Source: Mycobacterium pseudokansasii (GTDB taxonomy: Bacteria; Actinomycetota; Actinomycetes; Mycobacteriales; Mycobacteriaceae). From it: a stretch of 64,000 nt of DNA. Numbering within the stretch: the first letter of the stretch is position 1; every line of letters begins with the position of its first letter. A program made the position numbers and the translations under genes. Shown in pieces: positions 1-64,000 of the stretch. The notes beneath the pieces were generated by a model. The model saw only the letters and a list, made by a program, of their open reading frames with translations, made no database searches and was not told the origin of the DNA. The stretch is taken from the NCBI RefSeq assembly GCF_900566075.1, contig NZ_UPHU01000001.1, positions 682,001 through 746,000 of the forward strand, in the 5' to 3' direction.

Positions 1-408
1 ACGCTGCAGGTTCCGCTGACGGTGTCGGCGCCCCGGCCGGTGCACCAGGGACAGCTGCGGCGGCTGGCGGTGTGGGGGCCGTGGGTCAGTATCGGCGCCG
101 CAGCCTCGGGTGCGAGCTGCGCGTTACTGATGCTGGCCACCGCGCGCCGCCGAGGCAAGGCGCTGACCAGCCTCGGCGTTTCGGCGTTGCTCGTCGGCGC
201 GGGCGGCTGGGCGGGTATCGAGATCGGCAGGCGGTATATCAACGACGCGCTCAATCGGACCACTGGCGATATCCGGCGGGTGGCCGACGTCATGGTCGGT
301 ACGGCGGAGCGCAGCCTGCACCTGTGGCTGAACCTGACGCTGGTCGCCGGTGCGGCACTGGTGGTGCTGGGCGTGCTGGCGGCGGTGCTGGGAAGCCTGT
401 GGAAGTAG
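1..408 (+). CDS. Conserved membrane protein, C-terminal part (Rv0443-like)
   Basis: The reading frame is open from base 1, so the true start is probably upstream of the window; an in-frame GTG at 22 would give 128 residues. Two hydrophobic stretches are visible, roughly residues 17-70 (broken by basic ARRRGK) and 100-127, suggesting an integral membrane protein with a short soluble loop. No catalytic motif is seen. Its place next to rskA on the opposite strand matches Rv0443 of M. tuberculosis. Function unknown. Confidence 0.6.
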   Translation, partial: TLQVPLTVSAPRPVHQGQLRRLAVWGPWVSIGAAASGASCALLMLATARRRGKALTSLGVSALLVGAGGWAGIEIGRRYINDALNRTTGDIRRVADVMVGTAERSLHLWLNLTLVAGAALVVLGVLAAVLGSLWK

Positions 409-470
409 CCGTTGCGGTAGCGTCACAGGTCGCGAGTGGGGTCATGGCTGCGGGCGCGCTGGCGCCCCTC

Positions 471-1169
471 TTAACGCAGCGGCAGCTCGGCCAGGATCGC
501 GCCGGTCGGCTGCGTAGAACCGGTGCCCGGTTCGACGGTGAACGCCAGCGCGGTCGAGTTCCCCAGGTTGGTCAGCGTGGCCTTCGTCGACGGCGCCACC
601 GCCGCCGGGCCCATGGTCCCCGCCGAGGTCGGGCCGTTGGCGCCCAGCAGCCACATCTGATAGACGGTGCCCGGGGACGGCGGCGGCACGTCGTTCATCA
701 CGAGCACGCCGGCATTGCGGTCGTGGGAGAACATCACCGTGGCGGTCCCGCCGCCCAACGGGCGCGAAACGGTCTGCACATCCGGCGCGCCCAGCACCTG
801 CTCGGCGACCGTCGGCGGCGCCGGCGGCCGCAGCACGGTGCCCAGGCCGAACGCGCCCAGTCCCACCACCACAGCGGCTGCAGACGCGAAAACGGCTGTG
901 CGCCAACGTGACTGACGGCGGCTAGCGGTCGGCTTGACGGTGTCCAGCACGGCCGCGCGCAGTCGTTCCGGCGGTTCGGTGGCCGTGGTCGCCGACACGA
1001 TCGCCATCGTCTCGCGGACCGCGCGGACTTCTTCGTTGAAGGCCGCCGTCATCGCCGAGGGTGCCGCGGCGACCATGCGCTCGATGTCGACTCGTTCCTC
1101 GTCGGACATCGCATGCAGGGCATACGGGATCGCCAGCTCCAACAGTCCGAAATCGGTCGGCTCGGTCAT
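471..1169 (-). CDS. rskA: Anti-sigma-K factor RskA
   Basis: The 232-residue length equals M. tuberculosis RskA (Rv0444c). Residues 1-85 form the cytoplasmic sigma-binding part, a single membrane helix lies at about 91-113, and the rest is an extracytoplasmic RskA domain. RskA holds SigK inactive until regulated proteolysis releases it. The start overlaps the sigK stop by four bases (ATGA), so the pair is translationally coupled. No zinc-binding HxxxCxxC motif is present, as expected for this family. No truncation is visible, unlike the rskA mutations reported in some M. bovis-group strains. Confidence 0.93.
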
Positions 1170-1729
1170 GACATACCCAGGCAGTTCCGCAGACCGCGCA
1201 GCGCGTCACGCATGCGCGATTTGATCGTCGACAGGTTGGTGGCCAGCCGGTGCGACACCTCGGCGTACGTCAGGCCGCCGTAGTAGGCCAGTTCGATGCA
1301 CTCCCGCTGCGCGTCGGTCAACCCGCCCAGGCATGCCGCGACCCGGCGCCGTTCGTCACCGGCGATCGCGGAGTCGGCGACGACGTCGCTGGCCGGGTCG
1401 ATATTGGCCACGCCGTAGCGTGACTCCCGCTGGCTGCCGGCTTGCTCGGCGCGTACCCGGTCGATGGCGCGCCGGTGTGCCATGGTCAGCAACCAGGCCA
1501 GCGGCGAGCCCTTGACGGCGTCGTACTCCGACGCCGTGCGCCACACCTCGAGGTAGATCTCCTGGGTGGTTTCTTCGCTGTAGCCCGGGTCCCGCAGCAC
1601 CCGCGCCACCAGTCCGTACACCCGGGTTTTGGTGTGGTCGTAGAACGTTGCGAACGCGTCACGGTCGCCCCGCGCGATCTGGTGCAACAGGGCGCTGAGG
1701 TCGCTGCTCAGCCGTGGCGGTCCCGTCAT
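1166..1729 (-). CDS. sigK: ECF RNA polymerase sigma factor SigK
   Basis: A 187-residue ECF sigma factor. Region 2 covers about residues 20-70 and the region 4 helix-turn-helix sits near the C-terminus ([20 protein letters not shown]). The ATG at 1729 was chosen because it gives the M. tuberculosis length; the frame extends upstream to 2026 but that part overlaps the Rv0446c-like gene and is not sigma-like. SigK drives mpt70/mpt83-type genes and its own locus in M. tuberculosis. It lies 44 bases after the DUF1295 gene and probably shares its transcript. Confidence 0.95.
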
Positions 1730-1773
1730 CGACGGTAGCCTATCGTCAGGTCGCACCGAAATCGCCAAACCGG

Positions 1774-2568
1774 TCATAACTGACGCGCCGATCGCGGTGG
1801 CCGGGGCACGAAATACGCTGTACGACGCTGGTATTCGGCGAAACCTGGACGGCCCTTCATGTACTTCTCGGTCAGCCGGGCCCCGCTCACGTCGACAAGG
1901 AAGTAGGTCATCAACAACGGCGAGACCACCGTGAGCAGCGGCACCCAGCCGGTGATGGTGATCAGCCACAACCCCCACCAGACACAGGCGTCGCCGAAGT
2001 AATTGGGGTGGCGGGTCCAGGCCCACAGGCCACGGTCCATGATGGCCCCGCGATTGGCCGGGTCGGATTTGAAGACCCGCAACTGGCGGTCACCGAGCGC
2101 TTCGAAGACGACCCCGACCAGCCACACCGCCACGCCGACACCGGTGACCGCCAGCAATGGCTTCGGAGTGGGCCCGGTGATCGCCGACAGCTGCAGCGGG
2201 AAGGAGATGAACAGCGTCAGGAAGGCCTGCAGTCCGAAGACCTTGCGCACCACCTGACCTGTGGTGGCGCCGCGCAGCAGGTCGGCATAGCGGGGATCCT
2301 CACCCTTGCCGGCGGTCTTGCGGTACATGTGCCAGCTCAGCCGCAGCCCCCACACCGTCACCAGCGCCAGCAGCAGCCACCGCCGGGCCGGGTCACCGGT
2401 GCCGAATACGGCCGCCACGGCTGCTACTGCGATGAACCCCAACCCCCAGGCGACGTCGACGACGTTGTAGCGGCCGAGCCACCTGCCGATCAGGAAGGTC
2501 GTCGAATGCACCACGGCCAGCGCCAGCGCCGAAGCACCCGATACCTGGAAGATGGCAGCCTCGTTCAT
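1774..2568 (-). CDS. DUF1295 / steroid-reductase-like membrane protein (Rv0446c-like)
   Basis: This 264-residue protein has about six hydrophobic segments. The C-terminal motif RHPNYFGD with the following GLW and EKYM segments is typical of DUF1295 and the steroid 5-alpha-reductase-like fold. Members are thought to be membrane reductases or methyltransferase-like enzymes, but the substrate here is unknown. It overlaps ufaA1 by ATGA at 2565-2568 and precedes sigK, which suggests a shared role in membrane lipid modification with the three upstream genes. Confidence 0.85.
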   Translation of the reverse strand: MNEAAIFQVSGASALALAVVHSTTFLIGRWLGRYNVVDVAWGLGFIAVAAVAAVFGTGDPARRWLLLALVTVWGLRLSWHMYRKTAGKGEDPRYADLLRGATTGQVVRKVFGLQAFLTLFISFPLQLSAITGPTPKPLLAVTGVGVAVWLVGVVFEALGDRQLRVFKSDPANRGAIMDRGLWAWTRHPNYFGDACVWWGLWLITITGWVPLLTVVSPLLMTYFLVDVSGARLTEKYMKGRPGFAEYQRRTAYFVPRPPRSARQL

Positions 2569-3845
2569 CGGTCATCCTTGCGCTCGAACGTCCACTGGAC
2601 GACATCCAGGTACCCGGACCGGAATCCCGCCTCGGAGTAGGCCAGGTAGAACTCCCACATCCGGGCGAACACCTCATCGAAACCCAAGTGTGCCAACCGG
2701 TCTCGCCGCTGGACGAACCGCTCCCGCCACAGCCGCAGAGTCTCGGCGTAGTGCGGTCGCAGCGAGGCGGTGTCGACCGTGCGCAGGCTGGTGTGGCGGT
2801 TCGTGATCGCCGCGATGGCCTCCGTGGACGGCAACAGCCCGCCGGGGAAGATGTACTTCTGGATCCAGGTGCGGGTGTTGCGGGTGGCCAGCATCCGGTC
2901 GTGGGGCATCGTGATCGCCTGGATCGCCACTCGGCCGCCCGGGCGCACCAGCTGGTCTAGCGCCGCGAAATACGTTGGCCAGGAGCGGTATCCGACGGCC
3001 TCGATCATCTCGACCGAGAGTATCGCGTCATAAGGGTCATGCCCCGACCGCGCGTCGCGGTAGTCGCACAAGTCGATCTGCACCCGATGGGACAGGCCCG
3101 CGGCGGCGACCCGCTGACGCGCCAGCCGCTGCTGCTCCACCGATAACGTGACCGATCGCACCCGGGCCCCGCGGGCGGCCGCCCGGATACACAGCTCGCC
3201 CCAGCCGGTGCCGATCTCGAGCACCCGGCTGCCCGGCCCGACACCGGCCATGTCGAGTAGCCGATCGATCTTGCGCCGTTGGGCGGCAGCCAAATCGGGC
3301 CACGCGGCGGGAAGATCGCGGAACAGCGCGGACGAATAGGTCATGGTTTCGTCGAGGAACTCAGCGAACAGGTCGTTCGACAGATCATAGTGCTCGGCGA
3401 CGTTACGCCGGGCCTGATCGCGGCTGGGATCGCCCCGGGTCGGCTCGAACGCCGGCGCCAGCGGACGCAGCCACTGCAGCGGGCCCGGAACCAGGTCGGC
3501 GACCGACTCGGCCAGGACCGTCAGCACTCTGGTGAGATCCTCCGACGACCATTCACCGGCCAGGTAGGACTCGCCGAAGCCGATCAGGCCGTGCCGCCCG
3601 ATCCGTCGTGCCAGCGCCTTCGGGCGGTGAACCGTCAGCCTCGCCGACGTGGCGTCGCCGGCGCCGACTGCCGTGCCGTCCGGGTAGACCAGTCGCAGCG
3701 GCAGTCGGGCGACCGCGCGACGCAACAGCCAGTCGGCGATGGCCGCCGACGTCGCGGCGACCGGTCCGGACGGCACCTCGGCGACAGCCGGCCAGCGCTC
3801 GGAATCTATTGTGACCGAAGGTGTTCCGATTGTTTCGATGCTCAT
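2565..3845 (-). CDS. ufaA1: Cyclopropane/methyl fatty acid synthase-family methyltransferase UfaA1
   Basis: A 426-residue SAM-dependent methyltransferase of the cyclopropane fatty acid synthase family. The SAM-binding motif VLEIGTGWG is at residues 208-216, and the N-terminal 150 residues form the extra domain of the long members. M. tuberculosis UfaA1 (Rv0447c) has been linked to methylation of oleate on the way to tuberculostearic acid. The ATG at 3845 was chosen because it overlaps the preceding stop as ATGA and gives the known length; an upstream in-frame start at 3938 lies inside the previous gene. The FAD oxidoreductase upstream is a plausible partner for reducing a methylene intermediate (inference). 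Confidence 0.88.
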   Translation of the reverse strand: MSIETIGTPSVTIDSERWPAVAEVPSGPVAATSAAIADWLLRRAVARLPLRLVYPDGTAVGAGDATSARLTVHRPKALARRIGRHGLIGFGESYLAGEWSSEDLTRVLTVLAESVADLVPGPLQWLRPLAPAFEPTRGDPSRDQARRNVAEHYDLSNDLFAEFLDETMTYSSALFRDLPAAWPDLAAAQRRKIDRLLDMAGVGPGSRVLEIGTGWGELCIRAAARGARVRSVTLSVEQQRLARQRVAAAGLSHRVQIDLCDYRDARSGHDPYDAILSVEMIEAVGYRSWPTYFAALDQLVRPGGRVAIQAITMPHDRMLATRNTRTWIQKYIFPGGLLPSTEAIAAITNRHTSLRTVDTASLRPHYAETLRLWRERFVQRRDRLAHLGFDEVFARMWEFYLAYSEAGFRSGYLDVVQWTFERKDDR

Positions 3846-4561
3846 CGCGGTACCACTGGCACTCGACGTAACCACAGTGTGATCCCCTGTATCCGGATGC
3901 GGGCGGCCACCACCAACGGGGCCAACGGTGAAATGCATTGCATGAGTGCGACTTCCTTGGTTGTCGCGGGTCGTCGTGTCCCGCGGAGGTTCGCGACGAA
4001 TACCGGGAACGCCGGGTGGTTTTCGCCGTGTAGCGCCACCGTGACGTCGACCTCGCCGCCGGGCCGCGGCGCTCGCACCACGTAATGCCCCTCGACGTCA
4101 TTGAACGGCGAGACGTAGAACTTCTTGGCCGTCACCACGGGCAGGTCGGCCGGCGGCAGCAGATACGCGTGCCGTTCTCCATAGGTGTTGTGCACTTCGG
4201 CCACCACATGGCGCACCCGGCCGTCACGGTCGTGACACCAATAGACGCTCAACGGGTTGAAGACATGCCCGAGCACGCGGGCCTGCAGCAGTGCGGTGAT
4301 CCGGCCGTCGGGAACAGCGACGCCGCGCTCATCGAAGAACGCTTCCAGCCGGTCGCGCAGCGAACCGTGCGGCGTGCCCGACGACGCGGCGGCGAAGTGG
4401 TCGTCGGCGCGAAATCGGGCGAACGTTCGTAGCCACCAGGGCAGCTGCGGCAGCTCGTCGACGTCGACATACCAGCTGTAGCTTCGGTATTCGAACGAGT
4501 GGTGCACCGGGGCGCGTCGCGCGTGGGTGATGGTGGTGCGGTAGATCGCCGGAGTCAGCAT
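3842..4561 (-). CDS. DUF1365 family protein (Rv0448c-like)
   Basis: A 239-residue protein with the DUF1365 hallmarks GHVFNPLSVYWC and FYVSPFND. In many bacteria DUF1365 genes sit between an FAD-dependent amine-oxidase-like protein and a cyclopropane fatty acid synthase-like methyltransferase, exactly as here. A role in fatty acid or phospholipid modification is inferred from that context; no reaction has been established from the sequence. It overlaps the genes on both sides, so the set is probably one translationally coupled operon. Confidence 0.85.
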   Translation of the reverse strand: MLTPAIYRTTITHARRAPVHHSFEYRSYSWYVDVDELPQLPWWLRTFARFRADDHFAAASSGTPHGSLRDRLEAFFDERGVAVPDGRITALLQARVLGHVFNPLSVYWCHDRDGRVRHVVAEVHNTYGERHAYLLPPADLPVVTAKKFYVSPFNDVEGHYVVRAPRPGGEVDVTVALHGENHPAFPVFVANLRGTRRPATTKEVALMQCISPLAPLVVAARIRIQGITLWLRRVPVVPR

Positions 4562-5871
4562 GGCACCACCACTTCCCTTCGGGTTGCGGCCGGCCAGTCC
4601 GCCCCCAGCCTCCGGGCCGCGCGCAGCCCGGAGGCGGCGCCGTCCTCGTGGAACCCCCAGCCGTGGTAGGCCCCGGCGAACACCACCCGATCGTCATCGA
4701 GGGTGGGCAATAAGCGTTGGGCTGCAACCGATTCCGGTGTGTACAGCGGATGGCTGTAGGTCATCTCGGCAAGCACCGACCCGGGGTCCACCCGGTCATG
4801 GCCGCCGAGGGTGACCAGGAACCTTCGGTTGTCGTCGATGCGCATCAGCCTGCTGACGTCGTAGCTGACCACCACGTGGTCGGTGCCCGGTGTCACCAGG
4901 TAGTTCCACGACGCGCGGGCGCCGGTGTGGCGGGGCAGCACCGACTCGTCGGTGTGCAGCTGGGCCCGGTTGGTCGAGTAGGGGATCGCTCCCAGCACGT
5001 GCCGTTCCCAGGCGGTCGGCGGGTCGAGGAGCAGCAGGGCCTGGTCGGGATGCACGGCGACGACGGCGGCGTCGAACAATCGCGGCGTGTCGTGACCGGC
5101 TTGCACCACCACGCCACCGGCGACCCGGCGCAGCGAATGCACCGGGGTGCCCGTGGACACCTCGGCCAGCCGGGAGGCGATCGCCTGCACGTAGGTGGCC
5201 GAGCCCCCGGTGACGGTGCGCCAGGTGGGCGAGCCGAACACCGACAACATCCCGTGATGGTCCAGGAAGACGAACAGATACCGGGCCGGGTAGCGCAACG
5301 CGTCCTCGCTCGCACACGACCACACCGCGGCCACCAGGGGAGTGATGAAGTAGTCGGCGAAAAACGACGAGAAGCGGTGCCGCTTGAGGAACGCCTCCAA
5401 TGTTTCGAGTCGGTCGCCGGCTTCCTCGCGCAGCAGCCGCGAGGCCGCACGGTGGAAGCGCAAGATCTCGGCGAGCATCAGCAGGTAGCGGGGCCGCAGT
5501 GCCTGCCGGCAGGCGAACAGTCCCCGGACTCCCAGAGCCCCGGCATATTCGAGGCCGATGCCGTCGGCGCGCACCGACATCGACATGTCCGACTCCTGGG
5601 TGGCGACACCCAGTTCGTCGAACAGTCGGCACAGCGTCGGGTAGGTGCGGTCGTTGTGGACCAGGAATGCCGAGTCGACCGCGATGACGCTGCCGTCGTG
5701 CGCCCCGTCGCCGCGATCGACGTAATGGGTGTGGGCGTGTCCGCCGAGCCGGGTGTCGGCCTCGTACAAGGTGACTCGGTCACGGCCGGACAGCACGTAG
5801 GCGGCGGTCAGGCCGGCCACGCCGCTGCCGATGACCGCTATCGAGCGTTCTGAGGGGTGTCGTTGCTGCAC
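4555..5871 (-). CDS. FAD-dependent oxidoreductase, amine-oxidase-like (Rv0449c-like)
   Basis: A 438-residue flavoprotein. The FAD-binding GSGVAG motif is at residues 15-20, an acidic ribose-binding strand end (LYEAD) follows, and the C-terminal FAD motif is FAGAYHGWGFHEDG. It is first in the operon with the DUF1365 and UfaA1 genes. It probably acts on a lipid acyl chain, either as a desaturase or reductase partner of UfaA1 (inference from operon). The ATG at 5871 follows a SigK-like -10 element by only seven bases, so the mRNA leader would be very short. Confidence 0.86.
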   Translation of the reverse strand: MQQRHPSERSIAVIGSGVAGLTAAYVLSGRDRVTLYEADTRLGGHAHTHYVDRGDGAHDGSVIAVDSAFLVHNDRTYPTLCRLFDELGVATQESDMSMSVRADGIGLEYAGALGVRGLFACRQALRPRYLLMLAEILRFHRAASRLLREEAGDRLETLEAFLKRHRFSSFFADYFITPLVAAVWSCASEDALRYPARYLFVFLDHHGMLSVFGSPTWRTVTGGSATYVQAIASRLAEVSTGTPVHSLRRVAGGVVVQAGHDTPRLFDAAVVAVHPDQALLLLDPPTAWERHVLGAIPYSTNRAQLHTDESVLPRHTGARASWNYLVTPGTDHVVVSYDVSRLMRIDDNRRFLVTLGGHDRVDPGSVLAEMTYSHPLYTPESVAAQRLLPTLDDDRVVFAGAYHGWGFHEDGAASGLRAARRLGADWPAATRREVVVPC

Positions 5872-5878
5872 ATCAGGT

Positions 5879-5910
5879 ATTCGGAACCGTCGGCAGCTCG
5901 GACGGGATGG
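5879..5910 (-). promoter_or_regulatory. Candidate SigK promoter for the Rv0449c-to-rskA operon
   Basis: On the minus strand CCATCC (5905-5910) and CCGAAT (5879-5884) match the hexamers reported for SigK promoters in mycobacteria. In M. tuberculosis this operon belongs to the SigK regulon. The spacer is 20 bases, longer than usual for ECF promoters, and the -10 is only seven bases from the ATG. The match was made by eye. Confidence 0.55.
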
Positions 5911-5922
5911 ACCAAACCGGCG

Positions 5923-8829
5923 TTAGTGTTCGCCGCTCATCGCCATCAGCCGGTCGGTTTGCGGCTCCTCCCCGGAACCGCTTGGTGCCGACCGGATTCG
6001 GGCCGGACGTGAACGCACCTTCATCGGCCACCAGAACCAGCGGCCCAGCAGCGCGGCGATCGACGGCGTCATGAACGAACGCACGATCAACGTGTCGAAC
6101 AGCAGACCCAGGCCGATAGTGGTACCCACCTGGCCGATCACCCGCAGATCGCTGACGGCCATGGACGCCATGGTGAACGCGAACACCAGCCCGGCGTTGG
6201 TCACGACCTTGCCGGTACCGCCCATCGCGCGAATGATGCCGGTGTTCAGCCCGGCGCCGATTTCCTCCTTGAACCGCGAGACCAGCAGCAGGTTGTAGTC
6301 AGACCCCACGGCCAGCAGAACGATGACGGACATCGCCAGCACCATGTAGTGCAACTCGATGCTGAGGATGTGCTGCCACAACAGCACCGACAGCCCGAAT
6401 GAGGCACCGAGCGAAAGCGCCACCGTGCCCACGATCACCGCCGCCGCGACAAAGGCGCGCGTCAGTATCAGCATGATGATGAAAATCAGGCACAGCGAAG
6501 AGATCCCGGCAATAAGGAGATCCCATTTGGCGCCGTCGGCGATGTCGTAGAAGACGGCCGCCGTCCCGGCCAGATAGATCTTGGCGTCCTCCAGCGGGGT
6601 TCCCTTGAGCGACTCCTCGGCCGCGGTGCGGATCGCATTGATGCTCGCGATTCCCTCGGGTGATTGCGGATCTCCCCGATGCAAGATGATGAAGCGGGCG
6701 GAATGCCCGTCGGGTGACAGGAAGGACTTCATGGCGCGCTGGAAGTCTTTGTTCTTGAAGACCTCGGGCGGCAGATAGAACGAGTCGTCGTTCTTGGCGG
6801 CATCGAACGCCTTCCCCATGGCGTTCGCGTTGTCGCTCATCTCGTTCATCTGGTCGTAGAAGCCGGCCATGGTGCTGTGCATGGTCAGCATCATGATCCG
6901 CATGCTTTCCATGCTGTCGATCATCGGCGGGAAGGTCGCCAGCATCTGCGGCATCAGCCGGTCAATGTTCTTGGTATCGGCCACCAGAGCGCTGAGTTTC
7001 TCGTCGACCTGGTCGAGTCCGTCCAGCGCGTCGAATATCGACCTGAAGGACCAGCAGATGGGAATGTCGTAACAGTGCTTCTCCCAATAGAAGTAGCTAC
7101 GGATCGGGCGCCAGAAGTCGTCGAAGTCCGCGATATGGTCGCGCAGTTCGTTGGTGATCTGCTGCATCTCTTCGGTGTCGCGGACGATGTGGTGAGTATT
7201 CTCGGCGAGCTGCGACATCAGGCTGTACATCTGCTTCATGATCGCGATCGTCTTGGCCATCTCGTCGGCCTGTTTGAGCATGTCGTCGATCCGGTCCCGC
7301 TGATACTTCAGGGTCTGCACCTGGCCGGCGTTTTGCATGCTGATCAGAAACGGGATCGACGTGTGGTCCATCGCCGTTCCGTCGGGCCTGGTGATCGCCT
7401 GCACCCGGGAAATGCCCGGAACCCGGAAGATGCCTTTGGCCAGCCTGTCCAGCACCAGAAAGTCCGCGGGATTGCGCATGTCGTGATCCGACTCGATCAT
7501 CAACACGTCGGGCTTCATCCGGGCCTGCGAGAAATGGCGTTCCGCGGCGGCGAATCCTTCGTTGGCGGGGATGAAGGTGGGCAGGTAGGAACGGTCGTTG
7601 TAGTTGGTGCGGTATCCGGGCAGCGCGAGCAGACCGACCAGGGCGACCGCGCACGTGGCGGCCAGTACCGGCAGCGGCCAGCGCACCACCACGGTGCCGA
7701 CCCGGCGCCAGCCACGAACCTTGAGTAGCCGCTTGGGGTCGAACAGCCCGAATCGGCTGCCGACGGTCAGCACGGCGGGCCCCAGCGTCAGCGCCGCGAA
7801 CACCGCCACCAGCATCCCCACCGCACAGGGGATGCCGAGGGTTTCGAAGTAGGGCATCCGGGCGAACTTGAGGCAGAAGGTCGCGCCGGCGATCGTCAGG
7901 CCCGAGCCCAGGATGACGTGGGCGGTACCGCGGTACATCGTGTAGAAGGCCGTTTCCCGGTCTTCCCCGGCCTGACGGGCCTCCTGGTAGCGCCCGAAGA
8001 TGAAGATCCCGTAGTCGGTGCCGGCGGCAATGGCCAGTGAGGTCAGCAGGCTGACGGCAAAGGTGGACAGTCCGATGGCCCCGCTGTGGCCGAGCAGTGC
8101 GACCACTCCCCGGGCCGCGGTCAATTCCACCCCGACCGTCAGCAACAGCATGATGACGGTGATCGGCGAGCGGTAGACCAGCAGCAACATCACGAAGATC
8201 ACCACGACCGTCGTCACCGTGATCTTGACCATCGACTTGTCGCCGCTGTGGTGCATGTCCGCGACGAGCGCCGCGGCGCCGGTGACGTACGTCGTGACCC
8301 CGGGCGGCGCCGGCGTGTCCGCGACGATCTTGCGCACCGCTTCGACGGACTCGTTGGCCAACGGCTCGCCTTGGTTGCCGGCGAGATTCAGCTGGACGTA
8401 GGTGGCTTTGCCGTCGTTGCTTTGTGCCCCGGCCGCCGTGAGCGGATCGCCCCAGAAGTCTTGGACGCTTTGGACATGCTTGGTATCGGCTCGCAGTTTG
8501 CGGACGAGAACGTCGTAATACTTGTGGGCCGCGTCGTCGAGTGGCTGTTTGCCCTCCAAGACGATCATGGCGACGCTGTCGGTGTTGCCTTCGTTGAACG
8601 CCTGCCCGATGTGCTTCATGGCCTGGTACGACGGCGCTTCCTTGGGGCTCAGCGACACCGAGCGCTCCTGCCCGACTTCTTCCAGCGACGGCACGAAAAC
8701 GCTGAGCGCAACGCAGATCATCAGCCAGCCGAGAATGATCGGCACCGCGAACGCGTGGATGATCCGCGCTATCAACGGCTTTTCGGCGTGGCTGCCGGTG
8801 TCGGGGTCGTTCGCGTACTTGATGGTCAC
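5923..8829 (-). CDS. mmpL4: RND-type lipid/siderophore transporter MmpL4
   Basis: 968 residues, matching MmpL4 (Rv0450c). There is one N-terminal helix at about 26-47. The first MMPL membrane block (about 200-405) has the proton-relay pair D272-Y273, and the second block has D844-Y845. A long periplasmic helical region rich in Met and Gln (about 500-690) fits the coiled-coil domain of MmpL4/5 transporters. With MmpS4, M. tuberculosis MmpL4 exports mycobactin and carboxymycobactin. It overlaps mmpS4 by ATGA at 8826-8829. Confidence 0.94.
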
Positions 8830-9245
8830 GCCGACTTCACCAGGCAGTAGGTGTACGCGTTGACCTCGTGTGAAACCTTCTCCGCCTTGACCACGCCGTC
8901 CACGGTGATCCGGCAGCCGATGCTGTCGGTATCACCTTGGGCGACGAGGTTTCCCATCACTGCCGCCAAATTCGTGGTGAAGTGCAACGACCACGGCAGC
9001 ACGGCTTGATCGACCCGCTGCGGGTCGGAATTGACATCGAAATAGCTGATATCGGCCACCGTCCCGGGTGGCCCGAACACTTCGTAGGTGATCTGCTTGG
9101 GGTTGAAGGGTTTGCTGTCGAGGTTGCTGTCGGAATAGGACTCCCGCCTCTCGGACGCGAAAAAGCCCCGAATCCGGTGCACGGTGAACCCCCCGACGAT
9201 GATCACCGCCAGGATTACCAGTGCGATCCACGTCCGCGACAGCAC
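8826..9245 (-). CDS. mmpS4: MmpS4, periplasmic adaptor of MmpL4
   Basis: 139 residues from a GTG at 9245, which gives the known MmpS4 length and places the single membrane helix at about residues 6-24. The soluble part holds the conserved [16 protein letters not shown] segment and two cysteines near the C-terminus ([18 protein letters not shown]). The frame also opens from an ATG at 9341 (171 residues), but that extension covers 10-bp repeats and is basic and low in conservation, so the shorter form is preferred. Needed with MmpL4 for siderophore secretion in M. tuberculosis. Confidence 0.9.
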
Positions 9246-9323
9246 CTTGAAGATCTCAAGTTCCCTTCGCCGGTTGGTATTTGCTACGGGCGAACCATAC
9301 CCGCCCCGTGAAAGTCCTTCCCA

Positions 9324-9363
9324 GCTTTCAAGGCCTTTCAAGGGCTTTCGACGGCTTCCAACG
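9324..9363. repeat. Four 10-bp direct repeats upstream of mmpS4
   Basis: Four consecutive 10-base units: gctttcaagg, cctttcaagg, gctttcgacg and gcttccaacg. The period equals one turn of the helix, so a protein reading them would bind one face of the DNA. They lie 79-118 bases upstream of the chosen mmpS4 start, between it and the IdeR-like box. Confidence 0.7.
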
Positions 9364-9464
9364 ACAGAGCACCACGACCACGCACTCGATCAGCCGGGCC
9401 CAAGACCCCGGTCGCCGCGGCAAGCCGCCGTGGGTCATCCTGAATCACCTCGAGCCCGTAATAC

Positions 9465-9483
9465 TGTGCCTAGCCTTGCCTAA
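9465..9483 (-). promoter_or_regulatory. Candidate IdeR (iron repressor) box
   Basis: The minus strand reads TTAGGCAAGGCTAGGCACA, which agrees with the 19-base mycobacterial IdeR consensus (TTAGGTTAGGCTAACCTAA) at 13 positions, with the left half strongest. mmpS4-mmpL4 is an IdeR-repressed operon in M. tuberculosis, so the site would switch on export when iron is scarce. It lies about 220 bases from the mmpS4 start. Confidence 0.6.
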
Positions 9484-9532
9484 GTAAATCATTGCGGTGT
9501 GCGGAACGACGCCTTCCCCCACCCGGGGCAGT

Positions 9533-9555
9533 GTAACGCATATCACGTGCGTAAC
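9533..9555. promoter_or_regulatory. Near-palindromic candidate TetR operator
   Basis: GTAACGCA and TGCGTAAC flank a 7-base centre (TATCACG), each arm off a perfect match by one base pair. It sits 61-83 bases before the TetR start. A second palindrome (CACATGATGTG, 9590-9600) lies closer and also runs into TGCGTTA, so the two may be bound by the same dimer. Both are candidates for autoregulation of the TetR gene and control of the flanking mmpS-mmpL pairs. Confidence 0.4.
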
Positions 9556-9589
9556 GGCACGGTACTCGGTTGGCTTACCGCTCGCAAAT

Positions 9590-9600
9590 CACATGATGTG
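9590..9600. promoter_or_regulatory. Perfect 11-bp palindrome before the TetR gene
   Basis: CACATGATGTG is palindromic around its central base. It ends 15 bases before the chosen GTG of the TetR gene, where a repressor would block initiation. It may pair with the larger near-palindrome about 50 bases upstream. Confidence 0.35.
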
Positions 9601-9615
9601 CGTTATCCTCTGCCA

Positions 9616-10284
9616 GTGGCGCAACTCACGTTCCGGCGCGCCCGCACCGAGGAGAACAAACGCCGGCGTGCCGCGGCGTTGATGGAAGCGGCGCGTTCGC
9701 TGGCGTCCGAAACCGGGGTGGCGTCGGTGACCTTGACCGCCGTCGCCAGCCGCGCCGGGATTCACTACTCGGCGGTACGCCGCTATTTCACCTCCCACAA
9801 GGAGGTCCTGCTCCACCTCGCGGCCGAGGGCTGGGTGCGGTGGTCGAAGACGGTATGCGAGAGCTTGAGTGAGCCCGGCCCGATGTCGCACTCGCGGGTG
9901 GCGCAGGCTCTGGCCGACGGCTTGGCCGCCGATCCGCTGTTCTGTGACCTGCTGGCCAATCTTCACCTGCACCTCGAACACGAGGTGGATGTCGACCGGG
10001 TGGTCGAGGTGAAGCGCACCAGCACCGCCGCCGTGATCGCGCTCGCGGACGCGATCGAGGACGCGCTGCCGGCGCTGGGGCGTTCCGGTGCTTTCGATAT
10101 CCTGCTGGCTGCGTACTCGTTGGCCGCCACGCTGTGGCAGATCGCCAATCCGCCGGAACGGCTCACCGACGCCTACGCCGAGGAGCCGGACGTCCTGCCG
10201 CCCGAATGGAACCTCGACTTCGCCTCCGCCCTTACCCGGCTCCTCACCGCGACCTGTTTCGGCCTCACCGCCGAATCTCCTTGA
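9616..10284 (+). CDS. TetR-family regulator between two mmpS-mmpL pairs (Rv0452-like)
   Basis: 222 residues from a GTG at 9616. The N-terminal helix-turn-helix (about residues 28-65) contains VASRAGIHYSAVRRYFTSH, and the rest is an alpha-helical ligand-binding part. The frame is open upstream to a GTG at 9499, but that segment overlaps the palindromic operators. Divergent from mmpS4-mmpL4 and codirectional with the second mmpS-mmpL, it is well placed to control both. Inducer unknown. Confidence 0.85.
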   Translation: MAQLTFRRARTEENKRRRAAALMEAARSLASETGVASVTLTAVASRAGIHYSAVRRYFTSHKEVLLHLAAEGWVRWSKTVCESLSEPGPMSHSRVAQALADGLAADPLFCDLLANLHLHLEHEVDVDRVVEVKRTSTAAVIALADAIEDALPALGRSGAFDILLAAYSLAATLWQIANPPERLTDAYAEEPDVLPPEWNLDFASALTRLLTATCFGLTAESP

Positions 10285-10372
10285 GCCACCGAGGATGGAA
10301 AGCTTTGTGACCAGACCACAACCGGTTGAGACCATGGCGGGGGCGAGGTTCAGCGGCCCGCCCGGGGTACGT

Positions 10373-10385
10373 CTAAGATACTTAG
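10373..10385. promoter_or_regulatory. Inverted repeat upstream of the second mmpS
   Basis: CTAAG, ATA, CTTAG form a perfect 5+3+5 inverted repeat in the 253-base gap between the TetR gene and the second mmpS. The AT-rich centre could be part of a promoter or operator. Nothing else distinctive is seen in this gap. Confidence 0.25.
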
Positions 10386-10537
10386 TGCAACAAACCATCG
10401 GGATGGGGTGGTCGCCTACACCGGCCGTTGCCGGCCGCCTCGGGTTTGCTTCCCGGATCCCTTCGACAAACCCGGCGCGCGCGGTGGGTCGAGCGCTGCG
10501 ACGCATGGTCCCGGTCCCGGCGAGCGGAAGGTGATCG

Positions 10538-10984
10538 GTGGCAAGGATTTCGGTTGCCAGCGCGCTGAAGCGAGTGTGGATCCCGCTCGTCATCATTGCC
10601 GTGGTCGTGGTGGCTGGTTTCAGTGTCTACCGGCTACGCGGCTTTTTCGGCTATACGGACAAGGGACCGATCACCAGCGGCATTGCCGACGACATCAAGC
10701 CGTTCAACCCCAAGCACGTGGTTTATGAGGTGTTCGGTCCCCCCGGAACCATCGCCAACATCAACTATTTGGACATCAATGCGCAGCCGCAGCGGGTCAG
10801 TAATGTGCCGCTGCCGTGGACGCTCTCCGTCACGACGACATTGCCCTCGGTGAGCGTCAACGTGGTGGCGCAGGGCGACAGTAACCAGATCGGTTGCCGC
10901 ATCATCGTCAACGGCGAAGTCAAGGACGAAAGGTCCGAGAACGAAGTGAACGCCCAAACCTTCTGCTTGGTGAAATCGGCATGA
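10538..10984 (+). CDS. MmpS-family adaptor, second copy
   Basis: 148 residues from a GTG at 10538 preceded by a GGAAGG ribosome-binding sequence. One N-terminal membrane helix (about 12-33) is followed by the MmpS fold with [16 protein letters not shown] and the two conserved cysteines ([18 protein letters not shown]). It is a diverged paralogue of mmpS4 in this window. It overlaps the following mmpL by ATGA, so the two are surely partners. In M. tuberculosis this slot holds PPE11 and Rv0454 instead. Confidence 0.88.
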
Positions 10985-13959
10985 GCGATATCCAGACGGC
11001 CACCGGAAACAGTCCCGCGGACCCAACCGTAAACGGGGCCGGCAAACGGCCGTCGTTGGCCCGGATAATTCACCGCCTTGCGGTGCCGATCGTGCTGCTC
11101 TGGATTGGACTGGTCGTCGTTCTCAGCATTTTCGTCCCGTCGCTGGAAAAGGTGGGTAAAGACCACACCGTGTCGTTGAGCCCCAATGACGCGGAGTCGA
11201 TGGTCGCGATGAAGCGTGTCGGCAACGTCTTCCATGAGTTCAACACCGACAGCTCGGTGATGATCGTGCTGGAAGGCGACAAGCCGCTCGATGACAAAGC
11301 CCATCACTATTACGACGAACTGATCCGCAGGCTTTCCGCCGACACCAAACACGTTCAGCACATCCAGGATTTCTGGGGTGATCCGCTGACGGCGGCCGGT
11401 TCGCAGAGTCCCGACGGCAAGGCGGCCTACGTCCAGCTGAACCTCGCCGGTAACCAGGGCGAGTCCCTGGCCAACGAGTCCGTCGAAGCGGTGCGCAAGA
11501 TCGTCGACAGCGTTGCGGCCCCGCCGGGTGTGAAGGCATATGTCACGGGTGCGGCCGCGCTCACCGCCGATCAGTCCACGTCCGGCGACAAAGGCGTCAA
11601 GAAAGTCACGATGATCACCTTTCTGGTGATTATCGTGATGCTGCTGTTCGTATACCGATCCATTGTCCAGGTGCTACTGGTCCTGGTGATGGTCGGGATC
11701 GAGTTGATGGCGGCCCGGCAGGTCGTCGCTTTCCTGGGGCATTACAACATCATCGGGCTTTCCACCTTCGCGGTTAATCTGCTGGTGCTGATGGCGATCG
11801 CAGCCAGCACCGACTATGCGATATTCGTGCTCGGCCGATATCAAGAGGCGCGCGGCCTCGGTGAGGACCGGGAAACGGCCTTCTACACGATGTTCCACGG
11901 AACCGCGCACGTGGTCCTCGGCTCCGGCCTCACGATTGCCGGCGCGATGTATTGCCTGAGCTTCACCCGGCTTCCGTATTTCCAGACCCTGGGCGCCCCG
12001 TGCGCAATAGGAATGCTGGTAGCGGTGCTTGCCGCACTCACCCTGGGGCCGGCCGTGCTGGTCGTCGGAAGCTACTTCAAGATTTTCGACCCCAAGCGCA
12101 AGATGCGGACCCGGGGCTGGCGACGGGTGGGCACCGCCATCGTGCGCTGGCCCGGACCGATCCTGGCCGTGTCCATCGCGATCGCCCTGATCGGGCTGCT
12201 TGCCCTGCCGGGGTACAAGACCAATTACGACAGCAAGAAGTATCTGCCGCCGTGGACCCCCGCCAATGTGGGTTACGCAGCTGCCGGTCGTCATTTCTCT
12301 CAGGCCCGGATGAATCCGGAGCTGCTCCTGGTGGAAACCGATCACGATATGCGGAATCCGGCCGACATGCTGGTCATCGACCGGATCGCCAAAGCGGTCT
12401 TTCATGTGCCCGGTATCTCGCGGGTGCAAGCGATCACCCGGCCGTTGGGCAGGCCGATCGAGCACACCTCGATTCCGTTCCAGATCAGCATGCAAAACAC
12501 TGTCCAGGTCGAGAACATGCAGTACATGAAGCAGCGGATGGCCGACATGCTGACGCAGGCCGACGCGATGCAGCAGTCGATCGACACCATGCAGCACATG
12601 TACGACATCATGGCCCAGACGGTGAAAGTCACCCACAATATGGATGTCTTGACGCATGAAATGGTCGTCATCACCAATCAATTGCGGGATCACATCGCCG
12701 ATTTCGACGATTTCTGGCGGCCGATTCGCAGTTACTTCTATTGGGAGCGGCACTGTTACGACATTCCGATCTGCTGGTCGCTGCGGTCGATATTCGATGC
12801 GCTGGACGGTCTGGACCAGATCGACGAGAAATTGGCAGAACTTTCCGGCAACCTGGATCAATTGGACGTGTTGATGCCGCAGATGCTTGCCCAGCTGCCG
12901 CCGCAGATCGCGACCATGAAGACGATGAGGACGATGATGCTGACCATGCACAGCTCGATGTCGTCGCTGTATGACCAGATGGACGAGATGTCCAAGAATT
13001 CGACGGCGATGGGGCAGGCGTTCGACGCGTCGCGTAACGACGACTCGTTCTACATTCCGCCGGAGGTTTTCGACAACCCCGACTTCAAGCGGGGTCTGAA
13101 GATGTTCTTGTCGCCGGACGGGCACGCGGTTCGCTTCATCATTTCCCACGAAGGTGACCCGGCGACCCCCGAAGGCATCTCGCACGTCGAGCCGATCTTG
13201 AAGGCGGCGAAGGAGGCCATCAAGGGGACTCCGCTGGAGGGCGCCAAGATCTATCTCGGCGGAACCGCCGCGGTCTTCAAGGATATGCGCGACGGTTCCA
13301 AATGGGATCTCATGATCGCCGGAATTGCCGCCGCCAGTTTGATTTTCATCATCATGCTGGTCATTACCCGAAGCGTGGTGGCGGCCTTCACCATTGTCGG
13401 TACGGTGCTGTTGTCGTTGGGTGCCTCGTTCGGGCTTTCGGTTCTGGTCTGGCAGGACATCCTTGGTTTCGAATTGCACTGGATGGTGCTGGCGATGTCG
13501 GTCATCCTGCTGCTGGCCGTCGGATCGGACTACAACCTGCTGCTGGTATCGCGCTTCAAGGAAGAAATCGGCGCCGGAATAAAGACCGGGATCATTCGCT
13601 CGATGGCCGGCACCGGTGCGGTGGTGACGTCTGCGGGCCTGGTCTTCGCCGCCACCATGGCCTCGTTCATCTTCAGTGATCTGAAGGTGATCGGGCAGGT
13701 GGGAACGACGATCGCACTGGGTCTGTTGTTCGACACGCTGATCGTCCGGTCGTTCATGATGCCGTCGGTGGCGGCGCTGATGGGCCGCTGGTTCTGGTGG
13801 CCGCAGCGGGTGCGCACGCGCCCGGCCAGTCAGCTACTTCGGCCTTACGGCCCACGCCCGTTGGTTCGTGCCTTGTTGCTGCCCCGCGACGGTAAGTCCG
13901 CGGACCCCTCCGGAACCGCGGACACCGATCGATTCCCGGTGAGCACCCCGCACTACTGA
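10981..13959 (+). CDS. MmpL-family transporter, second MmpL4-like copy
   Basis: 992 residues from the ATG at 10981 that overlaps the mmpS stop. Domain layout matches MmpL4: N-terminal helix at about 34-55, a first membrane block with D278-Y279, a long Met/Gln-rich periplasmic helical region with the same CYDIPICW segment, and a second membrane block with [15 protein letters not shown]. The sequence is clearly a paralogue of the mmpL4 in this window but not a recent copy. It may export another siderophore or a lipid such as a glycopeptidolipid; the substrate cannot be told from sequence. Confidence 0.88.
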
Positions 13960-14054
13960 CGGGGACCATTCGTTTTGAGCCGCAGCGAGATTACGCCAGC
14001 GGGAAGAAATGCGAAACACCTCGCGCTGCCGTCGATCTCGGCGAACGGCGGTGC

Positions 14055-14504
14055 CTACCCCCAGTTCCACACCGACATGTCGCCGGGCGGGTATTGGTTG
14101 CACACCTCGGTGGACTTGGCGACCACGCCCTTGTTGTTGAAGAAAATCTTCATGTGGTTGCGCCAGCCCCACCACAGCGGATCGATGGAGTCGTAAAAGT
14201 GCTCGGAGTAATCCCGGCGGTCCGCGGGTGACAACGAGAAGAACCAGTGCACCTTGTCCTGGGTCGCCTGCTGGTACTGCGCATGGTTGTTGTAGTCGAT
14301 CATGTAGCGCTCGTAGTACACCGGGCTGGTGTCCCTGGTGGCCGCGAGTATTTGTTCGGCGTCGCAGGTGGTGGCGATTATCCGGCGAGGGATCGGAAAG
14401 TCTTCCGTGGAATCGGCCGTTGCGGCCTTCGGGGCGACCACTGCGGCGACACCCAACGCGAGAAGAACAACGCCTGCGCGCAGGCTAGAACTCAGCCGAG
14501 ACAT
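14055..14504 (-). CDS. Secreted Rv0455c-like protein required for siderophore secretion
   Basis: 149 residues with a signal peptide (hydrophobic 10-28, likely cleavage after ATA at 30). The mature part has exactly two cysteines (C47 and C135), consistent with the disulfide-stabilised periplasmic protein Rv0455c, which in M. tuberculosis is needed for mycobactin secretion together with MmpS4/L4. A perfect palindrome, GTTACGGTAAC, lies five bases upstream of its start. It is convergent with the second mmpL gene. Confidence 0.87.
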
Positions 14505-14508
14505 AGTT

Positions 14509-14519
14509 GTTACGGTAAC
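14509..14519. promoter_or_regulatory. Palindrome just upstream of the Rv0455c-like gene
   Basis: GTTACGGTAAC is a perfect 5+1+5 palindrome that ends five bases from the start codon. It could be an operator overlapping the ribosome-binding region. The GTAAC half also occurs in the near-palindrome beside the TetR gene, so shared control is possible but weakly supported. Confidence 0.3.
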
Positions 14520-14580
14520 ACTTTCGGGGCCCGGGCATAGCGTCGGCCGTCGTATTCAGTCACATTCCTAGCCCGTCTCA

Positions 14581-15531
14581 CTATGCATTGCCATCAGGGA
14601 TGATCACGTGGTTCGGGTCGGGACGCAGCTCCGGCGGAGCCTGGCTGTAGTCGCCGAAGGGGCCGTCGCGACGCTCGATCGCGGCCCGCACCCCCTGGGT
14701 TTCGGCGGTCTTGATGAACTCGAGTGCGTCGGGGGTGTTGCGCATCAGGCCGTCGAGAATGCCGCCCAACGTCTGGGTGGACGCCAGTCCCATGTTCTCG
14801 TAGGCCTGGTTGACGATCAACTTCTGTGCCTGTAACTGCGACAACGGGATTCGCGCCAGCTCGGCGGCGATCTCGGCGACCCGCGCCTCGAGCCGTTCGA
14901 AGGGCACCGCCTCGTTGATCAGCTCGACCTCGGCGGCCTGGACACCGGTCAACGGCCGGCCGGTCAGCGCGTGCCATTTGACCTTGGCCAAGCTCAGCCG
15001 GTACAGCCACATCCCGGTCAGATAGGCCCCCCACATGCGGCTGTACGGGGTGCCGATCACGGCGTCGTTGCTGGCGATCACGATGTCGGCGCACAACGCA
15101 TAGTCGCTGGCGCCGCCCACGCACCAACCGTGCACCTGCGCGATCACCGGCTTCGACGCCCGCCAGATCGCCATGAACTTCTGGGTGGGGCCCGTCTCGC
15201 GGGCGCTGACCATCGCGAAATCCTTACCCGGATCCCACGTGCCGGCGGTCATCATGGCCTCACCCCAGTGCTGGAAGCCACCGCCGAAGTCGTAACCACC
15301 GGAGAAGGCACGTCCGGCGCCGCGCAGCACGATGACCTTGATGTCTCGGTCACGCTCGGCCAGCCCCACCGCCGCCTCGATCTCGTCGGGCATCGGCGGA
15401 ACGATGGTGTTGAGGTGTTCCGGGCGATTCAACGTGATGGTGGCGACCGGCCCGGCCGTGGAGTAGAGCAGCGTTTCGAAGTCGGGCACAGGGCGGGGAA
15501 CAGGCCGGGCATCGGGCCGGGAAAAAGACAT
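14581..15531 (-). CDS. echA2: Enoyl-CoA hydratase/isomerase family protein EchA2
   Basis: 316 residues from the ATG at 15531 (an upstream in-frame ATG at 15567 adds 12). It has the crotonase fold: oxyanion-hole segment RAFSGGYDF and the GGASDYALCADI segment. The first catalytic glutamate of classical hydratases is replaced by Asp and the second (usually in PE) by Tyr in GTPYSRMWG, so it may not be a simple hydratase. Very similar to M. tuberculosis EchA2 (Rv0456c) in sequence and position. Physiological substrate unknown. Confidence 0.85.
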   Translation of the reverse strand: MSFSRPDARPVPRPVPDFETLLYSTAGPVATITLNRPEHLNTIVPPMPDEIEAAVGLAERDRDIKVIVLRGAGRAFSGGYDFGGGFQHWGEAMMTAGTWDPGKDFAMVSARETGPTQKFMAIWRASKPVIAQVHGWCVGGASDYALCADIVIASNDAVIGTPYSRMWGAYLTGMWLYRLSLAKVKWHALTGRPLTGVQAAEVELINEAVPFERLEARVAEIAAELARIPLSQLQAQKLIVNQAYENMGLASTQTLGGILDGLMRNTPDALEFIKTAETQGVRAAIERRDGPFGDYSQAPPELRPDPNHVIIPDGNA

Positions 15532-15607
15532 AGCCGAAGCGAAGCCGCTGAGGGACTTCAATGTCAAGCGCTCGTCATTGCGAGGCGCACGGGACGCCTT
15601 GCGCTTC

Positions 15608-16033
15608 TTACGCTTCCATGTCGCGCCCGGATCGCCATGTGAGCAGCCAACGGATCAGCAGGGCGACGACAAGGACGGCCGACGCTGCCCACACGTACTT
15701 CTCGTACCGCTGGAAATCCGCGTAGATCGCCCCGATGTGATCACCGGCCAGACCAACACCCACAGAGTGACCCACGCGGCGCCCCCCAGCGCGTTGAACG
15801 CCAGAAAACGCCACCAACCCGTGTGGGCTGCCCCGGCAACGACACCGTTGGCCCGGCGGAGCCCGTCGATGAACCGCGCGCCGGCCACGAAGATGGCGCC
15901 GCGCCTGGCGAAGAAACGCTCGGTGGCGGCCACCCGCACCCTGCACTCCGACCAGGACGATGATCGCCGCGTAACCGTCACGGTCCACGACGGGTGCAAG
16001 CGAGTGAAGTACACCGGGCAGTTGCGCAGCCAT
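15608..16033 (-). pseudogene. Broken DedA / SNARE-associated membrane protein gene
   Basis: Pieces of one DedA-family (PF09335) protein lie in two minus-strand frames. The start (MAAQLPGVLHSLAPVV) and the end (YEKYVWAASAVLVVALLIRWLLTW) share one frame. The middle (FFARRGAIFVAGARFIDGLRRANGV and the ALGGAAWVTLWVLV helix) is in another. At least two frameshifts are needed. The N-terminal and middle parts join too early, so about 70 residues including the usual GEDLIG-type segment are also missing. It is therefore a decayed gene, not a sequencing slip. Confidence 0.75.
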
Positions 16034-16115
16034 GACAACCGGGGTCCCCAAAGATGCGTGGCGTTAGACGTCGCGACCGCGACCATCCGCCATCGCGGCT
16101 GCCCTGGCGACCGGG

Positions 16116-18131
16116 CTACCGGCCGCCGCCCAGCATCCGGTGCAGGAAGGAGTAACTCAACGCCGACTTGAAGGCCAGCTGCTCGTTGTCGGCCGCGCCG
16201 GCGTGTCCGCCCTCGATGTTCTCGTAGTACCAGACTTGATGGCCCGCGGCCTCCAGGGCGGCGGTCATCTTGCGGGCGTGGCCCGGGTGGACGCGGTCGT
16301 CGCGGGTGGAGGTGGTGATGAGCACCGGCGGGTACTTCCGGTCCGCTGAAATATTTTGGTAAGGCGAGTATTCGGAGATGAATTTCCAGTCGTCGGGGTT
16401 GTCGGGGTCGCCGTATTCCGCCATCCAGGAGGCTCCGGCCAGCAGCAGGTGATAGCGCTTCATGTCCAGCAGCGGCACATCGCAGACCAGCGCGCCGAAC
16501 TTCTCCGGGTACTTGGTCAGCATGATGCCCGTCAGCAGCCCGCCGTTGCTGCCGCCCCGGGCGCCGAGCTGCTCGACCGTGGTGAGTTCTCGTTTCACCA
16601 AATCCGTTGCAACTGAGGCGAAGTCCTCGGCCACCTTGTGCCGGTCAGCGCGCATCGCCTGGGTGTGCCAGCCGGGTCCGTACTCGCCGCCGCCGCGGAT
16701 GTTGGCCAGCACGTGGGTGCCGCCGCGGGCCAGCCACAACCGGCCCAGCACGCCGTCGTATGCGGGTGTCCTGGGCACCTCGAATCCACCGTAGCCGCTG
16801 AGCAGCGTGGGGCCGGGTCCGTCGGTGTCCGCGGGCCGTACGACGAAATACGGAATGGCCGTCCCGTCGTCGGACTCGGTGAAATACTGTGCCACCGTGA
16901 GGTTTTTGGCATCGAAGAAGGCCGGCGCGGACTTGATCGGGGCGAGTTCTCCGTCGTCGGTGCCGCGCAGCAGTCGCGACGGCGTGTCGAATCCGCTGGA
17001 ATCGAGGAAAAATTCGTCACCGTAGCTGTCGGCGGTGACGACGACGGTGTGGGTCGCCGCGGGGATGCCCGACAACGGATCGCGGCGCCAGTCGCCAGGG
17101 GTGGCGATTTCGACGCGGCTGGCTACGTCGGCGAGCGTCACGATCAGCAGCCGATCGCGGGTCCACGTGTACTGATACAGGGCGGTATGTGGGTCCGGCT
17201 CGAATACCACTCGCAATTGCGCTGTGCCGGCAAGGAATTCATCGTAGCGAGCAGCCAGTAGGGAACCCGCGGTATAGGTGGTGGCGCCGACCGCCCAGTC
17301 GGTGCGCAGTTCGATCAGCAGCCACTGGCGGTGCACCGACACGCTGGCGTCGGTGGGTGCATCGATACGGATCAGCTCCGCGCCGCGCAGCTCGTAGACT
17401 TCGTCGTTCCAGAAGTCGAGGGCCCGCGCAATCATGGTGCGCTCGAACCCGGGGGTGCGATCCACCGATGCCATGACGCGGACGTCGGCGCGGGTGCCCT
17501 CGAACACCGTCTCCGCGTCAGCCAGCGGGGTGCCCCGGCGCCATCGCTTGACGACGCGAGGGTAGCCGGATTCGGTGAGCGAATCGGCGCCGAAGTCGGT
17601 GCCCACCAGCACGGTATCCGGTTCTTGCCAGGCGATCTGGGACTTGGCTTGCGGCAGCTCGAATCCGCCGTCGACGAATCGGCGTGTCCGCATGTCGAAT
17701 TCACGCACGACCGATGCATCCGACCCGCCCGGGGAGAGGGCCACCAGGGCGAGGGTGTGGTCGGGTTCGATCACGCCGGCGCCGGCCCACACCCATTTCT
17801 GGCCGTCCACACGACCGAGTTCGTCGACGTCGATCAGGACATCCCATTCCGGGTTGTCGGTGCGGTAGCTGTCCAGCGTGGTGCGCCGCCACAGCCCCCT
17901 CGGGTTGGCGGCGTCGCGCCAGAAGTTGTAGAGGTAGTCGCCGCGCCGCACCACGTAGGGGATTCGGGTGTCGGTGTCGAGCACCTCGAGTGCCTCGGTC
18001 CGCATCCGCTCGAACTGCTCACCGCCGTACTGCGCGAGGGTTCGTTCGTTGCAGGCGCGCACCCAATCAAGTGCTTTCTCATCGGTGACTTCCTCGAGCC
18101 AAAGATAGGGATCAGTCCTCACGAAGGCCAT
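16116..18131 (-). CDS. Prolyl oligopeptidase family serine peptidase (S9A, Rv0457c-like)
   Basis: 671 residues, full length for the S9A family: an N-terminal beta-propeller (about 60-400) and a C-terminal alpha/beta-hydrolase domain. The catalytic triad is visible as Ser528 (GGSNGG), Asp612 (TRDDRV) and His643 (EGGHAG). It would cleave short peptides after proline. There is no signal peptide, so it is probably cytosolic. Corresponds to Rv0457c. The 219 bases between its start and the broken oxidoreductase show no further gene. Confidence 0.92.
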   Translation of the reverse strand: MAFVRTDPYLWLEEVTDEKALDWVRACNERTLAQYGGEQFERMRTEALEVLDTDTRIPYVVRRGDYLYNFWRDAANPRGLWRRTTLDSYRTDNPEWDVLIDVDELGRVDGQKWVWAGAGVIEPDHTLALVALSPGGSDASVVREFDMRTRRFVDGGFELPQAKSQIAWQEPDTVLVGTDFGADSLTESGYPRVVKRWRRGTPLADAETVFEGTRADVRVMASVDRTPGFERTMIARALDFWNDEVYELRGAELIRIDAPTDASVSVHRQWLLIELRTDWAVGATTYTAGSLLAARYDEFLAGTAQLRVVFEPDPHTALYQYTWTRDRLLIVTLADVASRVEIATPGDWRRDPLSGIPAATHTVVVTADSYGDEFFLDSSGFDTPSRLLRGTDDGELAPIKSAPAFFDAKNLTVAQYFTESDDGTAIPYFVVRPADTDGPGPTLLSGYGGFEVPRTPAYDGVLGRLWLARGGTHVLANIRGGGEYGPGWHTQAMRADRHKVAEDFASVATDLVKRELTTVEQLGARGGSNGGLLTGIMLTKYPEKFGALVCDVPLLDMKRYHLLLAGASWMAEYGDPDNPDDWKFISEYSPYQNISADRKYPPVLITTSTRDDRVHPGHARKMTAALEAAGHQVWYYENIEGGHAGAADNEQLAFKSALSYSFLHRMLGGGR

Positions 18132-18350
18132 TGTGATGGCAGCCGCTGGCCCACGATGCAGCGGCCGCGCACCGGTCCCGGGGCCCGCTGTGACGAAGGA
18201 GCAGTGGTTGTGACCGGATCAATGGTCTTCGCCGCCGCATCTCGGCAGCGCAACGGCATGGACCCGAGGCAGGGCCGGCCGTCGACTGTGGCCAGGCCGA
18301 GGGGGAATCGGCTGGGCTTGCGGCTCTTGCGGCCCGGCACCGCAGGTCGA

Positions 18351-19367
18351 TCAAGGGATCAAGACAAGCTTGCCCTGGGCGGCGGCGGTTTCGAGCAACT
18401 CATGTGCGCGACGCGCGTCGGCCAACGGTATGCGTTGTGCGACGACCGGATGAATACTGCCTTCGCGCAGCAGCCGGATTAGCTCGAGCAGATCGTCACG
18501 GAACCAGTCGGGATGTCGGTCGCGCAGCTTGGCGATCCGGTAGGTCATTACGTGCCGCCCAGACTAGGCGAGACAAGCCCGCCAAGCGCGGCAGCGCCCG
18601 CCCAGGCGTAGAACCGAGCCGAACCGCGCCAAGTGCGGCGTCCGCGGGCAACGGTCGAGTAGTGGCCGAAGAGCACCAGCCGACCGCCGCGCCGCAATGC
18701 GCGAAGAGAACGAAACGACAGCGATCCGCCGATTCCATCGAGCGCGACGTCGACCCCGCCGCCGGGCAGCTCGCGCACGCATCGGAGAAAATCCTTGCGG
18801 GTGTAGTCGATCGCCACACCGCCGAGTCGCTCGACACGCGCAGTCCGCGGTCGACGCCGTCCCATAGACGCGGAGGTCTGCAGGCTTGGCGAGCTCGAGT
18901 AATGCGACCCCCACCCGCCCCGCGGCCCCGTGGTAGAGCACGGTTGCCCCGGGCTGAGCTTTCGCCGCGCGATGGATGAGCTGGTAGGCGGTCAGGTACG
19001 GGAAAATCACGCTCACCAGCACGGCCGGGTCGACATCATCGGGCACCTTGATCGCCAATGACTCTGCAACGCAGACGATCTCGGCGTAGCCGCCCCGGAC
19101 CACCAGCGCGGCGACACGGTCTCCGCGCACCAGCGTCGAGCATCCCGGACCGATCCGCTCGACAACGCCGGCGAACTCATACCCAGGGGTAAAGGGCGGC
19201 TTGGGTCCGCCTGGATAGGTCCCGGCCCGAAGCAGCGTATCCGTGAATGACACGCCCGCGGCCAGCACGCGAACGGAAACCTGGCCTGGACCCGGGACGG
19301 GTTGGTCCTCCTCGACGACGCTGAGGACCTCCGGCCCCCCGTAGCGTGGCACCACTACGCGCTTCAT
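18351..19367 (-). pseudogene. Frameshifted quinone oxidoreductase-type MDR gene
   Basis: Three consecutive pieces make one medium-chain reductase of about 335 residues. The first piece starts at the ATG at 19367 (MKRVVVPRYGGPEVL) and runs through the Rossmann region to VYGTAS. The second is in another frame and has DYTRKDF and GGGVDVALDGIGG. The third returns to the first frame (YRIAKLRDRHPDWFRDDL to GKLVLIP). Breaks lie near 18840 and 18550. No zinc-ligand cluster is present, as usual for NADPH:quinone reductases. It follows the zinc alcohol dehydrogenase by 110 bases and may once have been the last gene of the catabolic operon. Confidence 0.75.
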
Positions 19368-19477
19368 CTTCGAACCGTAGCTTTCGCTGATGAGGGTAGG
19401 AAGTGCGCTTCGACCCCAGCGCGTTAACGGCGGCCGGCGCGACCGGGCGCCAGGCGCACAGGCCGACACGCGACGCT

Positions 19478-20569
19478 TCAGCTCCCTTCGGCGGAGAAGG
19501 TGACGATCGGGCGGGGAGAGCGGTGGTCGGCAAGTTCGGTCAGGGCGTCGTTGGCGCCGGCGAGATCGAACCGCCCGCCCGTGAGCTTGTCGAGGCGCAG
19601 CCGCCCCTGGGCGTAGAGGTCGACGAGGATAGCGAAATCGCGCCAGGGGTCGGCGGAGCCGTAGATCGAGCCGGTGAGCGTCTTTTCCATCAGGAAGTGG
19701 AACGGCGACACGGTGATGGTCGCCGCGAAGCCGGGCAGACCGACAACGACGGCGGTACCGCCGGGGTGGACGACGTCGAGCAGCCGTTCCATCGCTTCCG
19801 GTGCGCCGGTCGCTTCGATCGCGACGTCGACGCCGCCGGCCGTGCAGTCGACGATCCGATCGACAGTGTCGATCAGATCCGTGGCGCCGAGCTCGGCGGC
19901 CAGCGCGCGGCGAGCGGCTATCGGGTCGGCCGCGAAAATGCGTCTGGCGCCGGCGATGCGAGCGCCTTGGATGGCCGACAGGCCGACAGCACCGCAACCG
20001 AACACCGCCACGGTGTCACCGGTTTTCACGGCTCCCGCGTGCACCGCGGCGCCAAACCCGGTGGTGACGCCGCAGCCGAGCAGACACAGCCGTTCCAGGT
20101 CGGCGCCGGTCGGCACCGGCACGGCGCACGCCTCGGGCACCACGACCGCCTCGGCCAGGCAGCCCAGACCCATGTAGGCGCCCATGACCGTGTCGGCCCG
20201 AGACAGGTGGCCGCCCGGCGGGCTGGTGGAAAGCCGCTGGCAGAGCTGGGGACGGCCCTCCAGGCAGCGCGGGCAGCGACCACAGCGCGGCGTCCACGAC
20301 AAGACGACGGGCGTGCCGACCGCGATGCCGACGCCCTCCCCGACGCAGTCGACCACGCCGGCGCCCTCATGGCCGAGCACCGCCGGGAAGCGCAGACCCT
20401 CGCCGGTCTGCGCAACGTGCAGATCGCTGCGGCACATGGCGGTGGCGCGCATCCGTACCGCCACCTCGCCGGGACCGGGCCCGGCGAGCTCGAGCTCCTC
20501 GACGCGCAGCGGCGAGCCGGGCGCCTCGATCACCGCGGCCTTCACCACTGCGTTCGGTGCATTCGTCAT
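19478..20569 (-). CDS. Zinc-dependent alcohol dehydrogenase (class III-like MDR)
   Basis: 363 residues with the full zinc alcohol dehydrogenase signature. Catalytic zinc ligands are C46, H67 and the later Cys in LLGCGVTTG. Structural zinc ligands are C96, C99, C102 and C110. The NAD-binding motif is FGCGAVGLS. It should oxidise an alcohol or thiol adduct to the aldehyde with NAD. It overlaps the upstream acyl-CoA dehydrogenase by ATGA at 20566-20569, tying it to the catabolic operon. Similar proteins include glutathione- or mycothiol-dependent formaldehyde dehydrogenases, but the operon argues for a pathway-specific alcohol. Confidence 0.85.
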   Translation of the reverse strand: MTNAPNAVVKAAVIEAPGSPLRVEELELAGPGPGEVAVRMRATAMCRSDLHVAQTGEGLRFPAVLGHEGAGVVDCVGEGVGIAVGTPVVLSWTPRCGRCPRCLEGRPQLCQRLSTSPPGGHLSRADTVMGAYMGLGCLAEAVVVPEACAVPVPTGADLERLCLLGCGVTTGFGAAVHAGAVKTGDTVAVFGCGAVGLSAIQGARIAGARRIFAADPIAARRALAAELGATDLIDTVDRIVDCTAGGVDVAIEATGAPEAMERLLDVVHPGGTAVVVGLPGFAATITVSPFHFLMEKTLTGSIYGSADPWRDFAILVDLYAQGRLRLDKLTGGRFDLAGANDALTELADHRSPRPIVTFSAEGS

Positions 20570-21714
20570 GGGCGAAACCCGCCGGTGAGCGCCTTGGCGA
20601 TCAGCTCGCGCTGCACCTCGTTGGCGCCCTCACCGTATTCGAGGACCTTGCAGTCCCGGTAATAGCGCTGCACTGCGCTGTCGAGCATGAAGCCGTGGGC
20701 GCCGTGCAGATGCATGGCCCGCTCGGCGATCCAGGTGGCCGCCTCGGAGGCCACCAGCTTGGCGATCGAGGCGTCGGTACCGGCCTCGCGGGCGGCCGCC
20801 AGCGTGGTCGCCGCGCCGTAGACCAGGGCGCGGGCGGCGCGCAGCCGGGCTGCCATGTCGGCGAGCGTGAACCGCACGCCCTGCAGCGCGGCCAGTGGCG
20901 CGCCGAACTGCTCGCGGCGCGCCACGTGGGTGATTGCCGCGTCCAGTGCGGCGCCGGCAAGCCCCAGGGCCAGCGCCCCGCCGTAGACGCGGCCGCGGGA
21001 CAGTACCGGCAGGCATTGGCGCAACCCGTCGTCTTCGTCGCCGACGAGCCGGTCGGCGGGCACCGGGCAACCGTCGAAATGCAGCTCGGCCAGCTCCGCG
21101 GGGTGCATGCCGACCTTGGCCATCGGCCGGCGGGTCAGCCCCGGCGTGTCGCCGTCGACGACGAGCACCGACAGGCCCCGTAGCCGGCCCGGTTCGTCAC
21201 CGGTGCGGGCGACGACGAGGATGACGTCGGCGAACGTGCCGTTGGTGATGTAGAGCTTCGACCCGTCGAGCAGGTAGTCACCACCGTCACGGCGCGCCGC
21301 CAGGCGCACCCGGGTGACGTCTGCACCGGCGTCGGGCTCGGCGTAGGCCCACGCCGCGGTGGTCTGCCCGGCCAGCAGCCCAGGCAGGAACCGCCCGCGC
21401 AGCGCGGGCGCGGCGACGTCGGCGAGGGCGGCCGCGGCCAGCGCGGTGTGCACATAGATGCCCAGCGCGACCCCGGCCGAGGCGCGGGCCAGCTCCTCGA
21501 TCAGGATGCAGCGCTCGACCGGGCCGCCACCACAGCCGCCGTCCTCCTCGGCGAACCCGACGCCCAGCCAGCCCAGCCGGGCAAGCCGCGCGAAAAGCTC
21601 GGTGGGGTAACGGTCTTCGATATCCCACCGACCGGCATGCGGCGCGATCTCGGTGGCGGCGAACCGGGCGACCTCGACGCGGAACGCCTCCTGTTCGGCG
21701 CCGAGGTCACTCAC
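20566..21714 (-). CDS. Acyl-CoA dehydrogenase (first of three)
   Basis: 382 residues from a GTG at 21714, chosen because it overlaps the preceding crotonase stop by eight bases; the open frame upstream lies inside that gene. N-terminal helical, central beta (YAEPDAGAD and ITNGTFADV) and C-terminal helical domains are present. The motif EYGEGANEVQRE keeps the catalytic glutamate in the usual YEGTNE position, so this should be an active FAD-dependent alpha,beta-desaturase. Substrate unknown. Confidence 0.86.
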   Translation of the reverse strand: MSDLGAEQEAFRVEVARFAATEIAPHAGRWDIEDRYPTELFARLARLGWLGVGFAEEDGGCGGGPVERCILIEELARASAGVALGIYVHTALAAAALADVAAPALRGRFLPGLLAGQTTAAWAYAEPDAGADVTRVRLAARRDGGDYLLDGSKLYITNGTFADVILVVARTGDEPGRLRGLSVLVVDGDTPGLTRRPMAKVGMHPAELAELHFDGCPVPADRLVGDEDDGLRQCLPVLSRGRVYGGALALGLAGAALDAAITHVARREQFGAPLAALQGVRFTLADMAARLRAARALVYGAATTLAAAREAGTDASIAKLVASEAATWIAERAMHLHGAHGFMLDSAVQRYYRDCKVLEYGEGANEVQRELIAKALTGGFRP

Positions 21715-22483
21715 CGGTGAACTCCGGGCGGCGGCGCTGTTGAAAGGCGGCCACACCCTCGCGGTGGTCGGCGGTCTGCAGGCATTGCACCTGGGCGAAG
21801 ATCTCGAATTCGAACTCGCCGTCCATGTCGACGCCCAGCGAGCGGTGGATTGCCCGCTTGGTCCACGCGTGCGCCACCGGCGCACCCGCGGCCAGCTGCT
21901 CGCTCCACCGCCGCACCTCGTCGGCGAAGTCATCTCGCGGCACAACCCGGTGAACCAAGCCGAGTTGCAGGGCCTCCTCGGCCGTCACCAACCGACCCGT
22001 GAGCATCAGCTCACTGGCCGCGCCCAGGCCCACCAGGCGCGGCAGGAACCATCCCGCCGACATGTCGCAGCCGGCCAGCCCGATCGGTGTGAACGGCGAG
22101 CCGAGGCGGATACCGTCGGCCGCTATCCGCAGATCGCATGCCATCGCCAGGCCTAGGCCGCCACCGACGGTGTCGCCGTGCAGCGCGGCGATGACGGGTT
22201 TGTCCATCGCGACGATCGCGCGGACCGGGTCGAGGTAGCGCCGCACGACCCGTTCCCACTCCTGGGCGTCCCGCTCGAACATCTCGGCCTGGTCGGCCCC
22301 CGCGCAGAACGTCCGACCGGCCCCGGCCAGCACCACGACTCGCGCCGACGATGCCGCGGCCTCGGCGAGGACGTCGACCAGCCGGTCGACCATCGGGATG
22401 GAAAGAGTGTTGAGCCGGTCGGGACGGTTGAGTGTCACGGTGGCCACCGCACCGGTGACGTCGAACTCGACCTCGGTAGTCAT
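21707..22483 (-). CDS. Atypical crotonase (enoyl-CoA hydratase/isomerase family)
   Basis: 258 residues from the ATG at 22483 that overlaps the preceding stop as ATGA. It has the crotonase features TLNRPDRLN, the oxyanion-hole segment FCAGAD and GGGLGLAMACDLR. Both glutamates used by classical hydratases are absent: the first position is Gly (GGGLG) and the second is Phe (SPFTPIG). The chemistry may be isomerisation, decarboxylation or C-C bond hydrolysis rather than hydration (inference). Lies between an alcohol dehydrogenase and an acyl-CoA dehydrogenase in the operon. Confidence 0.84.
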   Translation of the reverse strand: MTTEVEFDVTGAVATVTLNRPDRLNTLSIPMVDRLVDVLAEAAASSARVVVLAGAGRTFCAGADQAEMFERDAQEWERVVRRYLDPVRAIVAMDKPVIAALHGDTVGGGLGLAMACDLRIAADGIRLGSPFTPIGLAGCDMSAGWFLPRLVGLGAASELMLTGRLVTAEEALQLGLVHRVVPRDDFADEVRRWSEQLAAGAPVAHAWTKRAIHRSLGVDMDGEFEFEIFAQVQCLQTADHREGVAAFQQRRRPEFTGE

Positions 22484-23514
22484 CGCGTCCCGTTCTGCGG
22501 TGGGTGCGGCGTGATGACGGTGCGTGCCGGGCACGCCGGCCGGTTGAACACGTCGGGTGCCTCGTCGAGGTCGACGCGGCGGCTCACCGAGCGGGACACG
22601 TCGAGGCGTCCGGCTGCGACGAGCGCGAGGGCGGCGGCGATGTCGGTCCTCGTGGACCCGAACGAGCCGCGCACCGCCAGCTCCATGCCGACGAACCGGA
22701 TGATCGGGGGGAGTCGTGGGCGGTCGTGGCCCACCCCGACGACGACGAGGCGGCCACCGGCGGTCAGGGATTGCAGGGCCAGCTCGACGGTGTCGGCGCG
22801 GCCGACGAACTCGAACGCGGCGTGTGCGCCGCCCGCCAGGGCCCGCAGCTCGCGGCCCGGGTCGGCCACTGCGGCCGGGTCGAGCACGTCGTCGGCCCCG
22901 GCCGCCAGCGCCAGCGACCGCGCCTGCGGGGACGGGTCGGCGGCGACCACCCGGCCGGCGCCCATCAGCCGAGCCAGGGCCACCGCATGCAGCCCGAGGC
23001 CGCCGGTGCCCACTACCACCACCCGCTCGCCCGGCCGCACCGCGCCCACCGAGTCCAGTGCGTGAAACGGCGTGGCGATGGCGTCGGTGGCGATGGCTCC
23101 GATCTCCGGTTCGACCCCGTCGGGCAGCGGCAGCAGGCAGGACGCCGGCGCGGCTAGGTACTCGGCGAACCCGCCGGGACGGGCCATGCCGAATCCCTGC
23201 GGCCGGGTGCAGCGGTTGTCGTGCCCGCTGCGGCAGGCCTCGCAGCGGCCGCACACCACCTGGCCGTAGCAGACCACGCGGTCACCGACCGCGACGCCAT
23301 CAACATCGGGGCTGATCTCGACCACGCATCCCGCCGTCTCGTGGCCCGGGATCGTTCCGGCCGGCACGCCGAGCTCGCCGGCCACCAGATGGTGGTCGGT
23401 GCCGCATACCCCGGCCGCCGCGACCTCGATGACCACCTCGCCGGGGCCGGCGGGGGGATCGGCGACCGTCTCCAGCTTGACCACGCCCGGTTCCCGGAAC
23501 ACCACTGCTCTCAT
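22480..23514 (-). CDS. Zinc-binding alcohol/threonine dehydrogenase-like MDR
   Basis: 344 residues. Catalytic zinc ligands C37 and H58-E59 and structural ligands C88, C91, C94 and C102 are in place. The cofactor motif is VGTGGLGLHA. It resembles sorbitol or threonine dehydrogenase-type MDR enzymes and would oxidise a secondary alcohol. It is coupled by ATGA overlaps to the acyl-CoA dehydrogenase before it (23511-23514) and the crotonase after it, so it is an internal part of the same operon. Confidence 0.85.
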   Translation of the reverse strand: MRAVVFREPGVVKLETVADPPAGPGEVVIEVAAAGVCGTDHHLVAGELGVPAGTIPGHETAGCVVEISPDVDGVAVGDRVVCYGQVVCGRCEACRSGHDNRCTRPQGFGMARPGGFAEYLAAPASCLLPLPDGVEPEIGAIATDAIATPFHALDSVGAVRPGERVVVVGTGGLGLHAVALARLMGAGRVVAADPSPQARSLALAAGADDVLDPAAVADPGRELRALAGGAHAAFEFVGRADTVELALQSLTAGGRLVVVGVGHDRPRLPPIIRFVGMELAVRGSFGSTRTDIAAALALVAAGRLDVSRSVSRRVDLDEAPDVFNRPACPARTVITPHPPQNGTR

Positions 23515-24662
23515 CGCAACCCCAGGTAGTGGCTGACGATATTGCGCTGGATCTGGCTGGTTCCGCCGCCGAGCTCACAGCCGCGGGCCTCGAGGAACCT
23601 ACGCATGAACGGTGAGTCCGCCTGGTAGCCGCGAGCCCCGGCGGTCTGCAGCGCGGCCTCGGTGGCCCGCACCGCGACGTTGTTGGCGACCATCTTCGCC
23701 ATCGACGCCTCCAGCGGGCACGGACCCTCGACGTCGCGCTTGCGGGCGGCGCCGTACACGAGCAGCCGGGCGGCGGCGATCTCCGCGTGAGCGGTGGCCA
23801 GCGGGTGGGCGACGGCCTGAAACTGCCCGATCGGCTTGCTGTACTGGTGGCGGGCGCGGGCATAGGCGACCGCGTCGTCGACCGCGGCCTGTGCGACGCC
23901 GACGGCCTGGGCCGCGTTGGCGAGCCGTTCGGGGTCCATCAGCCGGGCGAGGTTGCGCCATCCTTCGCCCTCGGCGCCGAGCAGCGCGTCGTCACTCACG
24001 ACCACCGAGTCGTAGCCGACGTCGTCGACCGGCAGACCGCGCATCGCGGCGAACTCGCGCCGCTCGAAGGTCAGCCCAGCCACGGGCGGCTCGACGAGGA
24101 ACAGGCTGATGCCGCGGTGCCGCGAGCCGGGGTCGGTCGCGGTGCGGGCCGCGGTGATCAGCACCTCGGCCCGCTCGGCGCCGCTGATGGGACCCTTGCG
24201 CCCGTCGATGCGCCACCCCCCGTCGACCCGGGTCGCGGTCGTCGTCATCGCCGCAAAGTCCGAACCGGCCCCCGGCTCGGACATGGCCAGCGCGAATCGC
24301 ACCGCGCCCGTGGCCACGGCCGGCAGCAGCCGCTCGCGTTGGGCTGGTGAGCCGCAGATCTCCAGCGCGTGCGAGCCGAAGATCGTCGCGGTGATGTACA
24401 ACGTCGCCAGCGAGATCGTCGTCTTGGCGACCTCCTCGACGAACACACACAGGTCGGTCACGGTGCCGGCGCGCCCGCCGTGCTCGACCGGCGCCGGGAT
24501 GCCGCACCAACCCCGCTCGGCGCAGGCCGCCCAGAACTCCTCGGGGTATTCCCGGTCACGCTCGAGCGCGACGACGCGGTCCGGGGGGTAGGCATCATCG
24601 AGCCACTCGCGCACCTCGGCCCGCAGCCGGCGCTGTTCGTCGGTGAGGAAGACGTCGATCAT
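23511..24662 (-). CDS. Acyl-CoA dehydrogenase (second of three)
   Basis: 383 residues with the standard domains, including MSEPGAGSDFAAM and GGGTSQIQRNIVSHYLG. The usual catalytic glutamate position holds Gly, so the base must come from elsewhere (as in isovaleryl-type enzymes) or from a partner subunit. Mycobacteria often pair two acyl-CoA dehydrogenases as heterotetramers for steroid side chains; having three in one operon makes such pairing possible. Preceded by the amidohydrolase after a 10-base gap. Confidence 0.86.
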   Translation of the reverse strand: MIDVFLTDEQRRLRAEVREWLDDAYPPDRVVALERDREYPEEFWAACAERGWCGIPAPVEHGGRAGTVTDLCVFVEEVAKTTISLATLYITATIFGSHALEICGSPAQRERLLPAVATGAVRFALAMSEPGAGSDFAAMTTTATRVDGGWRIDGRKGPISGAERAEVLITAARTATDPGSRHRGISLFLVEPPVAGLTFERREFAAMRGLPVDDVGYDSVVVSDDALLGAEGEGWRNLARLMDPERLANAAQAVGVAQAAVDDAVAYARARHQYSKPIGQFQAVAHPLATAHAEIAAARLLVYGAARKRDVEGPCPLEASMAKMVANNVAVRATEAALQTAGARGYQADSPFMRRFLEARGCELGGGTSQIQRNIVSHYLGLR

Positions 24663-24672
24663 CGAGCCCGCC

Positions 24673-25527
24673 TCAAACAGGGATGCCGAACACTCGGGCG
24701 GCGTTGGCGCGCAGGATCTTTCGGGTCGCGCTGGCAGAGAAGCCGCAGTCGAAGACGTCGTTGACCGTGCGGTCGAACGGCAGCAGCGGGTAGTCGGTGC
24801 CCCAGATCAGCTTGTCCTGACCCCAGCCGCCGGCGAACTCGCGCAGCGACGCCGACCAGCGGCGGGCCGGCCGGGCCGACGTCTCGACATAGACGTTGGG
24901 ATGCTTCCAGGCCAGGATCATCATCTCCTCCTCCCACGGGTTGCCGACGTGGGTGCCCACGATGGTGAGCTCGGGGAAGGTGAGCGCGACCTCGTCGAGG
25001 TAGATGGGCCGCCCACACTCCGAGGGCAGCAGCGGGCCGGTGTGACCGACCTGGATGGCCACCGGGATGCCGTACTCGCAGCAGGCGACGTAGATCGGCC
25101 AGTACATCCGGTCGGTGGGCGGCGGTGCGGTCGTGCGGCCGTCGCCGTACTGGTAGGGCTCGAGGCGCACCGCCCGCATGCCCAGCTCCTCGACGCAGCG
25201 GCGCAGCTCCCGCATGGCCGGCACCGGGTCGCGGATGTCGACGGTGCAGCAGCCGATCAGCCGGTCCGGCGCCTTGGCGACGTAGGCGGCGGTCTCGTCG
25301 TTGTCGACGACCCAGGTGTCGAGGAACTTAAACGACGACGCCACGCCCCACTCGACTCCGGCGGCGTCCATCTCGGCCAGCACCTCGTCGAGGGTGAATC
25401 CCCGCCGAAACCGTTCGGCCACACCGTATTTGGCGAAGATATGCCAGAACGGGTCAGGCCAGCGATCGGCGGCGCCCGGCCCGCAGATCGTCATCCAGGC
25501 GTCGATCGCGCCCACGCGTTCACTCAC
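24673..25527 (-). CDS. Amidohydrolase family 2 protein (PF04909-like)
   Basis: 284 residues from a GTG at 25527 that overlaps the previous stop as GTGA. Sequence typical of the ACMSD-like amidohydrolase family: QVGHTGP, GTHVGNPW and the terminal WGTDYPLLPF aspartate motif. The N-terminal HxH metal-binding motif is missing; the corresponding stretch reads IDAWMTICG. It may therefore be metal-independent or use different ligands. In the operon it could decarboxylate or hydrolyse a ring-derived intermediate (inference). Confidence 0.8.
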   Translation of the reverse strand: MSERVGAIDAWMTICGPGAADRWPDPFWHIFAKYGVAERFRRGFTLDEVLAEMDAAGVEWGVASSFKFLDTWVVDNDETAAYVAKAPDRLIGCCTVDIRDPVPAMRELRRCVEELGMRAVRLEPYQYGDGRTTAPPPTDRMYWPIYVACCEYGIPVAIQVGHTGPLLPSECGRPIYLDEVALTFPELTIVGTHVGNPWEEEMMILAWKHPNVYVETSARPARRWSASLREFAGGWGQDKLIWGTDYPLLPFDRTVNDVFDCGFSASATRKILRANAARVFGIPV

Positions 25528-26699
25528 GACTTCTCCCTTGCTCGGTCGAGTGCGCGGGCGATGAGCTCGCGCATGATCTCCGACGTGCCGGCGCCGACGG
25601 AGAACCCGGCGACGTCGCGGTAGTAGCGGGGCACCGGGGACTCCTCCATCTGGCCGAAGCCGCCGTGCAGCTGCAGCACCTCGGCGGCCACGAATTGGGC
25701 GGCCTCGGCGGCGGCCAGCTTGGCCATCGACACCGCCACCTCGGCGGCCGGGTCGCGGCGATTCAGCAGGTCGGCGGCCTGATAGGTGAGCAGCCGCGTC
25801 GCCTCCAGCCGGGTCGTCATCTGGGCAAACCGGTGCCGCCACGCCTGAAAGTCCCACAGCGCGCGGCCGAAGGCACGACGCGTCCTGGCATAGTCGAGGC
25901 CGATCGTGATCAGGTGCTCCATGGCCCCGACCGCGAACGCGGCGATCACCAGTCGCTCGCCGGCGAAGTGCGACAGGATGTAGCGAAAACCCCACCCCTC
26001 CTCGCCCACCAGGTTCGCGGCCGGGATGCGGCAGTTGTCGAAGAACAGCTCGCCGGTATCCGACGCCCGCGCTCCCAACTTGTCCAGGCGCCGGCCGACC
26101 GAGAACCCCGGCGTGTCGGTCGGGAACACCACCAGCGAAATGCCATGCGGCCCCGGCTTTCCGGTGCGCACGGCCAGGGTGAGGAAGTCGGCCCGGGTGC
26201 CGTTGGAGATGAACGTCTTCTGCCCCGAGATGACGTACTCGTCGCCGTCGCGGCGCGCCCAGGTGGCGATCGAGGCGACATCGGAGCCCGCGCCCGGCTC
26301 GGAGACGCCGATGGCGCCGATCAGCTCGCCGCGGATCGCGGGCGCCAGGTAGGCGGCCTTCAACTCGTCGGACGCCTCGTCGGCGATGGCCGACAGCGCG
26401 AACTCCGACTGGGCCATCAGCCCGACCGCGGTGCCGATCGAGTCGCATTTGGCCAGCTCCTCACACAGCACCACGGTGGCGAAGTAGTCGAGGCCGCTGC
26501 CGCCCCACTGCGGCTCGTACCGCAACCCCAGCAGCTCGGCCTGCGCCGCCCTGACATACAGATCGCGGGGGAAGACGCCGGCCGTCTCCCACTCCTGGGC
26601 GTGGGGCCGCATCTCGCGCGCCACGAAGGCGGCCACCGCGGCGCGGAAGGCGTCGTGGTCGTCGTTCAGGTACGCCGACGGTTGACGCGGATATGTCAT
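25524..26699 (-). CDS. Acyl-CoA dehydrogenase (third, first gene of operon)
   Basis: 391 residues from the ATG at 26699 (an in-frame ATG at 26717 would add six residues and run into the operator). It has YEPQWGGSG, VSEPGAGSDVASI and SVGAGTSEIMRELIAR; the usual catalytic glutamate position is Gly. It is the first gene of the presumed operon, with its start only a few bases from a perfect inverted repeat that a TetR repressor could occupy. Substrate unknown. Confidence 0.86.
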   Translation of the reverse strand: MTYPRQPSAYLNDDHDAFRAAVAAFVAREMRPHAQEWETAGVFPRDLYVRAAQAELLGLRYEPQWGGSGLDYFATVVLCEELAKCDSIGTAVGLMAQSEFALSAIADEASDELKAAYLAPAIRGELIGAIGVSEPGAGSDVASIATWARRDGDEYVISGQKTFISNGTRADFLTLAVRTGKPGPHGISLVVFPTDTPGFSVGRRLDKLGARASDTGELFFDNCRIPAANLVGEEGWGFRYILSHFAGERLVIAAFAVGAMEHLITIGLDYARTRRAFGRALWDFQAWRHRFAQMTTRLEATRLLTYQAADLLNRRDPAAEVAVSMAKLAAAEAAQFVAAEVLQLHGGFGQMEESPVPRYYRDVAGFSVGAGTSEIMRELIARALDRAREKS

Positions 26700-26701
26700 C
26701 G

Positions 26702-26728
26702 ACTGACCAAAATACAAATCTGGTCAGT
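26702..26728. promoter_or_regulatory. Perfect inverted repeat, candidate TetR operator
   Basis: ACTGACCA (26702-26709) and TGGTCAGT (26721-26728) are perfect complements around an 11-base AT-rich centre. The site lies exactly between the divergent acyl-CoA dehydrogenase operon and the TetR gene, three bases from one start and 17 from the other. This is the classic place for a TetR dimer to repress both directions. It does not resemble the KstR or KstR2 motifs as I know them. Confidence 0.75.
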
Positions 26729-26745
26729 ATTCGTCAACCGCTATC

Positions 26746-27357
26746 ATGACGGGCATGGCCCCAGTCGTCGCCGGCCCACCACCGCGCGAGCGTCTGGTGG
26801 CGGCCGCCGAGGAGCAGTTCCGGCGTTTCGGGTATCGCAGGACCACCATCGACGACATCACTCGTCGGGCCGGCACCGGCAAGGGCAGCCTCTACCTGCA
26901 CTTTGACTCCAAGGAATCCGTTTACCTCGCGGTCATCGAAGCCTCCCTCGAACGCTTCGTCGCGCGGGCCACCGCCGCGCTGCACGCCGAGGGCACCGTC
27001 CCCCGCCGGCTCGCCGCCCTGACCCAGGTGACCGCCGAACATTACGGGCACGACGAATTGCTGCGCGCCTCGTTGCTCGGTGACTCGAACCTGGTTGACG
27101 GCCGGCCCGCAGCGCTGGCCGCCGACATCCAGCGCAGCCGCATCAGGGCGGTGCTTACCGAGATCCTCCAGGAAGGCCGCCGCGACGGAACGTTGCGCGC
27201 CGACATTGATCCGGAAACCAGCGCAGCGGTGCTGTTCGAGATGGGATGGGGCGTGGTTCGGGCCGGGATCGAAGAGGCCAGCGGGGTACCCCTCGAAACG
27301 GCCCTGACCACCCTCAACCACATCGTCGGTCGGGGCATCCGCGCCGCACGGCCCTGA
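26746..27357 (+). CDS. TetR-family regulator of the catabolic operon
   Basis: 203 residues from the ATG at 26746 (a second ATG at 26755 would remove three). N-terminal helix-turn-helix at about residues 14-60, with ITRRAGTGKGSLYLHFDSKES. The C-terminal helical domain presumably binds an acyl-CoA intermediate. It is divergent from the eight-gene set with one inverted repeat between them, so it most likely represses that set and itself. No counterpart sits here in M. tuberculosis. Confidence 0.87.
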   Translation: MTGMAPVVAGPPPRERLVAAAEEQFRRFGYRRTTIDDITRRAGTGKGSLYLHFDSKESVYLAVIEASLERFVARATAALHAEGTVPRRLAALTQVTAEHYGHDELLRASLLGDSNLVDGRPAALAADIQRSRIRAVLTEILQEGRRDGTLRADIDPETSAAVLFEMGWGVVRAGIEEASGVPLETALTTLNHIVGRGIRAARP

Positions 27358-27425
27358 CCACCTCCAGAGGTACCGCCACAGCGCTACTGTGAGCTGTATT
27401 ACATGACTAGCGAGGAGCCGAGCAG

Positions 27426-28949
27426 ATGACTGTGTTTGCACGTCCGGGTTCCGCCGGTGCGCTGATGTCGTATGAATCCCGGTACGAGAATTTCATCGGC
27501 GGCGAATGGGTCGCACCCACCCAGGGCCGCTACTTCGAAAACCTGACGCCGGTGACGGGTCAGCCGTTCTGTGAGATACCGCGATCCGACGAGGCCGACG
27601 TCGACAAGGCGCTCGACGCCGCGCATGCCGCGGCGCCGGGGTGGGCCAAGATCGCGCCCGCCGCGCGGGCGGCGATCCTGAACAAGATCGCCGATCGCAT
27701 CGACGAAAACCGGGCCGCCCTGGCGGTGGCCGAAGTGTGGGACAACGGCAAACCGATCCGGGAGGCGCTGGCCGCCGACATCCCGCTGGCCGCCGACCAC
27801 TTCCGCTATTTCGCCGCGGCGATCCGCGCCCAGGAGGGCTCGCTTTCCCAGATCGACGAGAACACCGTCGCCTACCACTTCCACGAGCCGCTCGGAGTGG
27901 TCGGGCAGATCATTCCGTGGAACTTCCCGATCCTGATGGGCGCCTGGAAGCTGGCGCCGGCACTGGCCGCCGGCAACACCGTGGTGCTCAAACCCGCCGA
28001 ACAGACCCCGGCGTCCATTCTGCACCTGATGTCGCTGATCGGTGAGCTGCTACCGCCGGGAGTGGTCAACATCGTCAACGGATTCGGCTTCGAGGCCGGA
28101 AAACCGCTGGCGTCCAGCAACCGGATCGCCAAGGTCGCCTTCACCGGCGAGACCACCACCGGACGCCTGATCATGCAATACGCCTCCCAGAACCTGATCC
28201 CGGTCACCCTGGAACTCGGCGGCAAGAGCCCCAACATCTTCTTCTCCGACGTGATGGCCGCAAACGACGATTTCCAGGACAAGGCGCTGGAGGGCTTCAC
28301 CATGTTCGCGCTGAATCAGGGCGAGGTGTGCACCTGCCCGTCGCGCAGCCTGATCCAGGCCGACATCTACGACGAGTTCCTGGAGCTGGCGGCGATCCGG
28401 ACCAAGGCGGTCCGCCAGGGCGATCCGCTGGACACTGAGACGATGCTGGGCTCGCAGGCCTCCAACGACCAGCTCGAGAAGATCTTGTCCTACATCGAGA
28501 TCGGCAAGGAGGAGGGCGCCAAGATCATCACCGGTGGCGAGCGCGCCGACCTCGGTGGCGACCTGGCCGGCGGCTTCTACGCCCAGCCCACCATCTTCGC
28601 CGGCAACAACGCGATGCGGATCTTCCAGGAGGAGATCTTCGGACCGGTGGTGGCGGTGGCGTCGTTCCGGGACTACGACGATGCGATCGAGATCGCCAAC
28701 GACACCCTCTACGGCCTGGGCGCGGGCGTGTGGAGCCGCGACGGCAACACCGCCTACCGCGCCGGCCGCGACATCCAGGCAGGCCGCGTGTGGGTCAACT
28801 GCTACCACGTATATCCATCGCACGCGGCCTTCGGCGGCTACAAGCAGTCCGGCTTCGGCCGCGAGGGCCACAAGATGGCGCTCGAGCATTACCAACAGAC
28901 CAAGAACCTGATGGTGTCCTACAGCGACAAGGCGCTCGGGTTGTTCTGA
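27426..28949 (+). CDS. NAD-dependent aldehyde dehydrogenase (Rv0458-like)
   Basis: 507 residues, equal to Rv0458. Catalytic Cys302 (GEVCTC), general base Glu264 (LELGGKSP) and the oxyanion/cofactor segment [12 protein letters not shown] are present. It oxidises aldehydes to acids. A GAGGAG ribosome-binding sequence precedes the ATG. The stop overlaps the next ATG (TGATG), so the DUF779 gene is coupled. It may also serve aldehydes made by the neighbouring alcohol dehydrogenases, but its conserved place argues for an older independent role. Confidence 0.93.
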
Positions 28950-29437
28950 TGGTTGCGCCGCCCGGTGTGGTCATCACCGCGTCGGCCGCCGAGTTGCTGG
29001 CCCGGCTGCACGACCGGCACGGTCCGCTGATGTTTCACCAGTCCGGCGGCTGCTGCGACGGGTCCTCGCCGATGTGCTATCCGCAAGGGGACTTTCTCGT
29101 CGGTGACCGCGACGTCCTGCTGGGCGTGCTCGATGTGACGGAACCGGGCGTGCCGGTATGGATCTCGGGTCCGCAGTATCAGGCTCAATATCGAGAGCAG
29201 CACACCCAACTGGTGATCGACGTGGTGCCGGGCCGCGGCAGCGGGTTCAGCCTGGAAGCACCGGAGGGGGTGCGTTTCCTCAGTCGCGGCCGGGTCTTCA
29301 CCGACGAGGAGAAGTCCGCGCTGGTAGCAGTTCCGGTGATCACGGGTCTGGCTTACGCGCGCGGCGAACGGCCGCCGGTACGAGGTGAAGTCGTGGCCGA
29401 CAACGCGCCGGGAGCGTGCCGGGCCACTCGGGGGTGA
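28949..29437 (+). CDS. DUF779 family protein (Rv0459-like)
   Basis: 162 residues from the ATG overlapping the aldehyde dehydrogenase stop. DUF779 proteins are small, cysteine-containing (GGCCDGSSPMCYP) and are frequently encoded directly after aldehyde dehydrogenases. The cysteine cluster suggests metal or cofactor binding, though no function is established. The frame extends upstream to 28730 in the dehydrogenase gene, but that part is not real coding. Confidence 0.86.
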   Translation: MVAPPGVVITASAAELLARLHDRHGPLMFHQSGGCCDGSSPMCYPQGDFLVGDRDVLLGVLDVTEPGVPVWISGPQYQAQYREQHTQLVIDVVPGRGSGFSLEAPEGVRFLSRGRVFTDEEKSALVAVPVITGLAYARGERPPVRGEVVADNAPGACRATRG

Positions 29438-29457
29438 CCGCAGTAAGGTCGTACAAC

Positions 29458-29736
29458 GTGATTCCCCTTCCGCGAGCGCGGCTGTTGACCAGCGCGTTGC
29501 TGGTCGGTAATGCGGTCGGCTTGCTGGCGGGGGTGGCGGGAACCGTGCTGGTGCATACTCCGATCCGGCCAGATCTGGTCATTGCGCTGGTGGTCGCGAT
29601 TCCCAGCGTGCTCGGGCTGGCGATCATCCTGTTTTCCGGGCGCCGTTGGGTGACGACGCTGGGCGCGTTCATCCTTGCGCTGGCGCCGGGCTGGTTCGGT
29701 GTGCTGGTGGCAATCGAGGTGGCATCCGGTGGCTGA
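29458..29736 (+). CDS. Small hydrophobic membrane protein (Rv0460-like)
   Basis: 92 residues from a GTG at 29458, with an in-frame GTG at 29416 as alternative. Three hydrophobic helices cover most of the protein (about 9-32, 38-58 and 63-88). No known motif. It overlaps the next gene by eight bases, and both are membrane proteins, so they may work together. Function unknown. Confidence 0.7.
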   Translation: MIPLPRARLLTSALLVGNAVGLLAGVAGTVLVHTPIRPDLVIALVVAIPSVLGLAIILFSGRRWVTTLGAFILALAPGWFGVLVAIEVASGG

Positions 29737-30295
29737 CAAAGAGGTTGACCAAGATCACGTTTCAGACCCGGGGACGGCTCCGTTCGTGCCCGATTTCGAC
29801 ACCGGCTCGGAGCCCTTGCCCGTGTTAGCCGCCGAAGCCGAGAAGGCGGACTCGGCGACGCAGCTTAGGGAGGAACCTGAAAGCCCGTCGTCCACCCCGA
29901 CCGTCGCGGAGGCACACACCGACACGTCGACGGGCGAGCCGGCTGCCGCACCGGTGCAGGTGCCCGGCCGCTACCAGTATCTGAAGTGGTGGAAGTTGTT
30001 GCTGGTCATCCTCGGCGTATGGTTCGGCGCGGCCGAGGTCGGGCTGAGTCTGTTCTATTGGTGGTATCACACGCTGGACAAGACGGCGGCCGTCTTTGTC
30101 GTCCTGGTTTATGTCGTCGCGTGCGCCGTGGGTGGCTTGATTCTGTCGATGGTGCAGGGTCGGCCCATGATCGCGGCATTGTCAATTGGCGTGATGTCGG
30201 GGCCGTTCGCCTCCGTCGCCGCTGCGGCACCGCTGTACGGCTATTACTACTGCGAGCGGGTGGGCCACTGTCTGGTCGGCGTCATCCCGTACTAG
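29729..30295 (+). CDS. Membrane protein with acidic N-terminal tail (Rv0461-like)
   Basis: 188 residues from a GTG at 29729 that overlaps the preceding stop; an upstream ATG at 29675 lies inside the previous gene. Residues 1-85 are acidic, Pro/Ala-rich and probably disordered. Three membrane helices follow (about 92-115, 120-142 and 147-175). Two cysteines lie in the C-terminal CERVGHC. It converges on the PPE gene with a four-base overlap at 30292-30295. Function unknown. Confidence 0.75.
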   Translation: MADKEVDQDHVSDPGTAPFVPDFDTGSEPLPVLAAEAEKADSATQLREEPESPSSTPTVAEAHTDTSTGEPAAAPVQVPGRYQYLKWWKLLLVILGVWFGAAEVGLSLFYWWYHTLDKTAAVFVVLVYVVACAVGGLILSMVQGRPMIAALSIGVMSGPFASVAAAAPLYGYYYCERVGHCLVGVIPY

Positions 30296-31584
30296 ATGCT
30301 CGCGAGCACGGTGTGGGCAGCGTCGAGCAAACCTGGCTGCCAACCGGTCGGCAGCATGGGGACCTGCGCGCCACCACCTGACTCGACGCCGCCGATCGTG
30401 GCCAACCCGCCGGCCTGCATCAGCGCGCCGGTGGGTGTGGTCCCGGCGAACCCCATCGCGCCAGCACCCTGATCGGCAGCCGCCACCGGCGCCGATATGG
30501 TCGGCGCGCCCCCGGTCGTTACTGCCGATACCAACGGGGCTTGCGGCAATACCGCCGATGCGCCCGCCAACGGCCCCAGGGTGCCAACAGCCCCACCCGC
30601 CGCCGGCGCGGCGGTCAGCGCAGCCACGCTCGAGTCGGCAGCAGCCAACGTAGCCGTCGACAGCGCCATTCCCCCAGCAACTGACGTCGACAAAGCCGGA
30701 ATAAGACCGAAACCGGCGCCGCCGAGAATCCATTCGAGGATCGCACCTGCGACGATGAGAGGATCTGTCAGTACCTGCCAAGCCAATGACAAAGGGAAAA
30801 AGTACCAGATTAGGAGATAATTCTCCAGCAAAACAAGGGCGGCGGCAAAGTGGCCAGTCAAAAGGAACCAAAGCGCTTTGATAAAGAATTCCGGTCCCCA
30901 TAAAATCAACAAAAATGACTCAAAGATCGCCAGTACGCTATTGAACCATTCGCTCACAATTAATAGCAGTAGCTCATTCAATAATCTATCAATCGGGTCG
31001 GGAAGGGCGGCGGCTCGGGCGACGTTGCCGGCGATAGCGGCTCCGGGTTTGACGATGACCGGTGCCGGACTCGTGCATGGTACGGATGACAGGAGAGCGG
31101 CAGTGGACATTTCGTAAACGCTCATCGTGGTGGCGGCTTGGATCCACATCCGCGCGTAGTCGGCCTCAGTCAGGGCGATGGGGATGGTGTTGAGGCCAAA
31201 GAAATTCGTCGCCACCAACACGGCGTGGGTGGCGTGGTTAGCCGCCAACTCGCCTAGCGTCGGCATGGTCGCCAAGGCACTCACATAGGCCGTCGCCGCG
31301 GCCTCATGAGCAGCAGCGGCTTGCGTACTGTCGGCGCTGGCCTGCAGCAACCACGCCGTGTACGGCGCGTAGGCCGCGATGCAACACCCCGCGGTGGGAC
31401 CGTCCCACGTGCCGGCTTGCATCGCAGCGAGCACCGCGGTCAATTCCTCAGCAACCGACCCATACTCCGCACTGAGCGCTGCCCAGGTTTGCGCCGCGGC
31501 CTGCAACGAACCCGGTCCGGGGCCCGTATGAAGTAATGCAGAATGCACCTCCGGCGGCGACGCCGACCACAGCGGCGCCGTCAC
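30292..31584 (-). CDS. PPE family protein with hydrophobic C-terminal half
   Basis: 430 residues. The N-terminal PPE domain (about 1-170) carries Pro10-Pro11-Glu12 and the W60-D-G motif used for ESX/EspG recognition. Residues about 195-290 are strongly hydrophobic with at least three likely membrane helices (LLLLIVSEWFNSVLAIF and later), which is unusual for short PPE proteins and recalls proposed PPE channel proteins. The DNA for this part (about 30760-31010) is AT-rich compared with its neighbours. The C-terminus is Gly/Ala-rich. It overlaps a small upstream partner gene by ATGA. Not present at this place in M. tuberculosis. Confidence 0.88.
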   Translation of the reverse strand: MTAPLWSASPPEVHSALLHTGPGPGSLQAAAQTWAALSAEYGSVAEELTAVLAAMQAGTWDGPTAGCCIAAYAPYTAWLLQASADSTQAAAAHEAAATAYVSALATMPTLGELAANHATHAVLVATNFFGLNTIPIALTEADYARMWIQAATTMSVYEMSTAALLSSVPCTSPAPVIVKPGAAIAGNVARAAALPDPIDRLLNELLLLIVSEWFNSVLAIFESFLLILWGPEFFIKALWFLLTGHFAAALVLLENYLLIWYFFPLSLAWQVLTDPLIVAGAILEWILGGAGFGLIPALSTSVAGGMALSTATLAAADSSVAALTAAPAAGGAVGTLGPLAGASAVLPQAPLVSAVTTGGAPTISAPVAAADQGAGAMGFAGTTPTGALMQAGGLATIGGVESGGGAQVPMLPTGWQPGLLDAAHTVLASI

Positions 31585-31865
31585 TTCGCACCACCTGCGA
31601 GCGCCTTCGAGACCATGGCGGCATCGCGGGCCGCGAAGCCACCAGCGTGTCGATGAGCGCCGATCCGCCAGCGGCCCAGTACCTGGCCTGCGGTTCTGTT
31701 CGCCGCGGCTTGCGCGGTGCTCGGCGATATCGGACTGCCCGCGGGGGCGCCCGGCGTGGTGGTCGCTGGCGTAGCAGCGGGGTCGGTCGTGCTCCGGATA
31801 GCACGCAATGACTCCCGCGCGGCAACGACGGCCGCCGGGGATGTCGGACCCACCGGATACGTCAT
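31581..31865 (-). CDS. Small PPE-linked protein, possible secretion partner
   Basis: 94 residues from the ATG at 31865 (an in-frame start at 31898 would give 105). It is Ala/Thr/Pro-rich in the first half and helical and basic in the second (RHAGGFAARDAAMVSKALAGG). PPE proteins are normally encoded just after a PE gene; this protein takes that slot but lacks a recognisable PE motif. The ATGA overlap with the PPE start argues for a true pair. Its family is not recognised. Confidence 0.55.
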   Translation of the reverse strand: MTYPVGPTSPAAVVAARESLRAIRSTTDPAATPATTTPGAPAGSPISPSTAQAAANRTAGQVLGRWRIGAHRHAGGFAARDAAMVSKALAGGAK

Positions 31866-31955
31866 TTCACTACTCCCGTTCGCTGGTGCACCTGGCAACC
31901 GATTAGACCACCAAAAAACAATTAGCTCGCCGAAGTATTTAACCGCCAGCGATGT

Positions 31956-33119
31956 TCAATTGTTATCGGTGGAACCTGCGTTATTGAAGACGTCGGCTAC
32001 GGTAACATAATTGTCGCCGACGCCGACTAGATTGCTATATTCCAACGCCGAAAGCGCCGCCACGCTCATACCGTGGTAGTCGGGTGTGTCGGCGTAAGGG
32101 TCGATCAACGGGATCTGCATTGAAGACGGCTCGGTATTCACCTCATAGTCGACCGCGTTATAGTCAGGAATATTATTGTTCGAGAGGTTCGAGAGGTTAT
32201 CGTTGGAAGGGCTGTTACCGAGAGTAACGAAGACGGAATTATCTTCTTCCCCACTCAATACCATCGCGTCCGACTCAGAACTGTCACGCTGGTCTGACGC
32301 AGAAATCTCAGGCAAATTCGCGCGCAGGGTAGTTAAATGGTCGTCAATGTTGTCTCTCGAAAATCCGACTTTGCTCCCACCCACCTCAGGGTTGAATTGG
32401 TTGAGCTGGTCCTGTAATTCGTCCAGCTCATACCTGAATCTACTGGCGAAACTCTCATCTACCCAACCGACGTCGGGTATGAAATATGGAGTCTCTGCTG
32501 TTCTTGTCGAGGATACGTTCGTTGGAGTGAATACGCTTCTGAACTCCGCTTCTGCTTCCGGTGTGTCGATTTCCTCGAATATCCTTCTGACTGTTTCCAC
32601 GGGATTAGTAGGTTCGAATGATTCGCTCGATGATTCTTCAAACTCATCGAGATGGACCGGAAGATTTCGTACGGCCTCGGATTCTTCAGATTCAGAGAGG
32701 AGCGCCAGGGCGCGTATCGGCATGGGCTCGGGGATGCGGATGCGTGCCGTATGAGGATTGGTGGTCGCGTTGTTTGACGGCGTTTCTCCCATGCCATCTG
32801 AATCGTCGGTGGATGTGGTGACAGAACCGCCAGGGTCCTCTGATGTGCAGGTATCGAGTTTGAATACCTCGTGAGCATTCAGCGTGATAGCGAGTCGGCC
32901 TACGCCGAGCTGAGAACTCGTCACCGATTCGGGTGCCGCGACATCCAGGTTGGCACCGGCGGCGCTGGTCAGGGCGAGTGCTCCCAGTGCGACGCCGGCC
33001 ACCCGGGCGCGTTGCCGCGGCGATTTGCCTGCTCGGGATTTACCGCGACTCGCCGCGCGATTCAGGCCGTCGGCCTTGGCGTCGCCGTGACAACTGGCGG
33101 CTTCTCGCTTAGCCGACAT
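31956..33119 (-). CDS. Acidic exported protein of unknown family, low GC
   Basis: 387 residues. A long basic N-terminus (1-38) precedes a hydrophobic stretch (about 39-60, VAGVALGALALTSAAGA), which looks like an export signal. The rest is highly acidic and Ser/Asn-rich (clusters of SESEES and EDNSVFVT). One short helix has a YxxxE pattern (YELDE), resembling the general ESX secretion signal. The coding sequence from about 31950 to 32850 is visibly AT-richer than the flanks, suggesting horizontal acquisition. No family recognised. No good ribosome-binding site is seen before the ATG at 33119, so the true start is uncertain. Confidence 0.55.
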   Translation of the reverse strand: MSAKREAASCHGDAKADGLNRAASRGKSRAGKSPRQRARVAGVALGALALTSAAGANLDVAAPESVTSSQLGVGRLAITLNAHEVFKLDTCTSEDPGGSVTTSTDDSDGMGETPSNNATTNPHTARIRIPEPMPIRALALLSESEESEAVRNLPVHLDEFEESSSESFEPTNPVETVRRIFEEIDTPEAEAEFRSVFTPTNVSSTRTAETPYFIPDVGWVDESFASRFRYELDELQDQLNQFNPEVGGSKVGFSRDNIDDHLTTLRANLPEISASDQRDSSESDAMVLSGEEDNSVFVTLGNSPSNDNLSNLSNNNIPDYNAVDYEVNTEPSSMQIPLIDPYADTPDYHGMSVAALSALEYSNLVGVGDNYVTVADVFNNAGSTDNN

Positions 33120-33485
33120 GTGCCACCACCGTGTGCATCGCCGGTGCGGCAGCGGCGTGCGCGGCCGCCGGTCGAGCGCTCGGCACCGCTACGGCGCCAG
33201 CCGCGCTCGCCATGTCGTCAGGGACGGCCCACAACATCACCGCCACAACCCCTTCCAGGTCATCTCAGACTGTGAAGCTGACGCCGCCGGATTCCGCGAC
33301 GTCATACGGATATATTGTATAGGATACAACTGTATTGGGACATAGTTGCACAAGTCACCTGTGCGGCCAGCTGTCGGTGCCGGATTATCGACCCGGCTGC
33401 TGGCGGCGTCGCTGCATCGACCGACGACGTTTGCAGAGAGACGCTGCGGCCCATCGTCGTCGGGCGCAGTCGCGTACGTGGGCAG
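33120..33485. other. 366-base stretch without a convincing gene
   Basis: This gap upstream of the acidic exported protein gene has no ORF with recognisable coding character in any frame. It contains an AT-rich core with a perfect inverted repeat at 33315-33329 and is probably promoter DNA or remnant island sequence. Confidence 0.5.
33315..33329. promoter_or_regulatory. AT-rich inverted repeat TTGTAT-AGG-ATACAA
   Basis: A perfect 6+3+6 inverted repeat in an unusually AT-rich 30-base stretch. It lies about 195 bases upstream of the acidic exported protein gene and could be an operator or a promoter core. Confidence 0.4.
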
Positions 33486-34229
33486 TTATCCGCGAAGGCC
33501 CCCGACCCCGCTGAGTTCAGCACCAAGTGTGGTCCTCTTGAGGTCGGGATATGCGCGCGCCGCGTAATACCGCACCAATGCAGGCAAGTCGGCGACCCGC
33601 ACAACCAGGCTCTCAAATGGCGACAGCGATATCGCAACCATGTGCCCTTCGGCCCGGTCAACCTCGGTTGGCGCAATCAGCACTACCCCTCGCAGGGTGG
33701 GCCGTGCTATCGCGGGTGAGAAGAAAGGCGAGACGATGCCCTTCAATAGCCTCAGCTCGGATTCGGGGCAGTAATCCGCCGGATTGATCCGGCAATCTTT
33801 CACGGCACGTTTGGCAAGTCCCAGTTCCGCTGCGACGCGGTGTAACAACCGGCGATTGATGGTGAAGTCGCCCGCCCCGGTGAACAGAAAATGCTGGTTA
33901 TCCAGCCGCACCGTCATCGTCTTGTTGACCAGTAGCACGCTGCCGTCGAGCCCACCCGCTATCAGGGTCTGCTTAGTGCTGGCTTTCACGGAGGGCGGAT
34001 GGCGAATAATCGTGTGGAAAATACCCAGTCTGGAAATGAGGAGATGCAGGAGCTCGATCGCGGGACAGGAAAGAGTCGCGACATCGAGCAGATTTTCACG
34101 CCGCTTCAGTTGGGCCGTCGCCCCGGCGTCGGGCAGCCTCGCCCAAACCTCCTCAATCGGCGGCAGCGTCGCAATACAGCGTTCGATCGTGGTGAACGAC
34201 CACGATGGCAGCCCGCTTACGGCGAGCAT
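33486..34229 (-). CDS. YbaK/prolyl-tRNA deacylase-like protein
   Basis: 247 residues. A stretch in the middle (LGIFHTIIRHPPSV) and the later KGIVSPFF resemble the conserved parts of YbaK-like aminoacyl-tRNA editing proteins (short-HPP and GxVSPF motifs). The order of elements fits, but the N-terminal 70 residues are not from that family. If right, it would hydrolyse mischarged tRNA. Part of the island between Rv0461 and lpdC. The assignment rests on motif resemblance only. Confidence 0.45.
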   Translation of the reverse strand: MLAVSGLPSWSFTTIERCIATLPPIEEVWARLPDAGATAQLKRRENLLDVATLSCPAIELLHLLISRLGIFHTIIRHPPSVKASTKQTLIAGGLDGSVLLVNKTMTVRLDNQHFLFTGAGDFTINRRLLHRVAAELGLAKRAVKDCRINPADYCPESELRLLKGIVSPFFSPAIARPTLRGVVLIAPTEVDRAEGHMVAISLSPFESLVVRVADLPALVRYYAARAYPDLKRTTLGAELSGVGGLRG

Positions 34230-34579
34230 CGTGGCCGTGGTGGTGCCGCTGTCCCGGGGACGGCCCGGCGATCCGCCGGGCCGCGACGATGCTCGCAGAT
34301 ATCGGTGATTCCCATTGCGCTCATTTCTTCGATCGTGTCAATTCTAGGGTCGCGGCCCCGGCCTCCGCGGCTGAATCGGCGAAGTAACTAGCGTCCGCGG
34401 CCGATCGGACGGGCGCAGGCAGCTCCCGGTGCCCGCCGAGTACGGCACCGTCACGGCCGCTGACGGAATCGCGGCGGCTATGCCAGTCGCCGCCGCAGTG
34501 CCGACGGCTGTGGGATCGCCGCCGCGACTGCCCGTGACTCGATCCCTGCCCAGGCATTGCAGCCGTTAGGGTAGTGCCC
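34230..34579. other. 350-base stretch without a convincing gene
   Basis: Only short overlapping reading frames of poor coding character occur between the YbaK-like gene and lpdC, and none resembles a known family. It probably marks the right edge of the accessory island and holds the lpdC promoter. Confidence 0.45.
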
Positions 34580-35974
<1,395 letters not shown>

Positions 35975-35982
35975 GCCACCCG

Positions 35983-36258
35983 ATGATTCGCACCGAGACT
36001 CTCCTGGGCGGCATCGGCGGTGTGGCCACCGGCTATGTGCTGTGGCTGGTGGCCATTTCGATCGGCGAAGACCTCACCACAGTGAACAGCTGGAGCAAAG
36101 CGGTGTTGCTGCTGTCGGGAGTGCTGGCCGTCTGCGCCGCGCTGGGCGGCTTGCTGCTGCGCTGGCGCAGTAACCACCTGTGGGCGGCCTTCGTGTTCGG
36201 CCTGCCGATTCTTCCGGTGGTGCTGACGTTGGCCGTGCTGGCCGACATCTACCTCTGA
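35983..36258 (+). CDS. Small membrane protein (Rv0463-like)
   Basis: 91 residues from the ATG at 35983, eight bases after the lpdC stop and probably co-transcribed. Three hydrophobic helices (about 8-27, 39-60 and 67-88) cover most of the length. No family motif seen. Ends four bases before the convergent Rv0464c-like gene. Function unknown. Confidence 0.75.
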   Translation: MIRTETLLGGIGGVATGYVLWLVAISIGEDLTTVNSWSKAVLLLSGVLAVCAALGGLLLRWRSNHLWAAFVFGLPILPVVLTLAVLADIYL

Positions 36259-36262
36259 ACCG

Positions 36263-36829
36263 CTAGCGCGGGTTGTCCAACGGAATGTTGAGCGCCGTTA
36301 TCGTCGCCGCGAGCCCGTCGTATTGGGTTGCCAGCATGCAGAATTCGATCAGCTGACGCTGTTTGAGGTGGGCCGCCAGCTGCTGCCAGGTGTCGGTGGT
36401 GATCGACCGGTCCTTGATCAACTCGTCGGTCGCCTTCAACAACGCCTGCTGCCGCGCGCTGAGTACCTTTCGGGGCCCGTCGCCCTCCGGAACGTCCGGC
36501 CACGCGAAGATCGTGGCCTGAGTCTGCGCATCCAGCCCCGCGGCGCGCGCCATCCGGCGATGGTGCTGCAGCTCGTATTCGCACGATCGCAAATGCGCCA
36601 CCCGCAGAATCACCAACTCGGTGTCGATTCGGGGCAGCCGTCCGCGCAGCAGCCGGCCGCCGTAGATCAGCCAGGCCCAGAACAGCGACTGGCGGTAGCC
36701 CAGTGTGGTGAACAGGTGCATCTCCGGTGCACGGACCGCACGGGCTCCCAGCTTTGCGAGGACCCAGTTGACCGGTCCCAGCTGGCGTAACCGGCCCGAC
36801 GGGATGCGCGCGACCTGGTCCCCGGTCAT
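36263..36829 (-). CDS. AhpD-like / carboxymuconolactone decarboxylase family protein (Rv0464c-like)
   Basis: 188 residues from the ATG at 36829, which overlaps the ramB stop by ATGA. All-helical AhpD-like fold with the conserved stretch ELVILRVAHLRSCEYELQHH. Only one cysteine is in the usual CxxC position, so a classical AhpD peroxidase cycle is unlikely. Coupled to ramB, which controls carbon starvation genes. Function unproven. Confidence 0.82.
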   Translation of the reverse strand: MTGDQVARIPSGRLRQLGPVNWVLAKLGARAVRAPEMHLFTTLGYRQSLFWAWLIYGGRLLRGRLPRIDTELVILRVAHLRSCEYELQHHRRMARAAGLDAQTQATIFAWPDVPEGDGPRKVLSARQQALLKATDELIKDRSITTDTWQQLAAHLKQRQLIEFCMLATQYDGLAATITALNIPLDNPR

Positions 36830-38250
36830 GGCTGCTTGACCAGGTAGGGCGACACGGTACTGCGATGCTCGTCGAGGTCGAGCGCGCGGCCCAGCGCGGG
36901 GAAGGCCCGCTGCGGACAGTTGTCGCGTTCGCATACCCGGCAACCCGCGCCGATCGGTGTTGCGGTGATGTTCGGATCCCCGGACAAGTCGAGTCCTTCC
37001 GAGTAGACGAGTCGGTGCGCGTGGCGAAGTTCGCAACCCAGTCCGATCGCGAAGGTTTTACCGGGCTGACCATACCGGGCGGCGCGTCGCTCCACGGTGC
37101 GGGCCACCCACATGTAGTTGCGCCCGTCGGGCATCTGGGCGATCTGCACCAGGATCTTCCCCGGATTGGCGAACGTCTCGTAGACGTTCCACAGCGGGCA
37201 GGTTCCGCCGCTGGAGGAGAAGTGAAAACCCGTGGCCGACTGGCGTTTCGACATGTTGCCGGCGCGGTCAACCCGGATGAAGGAAAATGGCACGCCGCGC
37301 ATCGACGGCCGTTGCAGCGTCGACAGCCGGTGCGCGATGGTCTCGTAGCTCACCGAGTAGAACGCCGACAGGCGCTCGACGTCGTAGCGGAAATTCTCGG
37401 CGACGTCGTGGAATTGGCGGTAGGGCAGCACCGCGGCCGCCGCGAAGTAATTGGCCAGCCCCAGCCGGGCCAGCGTGTGCGACTCGTCGCTGGTGAACTT
37501 GCCCTCTTCGACCAGGGTGTCGATCAGGTCGCCGAATTCGAGGTACGCCAGCTCGGCGGCCATCTTGAACAGCTGCTGGCCGGGCGCGAGGTGATTGCTG
37601 ATTTCCAGCGTCTTGGACGCGGGGTCGTAGCGGTGCAGCACGCCGTCGCCGAGGTCGATCCGCTTGTTGATATGGACGCCGTGGACCTCGGTGAGGCGGC
37701 GCGTCAACTCGCGGCCCAGGTCGCCGTGGTGCATCCGCATCTGGACCGTCAGGTCCTCGGCGGCGGTGTCCAGCTCGTGCAGATAATTTTGGCGCTGATA
37801 GAAGTAGTCGCGGACTTCCTCGTGCGGCATGGTGATCGACCCAGTGCCACTGCCGTCGGAAAACCGCTCCTCGGTGGCGGCGGCCAGCTGCGCGGTGGTG
37901 ATGCGGTAACGCCGGTGCAGATTGACCATCGCCCGCGCCAGGGTCGGGTGTGCACCGACCATTTCGGCGACCTCGGTCGGGTCCACGTCAATATCCAGGT
38001 CGCGGTCCAGGGTGACCTCCCGCAACTCGGCGACCAGCCGGGTGTCGTCCTGGGAAGCGAAGAAGGTCGCGTCCACCCCGAACACCTCGGTGATCCGGAG
38101 CAGTACCGCCACCGTCAGCGGGCGGACGTCGTGCTCGATCTGGTTGAGGTAGCTCGGCGAGATCTCGAGCACCTGGGCCAGCGCCGCCTGGCTGAACCCG
38201 CGTTCGCTCCGCAGCTGGCGGACCCGGGAGCCGACGAACGTTTTGGACAC
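36826..38250 (-). CDS. ramB: Regulator RamB of isocitrate lyase and acetate metabolism
   Basis: 474 residues, equal to Rv0465c. An XRE helix-turn-helix spans about residues 5-60 (GFSQAALAQVLEISPSYLNQIE). The ScfR/DUF2083-type C-terminal region contains several cysteines (CRVCERDNC). RamB represses or adjusts icl1 according to carbon source. Divergent from the Rv0466-like gene, with a cluster of TTCGCA elements in between that may be its own operator. Confidence 0.94.
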   Translation of the reverse strand: MSKTFVGSRVRQLRSERGFSQAALAQVLEISPSYLNQIEHDVRPLTVAVLLRITEVFGVDATFFASQDDTRLVAELREVTLDRDLDIDVDPTEVAEMVGAHPTLARAMVNLHRRYRITTAQLAAATEERFSDGSGTGSITMPHEEVRDYFYQRQNYLHELDTAAEDLTVQMRMHHGDLGRELTRRLTEVHGVHINKRIDLGDGVLHRYDPASKTLEISNHLAPGQQLFKMAAELAYLEFGDLIDTLVEEGKFTSDESHTLARLGLANYFAAAAVLPYRQFHDVAENFRYDVERLSAFYSVSYETIAHRLSTLQRPSMRGVPFSFIRVDRAGNMSKRQSATGFHFSSSGGTCPLWNVYETFANPGKILVQIAQMPDGRNYMWVARTVERRAARYGQPGKTFAIGLGCELRHAHRLVYSEGLDLSGDPNITATPIGAGCRVCERDNCPQRAFPALGRALDLDEHRSTVSPYLVKQP

Positions 38251-38270
38251 TTCAATGAGCGTACCGGCTG

Positions 38271-38298
38271 TGCGAAGCCATGTTTCGCAGAGTTCGCA
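38271..38298. promoter_or_regulatory. TTCGCA element cluster upstream of ramB
   Basis: TGCGAA (38271-38276), TTCGCA (38284-38289) and TTCGCA (38293-38298) form an inverted and a direct arrangement right before the ramB start. Two more TTCGCA copies occur at 38352-38357 and 38383-38388, close to the divergent gene. The pattern suggests a multi-site operator, plausibly for RamB autoregulation. Confidence 0.45.
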
Positions 38299-38413
38299 TA
38301 TCCGCGCCGGGCGGTGTTCCGATTGGTGTTTTCAACGCGTCGTTGGCATGATTCGCATCAGCCTCTCAGGGTAAACCTGGGGTTCGCACAAGGAGGGAAC
38401 GGGGAGTAGAGCC

Positions 38414-39211
38414 GTGAGCCTGGACAAAGAATTGATGCCGGTGCCGGACGGTCACCCCAGCGTGTTCGATCGCGAGTGGCCATTGCGTGTCGGCGATATC
38501 GACCGCACCGGCAGGTTGCGGTTGGACGCGGCGTGCCGGCATATCCAGGACATCGGCCAGGACCAGTTGCGCGAGATGGGTTTCGAGGAGACCCACCCGT
38601 TGTGGATAGTCCGGCGCACCATGGTGGACATGATCCGGCCGATCGAGTTCCAGGACATGCTGCGGTGTCGGCGCTGGTGTTCGGGAACCTCCAACCGGTG
38701 GTGTGAAATGCGTGTTCGTATAGACGGGAAGCGCGGACGCGGCCTCATCGAGTCCGAGGCGTTCTGGATCCACGTCAACCGGGAAACCGAGATGCCGGCG
38801 CGTATCGCCGACGACTTCTTGGCAGGGCTGCACAAGACCACCTCCGTTGACCGGCTGCGGTGGAAGGGCTACCTCAAGCCCGGCAGCCGTGATGACGCCA
38901 CCGAAATCCACGAATTCCCGGTCCGGGTCACCGACATCGACTTGTTCGACCATATGAACAACTCGGTGTACTGGAGCGTGATCGAGGACTACCTGGCCGG
39001 CCACACCGACCTGTTGGCGGGGCCGTTGCGGGTGACCATCGAGCACGAGGCGCCGGTGGCGCTGGGCGACAAACTGGAGATCATCTCGCACGTTCATCCG
39101 CCCGGCTCGACCGAGCAATTCGGCTCCAGCCTGGCCGACCGGACTGTTACAACGCTCACATATGCGGTTGGCGACGAGACCAAAGCCGTCGCCGCCATCT
39201 TCGCCCGCTAA
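38414..39211 (+). CDS. Acyl-ACP thioesterase family protein (Rv0466-like)
   Basis: 265 residues made of two hotdog folds, as in FatA/FatB-type thioesterases. The second carries DIDLFDHMNNSVYWSVIEDYL with the Asp/Asn/His catalytic elements of the family. It would hydrolyse long-chain acyl-ACP or acyl-CoA. An AAGGAGG-type ribosome-binding sequence precedes the GTG by about 20 bases. It lies between ramB and icl1. Confidence 0.88.
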   Translation: MSLDKELMPVPDGHPSVFDREWPLRVGDIDRTGRLRLDAACRHIQDIGQDQLREMGFEETHPLWIVRRTMVDMIRPIEFQDMLRCRRWCSGTSNRWCEMRVRIDGKRGRGLIESEAFWIHVNRETEMPARIADDFLAGLHKTTSVDRLRWKGYLKPGSRDDATEIHEFPVRVTDIDLFDHMNNSVYWSVIEDYLAGHTDLLAGPLRVTIEHEAPVALGDKLEIISHVHPPGSTEQFGSSLADRTVTTLTYAVGDETKAVAAIFAR

Positions 39212-39297
39212 GGCCGGTCCGTTACCGGAAATCCACGTGTTGACCTGCGGCTTTGCCGTTACTGACAGGTAAGTTCTGTAACGGTTCAGTTCAGCGG

Positions 39298-39311
39298 TGA
39301 CTTTGCAAAAT
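39298..39311 (+). promoter_or_regulatory. RamB-type site upstream of icl1
   Basis: TGACTTTGCAAAAT contains the TTTGCAAA core reported for RamB and PrpR sites. A second, imperfect copy (TGAACTTGGCAAAT) lies at 39337-39350. Both are within 190 bases of the icl1 start, in a 274-base gap. RamB control of icl1 is established in M. tuberculosis. Confidence 0.6.
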
Positions 39312-39336
39312 TAGCAAAATCGCCGAAAGTCATTGC

Positions 39337-39350
39337 TGAACTTGGCAAAT
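39337..39350 (+). promoter_or_regulatory. Second RamB-type site upstream of icl1
   Basis: TGAACTTGGCAAAT differs from the TTTGCAAA core by one base. Its spacing of 39 bases from the first site would allow cooperative binding. Confidence 0.45.
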
Positions 39351-39485
39351 GAAATGGGTAGACCAGGTTAGCTGGCTGTGCCATGGTCGGATTAGCACAC
39401 CAGTGAAGCTGGGCCCTCCGCACCGTCGCGGTCGCGCTGTGGTCTCAGCAGTCCAGCAAATTGAGTGACCGTTAGGAGCAGTCCA

Positions 39486-40772
39486 ATGTCTGTGGTTGGC
39501 ACCCCGAAGAGCGCTGAGCAGATCCAGCACGATTGGGACCACAACCTCCGGTGGCAGGGCATCACCCGCACCTACACCCCCCAAGATGTCGTCGCCCTGC
39601 AGGGCCACGTCGTCGAGGAGCACACTCTCGCCCGGCGCGGCGCCGAGGTGCTCTGGGAGCAGCTGCACGAGATGGACTTCGTCAACGCGCTGGGCGCGTT
39701 AACCGGCAACATGGCCGTGCAGCAGGTGCGTGCCGGCCTGAAGGCCATCTATTTGTCGGGTTGGCAGGTCGCCGGCGACGCAAACCTGTCGGGTCACACC
39801 TACCCCGATCAGAGCCTGTACCCGGCCAACTCGGTGCCGCAGGTCGTCCGCCGCATCAACAACGCGCTGCTGCGCGCCGACGAAATCGCCAAGGTCGAAA
39901 ATGACCGTTCCGTGGACAACTGGCTGGTGCCGATCGTCGCCGACGGTGAGGCCGGCTTCGGCGGCGCGCTCAACGTCTACGAGCTGCAGAAGGCCATGAT
40001 CGCCGCGGGTGTCGCCGGCACCCACTGGGAGGACCAGCTGGCCTCGGAAAAGAAGTGCGGCCACCTGGGTGGCAAGGTGCTGATCCCCACCCAGCAGCAC
40101 ATCCGCACGCTGACCTCGGCGCGCCTGGCGGCCGACGTCGCCGGTGTCCCCACCGTGGTCATCGCCCGCACCGACGCCGAGGCGGCCACGCTGATCACCT
40201 CCGACGTCGACGAGCGCGACCGTCCGTTCATCACCGGTGAGCGCACCGCCGAGGGCTTCTACCGGATCAAGAACGGCCTGGAGCCCTGCATCGCCCGTGC
40301 CAAGGCCTACGCGCCGTTCGCCGACCTGATCTGGATGGAGACCGGTACTCCCGACCTGGAGCTGGCCAAGAAGTTCGCCGAGGGTGTCAAGTCGGAGTTC
40401 CCCGACCAGTTGCTGGCCTACAACTGCTCGCCGTCGTTCAACTGGCGCAAGCACCTCGACGACGCCACCATCGCCAAGTTCCAGAAGGAGCTGGGTGCCA
40501 TGGGCTTCAAATTCCAGTTCATCACGCTGGCCGGTTTCCACGCGCTCAACTACTCGATGTTCGACCTGGCCTACGGCTACGCCCGCAACCAGATGAGCGC
40601 CTATGTCGAGCTGCAGGAGCGCGAGTTCGCCGCCGAGGAGCGCGGGTACACCGCCACCAAGCACCAGCGCGAGGTCGGTGCCGGCTACTTCGACCGGATC
40701 GCGACCACGGTGGACCCGACGTCGTCGACCACGGCACTGGCCGGTTCGACCGAAGAGGGCCAGTTTCACTGA
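39486..40772 (+). CDS. icl1: Isocitrate lyase
   Basis: 428 residues from the ATG at 39486, preceded by an AGGAG sequence. The catalytic KKCGH loop has Cys191, and the metal-binding DGEAGFGG segment is present. It cleaves isocitrate to glyoxylate and succinate in the glyoxylate shunt and also acts as methylisocitrate lyase in mycobacteria, which makes it essential on fatty acids and propionate. Highly conserved with Icl1 (Rv0467). Confidence 0.97.
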
Positions 40773-40911
40773 CGAGGAGCGGGTGCAGCCCGCGACGAGG
40801 AAGTGAAACCGAAGGCTCGGGTCACTGACGCCACGCCGAGCAGCCACAGAGTCGCACGTCTAGCGTGCAGTTGATGCGAGTCTGCGTCTGCTCGCGGGCG
40901 AAGTTGACAGC

Positions 40912-40946
40912 ATAGGTCCCGCTCAGTCAACCTGGGCGGGGCCTAT
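40912..40946. other. Hairpin between icl1 and fadB2
   Basis: ATAGGTCCCGC and GCGGGGCCTAT pair over 11 positions (one G-U) around a 13-base loop. No T-run follows. It lies 36 bases before the fadB2 start and could be a terminator for icl1 or a leader structure for fadB2. Confidence 0.45.
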
Positions 40947-40982
40947 TGCGGTGCAAGGCAATACGATTCGGAAGAGGTAACA

Positions 40983-41846
40983 GTGAGTGACGCAGCGATC
41001 CAGCGGGTAGGGGTGGTCGGGGCCGGACAGATGGGGTCCGGAATCGCCGAGGTCTCGGTACGCGCGGGCGTCGAAGTGACGGTGTTCGAGGCGACCGAGG
41101 CGCTGGTCACCGCCGGACGCAACCGCATCGTGAAATCGCTGGAGCGAGGCGTCAGCGCTGGCAAGGTGACAGAGCGCGAGCGAGACCGCGCGCTGAGTAA
41201 CTTGACCTTCACCACTGACCTGAACGACCTGGCCGACCGGCAGCTGGTGATCGAGGCCGTGGTCGAGGACGAAGCCGTCAAGGCGGCGATCTTCGCCGAA
41301 CTCGACCGAGTCATCACCGATCCCGACGCGGTGCTGGCCTCCAACACCTCGAGCATCCCGGTGATGAGAATCGCCGCGGCCACCAAGAACCCGCAGCGTG
41401 TGTTAGGTCTGCATTTCTTCAATCCGGTCCCGGTACTGCCGCTGGTCGAGTTGGTCACCACGCTGGTCACCGACGAGGCCGCTGCGGCCCGCACCGAGGA
41501 GTTTGCCGGCACCGTCCTGGGTAAGCAGGTGGTGCGCTGTTCCGACCGATCCGGTTTCGTGGTGAACGCCCTCCTGGTGCCGTATCTGTTGTCGGCGATC
41601 CGGATGGTCGAAGCCGGGTTCGCCACCGTCGAAGACGTCGACAAGGCCGTCGTTGCCGGGCTGTCGCATCCGATGGGGCCATTGCGCCTATCCGACCTCG
41701 TTGGCCTGGACACGCTCAAACTGATCGCCGACAAGATGTTCGAGGAGTTCAAGGAGCCGCTGTACGGACCGCCGCCGCTGTTGCTGCGGATGGTCGAGGC
41801 AGGCCAGTTGGGTAAGAAATCCGGTCGGGGTTTCTACACGTATTGA
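40983..41846 (+). CDS. fadB2: 3-hydroxybutyryl-CoA dehydrogenase
   Basis: 287 residues from a GTG with GAAGAGG upstream. NAD-binding GAGQMGSGIAEV at about residues 11-22 and the catalytic LHFFNPVP segment are typical of 3-hydroxyacyl-CoA dehydrogenases. M. tuberculosis FadB2 (Rv0468) interconverts acetoacetyl-CoA and 3-hydroxybutyryl-CoA. Its stop is followed 33 bases later by the convergent pcaA, with no umaA in between. Confidence 0.94.
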   Translation: MSDAAIQRVGVVGAGQMGSGIAEVSVRAGVEVTVFEATEALVTAGRNRIVKSLERGVSAGKVTERERDRALSNLTFTTDLNDLADRQLVIEAVVEDEAVKAAIFAELDRVITDPDAVLASNTSSIPVMRIAAATKNPQRVLGLHFFNPVPVLPLVELVTTLVTDEAAAARTEEFAGTVLGKQVVRCSDRSGFVVNALLVPYLLSAIRMVEAGFATVEDVDKAVVAGLSHPMGPLRLSDLVGLDTLKLIADKMFEEFKEPLYGPPPLLLRMVEAGQLGKKSGRGFYTY

Positions 41847-41879
41847 CATTCACGCGTAGCGACGGGCCGGGCAGCGACG

Positions 41880-42743
41880 CTACTTCTCCAACGTGAACTG
41901 GTCGACGTCGGTGTAGCCCTCGCGGAACAGTTTCGCGCAACCCGTGAGGTACTTCATATAGCGGTCATAGACCTTCTCGGACTGGATCGCGATCGCCTTT
42001 TCCTTGTTGGCTTCCAACGCCGCTGCCCAGGTGTCCAGTGTCTTTGCGTAGTGCAGCTGCAACGACTGAACCCGGGTGACTTTGAAACCGGCCGTGGTGG
42101 CGTGCTCTTCAACCGTTGGGATTGTTGGCAGCCAGCCGCCGGGGAAGATCTCGGCCAGGATGAATTGAGTGAAGTGCACGATTTCGTGGGTAAGGGTCAG
42201 CCCCCGAGCTCGGGCGTCTTTGAAGGTGGGACGAGCGATGGTGTGCAGCAGCATCACGCCGTCGGAGGGCAGTACGTTGTAGGCCATCTTGAAAAAGCGT
42301 GGGTAGCGCTGACGGCCGAAGTGCTCGAATGCGCCGATCGAGACGATCCGGTCGACAGGCTCGTGGAATTTCTCCCACCCTTCCAGCAACACCCGCCTGG
42401 TGCGGGGGGTGTCCATCTTGTCGAACATCTGCTGGACGTGGGCCGCCTGGTTCTCGGACAATGTCAGGCCCACAACGTTGACGTCGTACTTGTCGATGGC
42501 TCGCCGCATGGTGGCGCCCCAGCCGCAGCCAATGTCCAACAACGTCATCCCGGGCTCGAGCTTGAGCTTTCCCAGCGACAGGTCGATTTTTGCCAGCTGC
42601 GCCTCTTCCAGCGTCATGTCGTCGCGCTCGAAGTATGCGCAGCTGTAGGTCTGGGTGGGGTCCAGAAACAGCCGGAAGAAGTCGTCGGACAGGTCGTAGT
42701 GGGCTTGCACGTTTCCGAAATGCGGTGTGAGCTGCACGGACAT
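41880..42743 (-). CDS. pcaA: Mycolic acid cyclopropane synthase PcaA
   Basis: 287 residues from the ATG at 42743; the upstream frame to 42818 is not conserved. SAM motif LLDIGCGWG is at 68-76. The opening MSVQLTPHFGNVQAHYDLSD and ending GYTDVDQFTLEK are those of PcaA (Rv0470c), which forms the proximal cis-cyclopropane of alpha-mycolates. The sequence is closer to PcaA than to UmaA. In M. tuberculosis umaA precedes it on the other strand; here that gene is missing. Confidence 0.93.
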   Translation of the reverse strand: MSVQLTPHFGNVQAHYDLSDDFFRLFLDPTQTYSCAYFERDDMTLEEAQLAKIDLSLGKLKLEPGMTLLDIGCGWGATMRRAIDKYDVNVVGLTLSENQAAHVQQMFDKMDTPRTRRVLLEGWEKFHEPVDRIVSIGAFEHFGRQRYPRFFKMAYNVLPSDGVMLLHTIARPTFKDARARGLTLTHEIVHFTQFILAEIFPGGWLPTIPTVEEHATTAGFKVTRVQSLQLHYAKTLDTWAAALEANKEKAIAIQSEKVYDRYMKYLTGCAKLFREGYTDVDQFTLEK

Positions 42744-42910
42744 AGCGGTTGGGCCTTTCTGCTTCGCAGGGCGTGGCTCAGCGCACCCTGGTCTCCCCCC
42801 GGGATGCCCCTCAAGCATGTTAGCCGCTGCGAAAGGCCTGCAACGGCCGCGGCAGCCGCCACCGGGTCCGCACCGCTACCCTCGGCCGCGCCGCGCCCTG
42901 CCGGGGCAGC

Positions 42911-43618
42911 CTATTCCACCGGCCGCCGTGGTGGCACGATCGGCGACGGATGTGGCTGCTCGCGGAACTTTTCCAGCGACCCGCCGGCCTCCACGATCCC
43001 GCACAAAGCACTCCAGCTCAGCATCGTCAGGTAGTCGATCAGCTCGTCGCTGGACATCCGCGGGGCCGACATCCAGGAGTGGGTGGCCAGTTGAACGCCG
43101 CCGACGATCAGATACGCCCACGGTTCCACCCCGCCGGTGTCCATGCCGACCTCCTGCATGCGGCGGCGCAGCATCACCGCGATCATGCGGGCAATGATCC
43201 GCTCGGAGTCGGCGATCACCTTGCTCTTACTGGCCGAGCTGTTGGCCATCACGAACCGGTATGGCTCGGGCTCGGACGCCACCGTTTCCACGTACACCCG
43301 GATGACTTCGCGGGTCAGCTCGTAGCCGTCGAGGTTGGATGACAGCGCCGCGGCCATGTTCGGAATCAACGTGGTCTGTGCGAACCGCATCATCACCGCG
43401 GTCGTCAGATCGTTCTTGTCGACGAAATAGCGGTAGAGCACGGTCTTGGAAACACCGATCTCCGCTGCGATCTCGTCCATGCTCAGGAAGCGGCCGCGGA
43501 CCCGTATGGCGTCGATTGTTCCGTCAACGAGTTCGTTGCGCCGCTCCACCTTGTGCTGGTGCCAGCGCCGCTTGCGCCCATCCGTTTTGCCCGTCGCGGC
43601 CGGGATATGCTCTGTCAC
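42911..43618 (-). CDS. TetR-family regulator (Rv0472c-like)
   Basis: 235 residues from a GTG. Helix-turn-helix at about residues 40-75 (MDEIAAEIGVSKTVLYRYFVDKNDL), followed by a TetR ligand-binding domain. It lies 168 bases upstream of pcaA on the same strand. Regulation of pcaA or of neighbouring lipid genes is possible from context only. Confidence 0.88.
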   Translation of the reverse strand: MTEHIPAATGKTDGRKRRWHQHKVERRNELVDGTIDAIRVRGRFLSMDEIAAEIGVSKTVLYRYFVDKNDLTTAVMMRFAQTTLIPNMAAALSSNLDGYELTREVIRVYVETVASEPEPYRFVMANSSASKSKVIADSERIIARMIAVMLRRRMQEVGMDTGGVEPWAYLIVGGVQLATHSWMSAPRMSSDELIDYLTMLSWSALCGIVEAGGSLEKFREQPHPSPIVPPRRPVE

Positions 43619-43755
43619 TCTCCGCCGATTCCCATTTACTAGACGCAGTCGATACTACGGCGTGCGGGGGCTCATATGGCTCATCGGCTGCCTGTGGGTG
43701 AAGCCCGGGAAGAGTGCCGTCACACTAACTGGCCGCGGGGATAGCGGATGATGGT

Positions 43756-45117
43756 GTGGTGGCACACAGAGTCGACGCGTCGGGTTCGCCGCCGAGGCTT
43801 GGGGTGGGCACGCCGGCGGCAGGGGTGCGTCGGCGGTCCCTGGCGGAGTCGTTCGCCGGAGCCGATCCGGAGGCGGACGCCGAGCGCCGGCGGGCGCTGC
43901 GGCGGATGAAATTGGTGGCGTTGAGTTTTCTGCTTGGCGCCACGGTCGTGTTTCTCGCCTGCAGGTGGGCGCAGGCGGATGGCGCTGCACCGCTGTGGGT
44001 CGGCTACGTCGGCGCGGGCGCGGAGGCCGGCATGGTGGGCGCGCTGGCCGACTGGTTCGCGGTCACTGCGTTGTTCAAGCATCCGCTGGGCATTCCGATC
44101 CCGCATACCGCCATCATCAGGCGCAAGAAGGACCAGCTGGGCGAGGGCCTGGGCACCTTTGTCCGGGAGAACTTCCTGTCCGGGCCGGTGGTGGAGACCA
44201 AACTGCGCGACGCGCAAGTACCCAGCCGGTTGGGCAAGTGGCTGTCGGATCCCGCGCACGCCCGTCGGGTGGCGGCCGAGACGGCCACGGTGCTGCGGGT
44301 GCTGGTGGAGCTGCTCAACGACGACGAGATTCATCAGCTGATCGACCGGATGATCATGCGGCGCATCGCCGAGCCGCAGTGGGGCCCGCCGGTGGGACGG
44401 ATGCTGCAGACCGCGCTGTCCGAGAACCGGCAGGAGGCGCTGATCCAGCTGCTGGCCGACCGCGCATTTCAGTGGTCGCTCAATGCCGGGGTGGTTATTC
44501 AGCGGGTGGTGGAACGCGATTCGCCTACCTGGTCGCCGCGATTCATCGACCATCTGGTGGGTGACCGTATCCATCGCGAATTGATGGACTTCACCGACAA
44601 GGTCCGCCGTAATCCCGATCACGAACTGCGCCGGTCAGCGACGCGCTTTCTGTTCGAGTTCGCCGACGACCTGCAAAACGACGCCGCCACCATCGCACGC
44701 GCCGATGCGGTCAAAGAGCAGCTGATGGCGCGCGATGAGGTCGCCAACGCCGCCGCGGCGGCATGGAAGACGCTCAAACAGCTGGTGCTCGAGGGCGTCG
44801 ACGACCCGTCCAGCAGTTTGCGCACCCGGATCGCCGACACGGTGATCCGAGTCGGCGAATCACTGCGCGACGACGCCGAGCTGCGCGACAAGCTCGACAA
44901 TTGGATGGTTCGGGCCGCCCAACACCTGGTTTCGCAATATGGGGTGGAGATCACAGCGATCATCACCGACACGATCGAACGTTGGGACGCGGAGGAAGCC
45001 AGTCGGCGAATCGAATTACACGTGGGCCGCGACCTGCAATTTATCCGGATCAACGGCACCGTGGTAGGCGCGTTGGCAGGGCTGGCCATCTACGCCATCG
45101 CCCAGCTGTTCTTCTAG
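43756..45117 (+). CDS. DUF445 membrane-anchored protein (Rv0473-like)
   Basis: 453 residues from a GTG at 43756. DUF445 protein with two N-terminal hydrophobic helices (about 55-74 and 80-105), a long helical, probably coiled-coil middle and a C-terminal helix (VVGALAGLAIYAIAQLFF). The NPxF-like GNWFAVTALFKHPLGIPIPHTAIIR region is the family core. Function unknown; members are thought to be envelope-associated. Confidence 0.85.
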   Translation: MVAHRVDASGSPPRLGVGTPAAGVRRRSLAESFAGADPEADAERRRALRRMKLVALSFLLGATVVFLACRWAQADGAAPLWVGYVGAGAEAGMVGALADWFAVTALFKHPLGIPIPHTAIIRRKKDQLGEGLGTFVRENFLSGPVVETKLRDAQVPSRLGKWLSDPAHARRVAAETATVLRVLVELLNDDEIHQLIDRMIMRRIAEPQWGPPVGRMLQTALSENRQEALIQLLADRAFQWSLNAGVVIQRVVERDSPTWSPRFIDHLVGDRIHRELMDFTDKVRRNPDHELRRSATRFLFEFADDLQNDAATIARADAVKEQLMARDEVANAAAAAWKTLKQLVLEGVDDPSSSLRTRIADTVIRVGESLRDDAELRDKLDNWMVRAAQHLVSQYGVEITAIITDTIERWDAEEASRRIELHVGRDLQFIRINGTVVGALAGLAIYAIAQLFF

Positions 45118-45131
45118 GGGTGCTAACAAGC

Positions 45132-45147
45132 GCTTGCAAAAGCAAGC
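45132..45147. promoter_or_regulatory. Palindrome GCTTGC-AAAA-GCAAGC
   Basis: A perfect 6+4+6 palindrome lies 15 bases after the Rv0473 stop and 54 before the Rv0474 start. The position suits an operator of the helix-turn-helix regulator that follows. It has no T-run, so a terminator role is less likely. Confidence 0.45.
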
Positions 45148-45201
45148 ACCTGTCCGTACCCTGAGTGCGTCAAGATCAAACAGCATGTAAGGAGCGCACC
45201 A

Positions 45202-45618
45202 ATGCCGCCGGAGGAAAAGTTCGGCGCGAAGGTGTCCAGTGTGACTTCCAGAGCCTCCGACATCGGCAGCTTCATCCGGACACAACGCGAAACGGCGCAG
45301 GTCTCGATGCGGCAACTTGCCGAACGGTCCGGTGTCAGCAATCCATACCTGAGCCAGGTTGAGCGCGGCCTGCGTAAGCCGTCGGCCGACGTCCTGGCCC
45401 AGATCGCAAAGGCGTTGCGGGTTTCCGCCGAGGTCCTTTATGTGCGGGCCGGAATTCTCGAGCCCAGCGAGACCAGCCAAGTTCGTGACGCCATCATCAC
45501 AGACACGGTGATCACCGAGCGTCAAAAGCAGATTCTGCTGGATATCTACGCCGCGTTCACCCACCAGAACGAAGCCACCCGTGAGGAGTGTTCGAGCCCA
45601 TCCGACATTGACGATTGA
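45202..45618 (+). CDS. XRE-family transcriptional regulator (Rv0474-like)
   Basis: 138 residues, with AAGGAG eight bases before the ATG. Helix-turn-helix at about residues 23-77 (MRQLAERSGVSNPYLSQVERGLRKPS). M. tuberculosis Rv0474 has been reported as a regulator acting at the rpoB promoter. The next gene, hbhA, starts 300 bases downstream. Confidence 0.9.
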   Translation: MPPEEKFGAKVSSVTSRASDIGSFIRTQRETAQVSMRQLAERSGVSNPYLSQVERGLRKPSADVLAQIAKALRVSAEVLYVRAGILEPSETSQVRDAIITDTVITERQKQILLDIYAAFTHQNEATREECSSPSDIDD

Positions 45619-45918
45619 TCAGCGTGTCGGCCGTCAGATCCGACGTCAGGTGAGGTCTAGATCGACGGCCGCCGGGCAACCCAAGAGGGACGGGGAATTC
45701 TGTTTCAGGCAAGCCGCCTGACCGACCCGATAACGCGGCCCGGACAACGACGAACTCGATCACCAACCGACCCGACACATCAGGAGGTCTTCAGCAAGTC
45801 GCGTGCCAGGTCAATCCGCGGGTCTTGACTACTCCGCCAGAGGAGCCGACGCTTGCTCCAACTTCATATCACGATGCAATAACACCGATAACGAAACAAT
45901 TGATGGAAAGGAAATACC
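45619..45918. other. 300-base gap upstream of hbhA
   Basis: No gene is supported here. A short AT-richer segment and a GGAAAGGAAATACC ribosome-binding region precede the hbhA ATG. The hbhA promoter should be within this stretch. Confidence 0.5.
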
Positions 45919-46533
45919 ATGGCTGAAAACCCGAACATCGAGGACCTGCGGGCTCCGTTGCTCGCCGCGCTTGGTGCCGCCGACCTGGCTCTGGCCACCG
46001 TCAACGACTTGATCGCCAACCTGCGCGAGCGTGCCGAAGAGACCCGCACGGACACCCGCACCCGCGTTGAGGCCCGCGTTGAGGAGAGTCGTGCCCGCCT
46101 GACCAAGCTGCAGGAGGACCTTCCCGAGCAGTTCAGCGAACTCCGTGAGCGTTTCACCGCCGAGGAGTTGCGCAAGGCTGCCGAGGGTTACCTCGAGGCT
46201 GCCACCAACCGGTACAACGAATTGGTCCAGCGCGGCGAAGCCGCCCTGGAGCGGCTGCGCAGCCAGCCGGTCTTCGAAGATGCGTCGGCGCGTGCCGAGG
46301 GCTACGTGGACCAGGCCGTCGAGCTGACCCAGGAGGCGCTGGGCACCGTCGCGTCGCAGACCCGCGCCGTCGGTGAGCGTGCCGCCAAGCTGGTCGGCAT
46401 CGAGCTGCCGAAGAAGGCGGAGTCCGGTAAGAAGGCTCCGGCGAAGAAGGCCCCGGCTGCGGCCAAGAAGGCAGCTCCGGCCAAGAAGGCGCCTGCCAAG
46501 AAGGCTCCGGCCAAGAAGGTCACCCAAAAGTAA
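45919..46533 (+). CDS. hbhA: Heparin-binding haemagglutinin
   Basis: 204 residues. An N-terminal hydrophobic-helical part is followed by a long coiled coil (about 25-150) and a C-terminal Lys/Ala/Pro repeat tail (about 159-204, units of KKAPAK) that binds heparan sulfate on epithelial cells. The lysines are methylated in M. tuberculosis HbhA (Rv0475). The protein is surface-exposed. The gene ends just before a strong double hairpin terminator. Confidence 0.95.
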
Positions 46534-46550
46534 GCCGGCGACCCTCGACC

Positions 46551-46596
46551 GTCGACTCCGAGTCGCCCAACGGGCGACTCGGAGTCGACGTTTTTT
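46551..46596 (+). terminator. Strong hairpin terminator after hbhA
   Basis: An 18-base perfect stem (46551-46568 with 46572-46589) closes on the three-base loop AAC and is followed by G and six T residues. It is 17 bases past the hbhA stop, the shape of an intrinsic terminator, which is rare in mycobacteria. Confidence 0.8.
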
Positions 46597-46602
46597 GGGG
46601 GT

Positions 46603-46639
46603 CCGAGTCGCCCAACGGGCGACCCGGAGTCGACGTTTT
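46603..46639 (+). terminator. Second, related hairpin after hbhA
   Basis: An 11-base stem (46603-46613 with 46617-46627, one mismatch) has the same AAC loop and is followed by AGTCGACGTTTT. It is clearly a copy of the first hairpin, so the terminator was duplicated in tandem. Confidence 0.6.
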
Positions 46640-46665
46640 GGGCGCTGCCCGCATACTCTTTAAGC

Positions 46666-46953
46666 GTGAGCCACCTTGTGGGTACCGTCATGTTGGTCTT
46701 GCAGATCGCCGTCCTGGTGACGGCGGTGTATGCCTTCGTGCATGCGGCGCTGCAGCGGCCAGACGCCTATACCGCCGCAGACAAGCTGACCAAGCCGGTG
46801 TGGTTGGTGATCCTTGGGGCGGCGGTGGCGCTGACTTCAATCCTCGGCTTCGTCTTCGGCGTGCTCGGGATGGCAATCGCCGCCTGCGCGGCCGGCGTCT
46901 ATCTGGTCGACGTGCGGCCCAAGCTTCTGGAAATCCAGGGTAAGTCCCGCTGA
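46666..46953 (+). CDS. DUF2516 membrane protein (Rv0476-like)
   Basis: 95 residues from a GTG. Two or three hydrophobic helices (about 5-28, 47-80) and no soluble domain. Fits DUF2516 of actinobacteria. It is followed after four bases by the Rv0477-like secreted protein and probably shares its transcript. Function unknown. Confidence 0.8.
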
Positions 46954-46957
46954 CCGG

Positions 46958-47398
46958 ATGAAAGCCCTGGTGGCCGCGGCGGTAGCGGTGCTGGTCGGCG
47001 TGCTGTGCGCTGTTCCCGCCGAAGCCGGTCTCGGTGGCGGTGTCGCTGACCCGTCGGGCTCGGTATTTTCGCCGCCGTTCGTCGATCACACCCAATGGGC
47101 GTATTCGGGGCGCCTGAGCAGCCTGCGGGTCTACCCGACGCCATCCGGTCGCGCGGCTTCCCGCGACCCCGGCAGCAGCGCCGCAGCCGCCGACGAGGCC
47201 TGGGCGGAGGTACTCGGCTTGGCCCCCGACGCCGACACACCCGGCATGCGGGCACAGTTCGACTGTCACTGGCAGCTGGCCGAGTTCGCACTACCCGGGA
47301 AGATCAGCTGGAACCTCGAGCCGTGGCGGCCGGTCGTCGACGACACGGAGATGTTTGCCTCCCGGTGCAACCCGGGTGGCGCCGAAGAGCAGTTCTGA
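46958..47398 (+). CDS. DUF2599 secreted protein (Rv0477-like)
   Basis: 146 residues with a signal peptide (hydrophobic 5-20, cleavage near AEA at 21-23). The mature part has two cysteines ([10 protein letters not shown] and SRCNPGG) that could form a disulfide, and the DUF2599 core [22 protein letters not shown]. Stop overlaps deoC start (TGATG). Role unknown. Confidence 0.82.
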
Positions 47399-48078
47399 TG
47401 CCGGGCCCGCCGACGCGACGGCAGCTGGCGGCGTTGGTCGACCACACGCTACTCAAGCCCGAGGCGACCGCTGCCGATGTGGCGGCACTGGTCGGAGAAG
47501 CCGCCGGGCTGGGCGTCTATGCGGTATGTGTCTCGCCATCGATGGTGCCGGCCGCGCTCGGAGCCGGTGACGTGCGGATCGCGGCGGTGACGGGTTTCCC
47601 GTCGGGCAAGCACCTGTCAGCGGTCAAGGCGCTCGAGGCGGCGCAGGCCGTCGCGTCGGGGGCAGTCGAAATCGACATGGTGATCGACATCGGCGCTGCG
47701 CTGGCCGGAGACCTGGATGCGGTGCGGTCGGACATCGAGGCGGTACGTGCCGCGACGGCCGGGGCCGTGCTGAAGGTGATCGTGGAGTCGGCGGTGCTGC
47801 TGGACCGGGCGGGGGAGCACCTGCTGAGAGCGGTGTGTCGGGTCGCCGAAGGCGCCGGCGCCGACTTCGTCAAGACGTCGACGGGGTTTCATCCCGCCGG
47901 CGGGGCGACGGTGGCCGCGGTCGCACTGATGGCCGACACCGTCGGCGGTCGTCTGGGGGTCAAGGCCAGTGGCGGCATTCGCACCGCCGCCGGCGCTATC
48001 GACATGCTGCGCGCCGGCGCCACCCGACTCGGCCTGTCCGGAACCCGTTCGGTTCTCGATGGGCTCAGCCCCGACTGA
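47398..48078 (+). CDS. deoC: Deoxyribose-phosphate aldolase
   Basis: 226 residues from the ATG that overlaps the preceding stop. Schiff-base lysine K159 (VKTSTGF), second lysine K189 ([10 protein letters not shown]) and D93 (EIDMV) match the DeoC active site. It splits 2-deoxyribose-5-phosphate to glyceraldehyde-3-phosphate and acetaldehyde in nucleoside salvage. Only six bases separate it from the convergent next gene. Confidence 0.94.
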
Positions 48079-48084
48079 CGGGCC

Positions 48085-49152
48085 TCAGAGGTTGGCGAAA
48101 CACGGATCCTGCTCGCCGCCGGCGGGGATGGTGGCGTTGCGGGTCGATAGGTGAGCGACCACACCGGTATCGGTGACCTGCACATTGTCCCAATGAATAC
48201 CCAGCGGGAAATCCTTGGTCAGCTTGCTGAAAAAGTCGTCGAGCATCGATTGCACCGACTCCTTGGGCAGCGTGAAGCCCAGCGCGTTGAACGTGACAAT
48301 CGGCAGTTGCAGACCGTTTCCGGTCACCTGCGGCTTGACCACGATGTTGTCGAGAAAGCCCTTCATCTCGACTGTGCCGTCTCTGGGGTGGGTCGTCACG
48401 GTGTTGGAAACGAACGGGCCCAGCACCGGTATCGCGTTTTGGAACGATTCCTTGATGCCCACAGACGTCCACGTGACGGTGGCATCGAGCGCACCCACCG
48501 TGCCCTGGGAGTTGGGGGTGTCTCTGAGTTGGACGTCCCGAATGTTGATTTGCAGCTTCATGCCCTTGGCATCACGAACCTGATTGCCCGCCGTCTCTGC
48601 AGAGATGTTGGTGAAATGTTTGGTCGCGAGCTGCCACAAGACCAACGGGGCCACACCGAAGGAAGCGCTGGCCTTGTCCTTGACCTCACATGCCACCGCT
48701 TCGGCAATCTTGCTGTTGGCTTCATGACGGACGTACAGCTCCGCTCCGATCAGGCCCGCGACGACCAGCGAAAACACGATGATCAGGATGAGGAAGATCG
48801 ACAGCGGGTCCCGACGCCAGCGGCGTTTCCGTTTGGGCGCTCCCGATTCGGCGTCGTCTTGCGGCTTGGCGATCGCAGTGGTCTTGGCGGCGGCCGCGGC
48901 GGCCTGCGGTGGCCCGGGTCGCTGTGCATCGGCATTGGCCGCAGCCAAGTGCTCCGTCGGCTGGGTTGCCTGGCCGGCCCCGGGTCCGGCCTGAGGGGCC
49001 GGATCCTGGGCAGGGGTCGAGCCGGGCCCGCCGGGACGCAACTGCCCGCCGGAGGGATCTGTAGGCGCCGGAGGCCGGCCAAGGGGGCCTGGATTGCTGG
49101 GACGCGACCATGTCGACGGGCCCTCATTGGGTGGCCCTTGCGGGTTCGTCAC
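48085..49152 (-). CDS. DUF2993 envelope protein with Pro-rich N-terminus (Rv0479c-like)
   Basis: 355 residues. Residues 1-115 are Pro/Ala/Gly-rich and cytosolic, one membrane helix lies at about 118-142, and the rest is a DUF2993 domain facing the periplasm. A related DUF2993 protein, LmeA, acts in lipomannan synthesis. It overlaps the nitrilase-like gene by ATGA at 49149-49152. Function unproven. Confidence 0.83.
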   Translation of the reverse strand: MTNPQGPPNEGPSTWSRPSNPGPLGRPPAPTDPSGGQLRPGGPGSTPAQDPAPQAGPGAGQATQPTEHLAAANADAQRPGPPQAAAAAAKTTAIAKPQDDAESGAPKRKRRWRRDPLSIFLILIIVFSLVVAGLIGAELYVRHEANSKIAEAVACEVKDKASASFGVAPLVLWQLATKHFTNISAETAGNQVRDAKGMKLQINIRDVQLRDTPNSQGTVGALDATVTWTSVGIKESFQNAIPVLGPFVSNTVTTHPRDGTVEMKGFLDNIVVKPQVTGNGLQLPIVTFNALGFTLPKESVQSMLDDFFSKLTKDFPLGIHWDNVQVTDTGVVAHLSTRNATIPAGGEQDPCFANL

Positions 49153-49979
49153 CTACGCGATTGTGCCCTATCAATATGAACGAAGTCTGAGGGGTTGCGC
49201 AGCACGGCGATACTGTCGCGGGCCGCGGTCACGTTCTCGACATCGATATCGGCGACCAGGAGCTGCGGCTCGGCGCCGGCCGATGCCACCACCTGCCCTA
49301 ACGGCGAAGCGACCAAGCTGCCGCCCACGCCGGTGGGCGCGCCCGAACTGGTGAGCCTGCCGCCCGGGTCGGCTTGACCCGCCGCGGCGACATAGCTCGT
49401 GGAGTCCAGTGCCCTGGCCCGGGCCAGCAATGTCCACTGGTCGAGTTTGCCAGGACCCGAACCCCAGGACGCGCACACGGCGATGAGCGAAGCGCCGCGC
49501 CGGGCCAGCTCGGTGTAGAGCGCCGGGAAGCGGATGTCGTAGCAAACGGTCAAACCTACCCGCACGTCGTTGACTGTGATCACCACCGGCTCGTGTCCCG
49601 GGGCGACGGTACGCGACTCGGTAAAGCCGAACGCGTCGTAGAGATGAATCTTGTGGTAGTGCGCGTCAGGCTGATTCGGCCTCCCCGGACCCACTGCGAG
49701 CAGGGTGTTCATCACCCGCCCGGCATCGGCGGGGGTGAACATGCCCGCGACCACGGTGATGCCGGCTTCGGTCGCGATCCGCCGCACACCGTTGGCCCAG
49801 GGGCCGTCGACAGGCTCGGCGATCGGTGCCAGCGGCACACCGAACCGGCACATCGTCGCTTCGGGAAACACCACCAGCTCGGCACCGGCGTCGACAGCCC
49901 GGTTGGCGTACTCGCGCACCAGGAGCAAGTTCGCTGCTGGGTCGGTACCGCTGAGTATTTGCGCCAACGCGATCCGCAT
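49149..49979 (-). CDS. Carbon-nitrogen hydrolase (nitrilase superfamily, Rv0480c-like)
   Basis: 276 residues with the Glu-Lys-Cys triad E40 (VFPEATM), K110 (HYHKIHLYD) and C146 (TVCYDIRFP). The subgroup contains Nit1/Nit2-like omega-amidases that remove damaged or deaminated metabolites such as deaminated glutathione. No peptide signal, so cytosolic. Substrate is not fixed by sequence. Confidence 0.9.
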   Translation of the reverse strand: MRIALAQILSGTDPAANLLLVREYANRAVDAGAELVVFPEATMCRFGVPLAPIAEPVDGPWANGVRRIATEAGITVVAGMFTPADAGRVMNTLLAVGPGRPNQPDAHYHKIHLYDAFGFTESRTVAPGHEPVVITVNDVRVGLTVCYDIRFPALYTELARRGASLIAVCASWGSGPGKLDQWTLLARARALDSTSYVAAAGQADPGGRLTSSGAPTGVGGSLVASPLGQVVASAGAEPQLLVADIDVENVTAARDSIAVLRNPSDFVHIDRAQSRR

Positions 49980-50018
49980 ACTGGTCAGCTTAGGAGCCGC
50001 CGATACCCGCTGGTGTGG

Positions 50019-50543
50019 CTAGGCGTTGTTGGCGATCCACTGCGTGGTGAAGCGTTGCTCCAGCGTCACCAGCTGGCGCAGCTCGGTGCCGATGATGCTC
50101 TCCAGTTTGCCGCCGATCAGCGGAATACGTACCTGGATGGTCACCTGCAGCGACAGCCGGGCGCCGCCCGAGTCGGCGTTGGGAGACAGCACGGCGGTGC
50201 CCCACAGGTTGGCCGGAGCGTCCACGATCGATCCGGCGATAGATGCCGTCGCGATGCCGTCGGTCACCGGGCTCCACATTTCCTCGCGCCGCACGCAGAG
50301 GTCGCCCCGATGCAACTGGGTGACCAAACCGGGGAGGTTGTGCCGATGCACGGTCTGTAGCGTGACCACCTCGATGGTGCCCTCGGTTCCGGACTGACCA
50401 CCTACGCGCATCGAGTGCAGGGTCGCAATGTCGACCGGGGTTTCGGCCAGCCTGCCCCGCCAGTACTCCTCATCGTGGAAAACCCGGTGAACTTCTTCGA
50501 CGCTGCCTTCGTAGTCGGCCGACATGTCGAATGAACGCGGCAT
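50019..50543 (-). CDS. DUF2505 family protein (Rv0481c-like)
   Basis: 174 residues. START-like DUF2505 fold with no catalytic motif or signal peptide. Short beta-rich start (MPRSFDMSADYEGSVEEVH) and a C-terminal helix typical of hydrophobic-ligand binding. Divergent from murB with 26 bases between the starts. Function unknown. Confidence 0.83.
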   Translation of the reverse strand: MPRSFDMSADYEGSVEEVHRVFHDEEYWRGRLAETPVDIATLHSMRVGGQSGTEGTIEVVTLQTVHRHNLPGLVTQLHRGDLCVRREEMWSPVTDGIATASIAGSIVDAPANLWGTAVLSPNADSGGARLSLQVTIQVRIPLIGGKLESIIGTELRQLVTLEQRFTTQWIANNA

Positions 50544-50569
50544 AGCTGGTCAGGCTACCGTTACGGGCC

Positions 50570-51682
50570 ATGAAATGGAGCGCAGTCGGTTCACGCTTTG
50601 CCGGCGCGCGCGTCGAGGAGTCGGTGCCGCTGGCGCCGCTGACGACATTGCGGGTGGGACCCGTGGCGCGGCGCGTAATCACCTGCGCCACCAGCGATCA
50701 GGTGGTCGCGGTGTTGCGGCAGCTGGACGCCGATGCCCGAGCCGAAAACAGTGGGCCGGTGCTGGTGTTTGCTGGCGGCTCGAATGTGGTGATCGGCGAT
50801 GCCGTGGCCGACCTGACCGTGGTGCGCCTGGCCAATGCCGGCATCACCGTCGACGGCAAGCTGGTGCGCGCCGAGGCGGGCGCGGTATGGGACGACGTGG
50901 TGCTCAGGGCCATCGGCCACGGTCTGGGCGGGCTGGAATGCCTGTCGGGGATACCCGGATCGGCCGGTGCGACCCCGGTGCAGAACGTCGGGGCGTACGG
51001 CGTGGAAGTCTCCGACGTCATCAGCCGGGTACGGCTGTTGGACCGCAGCAGTGGCCAGGTGCACTGGGTACCGGGCGCCGCCCTGGGCTTCGGCTACCGC
51101 ACCAGCGTGCTCAAGCAGGCTGACGGGCTGCGGTTGCCGGCCGTGGTGCTGGAGGTGGAGTTCGCGCTGGATGCCTCGGGCCGCAGCGCGCCGTTGCGCT
51201 ACGGCGAACTGACGGCGGCGCTGGGTGCGGTCAGCGGCGAGCGGGCCGACCCGCAAGCCGTCCGCGCGGCCGTCCTGACACTGCGGGCGCGCAAGGGCAT
51301 GGTGCTCGACCCGACCGACCATGACACCTGGAGTGTGGGGTCGTTTTTCACCAACCCGGTGGTCGCACCGGACGTCTACGAACGGCTGGCGGTGGCGGTG
51401 GACGGTCCGGTGCCGCACTATCCGGCGCCGGGCGGTGTCAAGCTGGCCGCGGGCTGGCTGGTCGAGCACGCCGGTTTCGGCAGGGGGTATCCGGATCCGG
51501 CGCTCACCGGGGAGGCCGCCCCGTGCCGGCTGTCCACCAAGCACGCGCTGGCGTTGACCAACCGGGGCACCGCGACGGCGGCCGACGTGATGCTACTGGC
51601 CCGCACGATCCGCGACGGCGTCCGTGATGTGTTTGGTATCACATTGCAACCCGAACCGATCCTGATCGGTTGCCGGTTGTAG
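50570..51682 (+). CDS. murB: UDP-N-acetylenolpyruvoylglucosamine reductase
   Basis: 370 residues. The FAD-binding domain carries [10 protein letters not shown] and GGSNVVIGD, followed by the GYRTSVLK arginine segment. The active-site serine is in [12 protein letters not shown]. It reduces the enolpyruvyl group of UDP-GlcNAc-enolpyruvate with NADPH in peptidoglycan synthesis. Followed by lprQ, also a cell wall gene. Confidence 0.96.
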
Positions 51683-51786
51683 CTGCTACTTTCGTGCCCG
51701 ATTACGCTCACCGCACAGTTGCCGCGGCGGGTTCGCCGGCGCTTGCAGCCGGTTACGGACGGATTCGCCCGGTATCTTTGAATCTC

Positions 51787-53100
51787 GTGAACACCTCCAG
51801 CACCCCCCAAGGTCAGGGGCCGATCAACCGGCGCTTGGCTTTGATGGCATTGGGGGCCGGGGTGCTGGCGCCCAATGTGCTGGCCGCCTGCGCGGGCGGG
51901 GTCACCAGGCAATCCGAGAAGAAGCCGCCGGCTGCGCCCCATCTGACATTCCGGCCGGCCGATGCCGCCGACGACGTGTTGCCGATCGCCCCGATCAGCG
52001 TCGAGGTCGGCGACGGCTGGTTCCAGCGCGTAGCGCTGACCAACCCGTCCGGCAAGCTCGTTGCCGGCACCTACAACCAGGACCACACGGTGTACACCAT
52101 CACCGAGCCGCTGGGCTACGACACCACCTACAGCTGGAGCGGCGCGGCCGTTGGCCATGACGGCAAGGCGATTCCGGTCGCCGGCAAATTCACCACCGTG
52201 ACACCCAAGAAGAAGATCGACGGCGGCTTCCAGTTGGCCGACGGCCAGACCGTCGGGATCGCGGCGCCGATCATCATCCAGTTCGACGCGCCGATCAGCG
52301 ACAAGGCTTCCGTGGAGCGGGCGCTCACGGTGACCACCAACCCGCCCGTCGAGGGCAGCTGGGCCTGGCTGCCGGACGAGGCGAAAGGGGCCCGGGTGCA
52401 CTGGCGTCCCCGCGAGTACTACCCGGCGGGCGCCACCGTCAACGTCGACGCCAAGCTCTACGGGCTGCCGTTCGGTGACGGGGCCTACGGCGCCCAGGAT
52501 TTCTCGTTGAGCATCCAGATCGGGCGGCGGCAAGTCGTCAAGGCCGAAGTCTCCTCCCACCGCATCCAGGTCGTCACCGACGAGGGCGTCATCATGGACT
52601 TCCCGTGCAGCTACGGCGAAGCCGATAAGGCGCGCAATGTGACTCGCAACGGGATCCACGTGGTCACCGAGAAATACGCGGACTTCTACATGTCCAACCC
52701 GGCGGCCGGCTACAGCAATGTGCACGAGCGCTGGGCCGTGCGCATCTCCAACAACGGCGAATTCATTCATGCCAACCCGATGAGCGCGGGGGCGCAGGGC
52801 AACAGCAACGTCACCAACGGTTGCATCAACCTGTCGACGGACAACGCCGAGGAGTACTTCCACACCGCGATGTACGGCGACCCGGTTGAGGTGACCGGCA
52901 GCACGATCCAGCTGTCCTACGCCGACGGCGACATCTGGGACTGGGCCGTGGACTGGGACACCTGGTTGTCGATGTCGGCGCTGCCACGCCCGACCTCGCG
53001 TCCCCCGGGGACGCAGATCCCGGTCACCGCACCGGCCACACCGTCGACTGCGCCCAGCTTGTCCGGCACGCCGGAACCTAGCGCGGGTCCGGGTGGTTAG
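51787..53100 (+). CDS. lprQ: L,D-transpeptidase lipoprotein LprQ (LdtMt5-like)
   Basis: 437 residues from a GTG at 51787, chosen because it gives a proper lipoprotein signal with lipobox LAAC (C35). A longer frame starts at 51670 but overlaps murB. Two Ig-like domains are followed by a YkuD domain with [11 protein letters not shown] (catalytic Cys346). It makes 3->3 cross-links in peptidoglycan. The C-terminal Pro/Thr-rich tail overlaps the convergent SDR gene by 23 bases. Confidence 0.92.
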
Positions 53101-53836
53101 CGCGGCGCGTCGCTGAAGCCTGATCGCGCGGCCGGATCACGATCTGGTCCAGATTGACGTGCGGCGGCCGCGAGGCCACAAATCCGATCACCTCGGCGAT
53201 GTCGGCGGCCACCAGCGGCGTCATCCCGGAGTAGACGGCGTCCGCGCGTTGCCGGTCACCGTCGAAGCGGACCAGCGAGAACTCCGTCTCCACCGCGCCG
53301 GGCGCGATCTCGGTGAGCCGGACCGGCTTTCCCAGCAGCTCCCCCCGTAACGTGCGGTGCAACGCACCTTGGGCGTGCTTGGCGGCCGTATAGCCGGCGC
53401 CACCGTCGTAAACCTCAAGTGCCGCAATGGAAGTGACGGTGACGATCAGCCCGTCACCCGATTCGATCAACTTGGGCAGCAGCGCGCGGGTCACTCGCAG
53501 CGTGCCCAGCACATTCGTCTCCCACATCCAGCGCCAGTGCTGCAGGTCGGCGTCGGCGACGAGTTCCAGGCCCTTTGCGCCACCGGCGTTGTTGACCAGG
53601 ACGTCGACCCGGCTCAGTCTCGCGGCCAGCGCGGCCACGGCCGCGTCGTCCGTGATGTCGGCCACAACCGGGGTGCCGCCGATCTGGTCTGCCAGGTCAC
53701 TGATCCGATCCGCGCGACGAGCCACCGCGACTACATGAAACCCTTGTGCCGCAAGGGTTTTAGCGGTTGCTTCACCAATACCGGAGCTGGCACCGGTAAC
53801 CACCGCAACCCGGTTCGGCGCCTCGGGAGTTGTCAT
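53078..53836 (-). CDS. Short-chain dehydrogenase (Rv0484c-like)
   Basis: 252 residues from the ATG at 53836 (an in-frame ATG at 53845 would add three). Cofactor motif TGASSGIG, the NNAG segment and the YTAAK active-site pair identify a classical NAD(P)-dependent SDR. Substrate unknown. The 3' end overlaps lprQ on the opposite strand. Confidence 0.9.
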
Positions 53837-54010
53837 CGGGACCACTCTAATAAACGTGCTAAATTTTCGGTGTGTACTGCAGCGCCTGGTTCAACACGAC
53901 GACCGCGTGTCTTTGCGCGGGCGCCTGTTGTTGCCGCGTACTTTGTCGCGCCTGACTCAGGTCAAGCGTGGCCAAGGACCCGGCCAGTTGAACTCGGAAT
54001 AAGGACGACA

Positions 54011-55312
54011 GTGCACTCGACTACTCTCACCACCCATCGCCCCGCCCGCGGTAGCCGGCCGCGACCGTACCGCCAGGTCGTGCCGCCGTCGCTGCACCTG
54101 GCTGACTCCGCGGCTGCGTCCGTCTTCCGGGCCGTGCGATTGCGCGGCCCCGTCGGACGCGACGTCATCGCCAGTGTGACCTCGCTGAGCATCGCGACGG
54201 TGAATCGCCAGGTCATCGCGCTGCTCGAGGCCGGTCTGCTGCGTGAGCGCGCCGACTTGGCGGTTTCCGGGGCGATCGGGCGGCCCCGGGTCCCCGTGGA
54301 GGTCAACCACGAGCCGTTCGTGACGCTGGGCATCCACATCGGTGCGCGCACGACCAGTATCGTGGCCGCCGACCTGTTCGGTCGCACCCTCGACGCGGTC
54401 GAGACGCCGACACCGCTCAGTGCCGCGGGGGCGGCGCTGGGGTCGTTGGCCGACAGTGCCTGCCGCTACCTGAGGCGCTGGCATCGGCGTCGGGCGTTGT
54501 GGGTGGGAGTGGCGATCGGCGGCACCGTCGACGGAGCGACCGGCCACGTCGATCACGCCCGGCTGGGCTGGCAGCGGGCACCGGTCGGCCCGGTGCTGGC
54601 CGATGCGCTGGGCCTTCCCGTCTCGGTGGCATCCCACGTGGATGCCATGGCCGGTGCCGAGCTGCTGCTCGGGATGCGACGGTTCGCGCCGGGCTCGTCG
54701 ACCAGCCTGTACGTCTATGCGCGCGAGACCGTGGGTTACGCGCTGGTGATCGACGGGCGGGTGCACTGCCCGGCCAGCGGGCCCGGCACCATTGCGGGCC
54801 TGCCGGCCCGCTCCGAGCTCCTGGGCGGCACCGGACAGCTCGAGTCCACCGTCAGTGACGAGGCGGTGTTGGCGGCCGCGCGCCGCCTGCGGATCATTCC
54901 GGCCGCCACGGCGACGCGCGCCAACGGCTCGGCCGGCACCGTCACCGACCTGCTCCGGGCGGCACGCGCCGGTAGCCAGCAGGCCAGGGAGCTCTTGGGG
55001 GAGCGGGCCCGGGTGCTCGGCGAGTCGGTGGCGCTGCTGCGCGACCTGCTCAACCCCGACGAACTGGTGGTGGGTGGTCAGGCGTTCACCGAGTACCCGG
55101 AAGGTATGGAGCAGGTGGAGCAGGCCTTCGCCGCATCCTCGGTGCTGCCGCCGCGGGACATCCGGGTCACCGCGTTCGGCAACCGAGTGCAAGAAGCCGG
55201 GGCCGGCATCGTGTCGCTGGGCGGGCTCTACGCCGACCCGTTGGGCGCGATGCGTCGTGCCGGGGCACTGGACACCCGGCTGTCGGATACCGAGCCGGGG
55301 GCGCTCGCTTAG
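54011..55312 (+). CDS. ROK-family transcriptional regulator (Rv0485-like)
   Basis: 433 residues from a GTG at 54011. The winged helix at about residues 35-90 is followed by a ROK ATP-binding-like domain with [19 protein letters not shown]. tuberculosis Rv0485 affects expression of PE13 and PPE18 and virulence. The long frame upstream overlaps the SDR gene and is not coding. A 58-base gap separates it from mshA. Confidence 0.9.
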
Positions 55313-55370
55313 TGCGGCTTCTGCCCGTGCGCGGGCCTGGCCCCGGAAACCGTCCTGTAAAGATGACAGT

Positions 55371-56714
55371 GTGCGCCACAGCGACAGTCCCCGGCTAGCC
55401 GGAGACGAACACCCACGCCGGGTCGCTCTGCTGGCGGTGCATACCTCGCCGCTGGCCCAGCCGGGGACCGGCGATGCCGGCGGCATGAACGTCTACGTGC
55501 TGCAAACTGCGCTGCACCTGGCCCGGCGGGGTATCGAGGTGGAGATCTTCACCCGGGCCACCGCTTCGATGGATCCACCGGTGGTTGAGGTGGCGCCGGG
55601 CGTGCTGGTGCGCAACGTGGTAGCCGGGCCCTTCGAGGGTCTGGACAAATACGACCTGCCCACCCAGTTATGCGCGTTCGCAGCCGGGGTGCTGCGCGCC
55701 GAAGCCGCCCACGAACCGGGCTACTACGACATCGTGCACTCGCACTACTGGCTGTCCGGCCAAGTCGGCTGGCTGGCCCGCGATCGCTGGGCGGTGCCGT
55801 TGGTGCATACCGCCCACACGCTGGCCGCGGTGAAGAATGCGGCGCTGGCCGACGGTGACGCGCCCGAGCCGCCGCTGCGTATCGTCGGCGAACAGCAGGT
55901 TGTCGACGAGGCGGACCGGCTCATCGTCAACACCGAAGATGAAGCCCGACAACTGATTTCGATCCATCATGCAGATCCGGCGCGCGTTGACGTCGTTCAT
56001 CCCGGTGTCGACCTCGACGTGTTCTCACCAGGCGACCGGCGGGCAGCGCGGGCCGCTCTGGGGTTGCCGCTGGACGGCCACGTGGTGGCCTTCGTCGGAC
56101 GGATCCAGCCGCTGAAGGCACCCGACATCGTGCTGCGCGCCGCCGCCAAGCTCCCGGGAGTGCGCGTCGTCGTCGCCGGCGGGCCGTCGGGCAGTGGACT
56201 TGCCGCGCCGGCGGGACTGGCGCGGCTGGCCGGCGAACTCGGTATCGCGCAGCGAGTGACGTTCCTGCCGCCACAGTCCCGCACGGATCTGGCGACGGTG
56301 TTCCACGCCGCCGACCTGGTCGCGGTGCCGAGCTATTCGGAGTCGTTCGGTCTGGTGGCCATCGAAGCGCAGGCCTGCGGTACGCCGGTGGTGGCGGCGG
56401 CGGTCGGGGGGCTGCCGGTCGCGGTGCGCGACGGGATCACCGGCACGCTGGTGTCCGGACACGACGTGGACCGGTGGGCCGACGCGATCGGGCGGCTACT
56501 GCGTGGCAACGACGGCCCGCAGGGGTGGGTGATGAGTGCCGCGGCGGCCGAACACGCGGCCGCGTTCTCGTGGGACCACACCACCGACGCACTGCTGGCC
56601 AGTTACCGGCGGGCGATCGGCGACTTCACCGCGGGGCGCCGGCGCCGGGTGCGCGACCTGGTTGCGGTGCGCAAACCGCGCCGCTGGACGGCTCGTCGCG
56701 GGGTGGGCGCGTGA
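55371..56714 (+). CDS. mshA: D-inositol-3-phosphate glycosyltransferase MshA
   Basis: 447 residues from a GTG at 55371. GT4 fold with [12 protein letters not shown] at the acceptor site, and [22 protein letters not shown] in the nucleotide-sugar domain. It starts mycothiol synthesis by joining GlcNAc to inositol phosphate. M. tuberculosis MshA is 480 residues with a longer N-terminus; the extra part is not visible here, so the start is likely but not certain. Confidence 0.94.
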
Positions 56715-57274
56715 CTTCCTCCCCGTGGGCCTCCGATGCGGCCGAGACCGTGACGCAGGTGATCGAACAGGCGCTGCAGGCCAGTCGGCTGAACTATTCG
56801 CGACACGCCGGCGCGCATGGTGGGCCGGCGGGCATCGTGGTGGAGTTGCCGGGTGAACGCAAGCTCAAGACCAACACCATCTTGAGCATCGGGGAGCATT
56901 CGGTGCGCGTCGAAGCCTTCGTGTGCCGCAAACCGGACGAGAACCACGAGGGTGTCTACCGGTTCCTGCTCAAACGCAACCGCCGGCTCTACGGTGTCGC
57001 GTACACCTTGGACAAGGTCGGAGACATCTACCTGGTGGGCCGGATGTCGCTGGCCTCGGTCGACGCCGAGGAGATCGACCGGGTGCTCGGGCAGGTGCTC
57101 GAGGCGGTGGACTCGGACTTTAATACGTTGCTGGAGTTGGGTTTTCGTTCATCGATTCAAAAAGAGTGGGAATGGCGGGTGTCGCGCGGCGAATCGCTGA
57201 AGAATCTGCAGGCTTTTGCGCATCTGATCGACGGTGATGACGGTGAGGACGGTGATGACGGTGAGGACGCGTGA
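56711..57274 (+). CDS. YbjN-like protein (Rv0487-like)
   Basis: 187 residues from the GTG that overlaps the mshA stop as GTGA. YbjN-type alpha/beta fold (PF10722) of about 165 residues. The C-terminus ends in a short acidic repeat (GDDGED twice) encoded by an 18-base tandem repeat. It is coupled to mshA. Function unknown. Confidence 0.85.
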
Positions 57275-57287
57275 GAGACTTGCCGGC

Positions 57288-58043
57288 ATGGGAGACACTG
57301 CCACGTTGGTGCTGCTGCGCCACGGTGAGAGCGACTGGAATGCGCTCAACCTGTTCACCGGCTGGGTGGACGTCGGCCTGACCGAAAAGGGCGAGGCCGA
57401 AGCGATCCGAAGCGGCGAGCTGCTGGCCGAGCACGACTTGCTGCCGGACGTGCTCTACACGTCCTTGTTGCGGCGCGCGATCACGACCGCGCATCTGGCG
57501 CTGGACCACGCCGACCGACTGTGGATTCCGGTGCGGCGCAGCTGGCGGCTGAACGAACGCCACTACGGGGCGCTGCAGGGTCTCAACAAGGCGGAGACGA
57601 AGGCGCGCTACGGCGAAGAGCAGTTCATGGCCTGGCGGCGCAGCTACGACACACCGCCGCCGCCAATCGAGAAGGGCAGCGAGTTCAGCCAGGACGCCGA
57701 CCCGCGGTACGCCGATATCGGCGGTGGCCCACTGACCGAGTGCCTGGCCGACGTGGTGGCCCGGTTTCTGCCCTACTACACCGACGTCATCGTCGGCGAC
57801 CTGAGATCGGGCAAGACGGTGTTGATCGTGGCGCATGGCAACTCGTTGCGGGCGCTGGTCAAGCATCTGGACGGGATGTCCGACGACGACGTCGTCGGAC
57901 TGAACATCCCGACAGGCGTTCCGCTGCGCTATGACCTGGACCGCCAATTGCGCCCGGTGCAGCCCGGCGGCCGCTACCTGGATCCGGAGGCCGCGGCTGC
58001 CGGCGCTGCCGCGGTGGCCAGCCAAGGCACGGCCAAAGTCTGA
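57288..58043 (+). CDS. gpm1: 2,3-bisphosphoglycerate-dependent phosphoglycerate mutase
   Basis: 251 residues from the ATG at 57288. The phospho-accepting histidine is H12 (LLRHGES) and the second catalytic His is in VAHGNS. Lid segment [15 protein letters not shown] is also typical. It interconverts 3- and 2-phosphoglycerate in glycolysis. The C-terminal tail is Ala-rich and variable. It starts 13 bases after the Rv0487-like stop. Confidence 0.95.
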
Positions 58044-58077
58044 TCGTCGGCGCTGGTAGGCCTGTTTGCTGAACAAC

Positions 58078-58098
58078 GCGTGAACGACAGCCGAACAC
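58078..58098 (+). promoter_or_regulatory. PHO-box-like direct repeat (RegX3 site) upstream of senX3
   Basis: On the minus strand two GTTC units lie exactly 11 bases apart (GTTCGGCTGTC then GTTCACGCG), the period of PhoB/RegX3-type direct repeats. A further GTTCACC lies near 58151. Autoregulation of senX3-regX3 by RegX3 is known in mycobacteria. Confidence 0.5.
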
Positions 58099-58179
58099 CT
58101 GTGGCGATTGGTGTGACTTGTCCGATTTCGGCCTTGCTCGGCTAGGGCCGCGTTCACCGGAGTTTGTAGGATTTTGCTT

Positions 58180-59406
58180 GTGACTGTGTTCTCGGCACTG
58201 TTGCTGGCTGGGGTGTTGTCCGCGCTAGCGCTGGCCGTAGGTGTTGCGGCGGGAAACCGCCTGTCGCAGCGGGTCGCGCGGCGCCGCCAGCACGCGGCCA
58301 CCGAGCGAGCCGGGATCACCGTCGCGCAGATGCTGCAGCGCATCGTCGCCCTGATGCCGATGGGTGCGGCGGTGGTGGATGCTCATCGTGATGTCGTCTA
58401 CCTCAACCATCGGGCCAGGGAGCTGGGCCTGGTGCGCGACCGGCAGCTCGACGACCAAGCCTGGCGGGCCGCGCAGCAGGCGTTGGGCGGTGACGACGTC
58501 GAGTTCGATCTGTCACCCGCCAAGCGTGTGGCCGGCCGCTCCGGACTGTTGGTGCACGGGCACGCCCGGTTGCTGAGCGAGGAAGACCGCAGGTTCGTCG
58601 TGGTCTTCGTCCATGACCAGTCCGACTATGCCCGGATGGAGGCGACCAGGCGCGACTTCGTGGCCAACGTGAGTCACGAACTCAAGACCCCGGTTGGCGC
58701 CATGGCCCTGCTTGCCGAAGCTCTACTCGCGTCGCCGGATGATCCCGACACCGTTCGGCGGTTCGCTGAGAAGGTGCTCATCGAGGCCAATCGACTGGGC
58801 GACATGGTCGCGGAGCTGATCGAGCTGTCCCGGCTGCAGGGTGCCGAGGGGCTGCACAATGTGACCGACGTTGACGTCGATACCATTGTGTCCGAGGCGA
58901 TTTCACGTCACAAAGTGGCTGCGGACACTGCTGACATCGAGGTTCGCACCGATGCGCCCAGCGGGTTGCGGGTGCTCGGCGACCAAACCCTGCTCGTTAC
59001 CGCGCTGGCCAACCTGGTTTCCAATGCGATCGCCTATTCACCACGCGGGTCGCTGGTCTCGATCAGCCGGCGCCGCCGTGGCGACAACGTCGAGATCGCG
59101 GTCACGGACCGCGGAATCGGGATCGCGCTCGAGGACCAGGAGCGAGTCTTCGAGCGGTTCTTCCGGGGCGACAAGGCGCGCTCGCGGGCCACCGGCGGCA
59201 GTGGACTGGGACTTGCCATCGTCAAACACGTGGCCGCCAACCACAACGGCAGCATCGGGGTGTGGAGCAAACCCGGAACCGGCTCCACGTTCACGTTGTC
59301 GATTCCGGCGGCGCCGGAGAAGGACGATGCCGAGCAGTGGGACCAACCGCGTGCCCGTGAGGTGCGGCCCAACCGGCCGCAACGAGAGGAAGAGCTGAGG
59401 CGGTGA
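58180..59406 (+). CDS. senX3: Phosphate-sensing sensor histidine kinase SenX3
   Basis: 408 residues from a GTG at 58180; the frame opens two codons earlier at a TTG. N-terminal membrane helix at 3-25, a PAS-like domain (about 50-145), the phospho-accepting H166 (SHELKT) and an HATPase domain with NLVSNAIAY and [11 protein letters not shown]. It activates RegX3 when inorganic phosphate is low. Confidence 0.95.
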
Positions 59407-59455
59407 CCCGCGCCGGCGACGATGCAGTGCGAAGCAATGAGAAGGAGTGGCGCTG
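59404..59455. repeat. Single MIRU-type unit joining senX3 and regX3
   Basis: The 52 bases from the senX3 stop to just before the regX3 start match what I recall of the 53-base mycobacterial interspersed repetitive unit (opening tgacccgcgccggcgac). In M. tuberculosis this gap has two 77-base units plus a 53-base one; here only the short unit is seen. It also carries a GAAGGAG ribosome-binding sequence for regX3. Confidence 0.65.
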
Positions 59456-60139
59456 GTGACCAACGTGTTGATCGTGGAGGACGAGGAGTCGTTGGCCGAT
59501 CCGCTGGCGTTTCTGCTGCGCAAGGAGGGCTTTGAGGCGACCGTGGTGACCGATGGTCCGTCGGCGTTGGCCGAGTTCGATCGGGCCGGCGCCGACATCG
59601 TGCTACTCGATTTGATGCTGCCGGGCATGTCGGGCACCGACGTGTGCAAGCAGTTGCGTGCCCGGTCCAGCGTGCCGGTGATCATGGTGACAGCTCGGGA
59701 CAGCGAGATCGACAAGGTGGTCGGGCTGGAGTTGGGCGCCGACGACTACGTGACCAAGCCGTATTCGGCACGTGAGTTGATCGCCCGGATCCGCGCGGTG
59801 CTGCGCCGGGGCGGCGACGACGACGCCGAGTCCAGCGACGGCATCCTGGAGTCAGGGCCGGTGCGCATGGACGTCGAACGCCATGTCGTCTCGGTGAACG
59901 GCGAAGTTATCACGCTGCCGCTCAAGGAGTTCGACCTGCTGGAATACCTGATGCGCAACAGCGGGCGGGTGTTGACCCGCGGCCAGCTGATCGACCGGGT
60001 CTGGGGTGCGGACTACGTCGGCGACACCAAGACGCTCGACGTCCACGTCAAGCGCCTGCGGTCCAAGATCGAGGCCGACCCCGCCAACCCGGTGCACCTG
60101 GTGACGGTGCGGGGCCTGGGCTACAAGCTGGAGGGCTAA
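59456..60139 (+). CDS. regX3: Phosphate-responsive response regulator RegX3
   Basis: 227 residues from a GTG at 59456, the known RegX3 length. Receiver domain with D52 (LLDLMLPG), acidic D9/E10 and K101-region KPYSARELIARI. The C-terminal OmpR-type winged helix contains RGQLIDRVWGADY. It controls phosphate uptake genes and ESX-5 secretion in mycobacteria. Convergent with a PE_PGRS gene. Confidence 0.95.
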   Translation: MTNVLIVEDEESLADPLAFLLRKEGFEATVVTDGPSALAEFDRAGADIVLLDLMLPGMSGTDVCKQLRARSSVPVIMVTARDSEIDKVVGLELGADDYVTKPYSARELIARIRAVLRRGGDDDAESSDGILESGPVRMDVERHVVSVNGEVITLPLKEFDLLEYLMRNSGRVLTRGQLIDRVWGADYVGDTKTLDVHVKRLRSKIEADPANPVHLVTVRGLGYKLEG

Positions 60140-60319
60140 CCGCTTGCTCGGGCCCGACGGGTTGGTATCGATCCCGGTGCCGCCGGCGGCGGAACCGAGC
60201 CGACGGTAATCACGCCCCGCGAGTGTGACCGGGCGGCGGGCGGTTCGCCGATCGAGTGTCATTCGGCCCAACACGGGAGCCCAAAGCCGATGGGCCACAA
60301 CATCTTTGGCTGGTCAGGC

Positions 60320-62236
60320 CTAGAATAATCCCGGCCAGGTCCCTGATGGGCCGGGCTGACCGGCTTGGCCCGCGACGCCTGCCGTGCCGGCAGTGCCATC
60401 GGTGCCGTCAATCCCAGCGGTGCCCTCGAACAACCCGGTTCCGGCGGTTCCGCCGACGCCGGCCGCCCCAGCGGCACCGGCCGCTCCGCCCGCACCAGCA
60501 GCTCCGCCCGATCCCAGCGGGCCGGCGCCAATACCTATCCGGATTCCGCCATCGCTGGTGGGCCCGAGCAATCCCCCGAGGCCGAACGTTCCGGCTGCCC
60601 CGCCGTTGCCGCCGTCGCCACCGTCGCCGCCGTCACCGCCGTCACCGCCATGGCCGCCATCGCCGCCCTTGCCTATGCCTGCGGTGAAATCACCCCCGGC
60701 GCCGCCGGTTCCGCCAGAACCGCCCGAACCACCGGCGCCGCCGGCGCCGCCGGCACCGCCATCACCGGCCGCGCCGCCGTTGCCGTACAGCCGCCCGCCG
60801 TTGCCCCCGATACCGCCGGTGCCGCCGTTACCGCCGTGGCCGCCTGCGGTCTTTCCGTCAGCGCCGTCGCCGCCGTCGCCGCCCAGACCACCCGTGCCGT
60901 TGCCACCGGCAGCTGATGCCATTCCGCCGTCACCGCCGGCGCCACCCACACCGCCCGACATCCCGAACCCGCCGGCGCCTCCAGCGCCACCGGCGCCACC
61001 GGCGCCGCCGTTGCCGATGAATAGCCCGGCCTGGCCGCCGTTACCACCAGCACCTCCGTTGCCGCCCGCCCCGCCGGACAGGTCACCGGCCGCGCCGTTG
61101 CCACCGCCTCTGCCGAAGCCTCCGAAGGCTGTCGCACGGAGGGTGGAGGACGTGGCGGCACCGCCGGGGCCGCCCGCGCCGCCCGAGCCGCCGGGCGCGC
61201 CAGCGTCGGCGCCGTAACCGCCGCCGCCGCCGCGAGCCAAACCCGTGACTGACAGCCCGGGGCCGCTTCCATCCGGCATGACAGTCGCGTTGCCGCCGGC
61301 CCCGCCGGCGCCGCCGTTGGGTCCGGGACCTCCGTCGCCTCCGTTACCCGCGATCGCTTCGTACAGAACCGGAGCGGCGGCCTTGGTCAGGACGAGCTTC
61401 GCGTCACCGCCCGCCCCGCCCGTGCCGCCGCTGATGCCGGTCCCGCCCGGACTGCCAATCTCGCCCGAGCCGCCTTGCGGGAAGTTATCGGTTCCCGACG
61501 CGTTGTCGCCATGCTGCCCGGTGGCGGCGGTGCCGGAATCGGTGGGGCTGAGGCCGTTGGCGCCGGCCAGACCGGTGCCGCCGCGCCCGCCGGCGCCGCC
61601 GTCACCGAAGAAGTAGGCGTTGCCGCCATTACCGCCGGCGGCGCCGATCCCCCCGGTTCCGCCCGCGCCGCCGTTGCCCAGCAGCCAGCCCCCGGCACCG
61701 CCGTTTCCGCCGCGCGCACCGACTCCGCCGGTCCCGCCGGTCCCGCCGCTGCCGATGAATCCCGCATCACCACCGGCGCCGCCGGCCTGTCCAGGCGCAC
61801 CGGACGCGCCGTTGCCGCCGTTGCCGAACAACACGCCGCCGGCTTCACCGGCCTGCCCGGTGCCGGGCGCCCCGTCGTAGCCGTTACCGATCAGGGGGCG
61901 TCCCAGCAGTGCCCGCGCCGGTGCGTTGACCACGTCGAGCAACTGCTGGCCGGCGTTAGCGGCCTCGGCGGTCGTGTAGGAGTTCGTGCCCGCCTGCAGC
62001 GTGCGCACGAACTGGTCGTGAAACATCGCTACCCGAGCGCTGAACTCCTGGTACTCCCGAGCGTGTGCGTTGAACAGCGCGGCGATGGCCGCCGACACCT
62101 CATCGCCGGCGGCCGCCGCCAACCCGGTCGTGGGGGCGGCCCCGGCCACGTTGGCTGAGCTGATTGCCGAGCCGATGCCGATCAAGTCTCCTGATGCCGA
62201 CGCCAGAACTTCGGGCGTCGCAATCACGAATGACAT
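60320..62236 (-). CDS. PE_PGRS family protein
   Basis: 638 residues from the ATG at 62236 (MSFVIATPEVL). A PE domain (about 1-95) is followed by a linker with the conserved GRPLIGNGYDG motif and a long Gly-Gly-Ala/Asn repeat region to the C-terminus. PE_PGRS proteins are secreted by ESX-5 and occur only in the M. tuberculosis-M. marinum-M. kansasii side of the genus. There is no PE_PGRS gene here in M. tuberculosis. Several long antisense frames across it are composition artefacts. Confidence 0.93.
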   Translation of the reverse strand: MSFVIATPEVLASASGDLIGIGSAISSANVAGAAPTTGLAAAAGDEVSAAIAALFNAHAREYQEFSARVAMFHDQFVRTLQAGTNSYTTAEAANAGQQLLDVVNAPARALLGRPLIGNGYDGAPGTGQAGEAGGVLFGNGGNGASGAPGQAGGAGGDAGFIGSGGTGGTGGVGARGGNGGAGGWLLGNGGAGGTGGIGAAGGNGGNAYFFGDGGAGGRGGTGLAGANGLSPTDSGTAATGQHGDNASGTDNFPQGGSGEIGSPGGTGISGGTGGAGGDAKLVLTKAAAPVLYEAIAGNGGDGGPGPNGGAGGAGGNATVMPDGSGPGLSVTGLARGGGGGYGADAGAPGGSGGAGGPGGAATSSTLRATAFGGFGRGGGNGAAGDLSGGAGGNGGAGGNGGQAGLFIGNGGAGGAGGAGGAGGFGMSGGVGGAGGDGGMASAAGGNGTGGLGGDGGDGADGKTAGGHGGNGGTGGIGGNGGRLYGNGGAAGDGGAGGAGGAGGSGGSGGTGGAGGDFTAGIGKGGDGGHGGDGGDGGDGGDGGNGGAAGTFGLGGLLGPTSDGGIRIGIGAGPLGSGGAAGAGGAAGAAGAAGVGGTAGTGLFEGTAGIDGTDGTAGTAGVAGQAGQPGPSGTWPGLF

Positions 62237-62344
62237 GACTTGTCCTCCCAACGCAGGCCTTTGTCGCCGCCGGATCTCACTATCCGGATGCGCCTTTGGT
62301 AGTTGTTGGGAGAACCTGAAATGCGCTGGCTGGCGCTCTTTAGC

Positions 62345-64000
62345 TCACATAGTCGGCGCTGTACGGCCGGCGACTATCTGGTCAGCCACCGCCAGCGCCG
62401 TCGCCATGATCGACACCTGCGGGTTGACCTCCGGGCAGCTGGGCAGGATCGATGCGTCGGCAACCCACACGCCGTCGACGCCGCGCAGCCGGCCGCTCGG
62501 GTCGACGGGACAGATCTGCGGGTCGGCGCCCGCGGCCGCGGTCCCGGTCGGATGGAACGCGGCCAGGTGCAGGCCGCGCGGGTCGGCGCGCCGCAGCACA
62601 TCCTGCAGCGCGGCGGGTGATGCCACGGTGCCCGCGCCAGGCACACCGGTCAGCACCTCGGCCGCCCCGGCGGCAAAAAGCAGCCGGCCGATGGCCTCCA
62701 TGGCGACTCGCAGCTTGGCGATGTCGGCGCGGGCGATGTCGTAGCGCACCAGCGCCTCCCCGCGCACCGACCGGACCGATCCCACGCCGTGGTCGGCCAC
62801 CATCGCACCGAAGGTGGCGACCCGGGGAGCCCGGTCCAGCCAGCCGAGCAGTTCGGCGCCGTAGCCGGGAAAGACCATCGAGCCCATGCCCGGCGGCGTG
62901 GCGGTCGCCTCGATCAGCACCCCGTCGGATTCGTGGAACTCGTGGACCGCCGCACTTTGCAGCACGCCGCGCCAGGCATACACGTCGTCATCGAAGCGGC
63001 CGGCGAGCATCGTCGCCGGATGCAGTGCGAGGTTCCGGCCGAGCCGGGGATGGCCGCCAAGACCGCTGCGCCACAACAACATCGGCGTCTCGGTGGCTCC
63101 GGCGGCGACGACGACGGTGTCTGCCAGCACATCGATCGCGGTGCCGTCGGGCCGGCGGGCCCGCACGCCACGGGCGCGTCCGTGCTCGTGCAACACCCGC
63201 TCCACACGCGCGTGGGAGACGATCCGCGCGCCGGCCGCGCAGGCCTGCGGCAGTGCGTTGAGATGTACGCCGAACTTGGCGTTGCCGGGGCAGCCGATCG
63301 CGCATTGGCAGCAGCCTTCGCAGCCTGGCGCGTTGCGCGGGATGGGCGCAGCCCGCCAGCCCAGCGCAGTGGCGGCCTCGAGCAGCAGGTTGCCGTTGCG
63401 GCCCATGACGTTGCGCGGCGCCGGTGCGACCTGAAGCGTGCGCTCCACCTCGTCGAGGTAACCGGCCAGCCGGTCCGGGTCCGCCAGGCCGAGCCCGAAT
63501 TCGTCGCGCCAGCGGCGTTGCACGGCATCGGGTGGCCGAAAGCAGGTGCCGGAATTGACGACGGTGGTGCCCCCGACCGCCCGGCCCATCGGCAGCACCA
63601 CCGACGGGCGGCCCAGCGCGATGGTGGCCCCGGCGCCGCGGTAAAGGCCGGCATAGCGGTCGATCGGGTGGGTGCTACGGAACTCCTCGACCGTCCAGCG
63701 CCGCCCCTCTTCGAGTACGACGACGCCGGCGCCGGCCTGCGCCAGCGTGCGCGCGGCCATGGCGCCGCCGGCCCCGGAGCCGACGATCACCGCATCGGTG
63801 GTGACGACCGAAGCGCTATCCGTCGACGAGCGGACGGTCAGCTCCGCGTCCGGGCGCGCCGGGTCGTTTCTCTGGGCGCGGGCGAGCAGCTCGTCGGCGT
63901 AGGCGTCCGCGCCGTTGGCCAGCAGCACGATCGCTTTCAGGCCCTCCACCGCGGCACCCATATCGGGGCCGACGGCGGCGACCCGGCCCAGCACCCGGGC
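62345..64000 (-). CDS. GMC-family FAD oxidoreductase, N-terminus off the window (Rv0492c-like)
   Basis: At least 549 residues, running past base 64000, so the N-terminal ~80 residues of the ~629-residue family member are missing. FAD-binding GSGAGGAMAARTLAQAG and the GMC signatures are present. A cysteine cluster (GCEGCCQCAIGCPG) resembles those in some long-chain alcohol oxidases and may bind a metal. It should oxidise alcohols or sterols. Substrate unknown. Confidence 0.88.
   Translation of the reverse strand, partial: ARVLGRVAAVGPDMGAAVEGLKAIVLLANGADAYADELLARAQRNDPARPDAELTVRSSTDSASVVTTDAVIVGSGAGGAMAARTLAQAGAGVVVLEEGRRWTVEEFRSTHPIDRYAGLYRGAGATIALGRPSVVLPMGRAVGGTTVVNSGTCFRPPDAVQRRWRDEFGLGLADPDRLAGYLDEVERTLQVAPAPRNVMGRNGNLLLEAATALGWRAAPIPRNAPGCEGCCQCAIGCPGNAKFGVHLNALPQACAAGARIVSHARVERVLHEHGRARGVRARRPDGTAIDVLADTVVVAAGATETPMLLWRSGLGGHPRLGRNLALHPATMLAGRFDDDVYAWRGVLQSAAVHEFHESDGVLIEATATPPGMGSMVFPGYGAELLGWLDRAPRVATFGAMVADHGVGSVRSVRGEALVRYDIARADIAKLRVAMEAIGRLLFAAGAAEVLTGVPGAGTVASPAALQDVLRRADPRGLHLAAFHPTGTAAAGADPQICPVDPSGRLRGVDGVWVADASILPSCPEVNPQVSIMATALAVADQIVAGRTAPTM

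Follow-up and report, generated by a model that had tools for sequence, protein, structure and literature searches.

A compact acyl-CoA catabolic operon beside a divergent TetR gene in Mycobacterium pseudokansasii, apparently acquired horizontally and possibly serving ring opening

The window analyzed here is a 64,000-nucleotide stretch of the Mycobacterium pseudokansasii genome (contig NZ_UPHU01000001.1, positions 682,001 to 746,000). It contains a tight operon of seven genes in the order ACAD3-AMH-ACAD2-ADH2-ECH-ACAD1-ADH1, with a TetR gene transcribed divergently (Table 1). All eight genes are intact and each has a Pfam match above the cut-off, confirming the inventory of the first-pass annotation: three acyl-CoA dehydrogenases, a crotonase, two zinc alcohol dehydrogenases, an amidohydrolase, and a TetR regulator. 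The 4- to 8-base overlaps claimed there were found at five of the six junctions (from ACAD3 to ADH1: -4, +10, -4, -4, -8, and -4 bases), the exception being a 10-base gap between AMH and ACAD2. The G+C content is 69-75% per operon or TetR gene versus 65.6 and 66.3% for the two neighbor genes. These neighbors, homologues of Rv0457c and Rv0458, lie divergently within 10 kb of each other in 39 of 78 sampled Mycobacterium genomes, and less than 200 bp separates them in 25 of the 39 measurable genomes (83 bp in G057), in agreement with the proposed insertion of an acyl-CoA catabolic operon between them. In M. tuberculosis, presumably nothing lies between the two genes. No insertion-element repeats were evident at the module edges.

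Table 1. Features of the locus, with window coordinates
Feature	Position	Strand	Basis or remark
Disrupted zinc/quinone oxidoreductase relic	about 18351-19367	-	frames broken
Seven-gene operon	19478-26699	-	
ADH1, zinc alcohol dehydrogenase (class I/III-like)	19478-20569	-	PF08240 + PF00107; last gene, accessory
ACAD1, acyl-CoA dehydrogenase	20566-21714	-	Pfam; Glu at MCAD position
ECH, crotonase	21707-22483	-	PF00378, 190.3 bits; both hydratase glutamates missing, Asp140 at PaaG Asp136 position
ADH2, zinc alcohol dehydrogenase (MDR)	22480-23514	-	PF08240 + PF00107
ACAD2, acyl-CoA dehydrogenase	23511-24662	-	Pfam; Glu at LCAD/IVD position
AMH, Amidohydro_2 TIM-barrel protein	24673-25527	-	IDAW replaces HxH motif; His162/His193/Asp245 kept
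ACAD3, acyl-CoA dehydrogenase	25524-26699	-	PF00441/02770/02771; Glu at LCAD/IVD catalytic position
Predicted TetR operator, TGACCA-N6-TA-N3-TGGTCA	26704-26726	-	4 bp before ACAD3 start codon
TetR-family regulator	26746-27357	+	PF00440, 57.6 bits; divergent from operon

The operon was found at 21 loci besides the window genome, M. ostraviense among them. A TetR orthologue (55-92% identical), divergent from ACAD3, is present at 19 of the 21; it is missing at L017 and L024, whose contigs begin within the operon. The operator pattern occurs with at most two mismatches in 20 of 20 TetR/ACAD3 intergenes, compared with 0-2 of 200 shuffles each, the pattern having been derived from the same 20 intergenes and the shuffles preserving base composition only. 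Both mycobacteria carry it without mismatch. Judged by the -10 promoter consensus, the TANNNT within the operator may be a -10 box facing ACAD3. A genome scan at one mismatch or fewer returned a single site, as did the reversed-pattern control, and a wider TetR regulon in this mycobacterium was rejected because of that single site. The combination of a TetR_N domain with a conserved palindrome in the divergent promoter is that of a TetR repressor with its own operator, and the predicted site supports the TetR control proposed earlier.

Relatives were located by a pattern scan, and distant ones are therefore missed. AMH is carried by 2 of 297 sampled Mycobacterium genomes (the window genome and M. 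ostraviense) and by 9 of 296 sampled genomes from the class of G645. The same gene order recurs in Acidimicrobiia, Myxococcota/Deltaproteobacteria, and Acidobacteria MAGs, where AMH is 76-85% identical. Of the two groups in which the first-pass annotation advised a search, other mycobacteria and Rhodococcus, the former yielded M. ostraviense; the closest relatives found by the scan are Acidimicrobiia and Myxococcota/Deltaproteobacteria MAGs and not Rhodococcus. Presence thresholds were set by eye (TetR 50, ACAD3 60, AMH 70, ECHb 50, ACAD2 60, ADH2 50, ECH 60, ACAD1 45, and ADH1 45%). Contig ends truncate loci L007, L014, L016, L017, L022, and L024, and a gene blank at these loci does not count as an absence; ACAD1 at L010 is truncated as well. 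L022 and L024 come from separate contigs of a single MAG, and L015 and L016 are 93.5% identical across their shared 3.8 kb.

In the tree, the mycobacterial pair groups with L008, L010, and L013 (support 0.998), and the sister of the mycobacterial copies differs between single-gene trees. The dN/dS values against M. ostraviense are 0.10-0.20 for the module genes and 0.10 and 0.21 for the flanks. With this constraint and an order that recurs across phyla, the gene set is, on sequence grounds, beyond chance. None of the 171 plasmid records that matched AMH, those of Rhodococcus among them, reached 60% identity, and close plasmid copies of ACAD3 and ECH were absent among 1883 and 1728 matching records. 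Plasmid matches in Rhodococcus and M. branderi were rejected as carriers, their annotated neighborhoods containing no such operon (the matching Streptomyces record carries no annotation), and a search with AMH-ACAD3 DNA was set aside for yielding mostly generic dehydrogenases. The operon in the two mycobacteria appears to have been taken up from distantly related environmental bacteria. Acquisition by a mycobacterial ancestor or exchange between close mycobacteria would account for the pair, with a donor that was probably Acidimicrobiia-like, and the compact module as such appears to travel, judging by its occurrence across phyla.

Active sites were compared among orthologues above the identity thresholds with >80% coverage, the window copy included. 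On the numbering and roles of the MCAD, IVD, and LCAD catalytic residues, ACAD3 has Glu248 in 19/19 aligned sequences, the MCAD Glu being replaced by Ala in 19/19, ACAD2 has Glu245 in 15/15 with Gly at the MCAD position in 15/15, and ACAD1 has Glu362 in 14/14. These residues suggest that ACAD3 and ACAD2 are IVD/LCAD-type and ACAD1 an MCAD-type dehydrogenase. ACAD3 also aligns with the human LCAD structures 8w0t and 8w0z, the latter of which we take to be a Glu-to-Gln variant. Neither cyclohexanecarboxyl-CoA (bad/ali) model, TIGR03207 (cut-off 575.35) or NF043006 (650), was passed, ACAD3 scoring best with 191.4 and 219.1.

The crotonase ECH was aligned with PaaG (3hrx and 6sla, the second presumably an Asp-to-Asn variant), which is among its nearest solved structures. 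With the numbering and roles of enoyl-CoA hydratase residues as a guide, Gly111, Phe131, and Asp140 were invariant in 17/17 sequences. ECH thus shares the catalytic Asp of PaaG and, like it, lacks the hydratase glutamates, but its loop preceding the Asp is one residue longer. The Asp without the hydratase glutamates is also present in 12/12 aligned copies of ECHb, a second crotonase of related operons that is absent in both mycobacteria; for ECHb, a motif of its own and not the PaaG alignment was used to place the columns. The PaaG equivalog cut-off of 345.15 was not reached by either (ECH 173.7, ECHb 145.4). With regard to the ring hydrolases Oah and BadI of the benzoyl-CoA lower pathway (dch-had-oah), the two match 73 and 72 NCBIfam models, and among the best 25 of each no model was passed. 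Because both operon crotonases lack the hydratase glutamates, hydration before ADH2 in the window would come from elsewhere, or the role of ECH differs.

AMH has the TIM-barrel fold of the metal-dependent amidohydrolase superfamily and lacks its N-terminal HxH metal ligands. Residue 11 is Trp in 117 of the 120 relatives listed (the other three are gapped), and residue 13 is Ser or Thr in 119 of the 120, with one gap. Compared with 3irs (BB4693), LigY, ACMSD, and the dihydroxybenzoate decarboxylases, AMH and its relatives carry Asp-Ala/Gly-Trp at the expected HxH site. Its best structural match, 3irs, is recorded as uncharacterized. By its identity outside Mycobacterium and a dN/dS of 0.10, AMH is better conserved than any other enzyme in the module. 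At E<=1e-60, its relatives number 1401 proteins. LigY is a C-C hydrolase, and LigI acts without metal. Since the usual metal ligands are missing, C-C hydrolysis by AMH itself is a guess.

An ADH2 orthologue (57-69%) is present at 18 of 21 loci. In M. ostraviense, the interval from ACAD2 to ECH was found to hold no more of it than a start-like remnant. As the remaining genes are under purifying selection, either ADH2 can be replaced or the pathway is in decay in that species. ADH1 adjoins the operon at two of the 21 loci (L006 and L012); further relatives (65-77%) are found in the protein database, one of them labeled Acidimicrobiia.

Several related loci carry additional genes. At L018 two predicted operators flank an AMP-binding CoA ligase, and at L010 duplicated ones flank a membrane hydroxylase with an FA_hydroxylase domain; this domain also occurs at L015, with an orthologue at L016. 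Beside the operon at four of the 21 loci lies an LEH-like protein with conserved Arg/Asp motifs, viewed against the LEH catalytic triad, with a Pfam match for the L015 copy only. A KshA-type Rieske gene is near L023 and a P450 gene near L012. Thiolase-like, ChsH2-like, and BKACE genes lie beside or inside related operons, and all four sister operons examined (AMH 55-59% identical) contain ACAD3, thiolase-like, ChsH2-like, two crotonase, BKACE, and AMH genes. Such linked or sister clusters supply thiolase-like, ChsH2-like, BKACE, and hydratase genes, the reactions missing in the window. The window genome has no close counterpart of the second cluster's BKACE (best match 38%). The view that the set has no CoA ligase or thiolase and feeds another pathway holds for the window; some relatives have a ligase or thiolase-like genes. 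No gene was common to all flanks among 20 flank proteins, and LEH, FA_hydroxylase, CoA ligase, and metallophosphoesterase were rejected as universal partners, occurring in subsets or once only.

From the gene set, its order, the conserved operator, the purifying selection, and the recurrence across phyla, all of which are read directly in the DNA, we infer the regulation and the enzyme steps. At about even odds (roughly 0.5), the locus is a TetR-controlled, self-contained, horizontally acquired catabolic module that desaturates an acyl-CoA and opens its ring by C-C hydrolysis. TetR would occupy the 23-bp operator over the ACAD3 promoter when no inducer is present and would be released by an acyl-CoA intermediate. 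ACAD3 and ACAD2, with IVD/LCAD-type bases, and ACAD1, with an MCAD-type base, would desaturate a branched or alicyclic acyl-CoA, ECH would shift or attack the double bond, and ADH2 would oxidize a secondary alcohol to a ketone. AMH and/or ECH would then cleave the beta-dicarbonyl so formed by C-C hydrolysis, opening the ring, and the open-chain product would enter the host's ordinary beta-oxidation. In some relatives, a CoA ligase, a membrane hydroxylase, or an LEH-type epoxide hydrolase would provide additional entry steps, and BKACE and thiolase/ChsH2-like proteins additional exit steps. It is reasonable to suppose a ring or branched-chain substrate. Among the NCBIfam matches listed, ring-opening enzymes included, no window protein passed any cut-off. 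On the preferred reading, an acyl-CoA is oxidized and opened by C-C hydrolysis, probably at a ring, in a way analogous to the bad, bam, and thn systems but outside them.

The thn operon of anaerobic naphthalene degraders (ThnL, ThnM, ThnN, ThnO, ThnT) likewise unites several crotonases with acyl-CoA dehydrogenases and a single amidohydrolase-superfamily protein for alicyclic CoA thioesters (PMC12016498). It further encodes reductases, thiolases, a beta-hydroxyacyl-CoA dehydrogenase, a CoA transferase, and MaoC-type hydratases, whereas the window has zinc alcohol dehydrogenases. The same paper considers ThnN the strongest candidate left for the opening of naphthalene's first ring and gives BamU as a homologue; ThnO and ThnT are treated in PMC11659651. 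In the bam cluster of Geobacter metallireducens, a crotonase (BamR/Dch), a dehydrogenase (BamQ/Had), and an amidohydrolase (BamU) are encoded at nearby loci; bamU (Gmet_2147) is near dch and had (Gmet_2150/2151), and all are raised on benzoate (PMC1924859). In contrast, the window operon has no benzoyl-CoA reductase gene, and the Had model TIGR03201 (cut-off 338.65) was not passed by ADH2 (112.3 bits) or ADH1 (61.0 bits). AMH is likened to ThnN and BamU by published descriptions and not by sequence; by this analogy they may serve as an earlier case of such a superfamily member taking part in ring opening. PMC literature searches listed no paper on the operon, and within their scope it remains, as the first-pass annotation proposed, a candidate for an undescribed metabolic system. 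With a defined operator and a small core set of enzymes whose active sites are conserved, an unexplained island of two mycobacteria becomes a testable system, and its environmental relatives give clues to the entry and exit steps that it lacks. If ring opening is true, it would offer a tractable non-anaerobe model for ThnN/BamU-like proteins in alicyclic CoA catabolism.

More tentatively, the window may hold a single branch of an extensive, undescribed family of operons for CoA-dependent ring opening. The hallmark of the family would be an HxH-less TIM-barrel amidohydrolase, perhaps metal-free, that together with Asp-type crotonases would hydrolyze C-C bonds in CoA thioesters of cyclic beta-dicarbonyls. 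The family would comprise the compact TetR-operator form that crossed phyla to the two mycobacteria, a fuller sister form with BKACE and thiolase/ChsH2-like proteins, and a hybrid locus mixing these two forms.

A doubtful alternative is the catabolism of a linear or methyl-branched acyl-CoA, such as an isoprenoid or lipid tail, in which the dehydrogenases would differ by chain or branch preference, the crotonases would isomerize double bonds, the zinc alcohol dehydrogenases would provide alcohol entry, and AMH would act on a side product. IVD/LCAD-type dehydrogenases prefer branched chains, which their bases in ACAD3 and ACAD2 would fit; the L018 CoA ligase passes the long-chain fatty-acid ligase model (502.8 versus a cut-off of 476), and ADH1 is similar to alcohol dehydrogenases of class I/III. 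A linear enoyl-CoA is also among the substrates isomerized by the Asp crotonase PaaG (PMC9493321). However, BKACE in the sister operons implies a free beta-keto acid. The strong conservation of AMH also argues against this pathway, as it is not known to have a role in ordinary branched-chain oxidation.

It is unlikely that the substrate is a CoA-activated piece of a cyclic terpenoid or steroid, formed after epoxide hydrolysis or hydroxylation. The LEH-like, FA_hydroxylase, Rieske, and P450 genes and the ChsH2-like/thiolase-like pairs adjoining related operons point in this direction, but none of these accessories is conserved and no steroid-pathway model was passed among the matches listed. 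That the locus is a genomic island in decay, now without function in the mycobacterium, as the absence of ECHb, the loss of ADH2 in M. ostraviense, and the adjoining relic might suggest, is highly improbable given seven intact operon genes and TetR, dN/dS values similar to those of the flanks, and an operator free of mismatches in both mycobacteria.

The broken oxidoreductase reported earlier is real as a relic, the "quinone" label being that of the first-pass annotation, and seems not to be part of the catabolic module. No match to it was found in the M. ostraviense locus. Its N-terminal in-frame piece is ADH_N (61 bits), the other-frame piece has no Pfam match, and a piece of the relic was matched at E<=1e-40 in 5 of 148 sampled Mycobacterium genomes, the window genome included.

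The seven operon genes and divergent TetR gene described in the first-pass annotation are real, and judged from sequence the operon is probably functional. It encodes three acyl-CoA dehydrogenases (ACAD1-3), two zinc alcohol dehydrogenases (ADH1 and ADH2), a crotonase (ECH), and an Amidohydro_2 TIM-barrel protein (AMH), and apparently belongs to an undescribed operon family made of known enzyme families. Overlaps of 4 to 8 bases had been noted throughout; overlaps of 4 or 8 bases were found at five of six junctions, and the sixth is a 10-base gap. The adjoining oxidoreductase relic, annotated as broken, is indeed disrupted, with an ADH_N match in the N-terminal piece only. G+C content per gene was 69-75% in the operon and TetR compared with 65.6 and 66.3% in the two neighboring genes, the Rv0457c and Rv0458 homologues.

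Location of the operon and its divergent regulator gene (window positions)
Feature	Position	Strand	Support
Seven-gene operon	19478-26699	minus	Pfam matches above cut-off
TetR gene, divergent from operon	26746-27357	opposite strand to operon	Pfam match above cut-off

Comparison with M. ostraviense was possible for seven genes, TetR and six of the operon, and gave dN/dS of 0.097-0.196; the two flanks gave 0.099 and 0.209. On this comparison, the operon is maintained by selection. The dS values were 0.26-0.48 for operon/TetR genes and 0.22-0.24 for the flanks; the somewhat higher operon values leave room for separate exchange. In the M. ostraviense locus (L006), all that is left of ADH2 between ACAD2 and ECH is a start-like remnant. 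Purifying selection still acts on the other operon genes there.

A search for AMH gave matches at E<=1e-60 in 11 of 297 sampled Mycobacterium genomes. AMH at least 95% identical occurred only in this genome and M. ostraviense; the other matches were 47-48% identical. A pattern scan of 84,980 species (one genome each), which may leave out records near this genome, yielded 19 loci with AMH 76-95% identical, M. ostraviense included. Two further loci came from a phylum search (genome G645, locus L050) and a class search (G856, L095), giving 21. Their gene order is TetR, then on the opposite strand ACAD3-AMH-(ECHb)-(ACAD2)-ADH2-ECH-ACAD1-(ADH1), where ECHb is a second crotonase missing from both mycobacterial copies. 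At the thresholds used, AMH was present in 21 loci, ACAD3 in 20, TetR in 19, ADH2 and ECH in 18 each, ACAD1 in 17, ACAD2 in 15, ECHb in 12, and ADH1 in 2, with six loci cut by contig ends. AMH orthologues form a tight group: among the best 120 clusters listed, the top 43 were 76-91% identical, the next 63%, and the rest at most 61%; relatives at E<=1e-60 numbered 1401 in all. AMH was carried by 9 of 296 sampled genomes of G645's class, and among 396 genomes sampled across the phylum, this genome and G645 had it at 80% identity or above. In a five-gene tree, the two mycobacteria grouped at a support of 0.998 with two Acidimicrobiia MAGs and one Acidobacteria MAG; support for the immediate sister of the mycobacterial pair was 0.526, and this sister varied among single-gene trees. 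The operon is very likely a travelling module that was horizontally acquired; because the tree was midpoint-rooted, we infer the direction of transfer. In two MAG loci (L008 and L020), some operon genes were split across frames in tblastn pieces, reflecting assembly errors or decay.

The operon's parts suit a route in which an acyl-CoA is oxidized to a beta-dicarbonyl, which would then undergo hydrolytic C-C cleavage. In kind, bad/bam and thn come closest among described systems. PMC1924859 describes BamU as an amidohydrolase near dch and had that is raised on benzoate, and PMC12016498 names ThnN as the best remaining candidate for the first naphthalene ring opening. However, the window's dehydrogenase and alcohol-dehydrogenase scores were far below the curated cut-offs, and for this reason the operon is not claimed as a bad/bam/thn member. 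A terpenoid substrate is possible instead: proteins resembling LEH epoxide hydrolases adjoin the operon in 4 of the 21 loci (Pfam assignment covered the L015 protein only) and, for some hosts, favor entry by way of a terpenoid or an epoxide. A linear branched-chain substrate is also possible.

In four loci, all without ACAD2 and ECHb (L018, L019, L021, and L050), a second cluster adjoins the operon; in L018 it lies on the side of TetR. It encodes BKACE, two crotonases, a ChsH2-type Zn-ribbon protein, and a thiolase-like protein, as well as a CaiB-type CoA transferase and a TetR where the available sequence extends that far. By inspection, both hydratase glutamates are present in one of these crotonases, ECHy. 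No close counterpart of BKACE was found in the window's genome (best match, 38%). In all four examined loci with AMH 55-59% identical (L051, L053, L121, and L122), these functions are combined into a single cluster surrounding ACAD3 and AMH; the arrangement looks like a fuller pathway operon. AMH is followed by ECH and ACAD1 in L051 and L053, by TetR in L121, and by the contig end in L122. Genome G709 (L121 and L123) is a hybrid, with operator, TetR, ADH2, ACAD1, and ECH of the window type and the remainder of the sister type. Downstream of another operon copy, at ~1.8 kb, lies a DAPG hydrolase gene (PhlG-type C-C hydrolase; L011:17521-18378). A different cluster on M. branderi plasmid pJCM12687 (L056, 653865-678740) contains P450s, crotonases, amidohydrolase-family genes, a Zn dehydrogenase, a thiolase, and an OB-fold protein, and is another mycobacterial CoA cluster linked to an amidohydrolase.

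A predicted TetR operator, the 23-bp site TGACCA-N6-TA-N3-TGGTCA, was present with at most two mismatches in 20/20 TetR/ACAD3 intergenes, the very ones from which the pattern was derived; composition shuffles equaled it in 0-2 of 200 per region. In the window, 4 bases separate its end from the ACAD3 start. The actinobacterial -10 box resembles TANNNT. Because the TA lies on the ACAD3-reading strand in all 20 intergenes (the site fits both strands in L013, L015, and L016), the TANNNT within the site may represent a -10-like box towards ACAD3. With one mismatch allowed, the site is unique genome-wide in this genome, and a second site occurs ~1.7 kb off in 2 of 11 operon-bearing genomes (G796 and G775). 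In G873, the operon contig stops short of the intergene, and the genome has scattered single-mismatch sites only; such sites elsewhere mean little, since a reversed-pattern control gave 0-2 per strand and genome. In L018 (G775), an AMP-binding CoA ligase lies between two sites, as does an FA_hydroxylase domain in L010. An FA_hydroxylase gene also lies between TetR and ACAD3 in L015, with an orthologue in the same position in L016. Behind the second site of L008 is a metallophosphoesterase (L008:7183-8151), 51% identical to one inside the G709 hybrid unit (L123:2352-3332); it has no obvious role in acyl-CoA catabolism. The site was not found in L051, L053, L121, or L122 at up to three mismatches.

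Both neighbors' matches were compared across 78 sampled Mycobacterium genomes. They were divergent and at most 10 kb apart in 39; the remaining 39 had no neighbor match at the thresholds used, or neighbors on separate contigs or far apart. Spacing was <200 bp in 25 genomes, ~1 kb in 3, 2.0-2.7 kb in 4, and 4.7-6.5 kb in 5, and was widest in this genome (9.3 kb) and M. ostraviense (7.1 kb). Because spacing reaches 2.0-6.5 kb in further genomes, the junction accepts inserts besides the operon. Is it a recurrent insertion site? Inserts of this size occur in nine further Mycobacterium genomes (G004, locus L086; G024, locus L087; G053, G043, G052, G039, G017, G058, and G072). In the ORF listing, the 6.4-kb insert of G004 has no operon genes except a 31% Zn-dehydrogenase match; by eye, its ORFs resemble monooxygenase, reductase, Zn dehydrogenase, and SDR genes.
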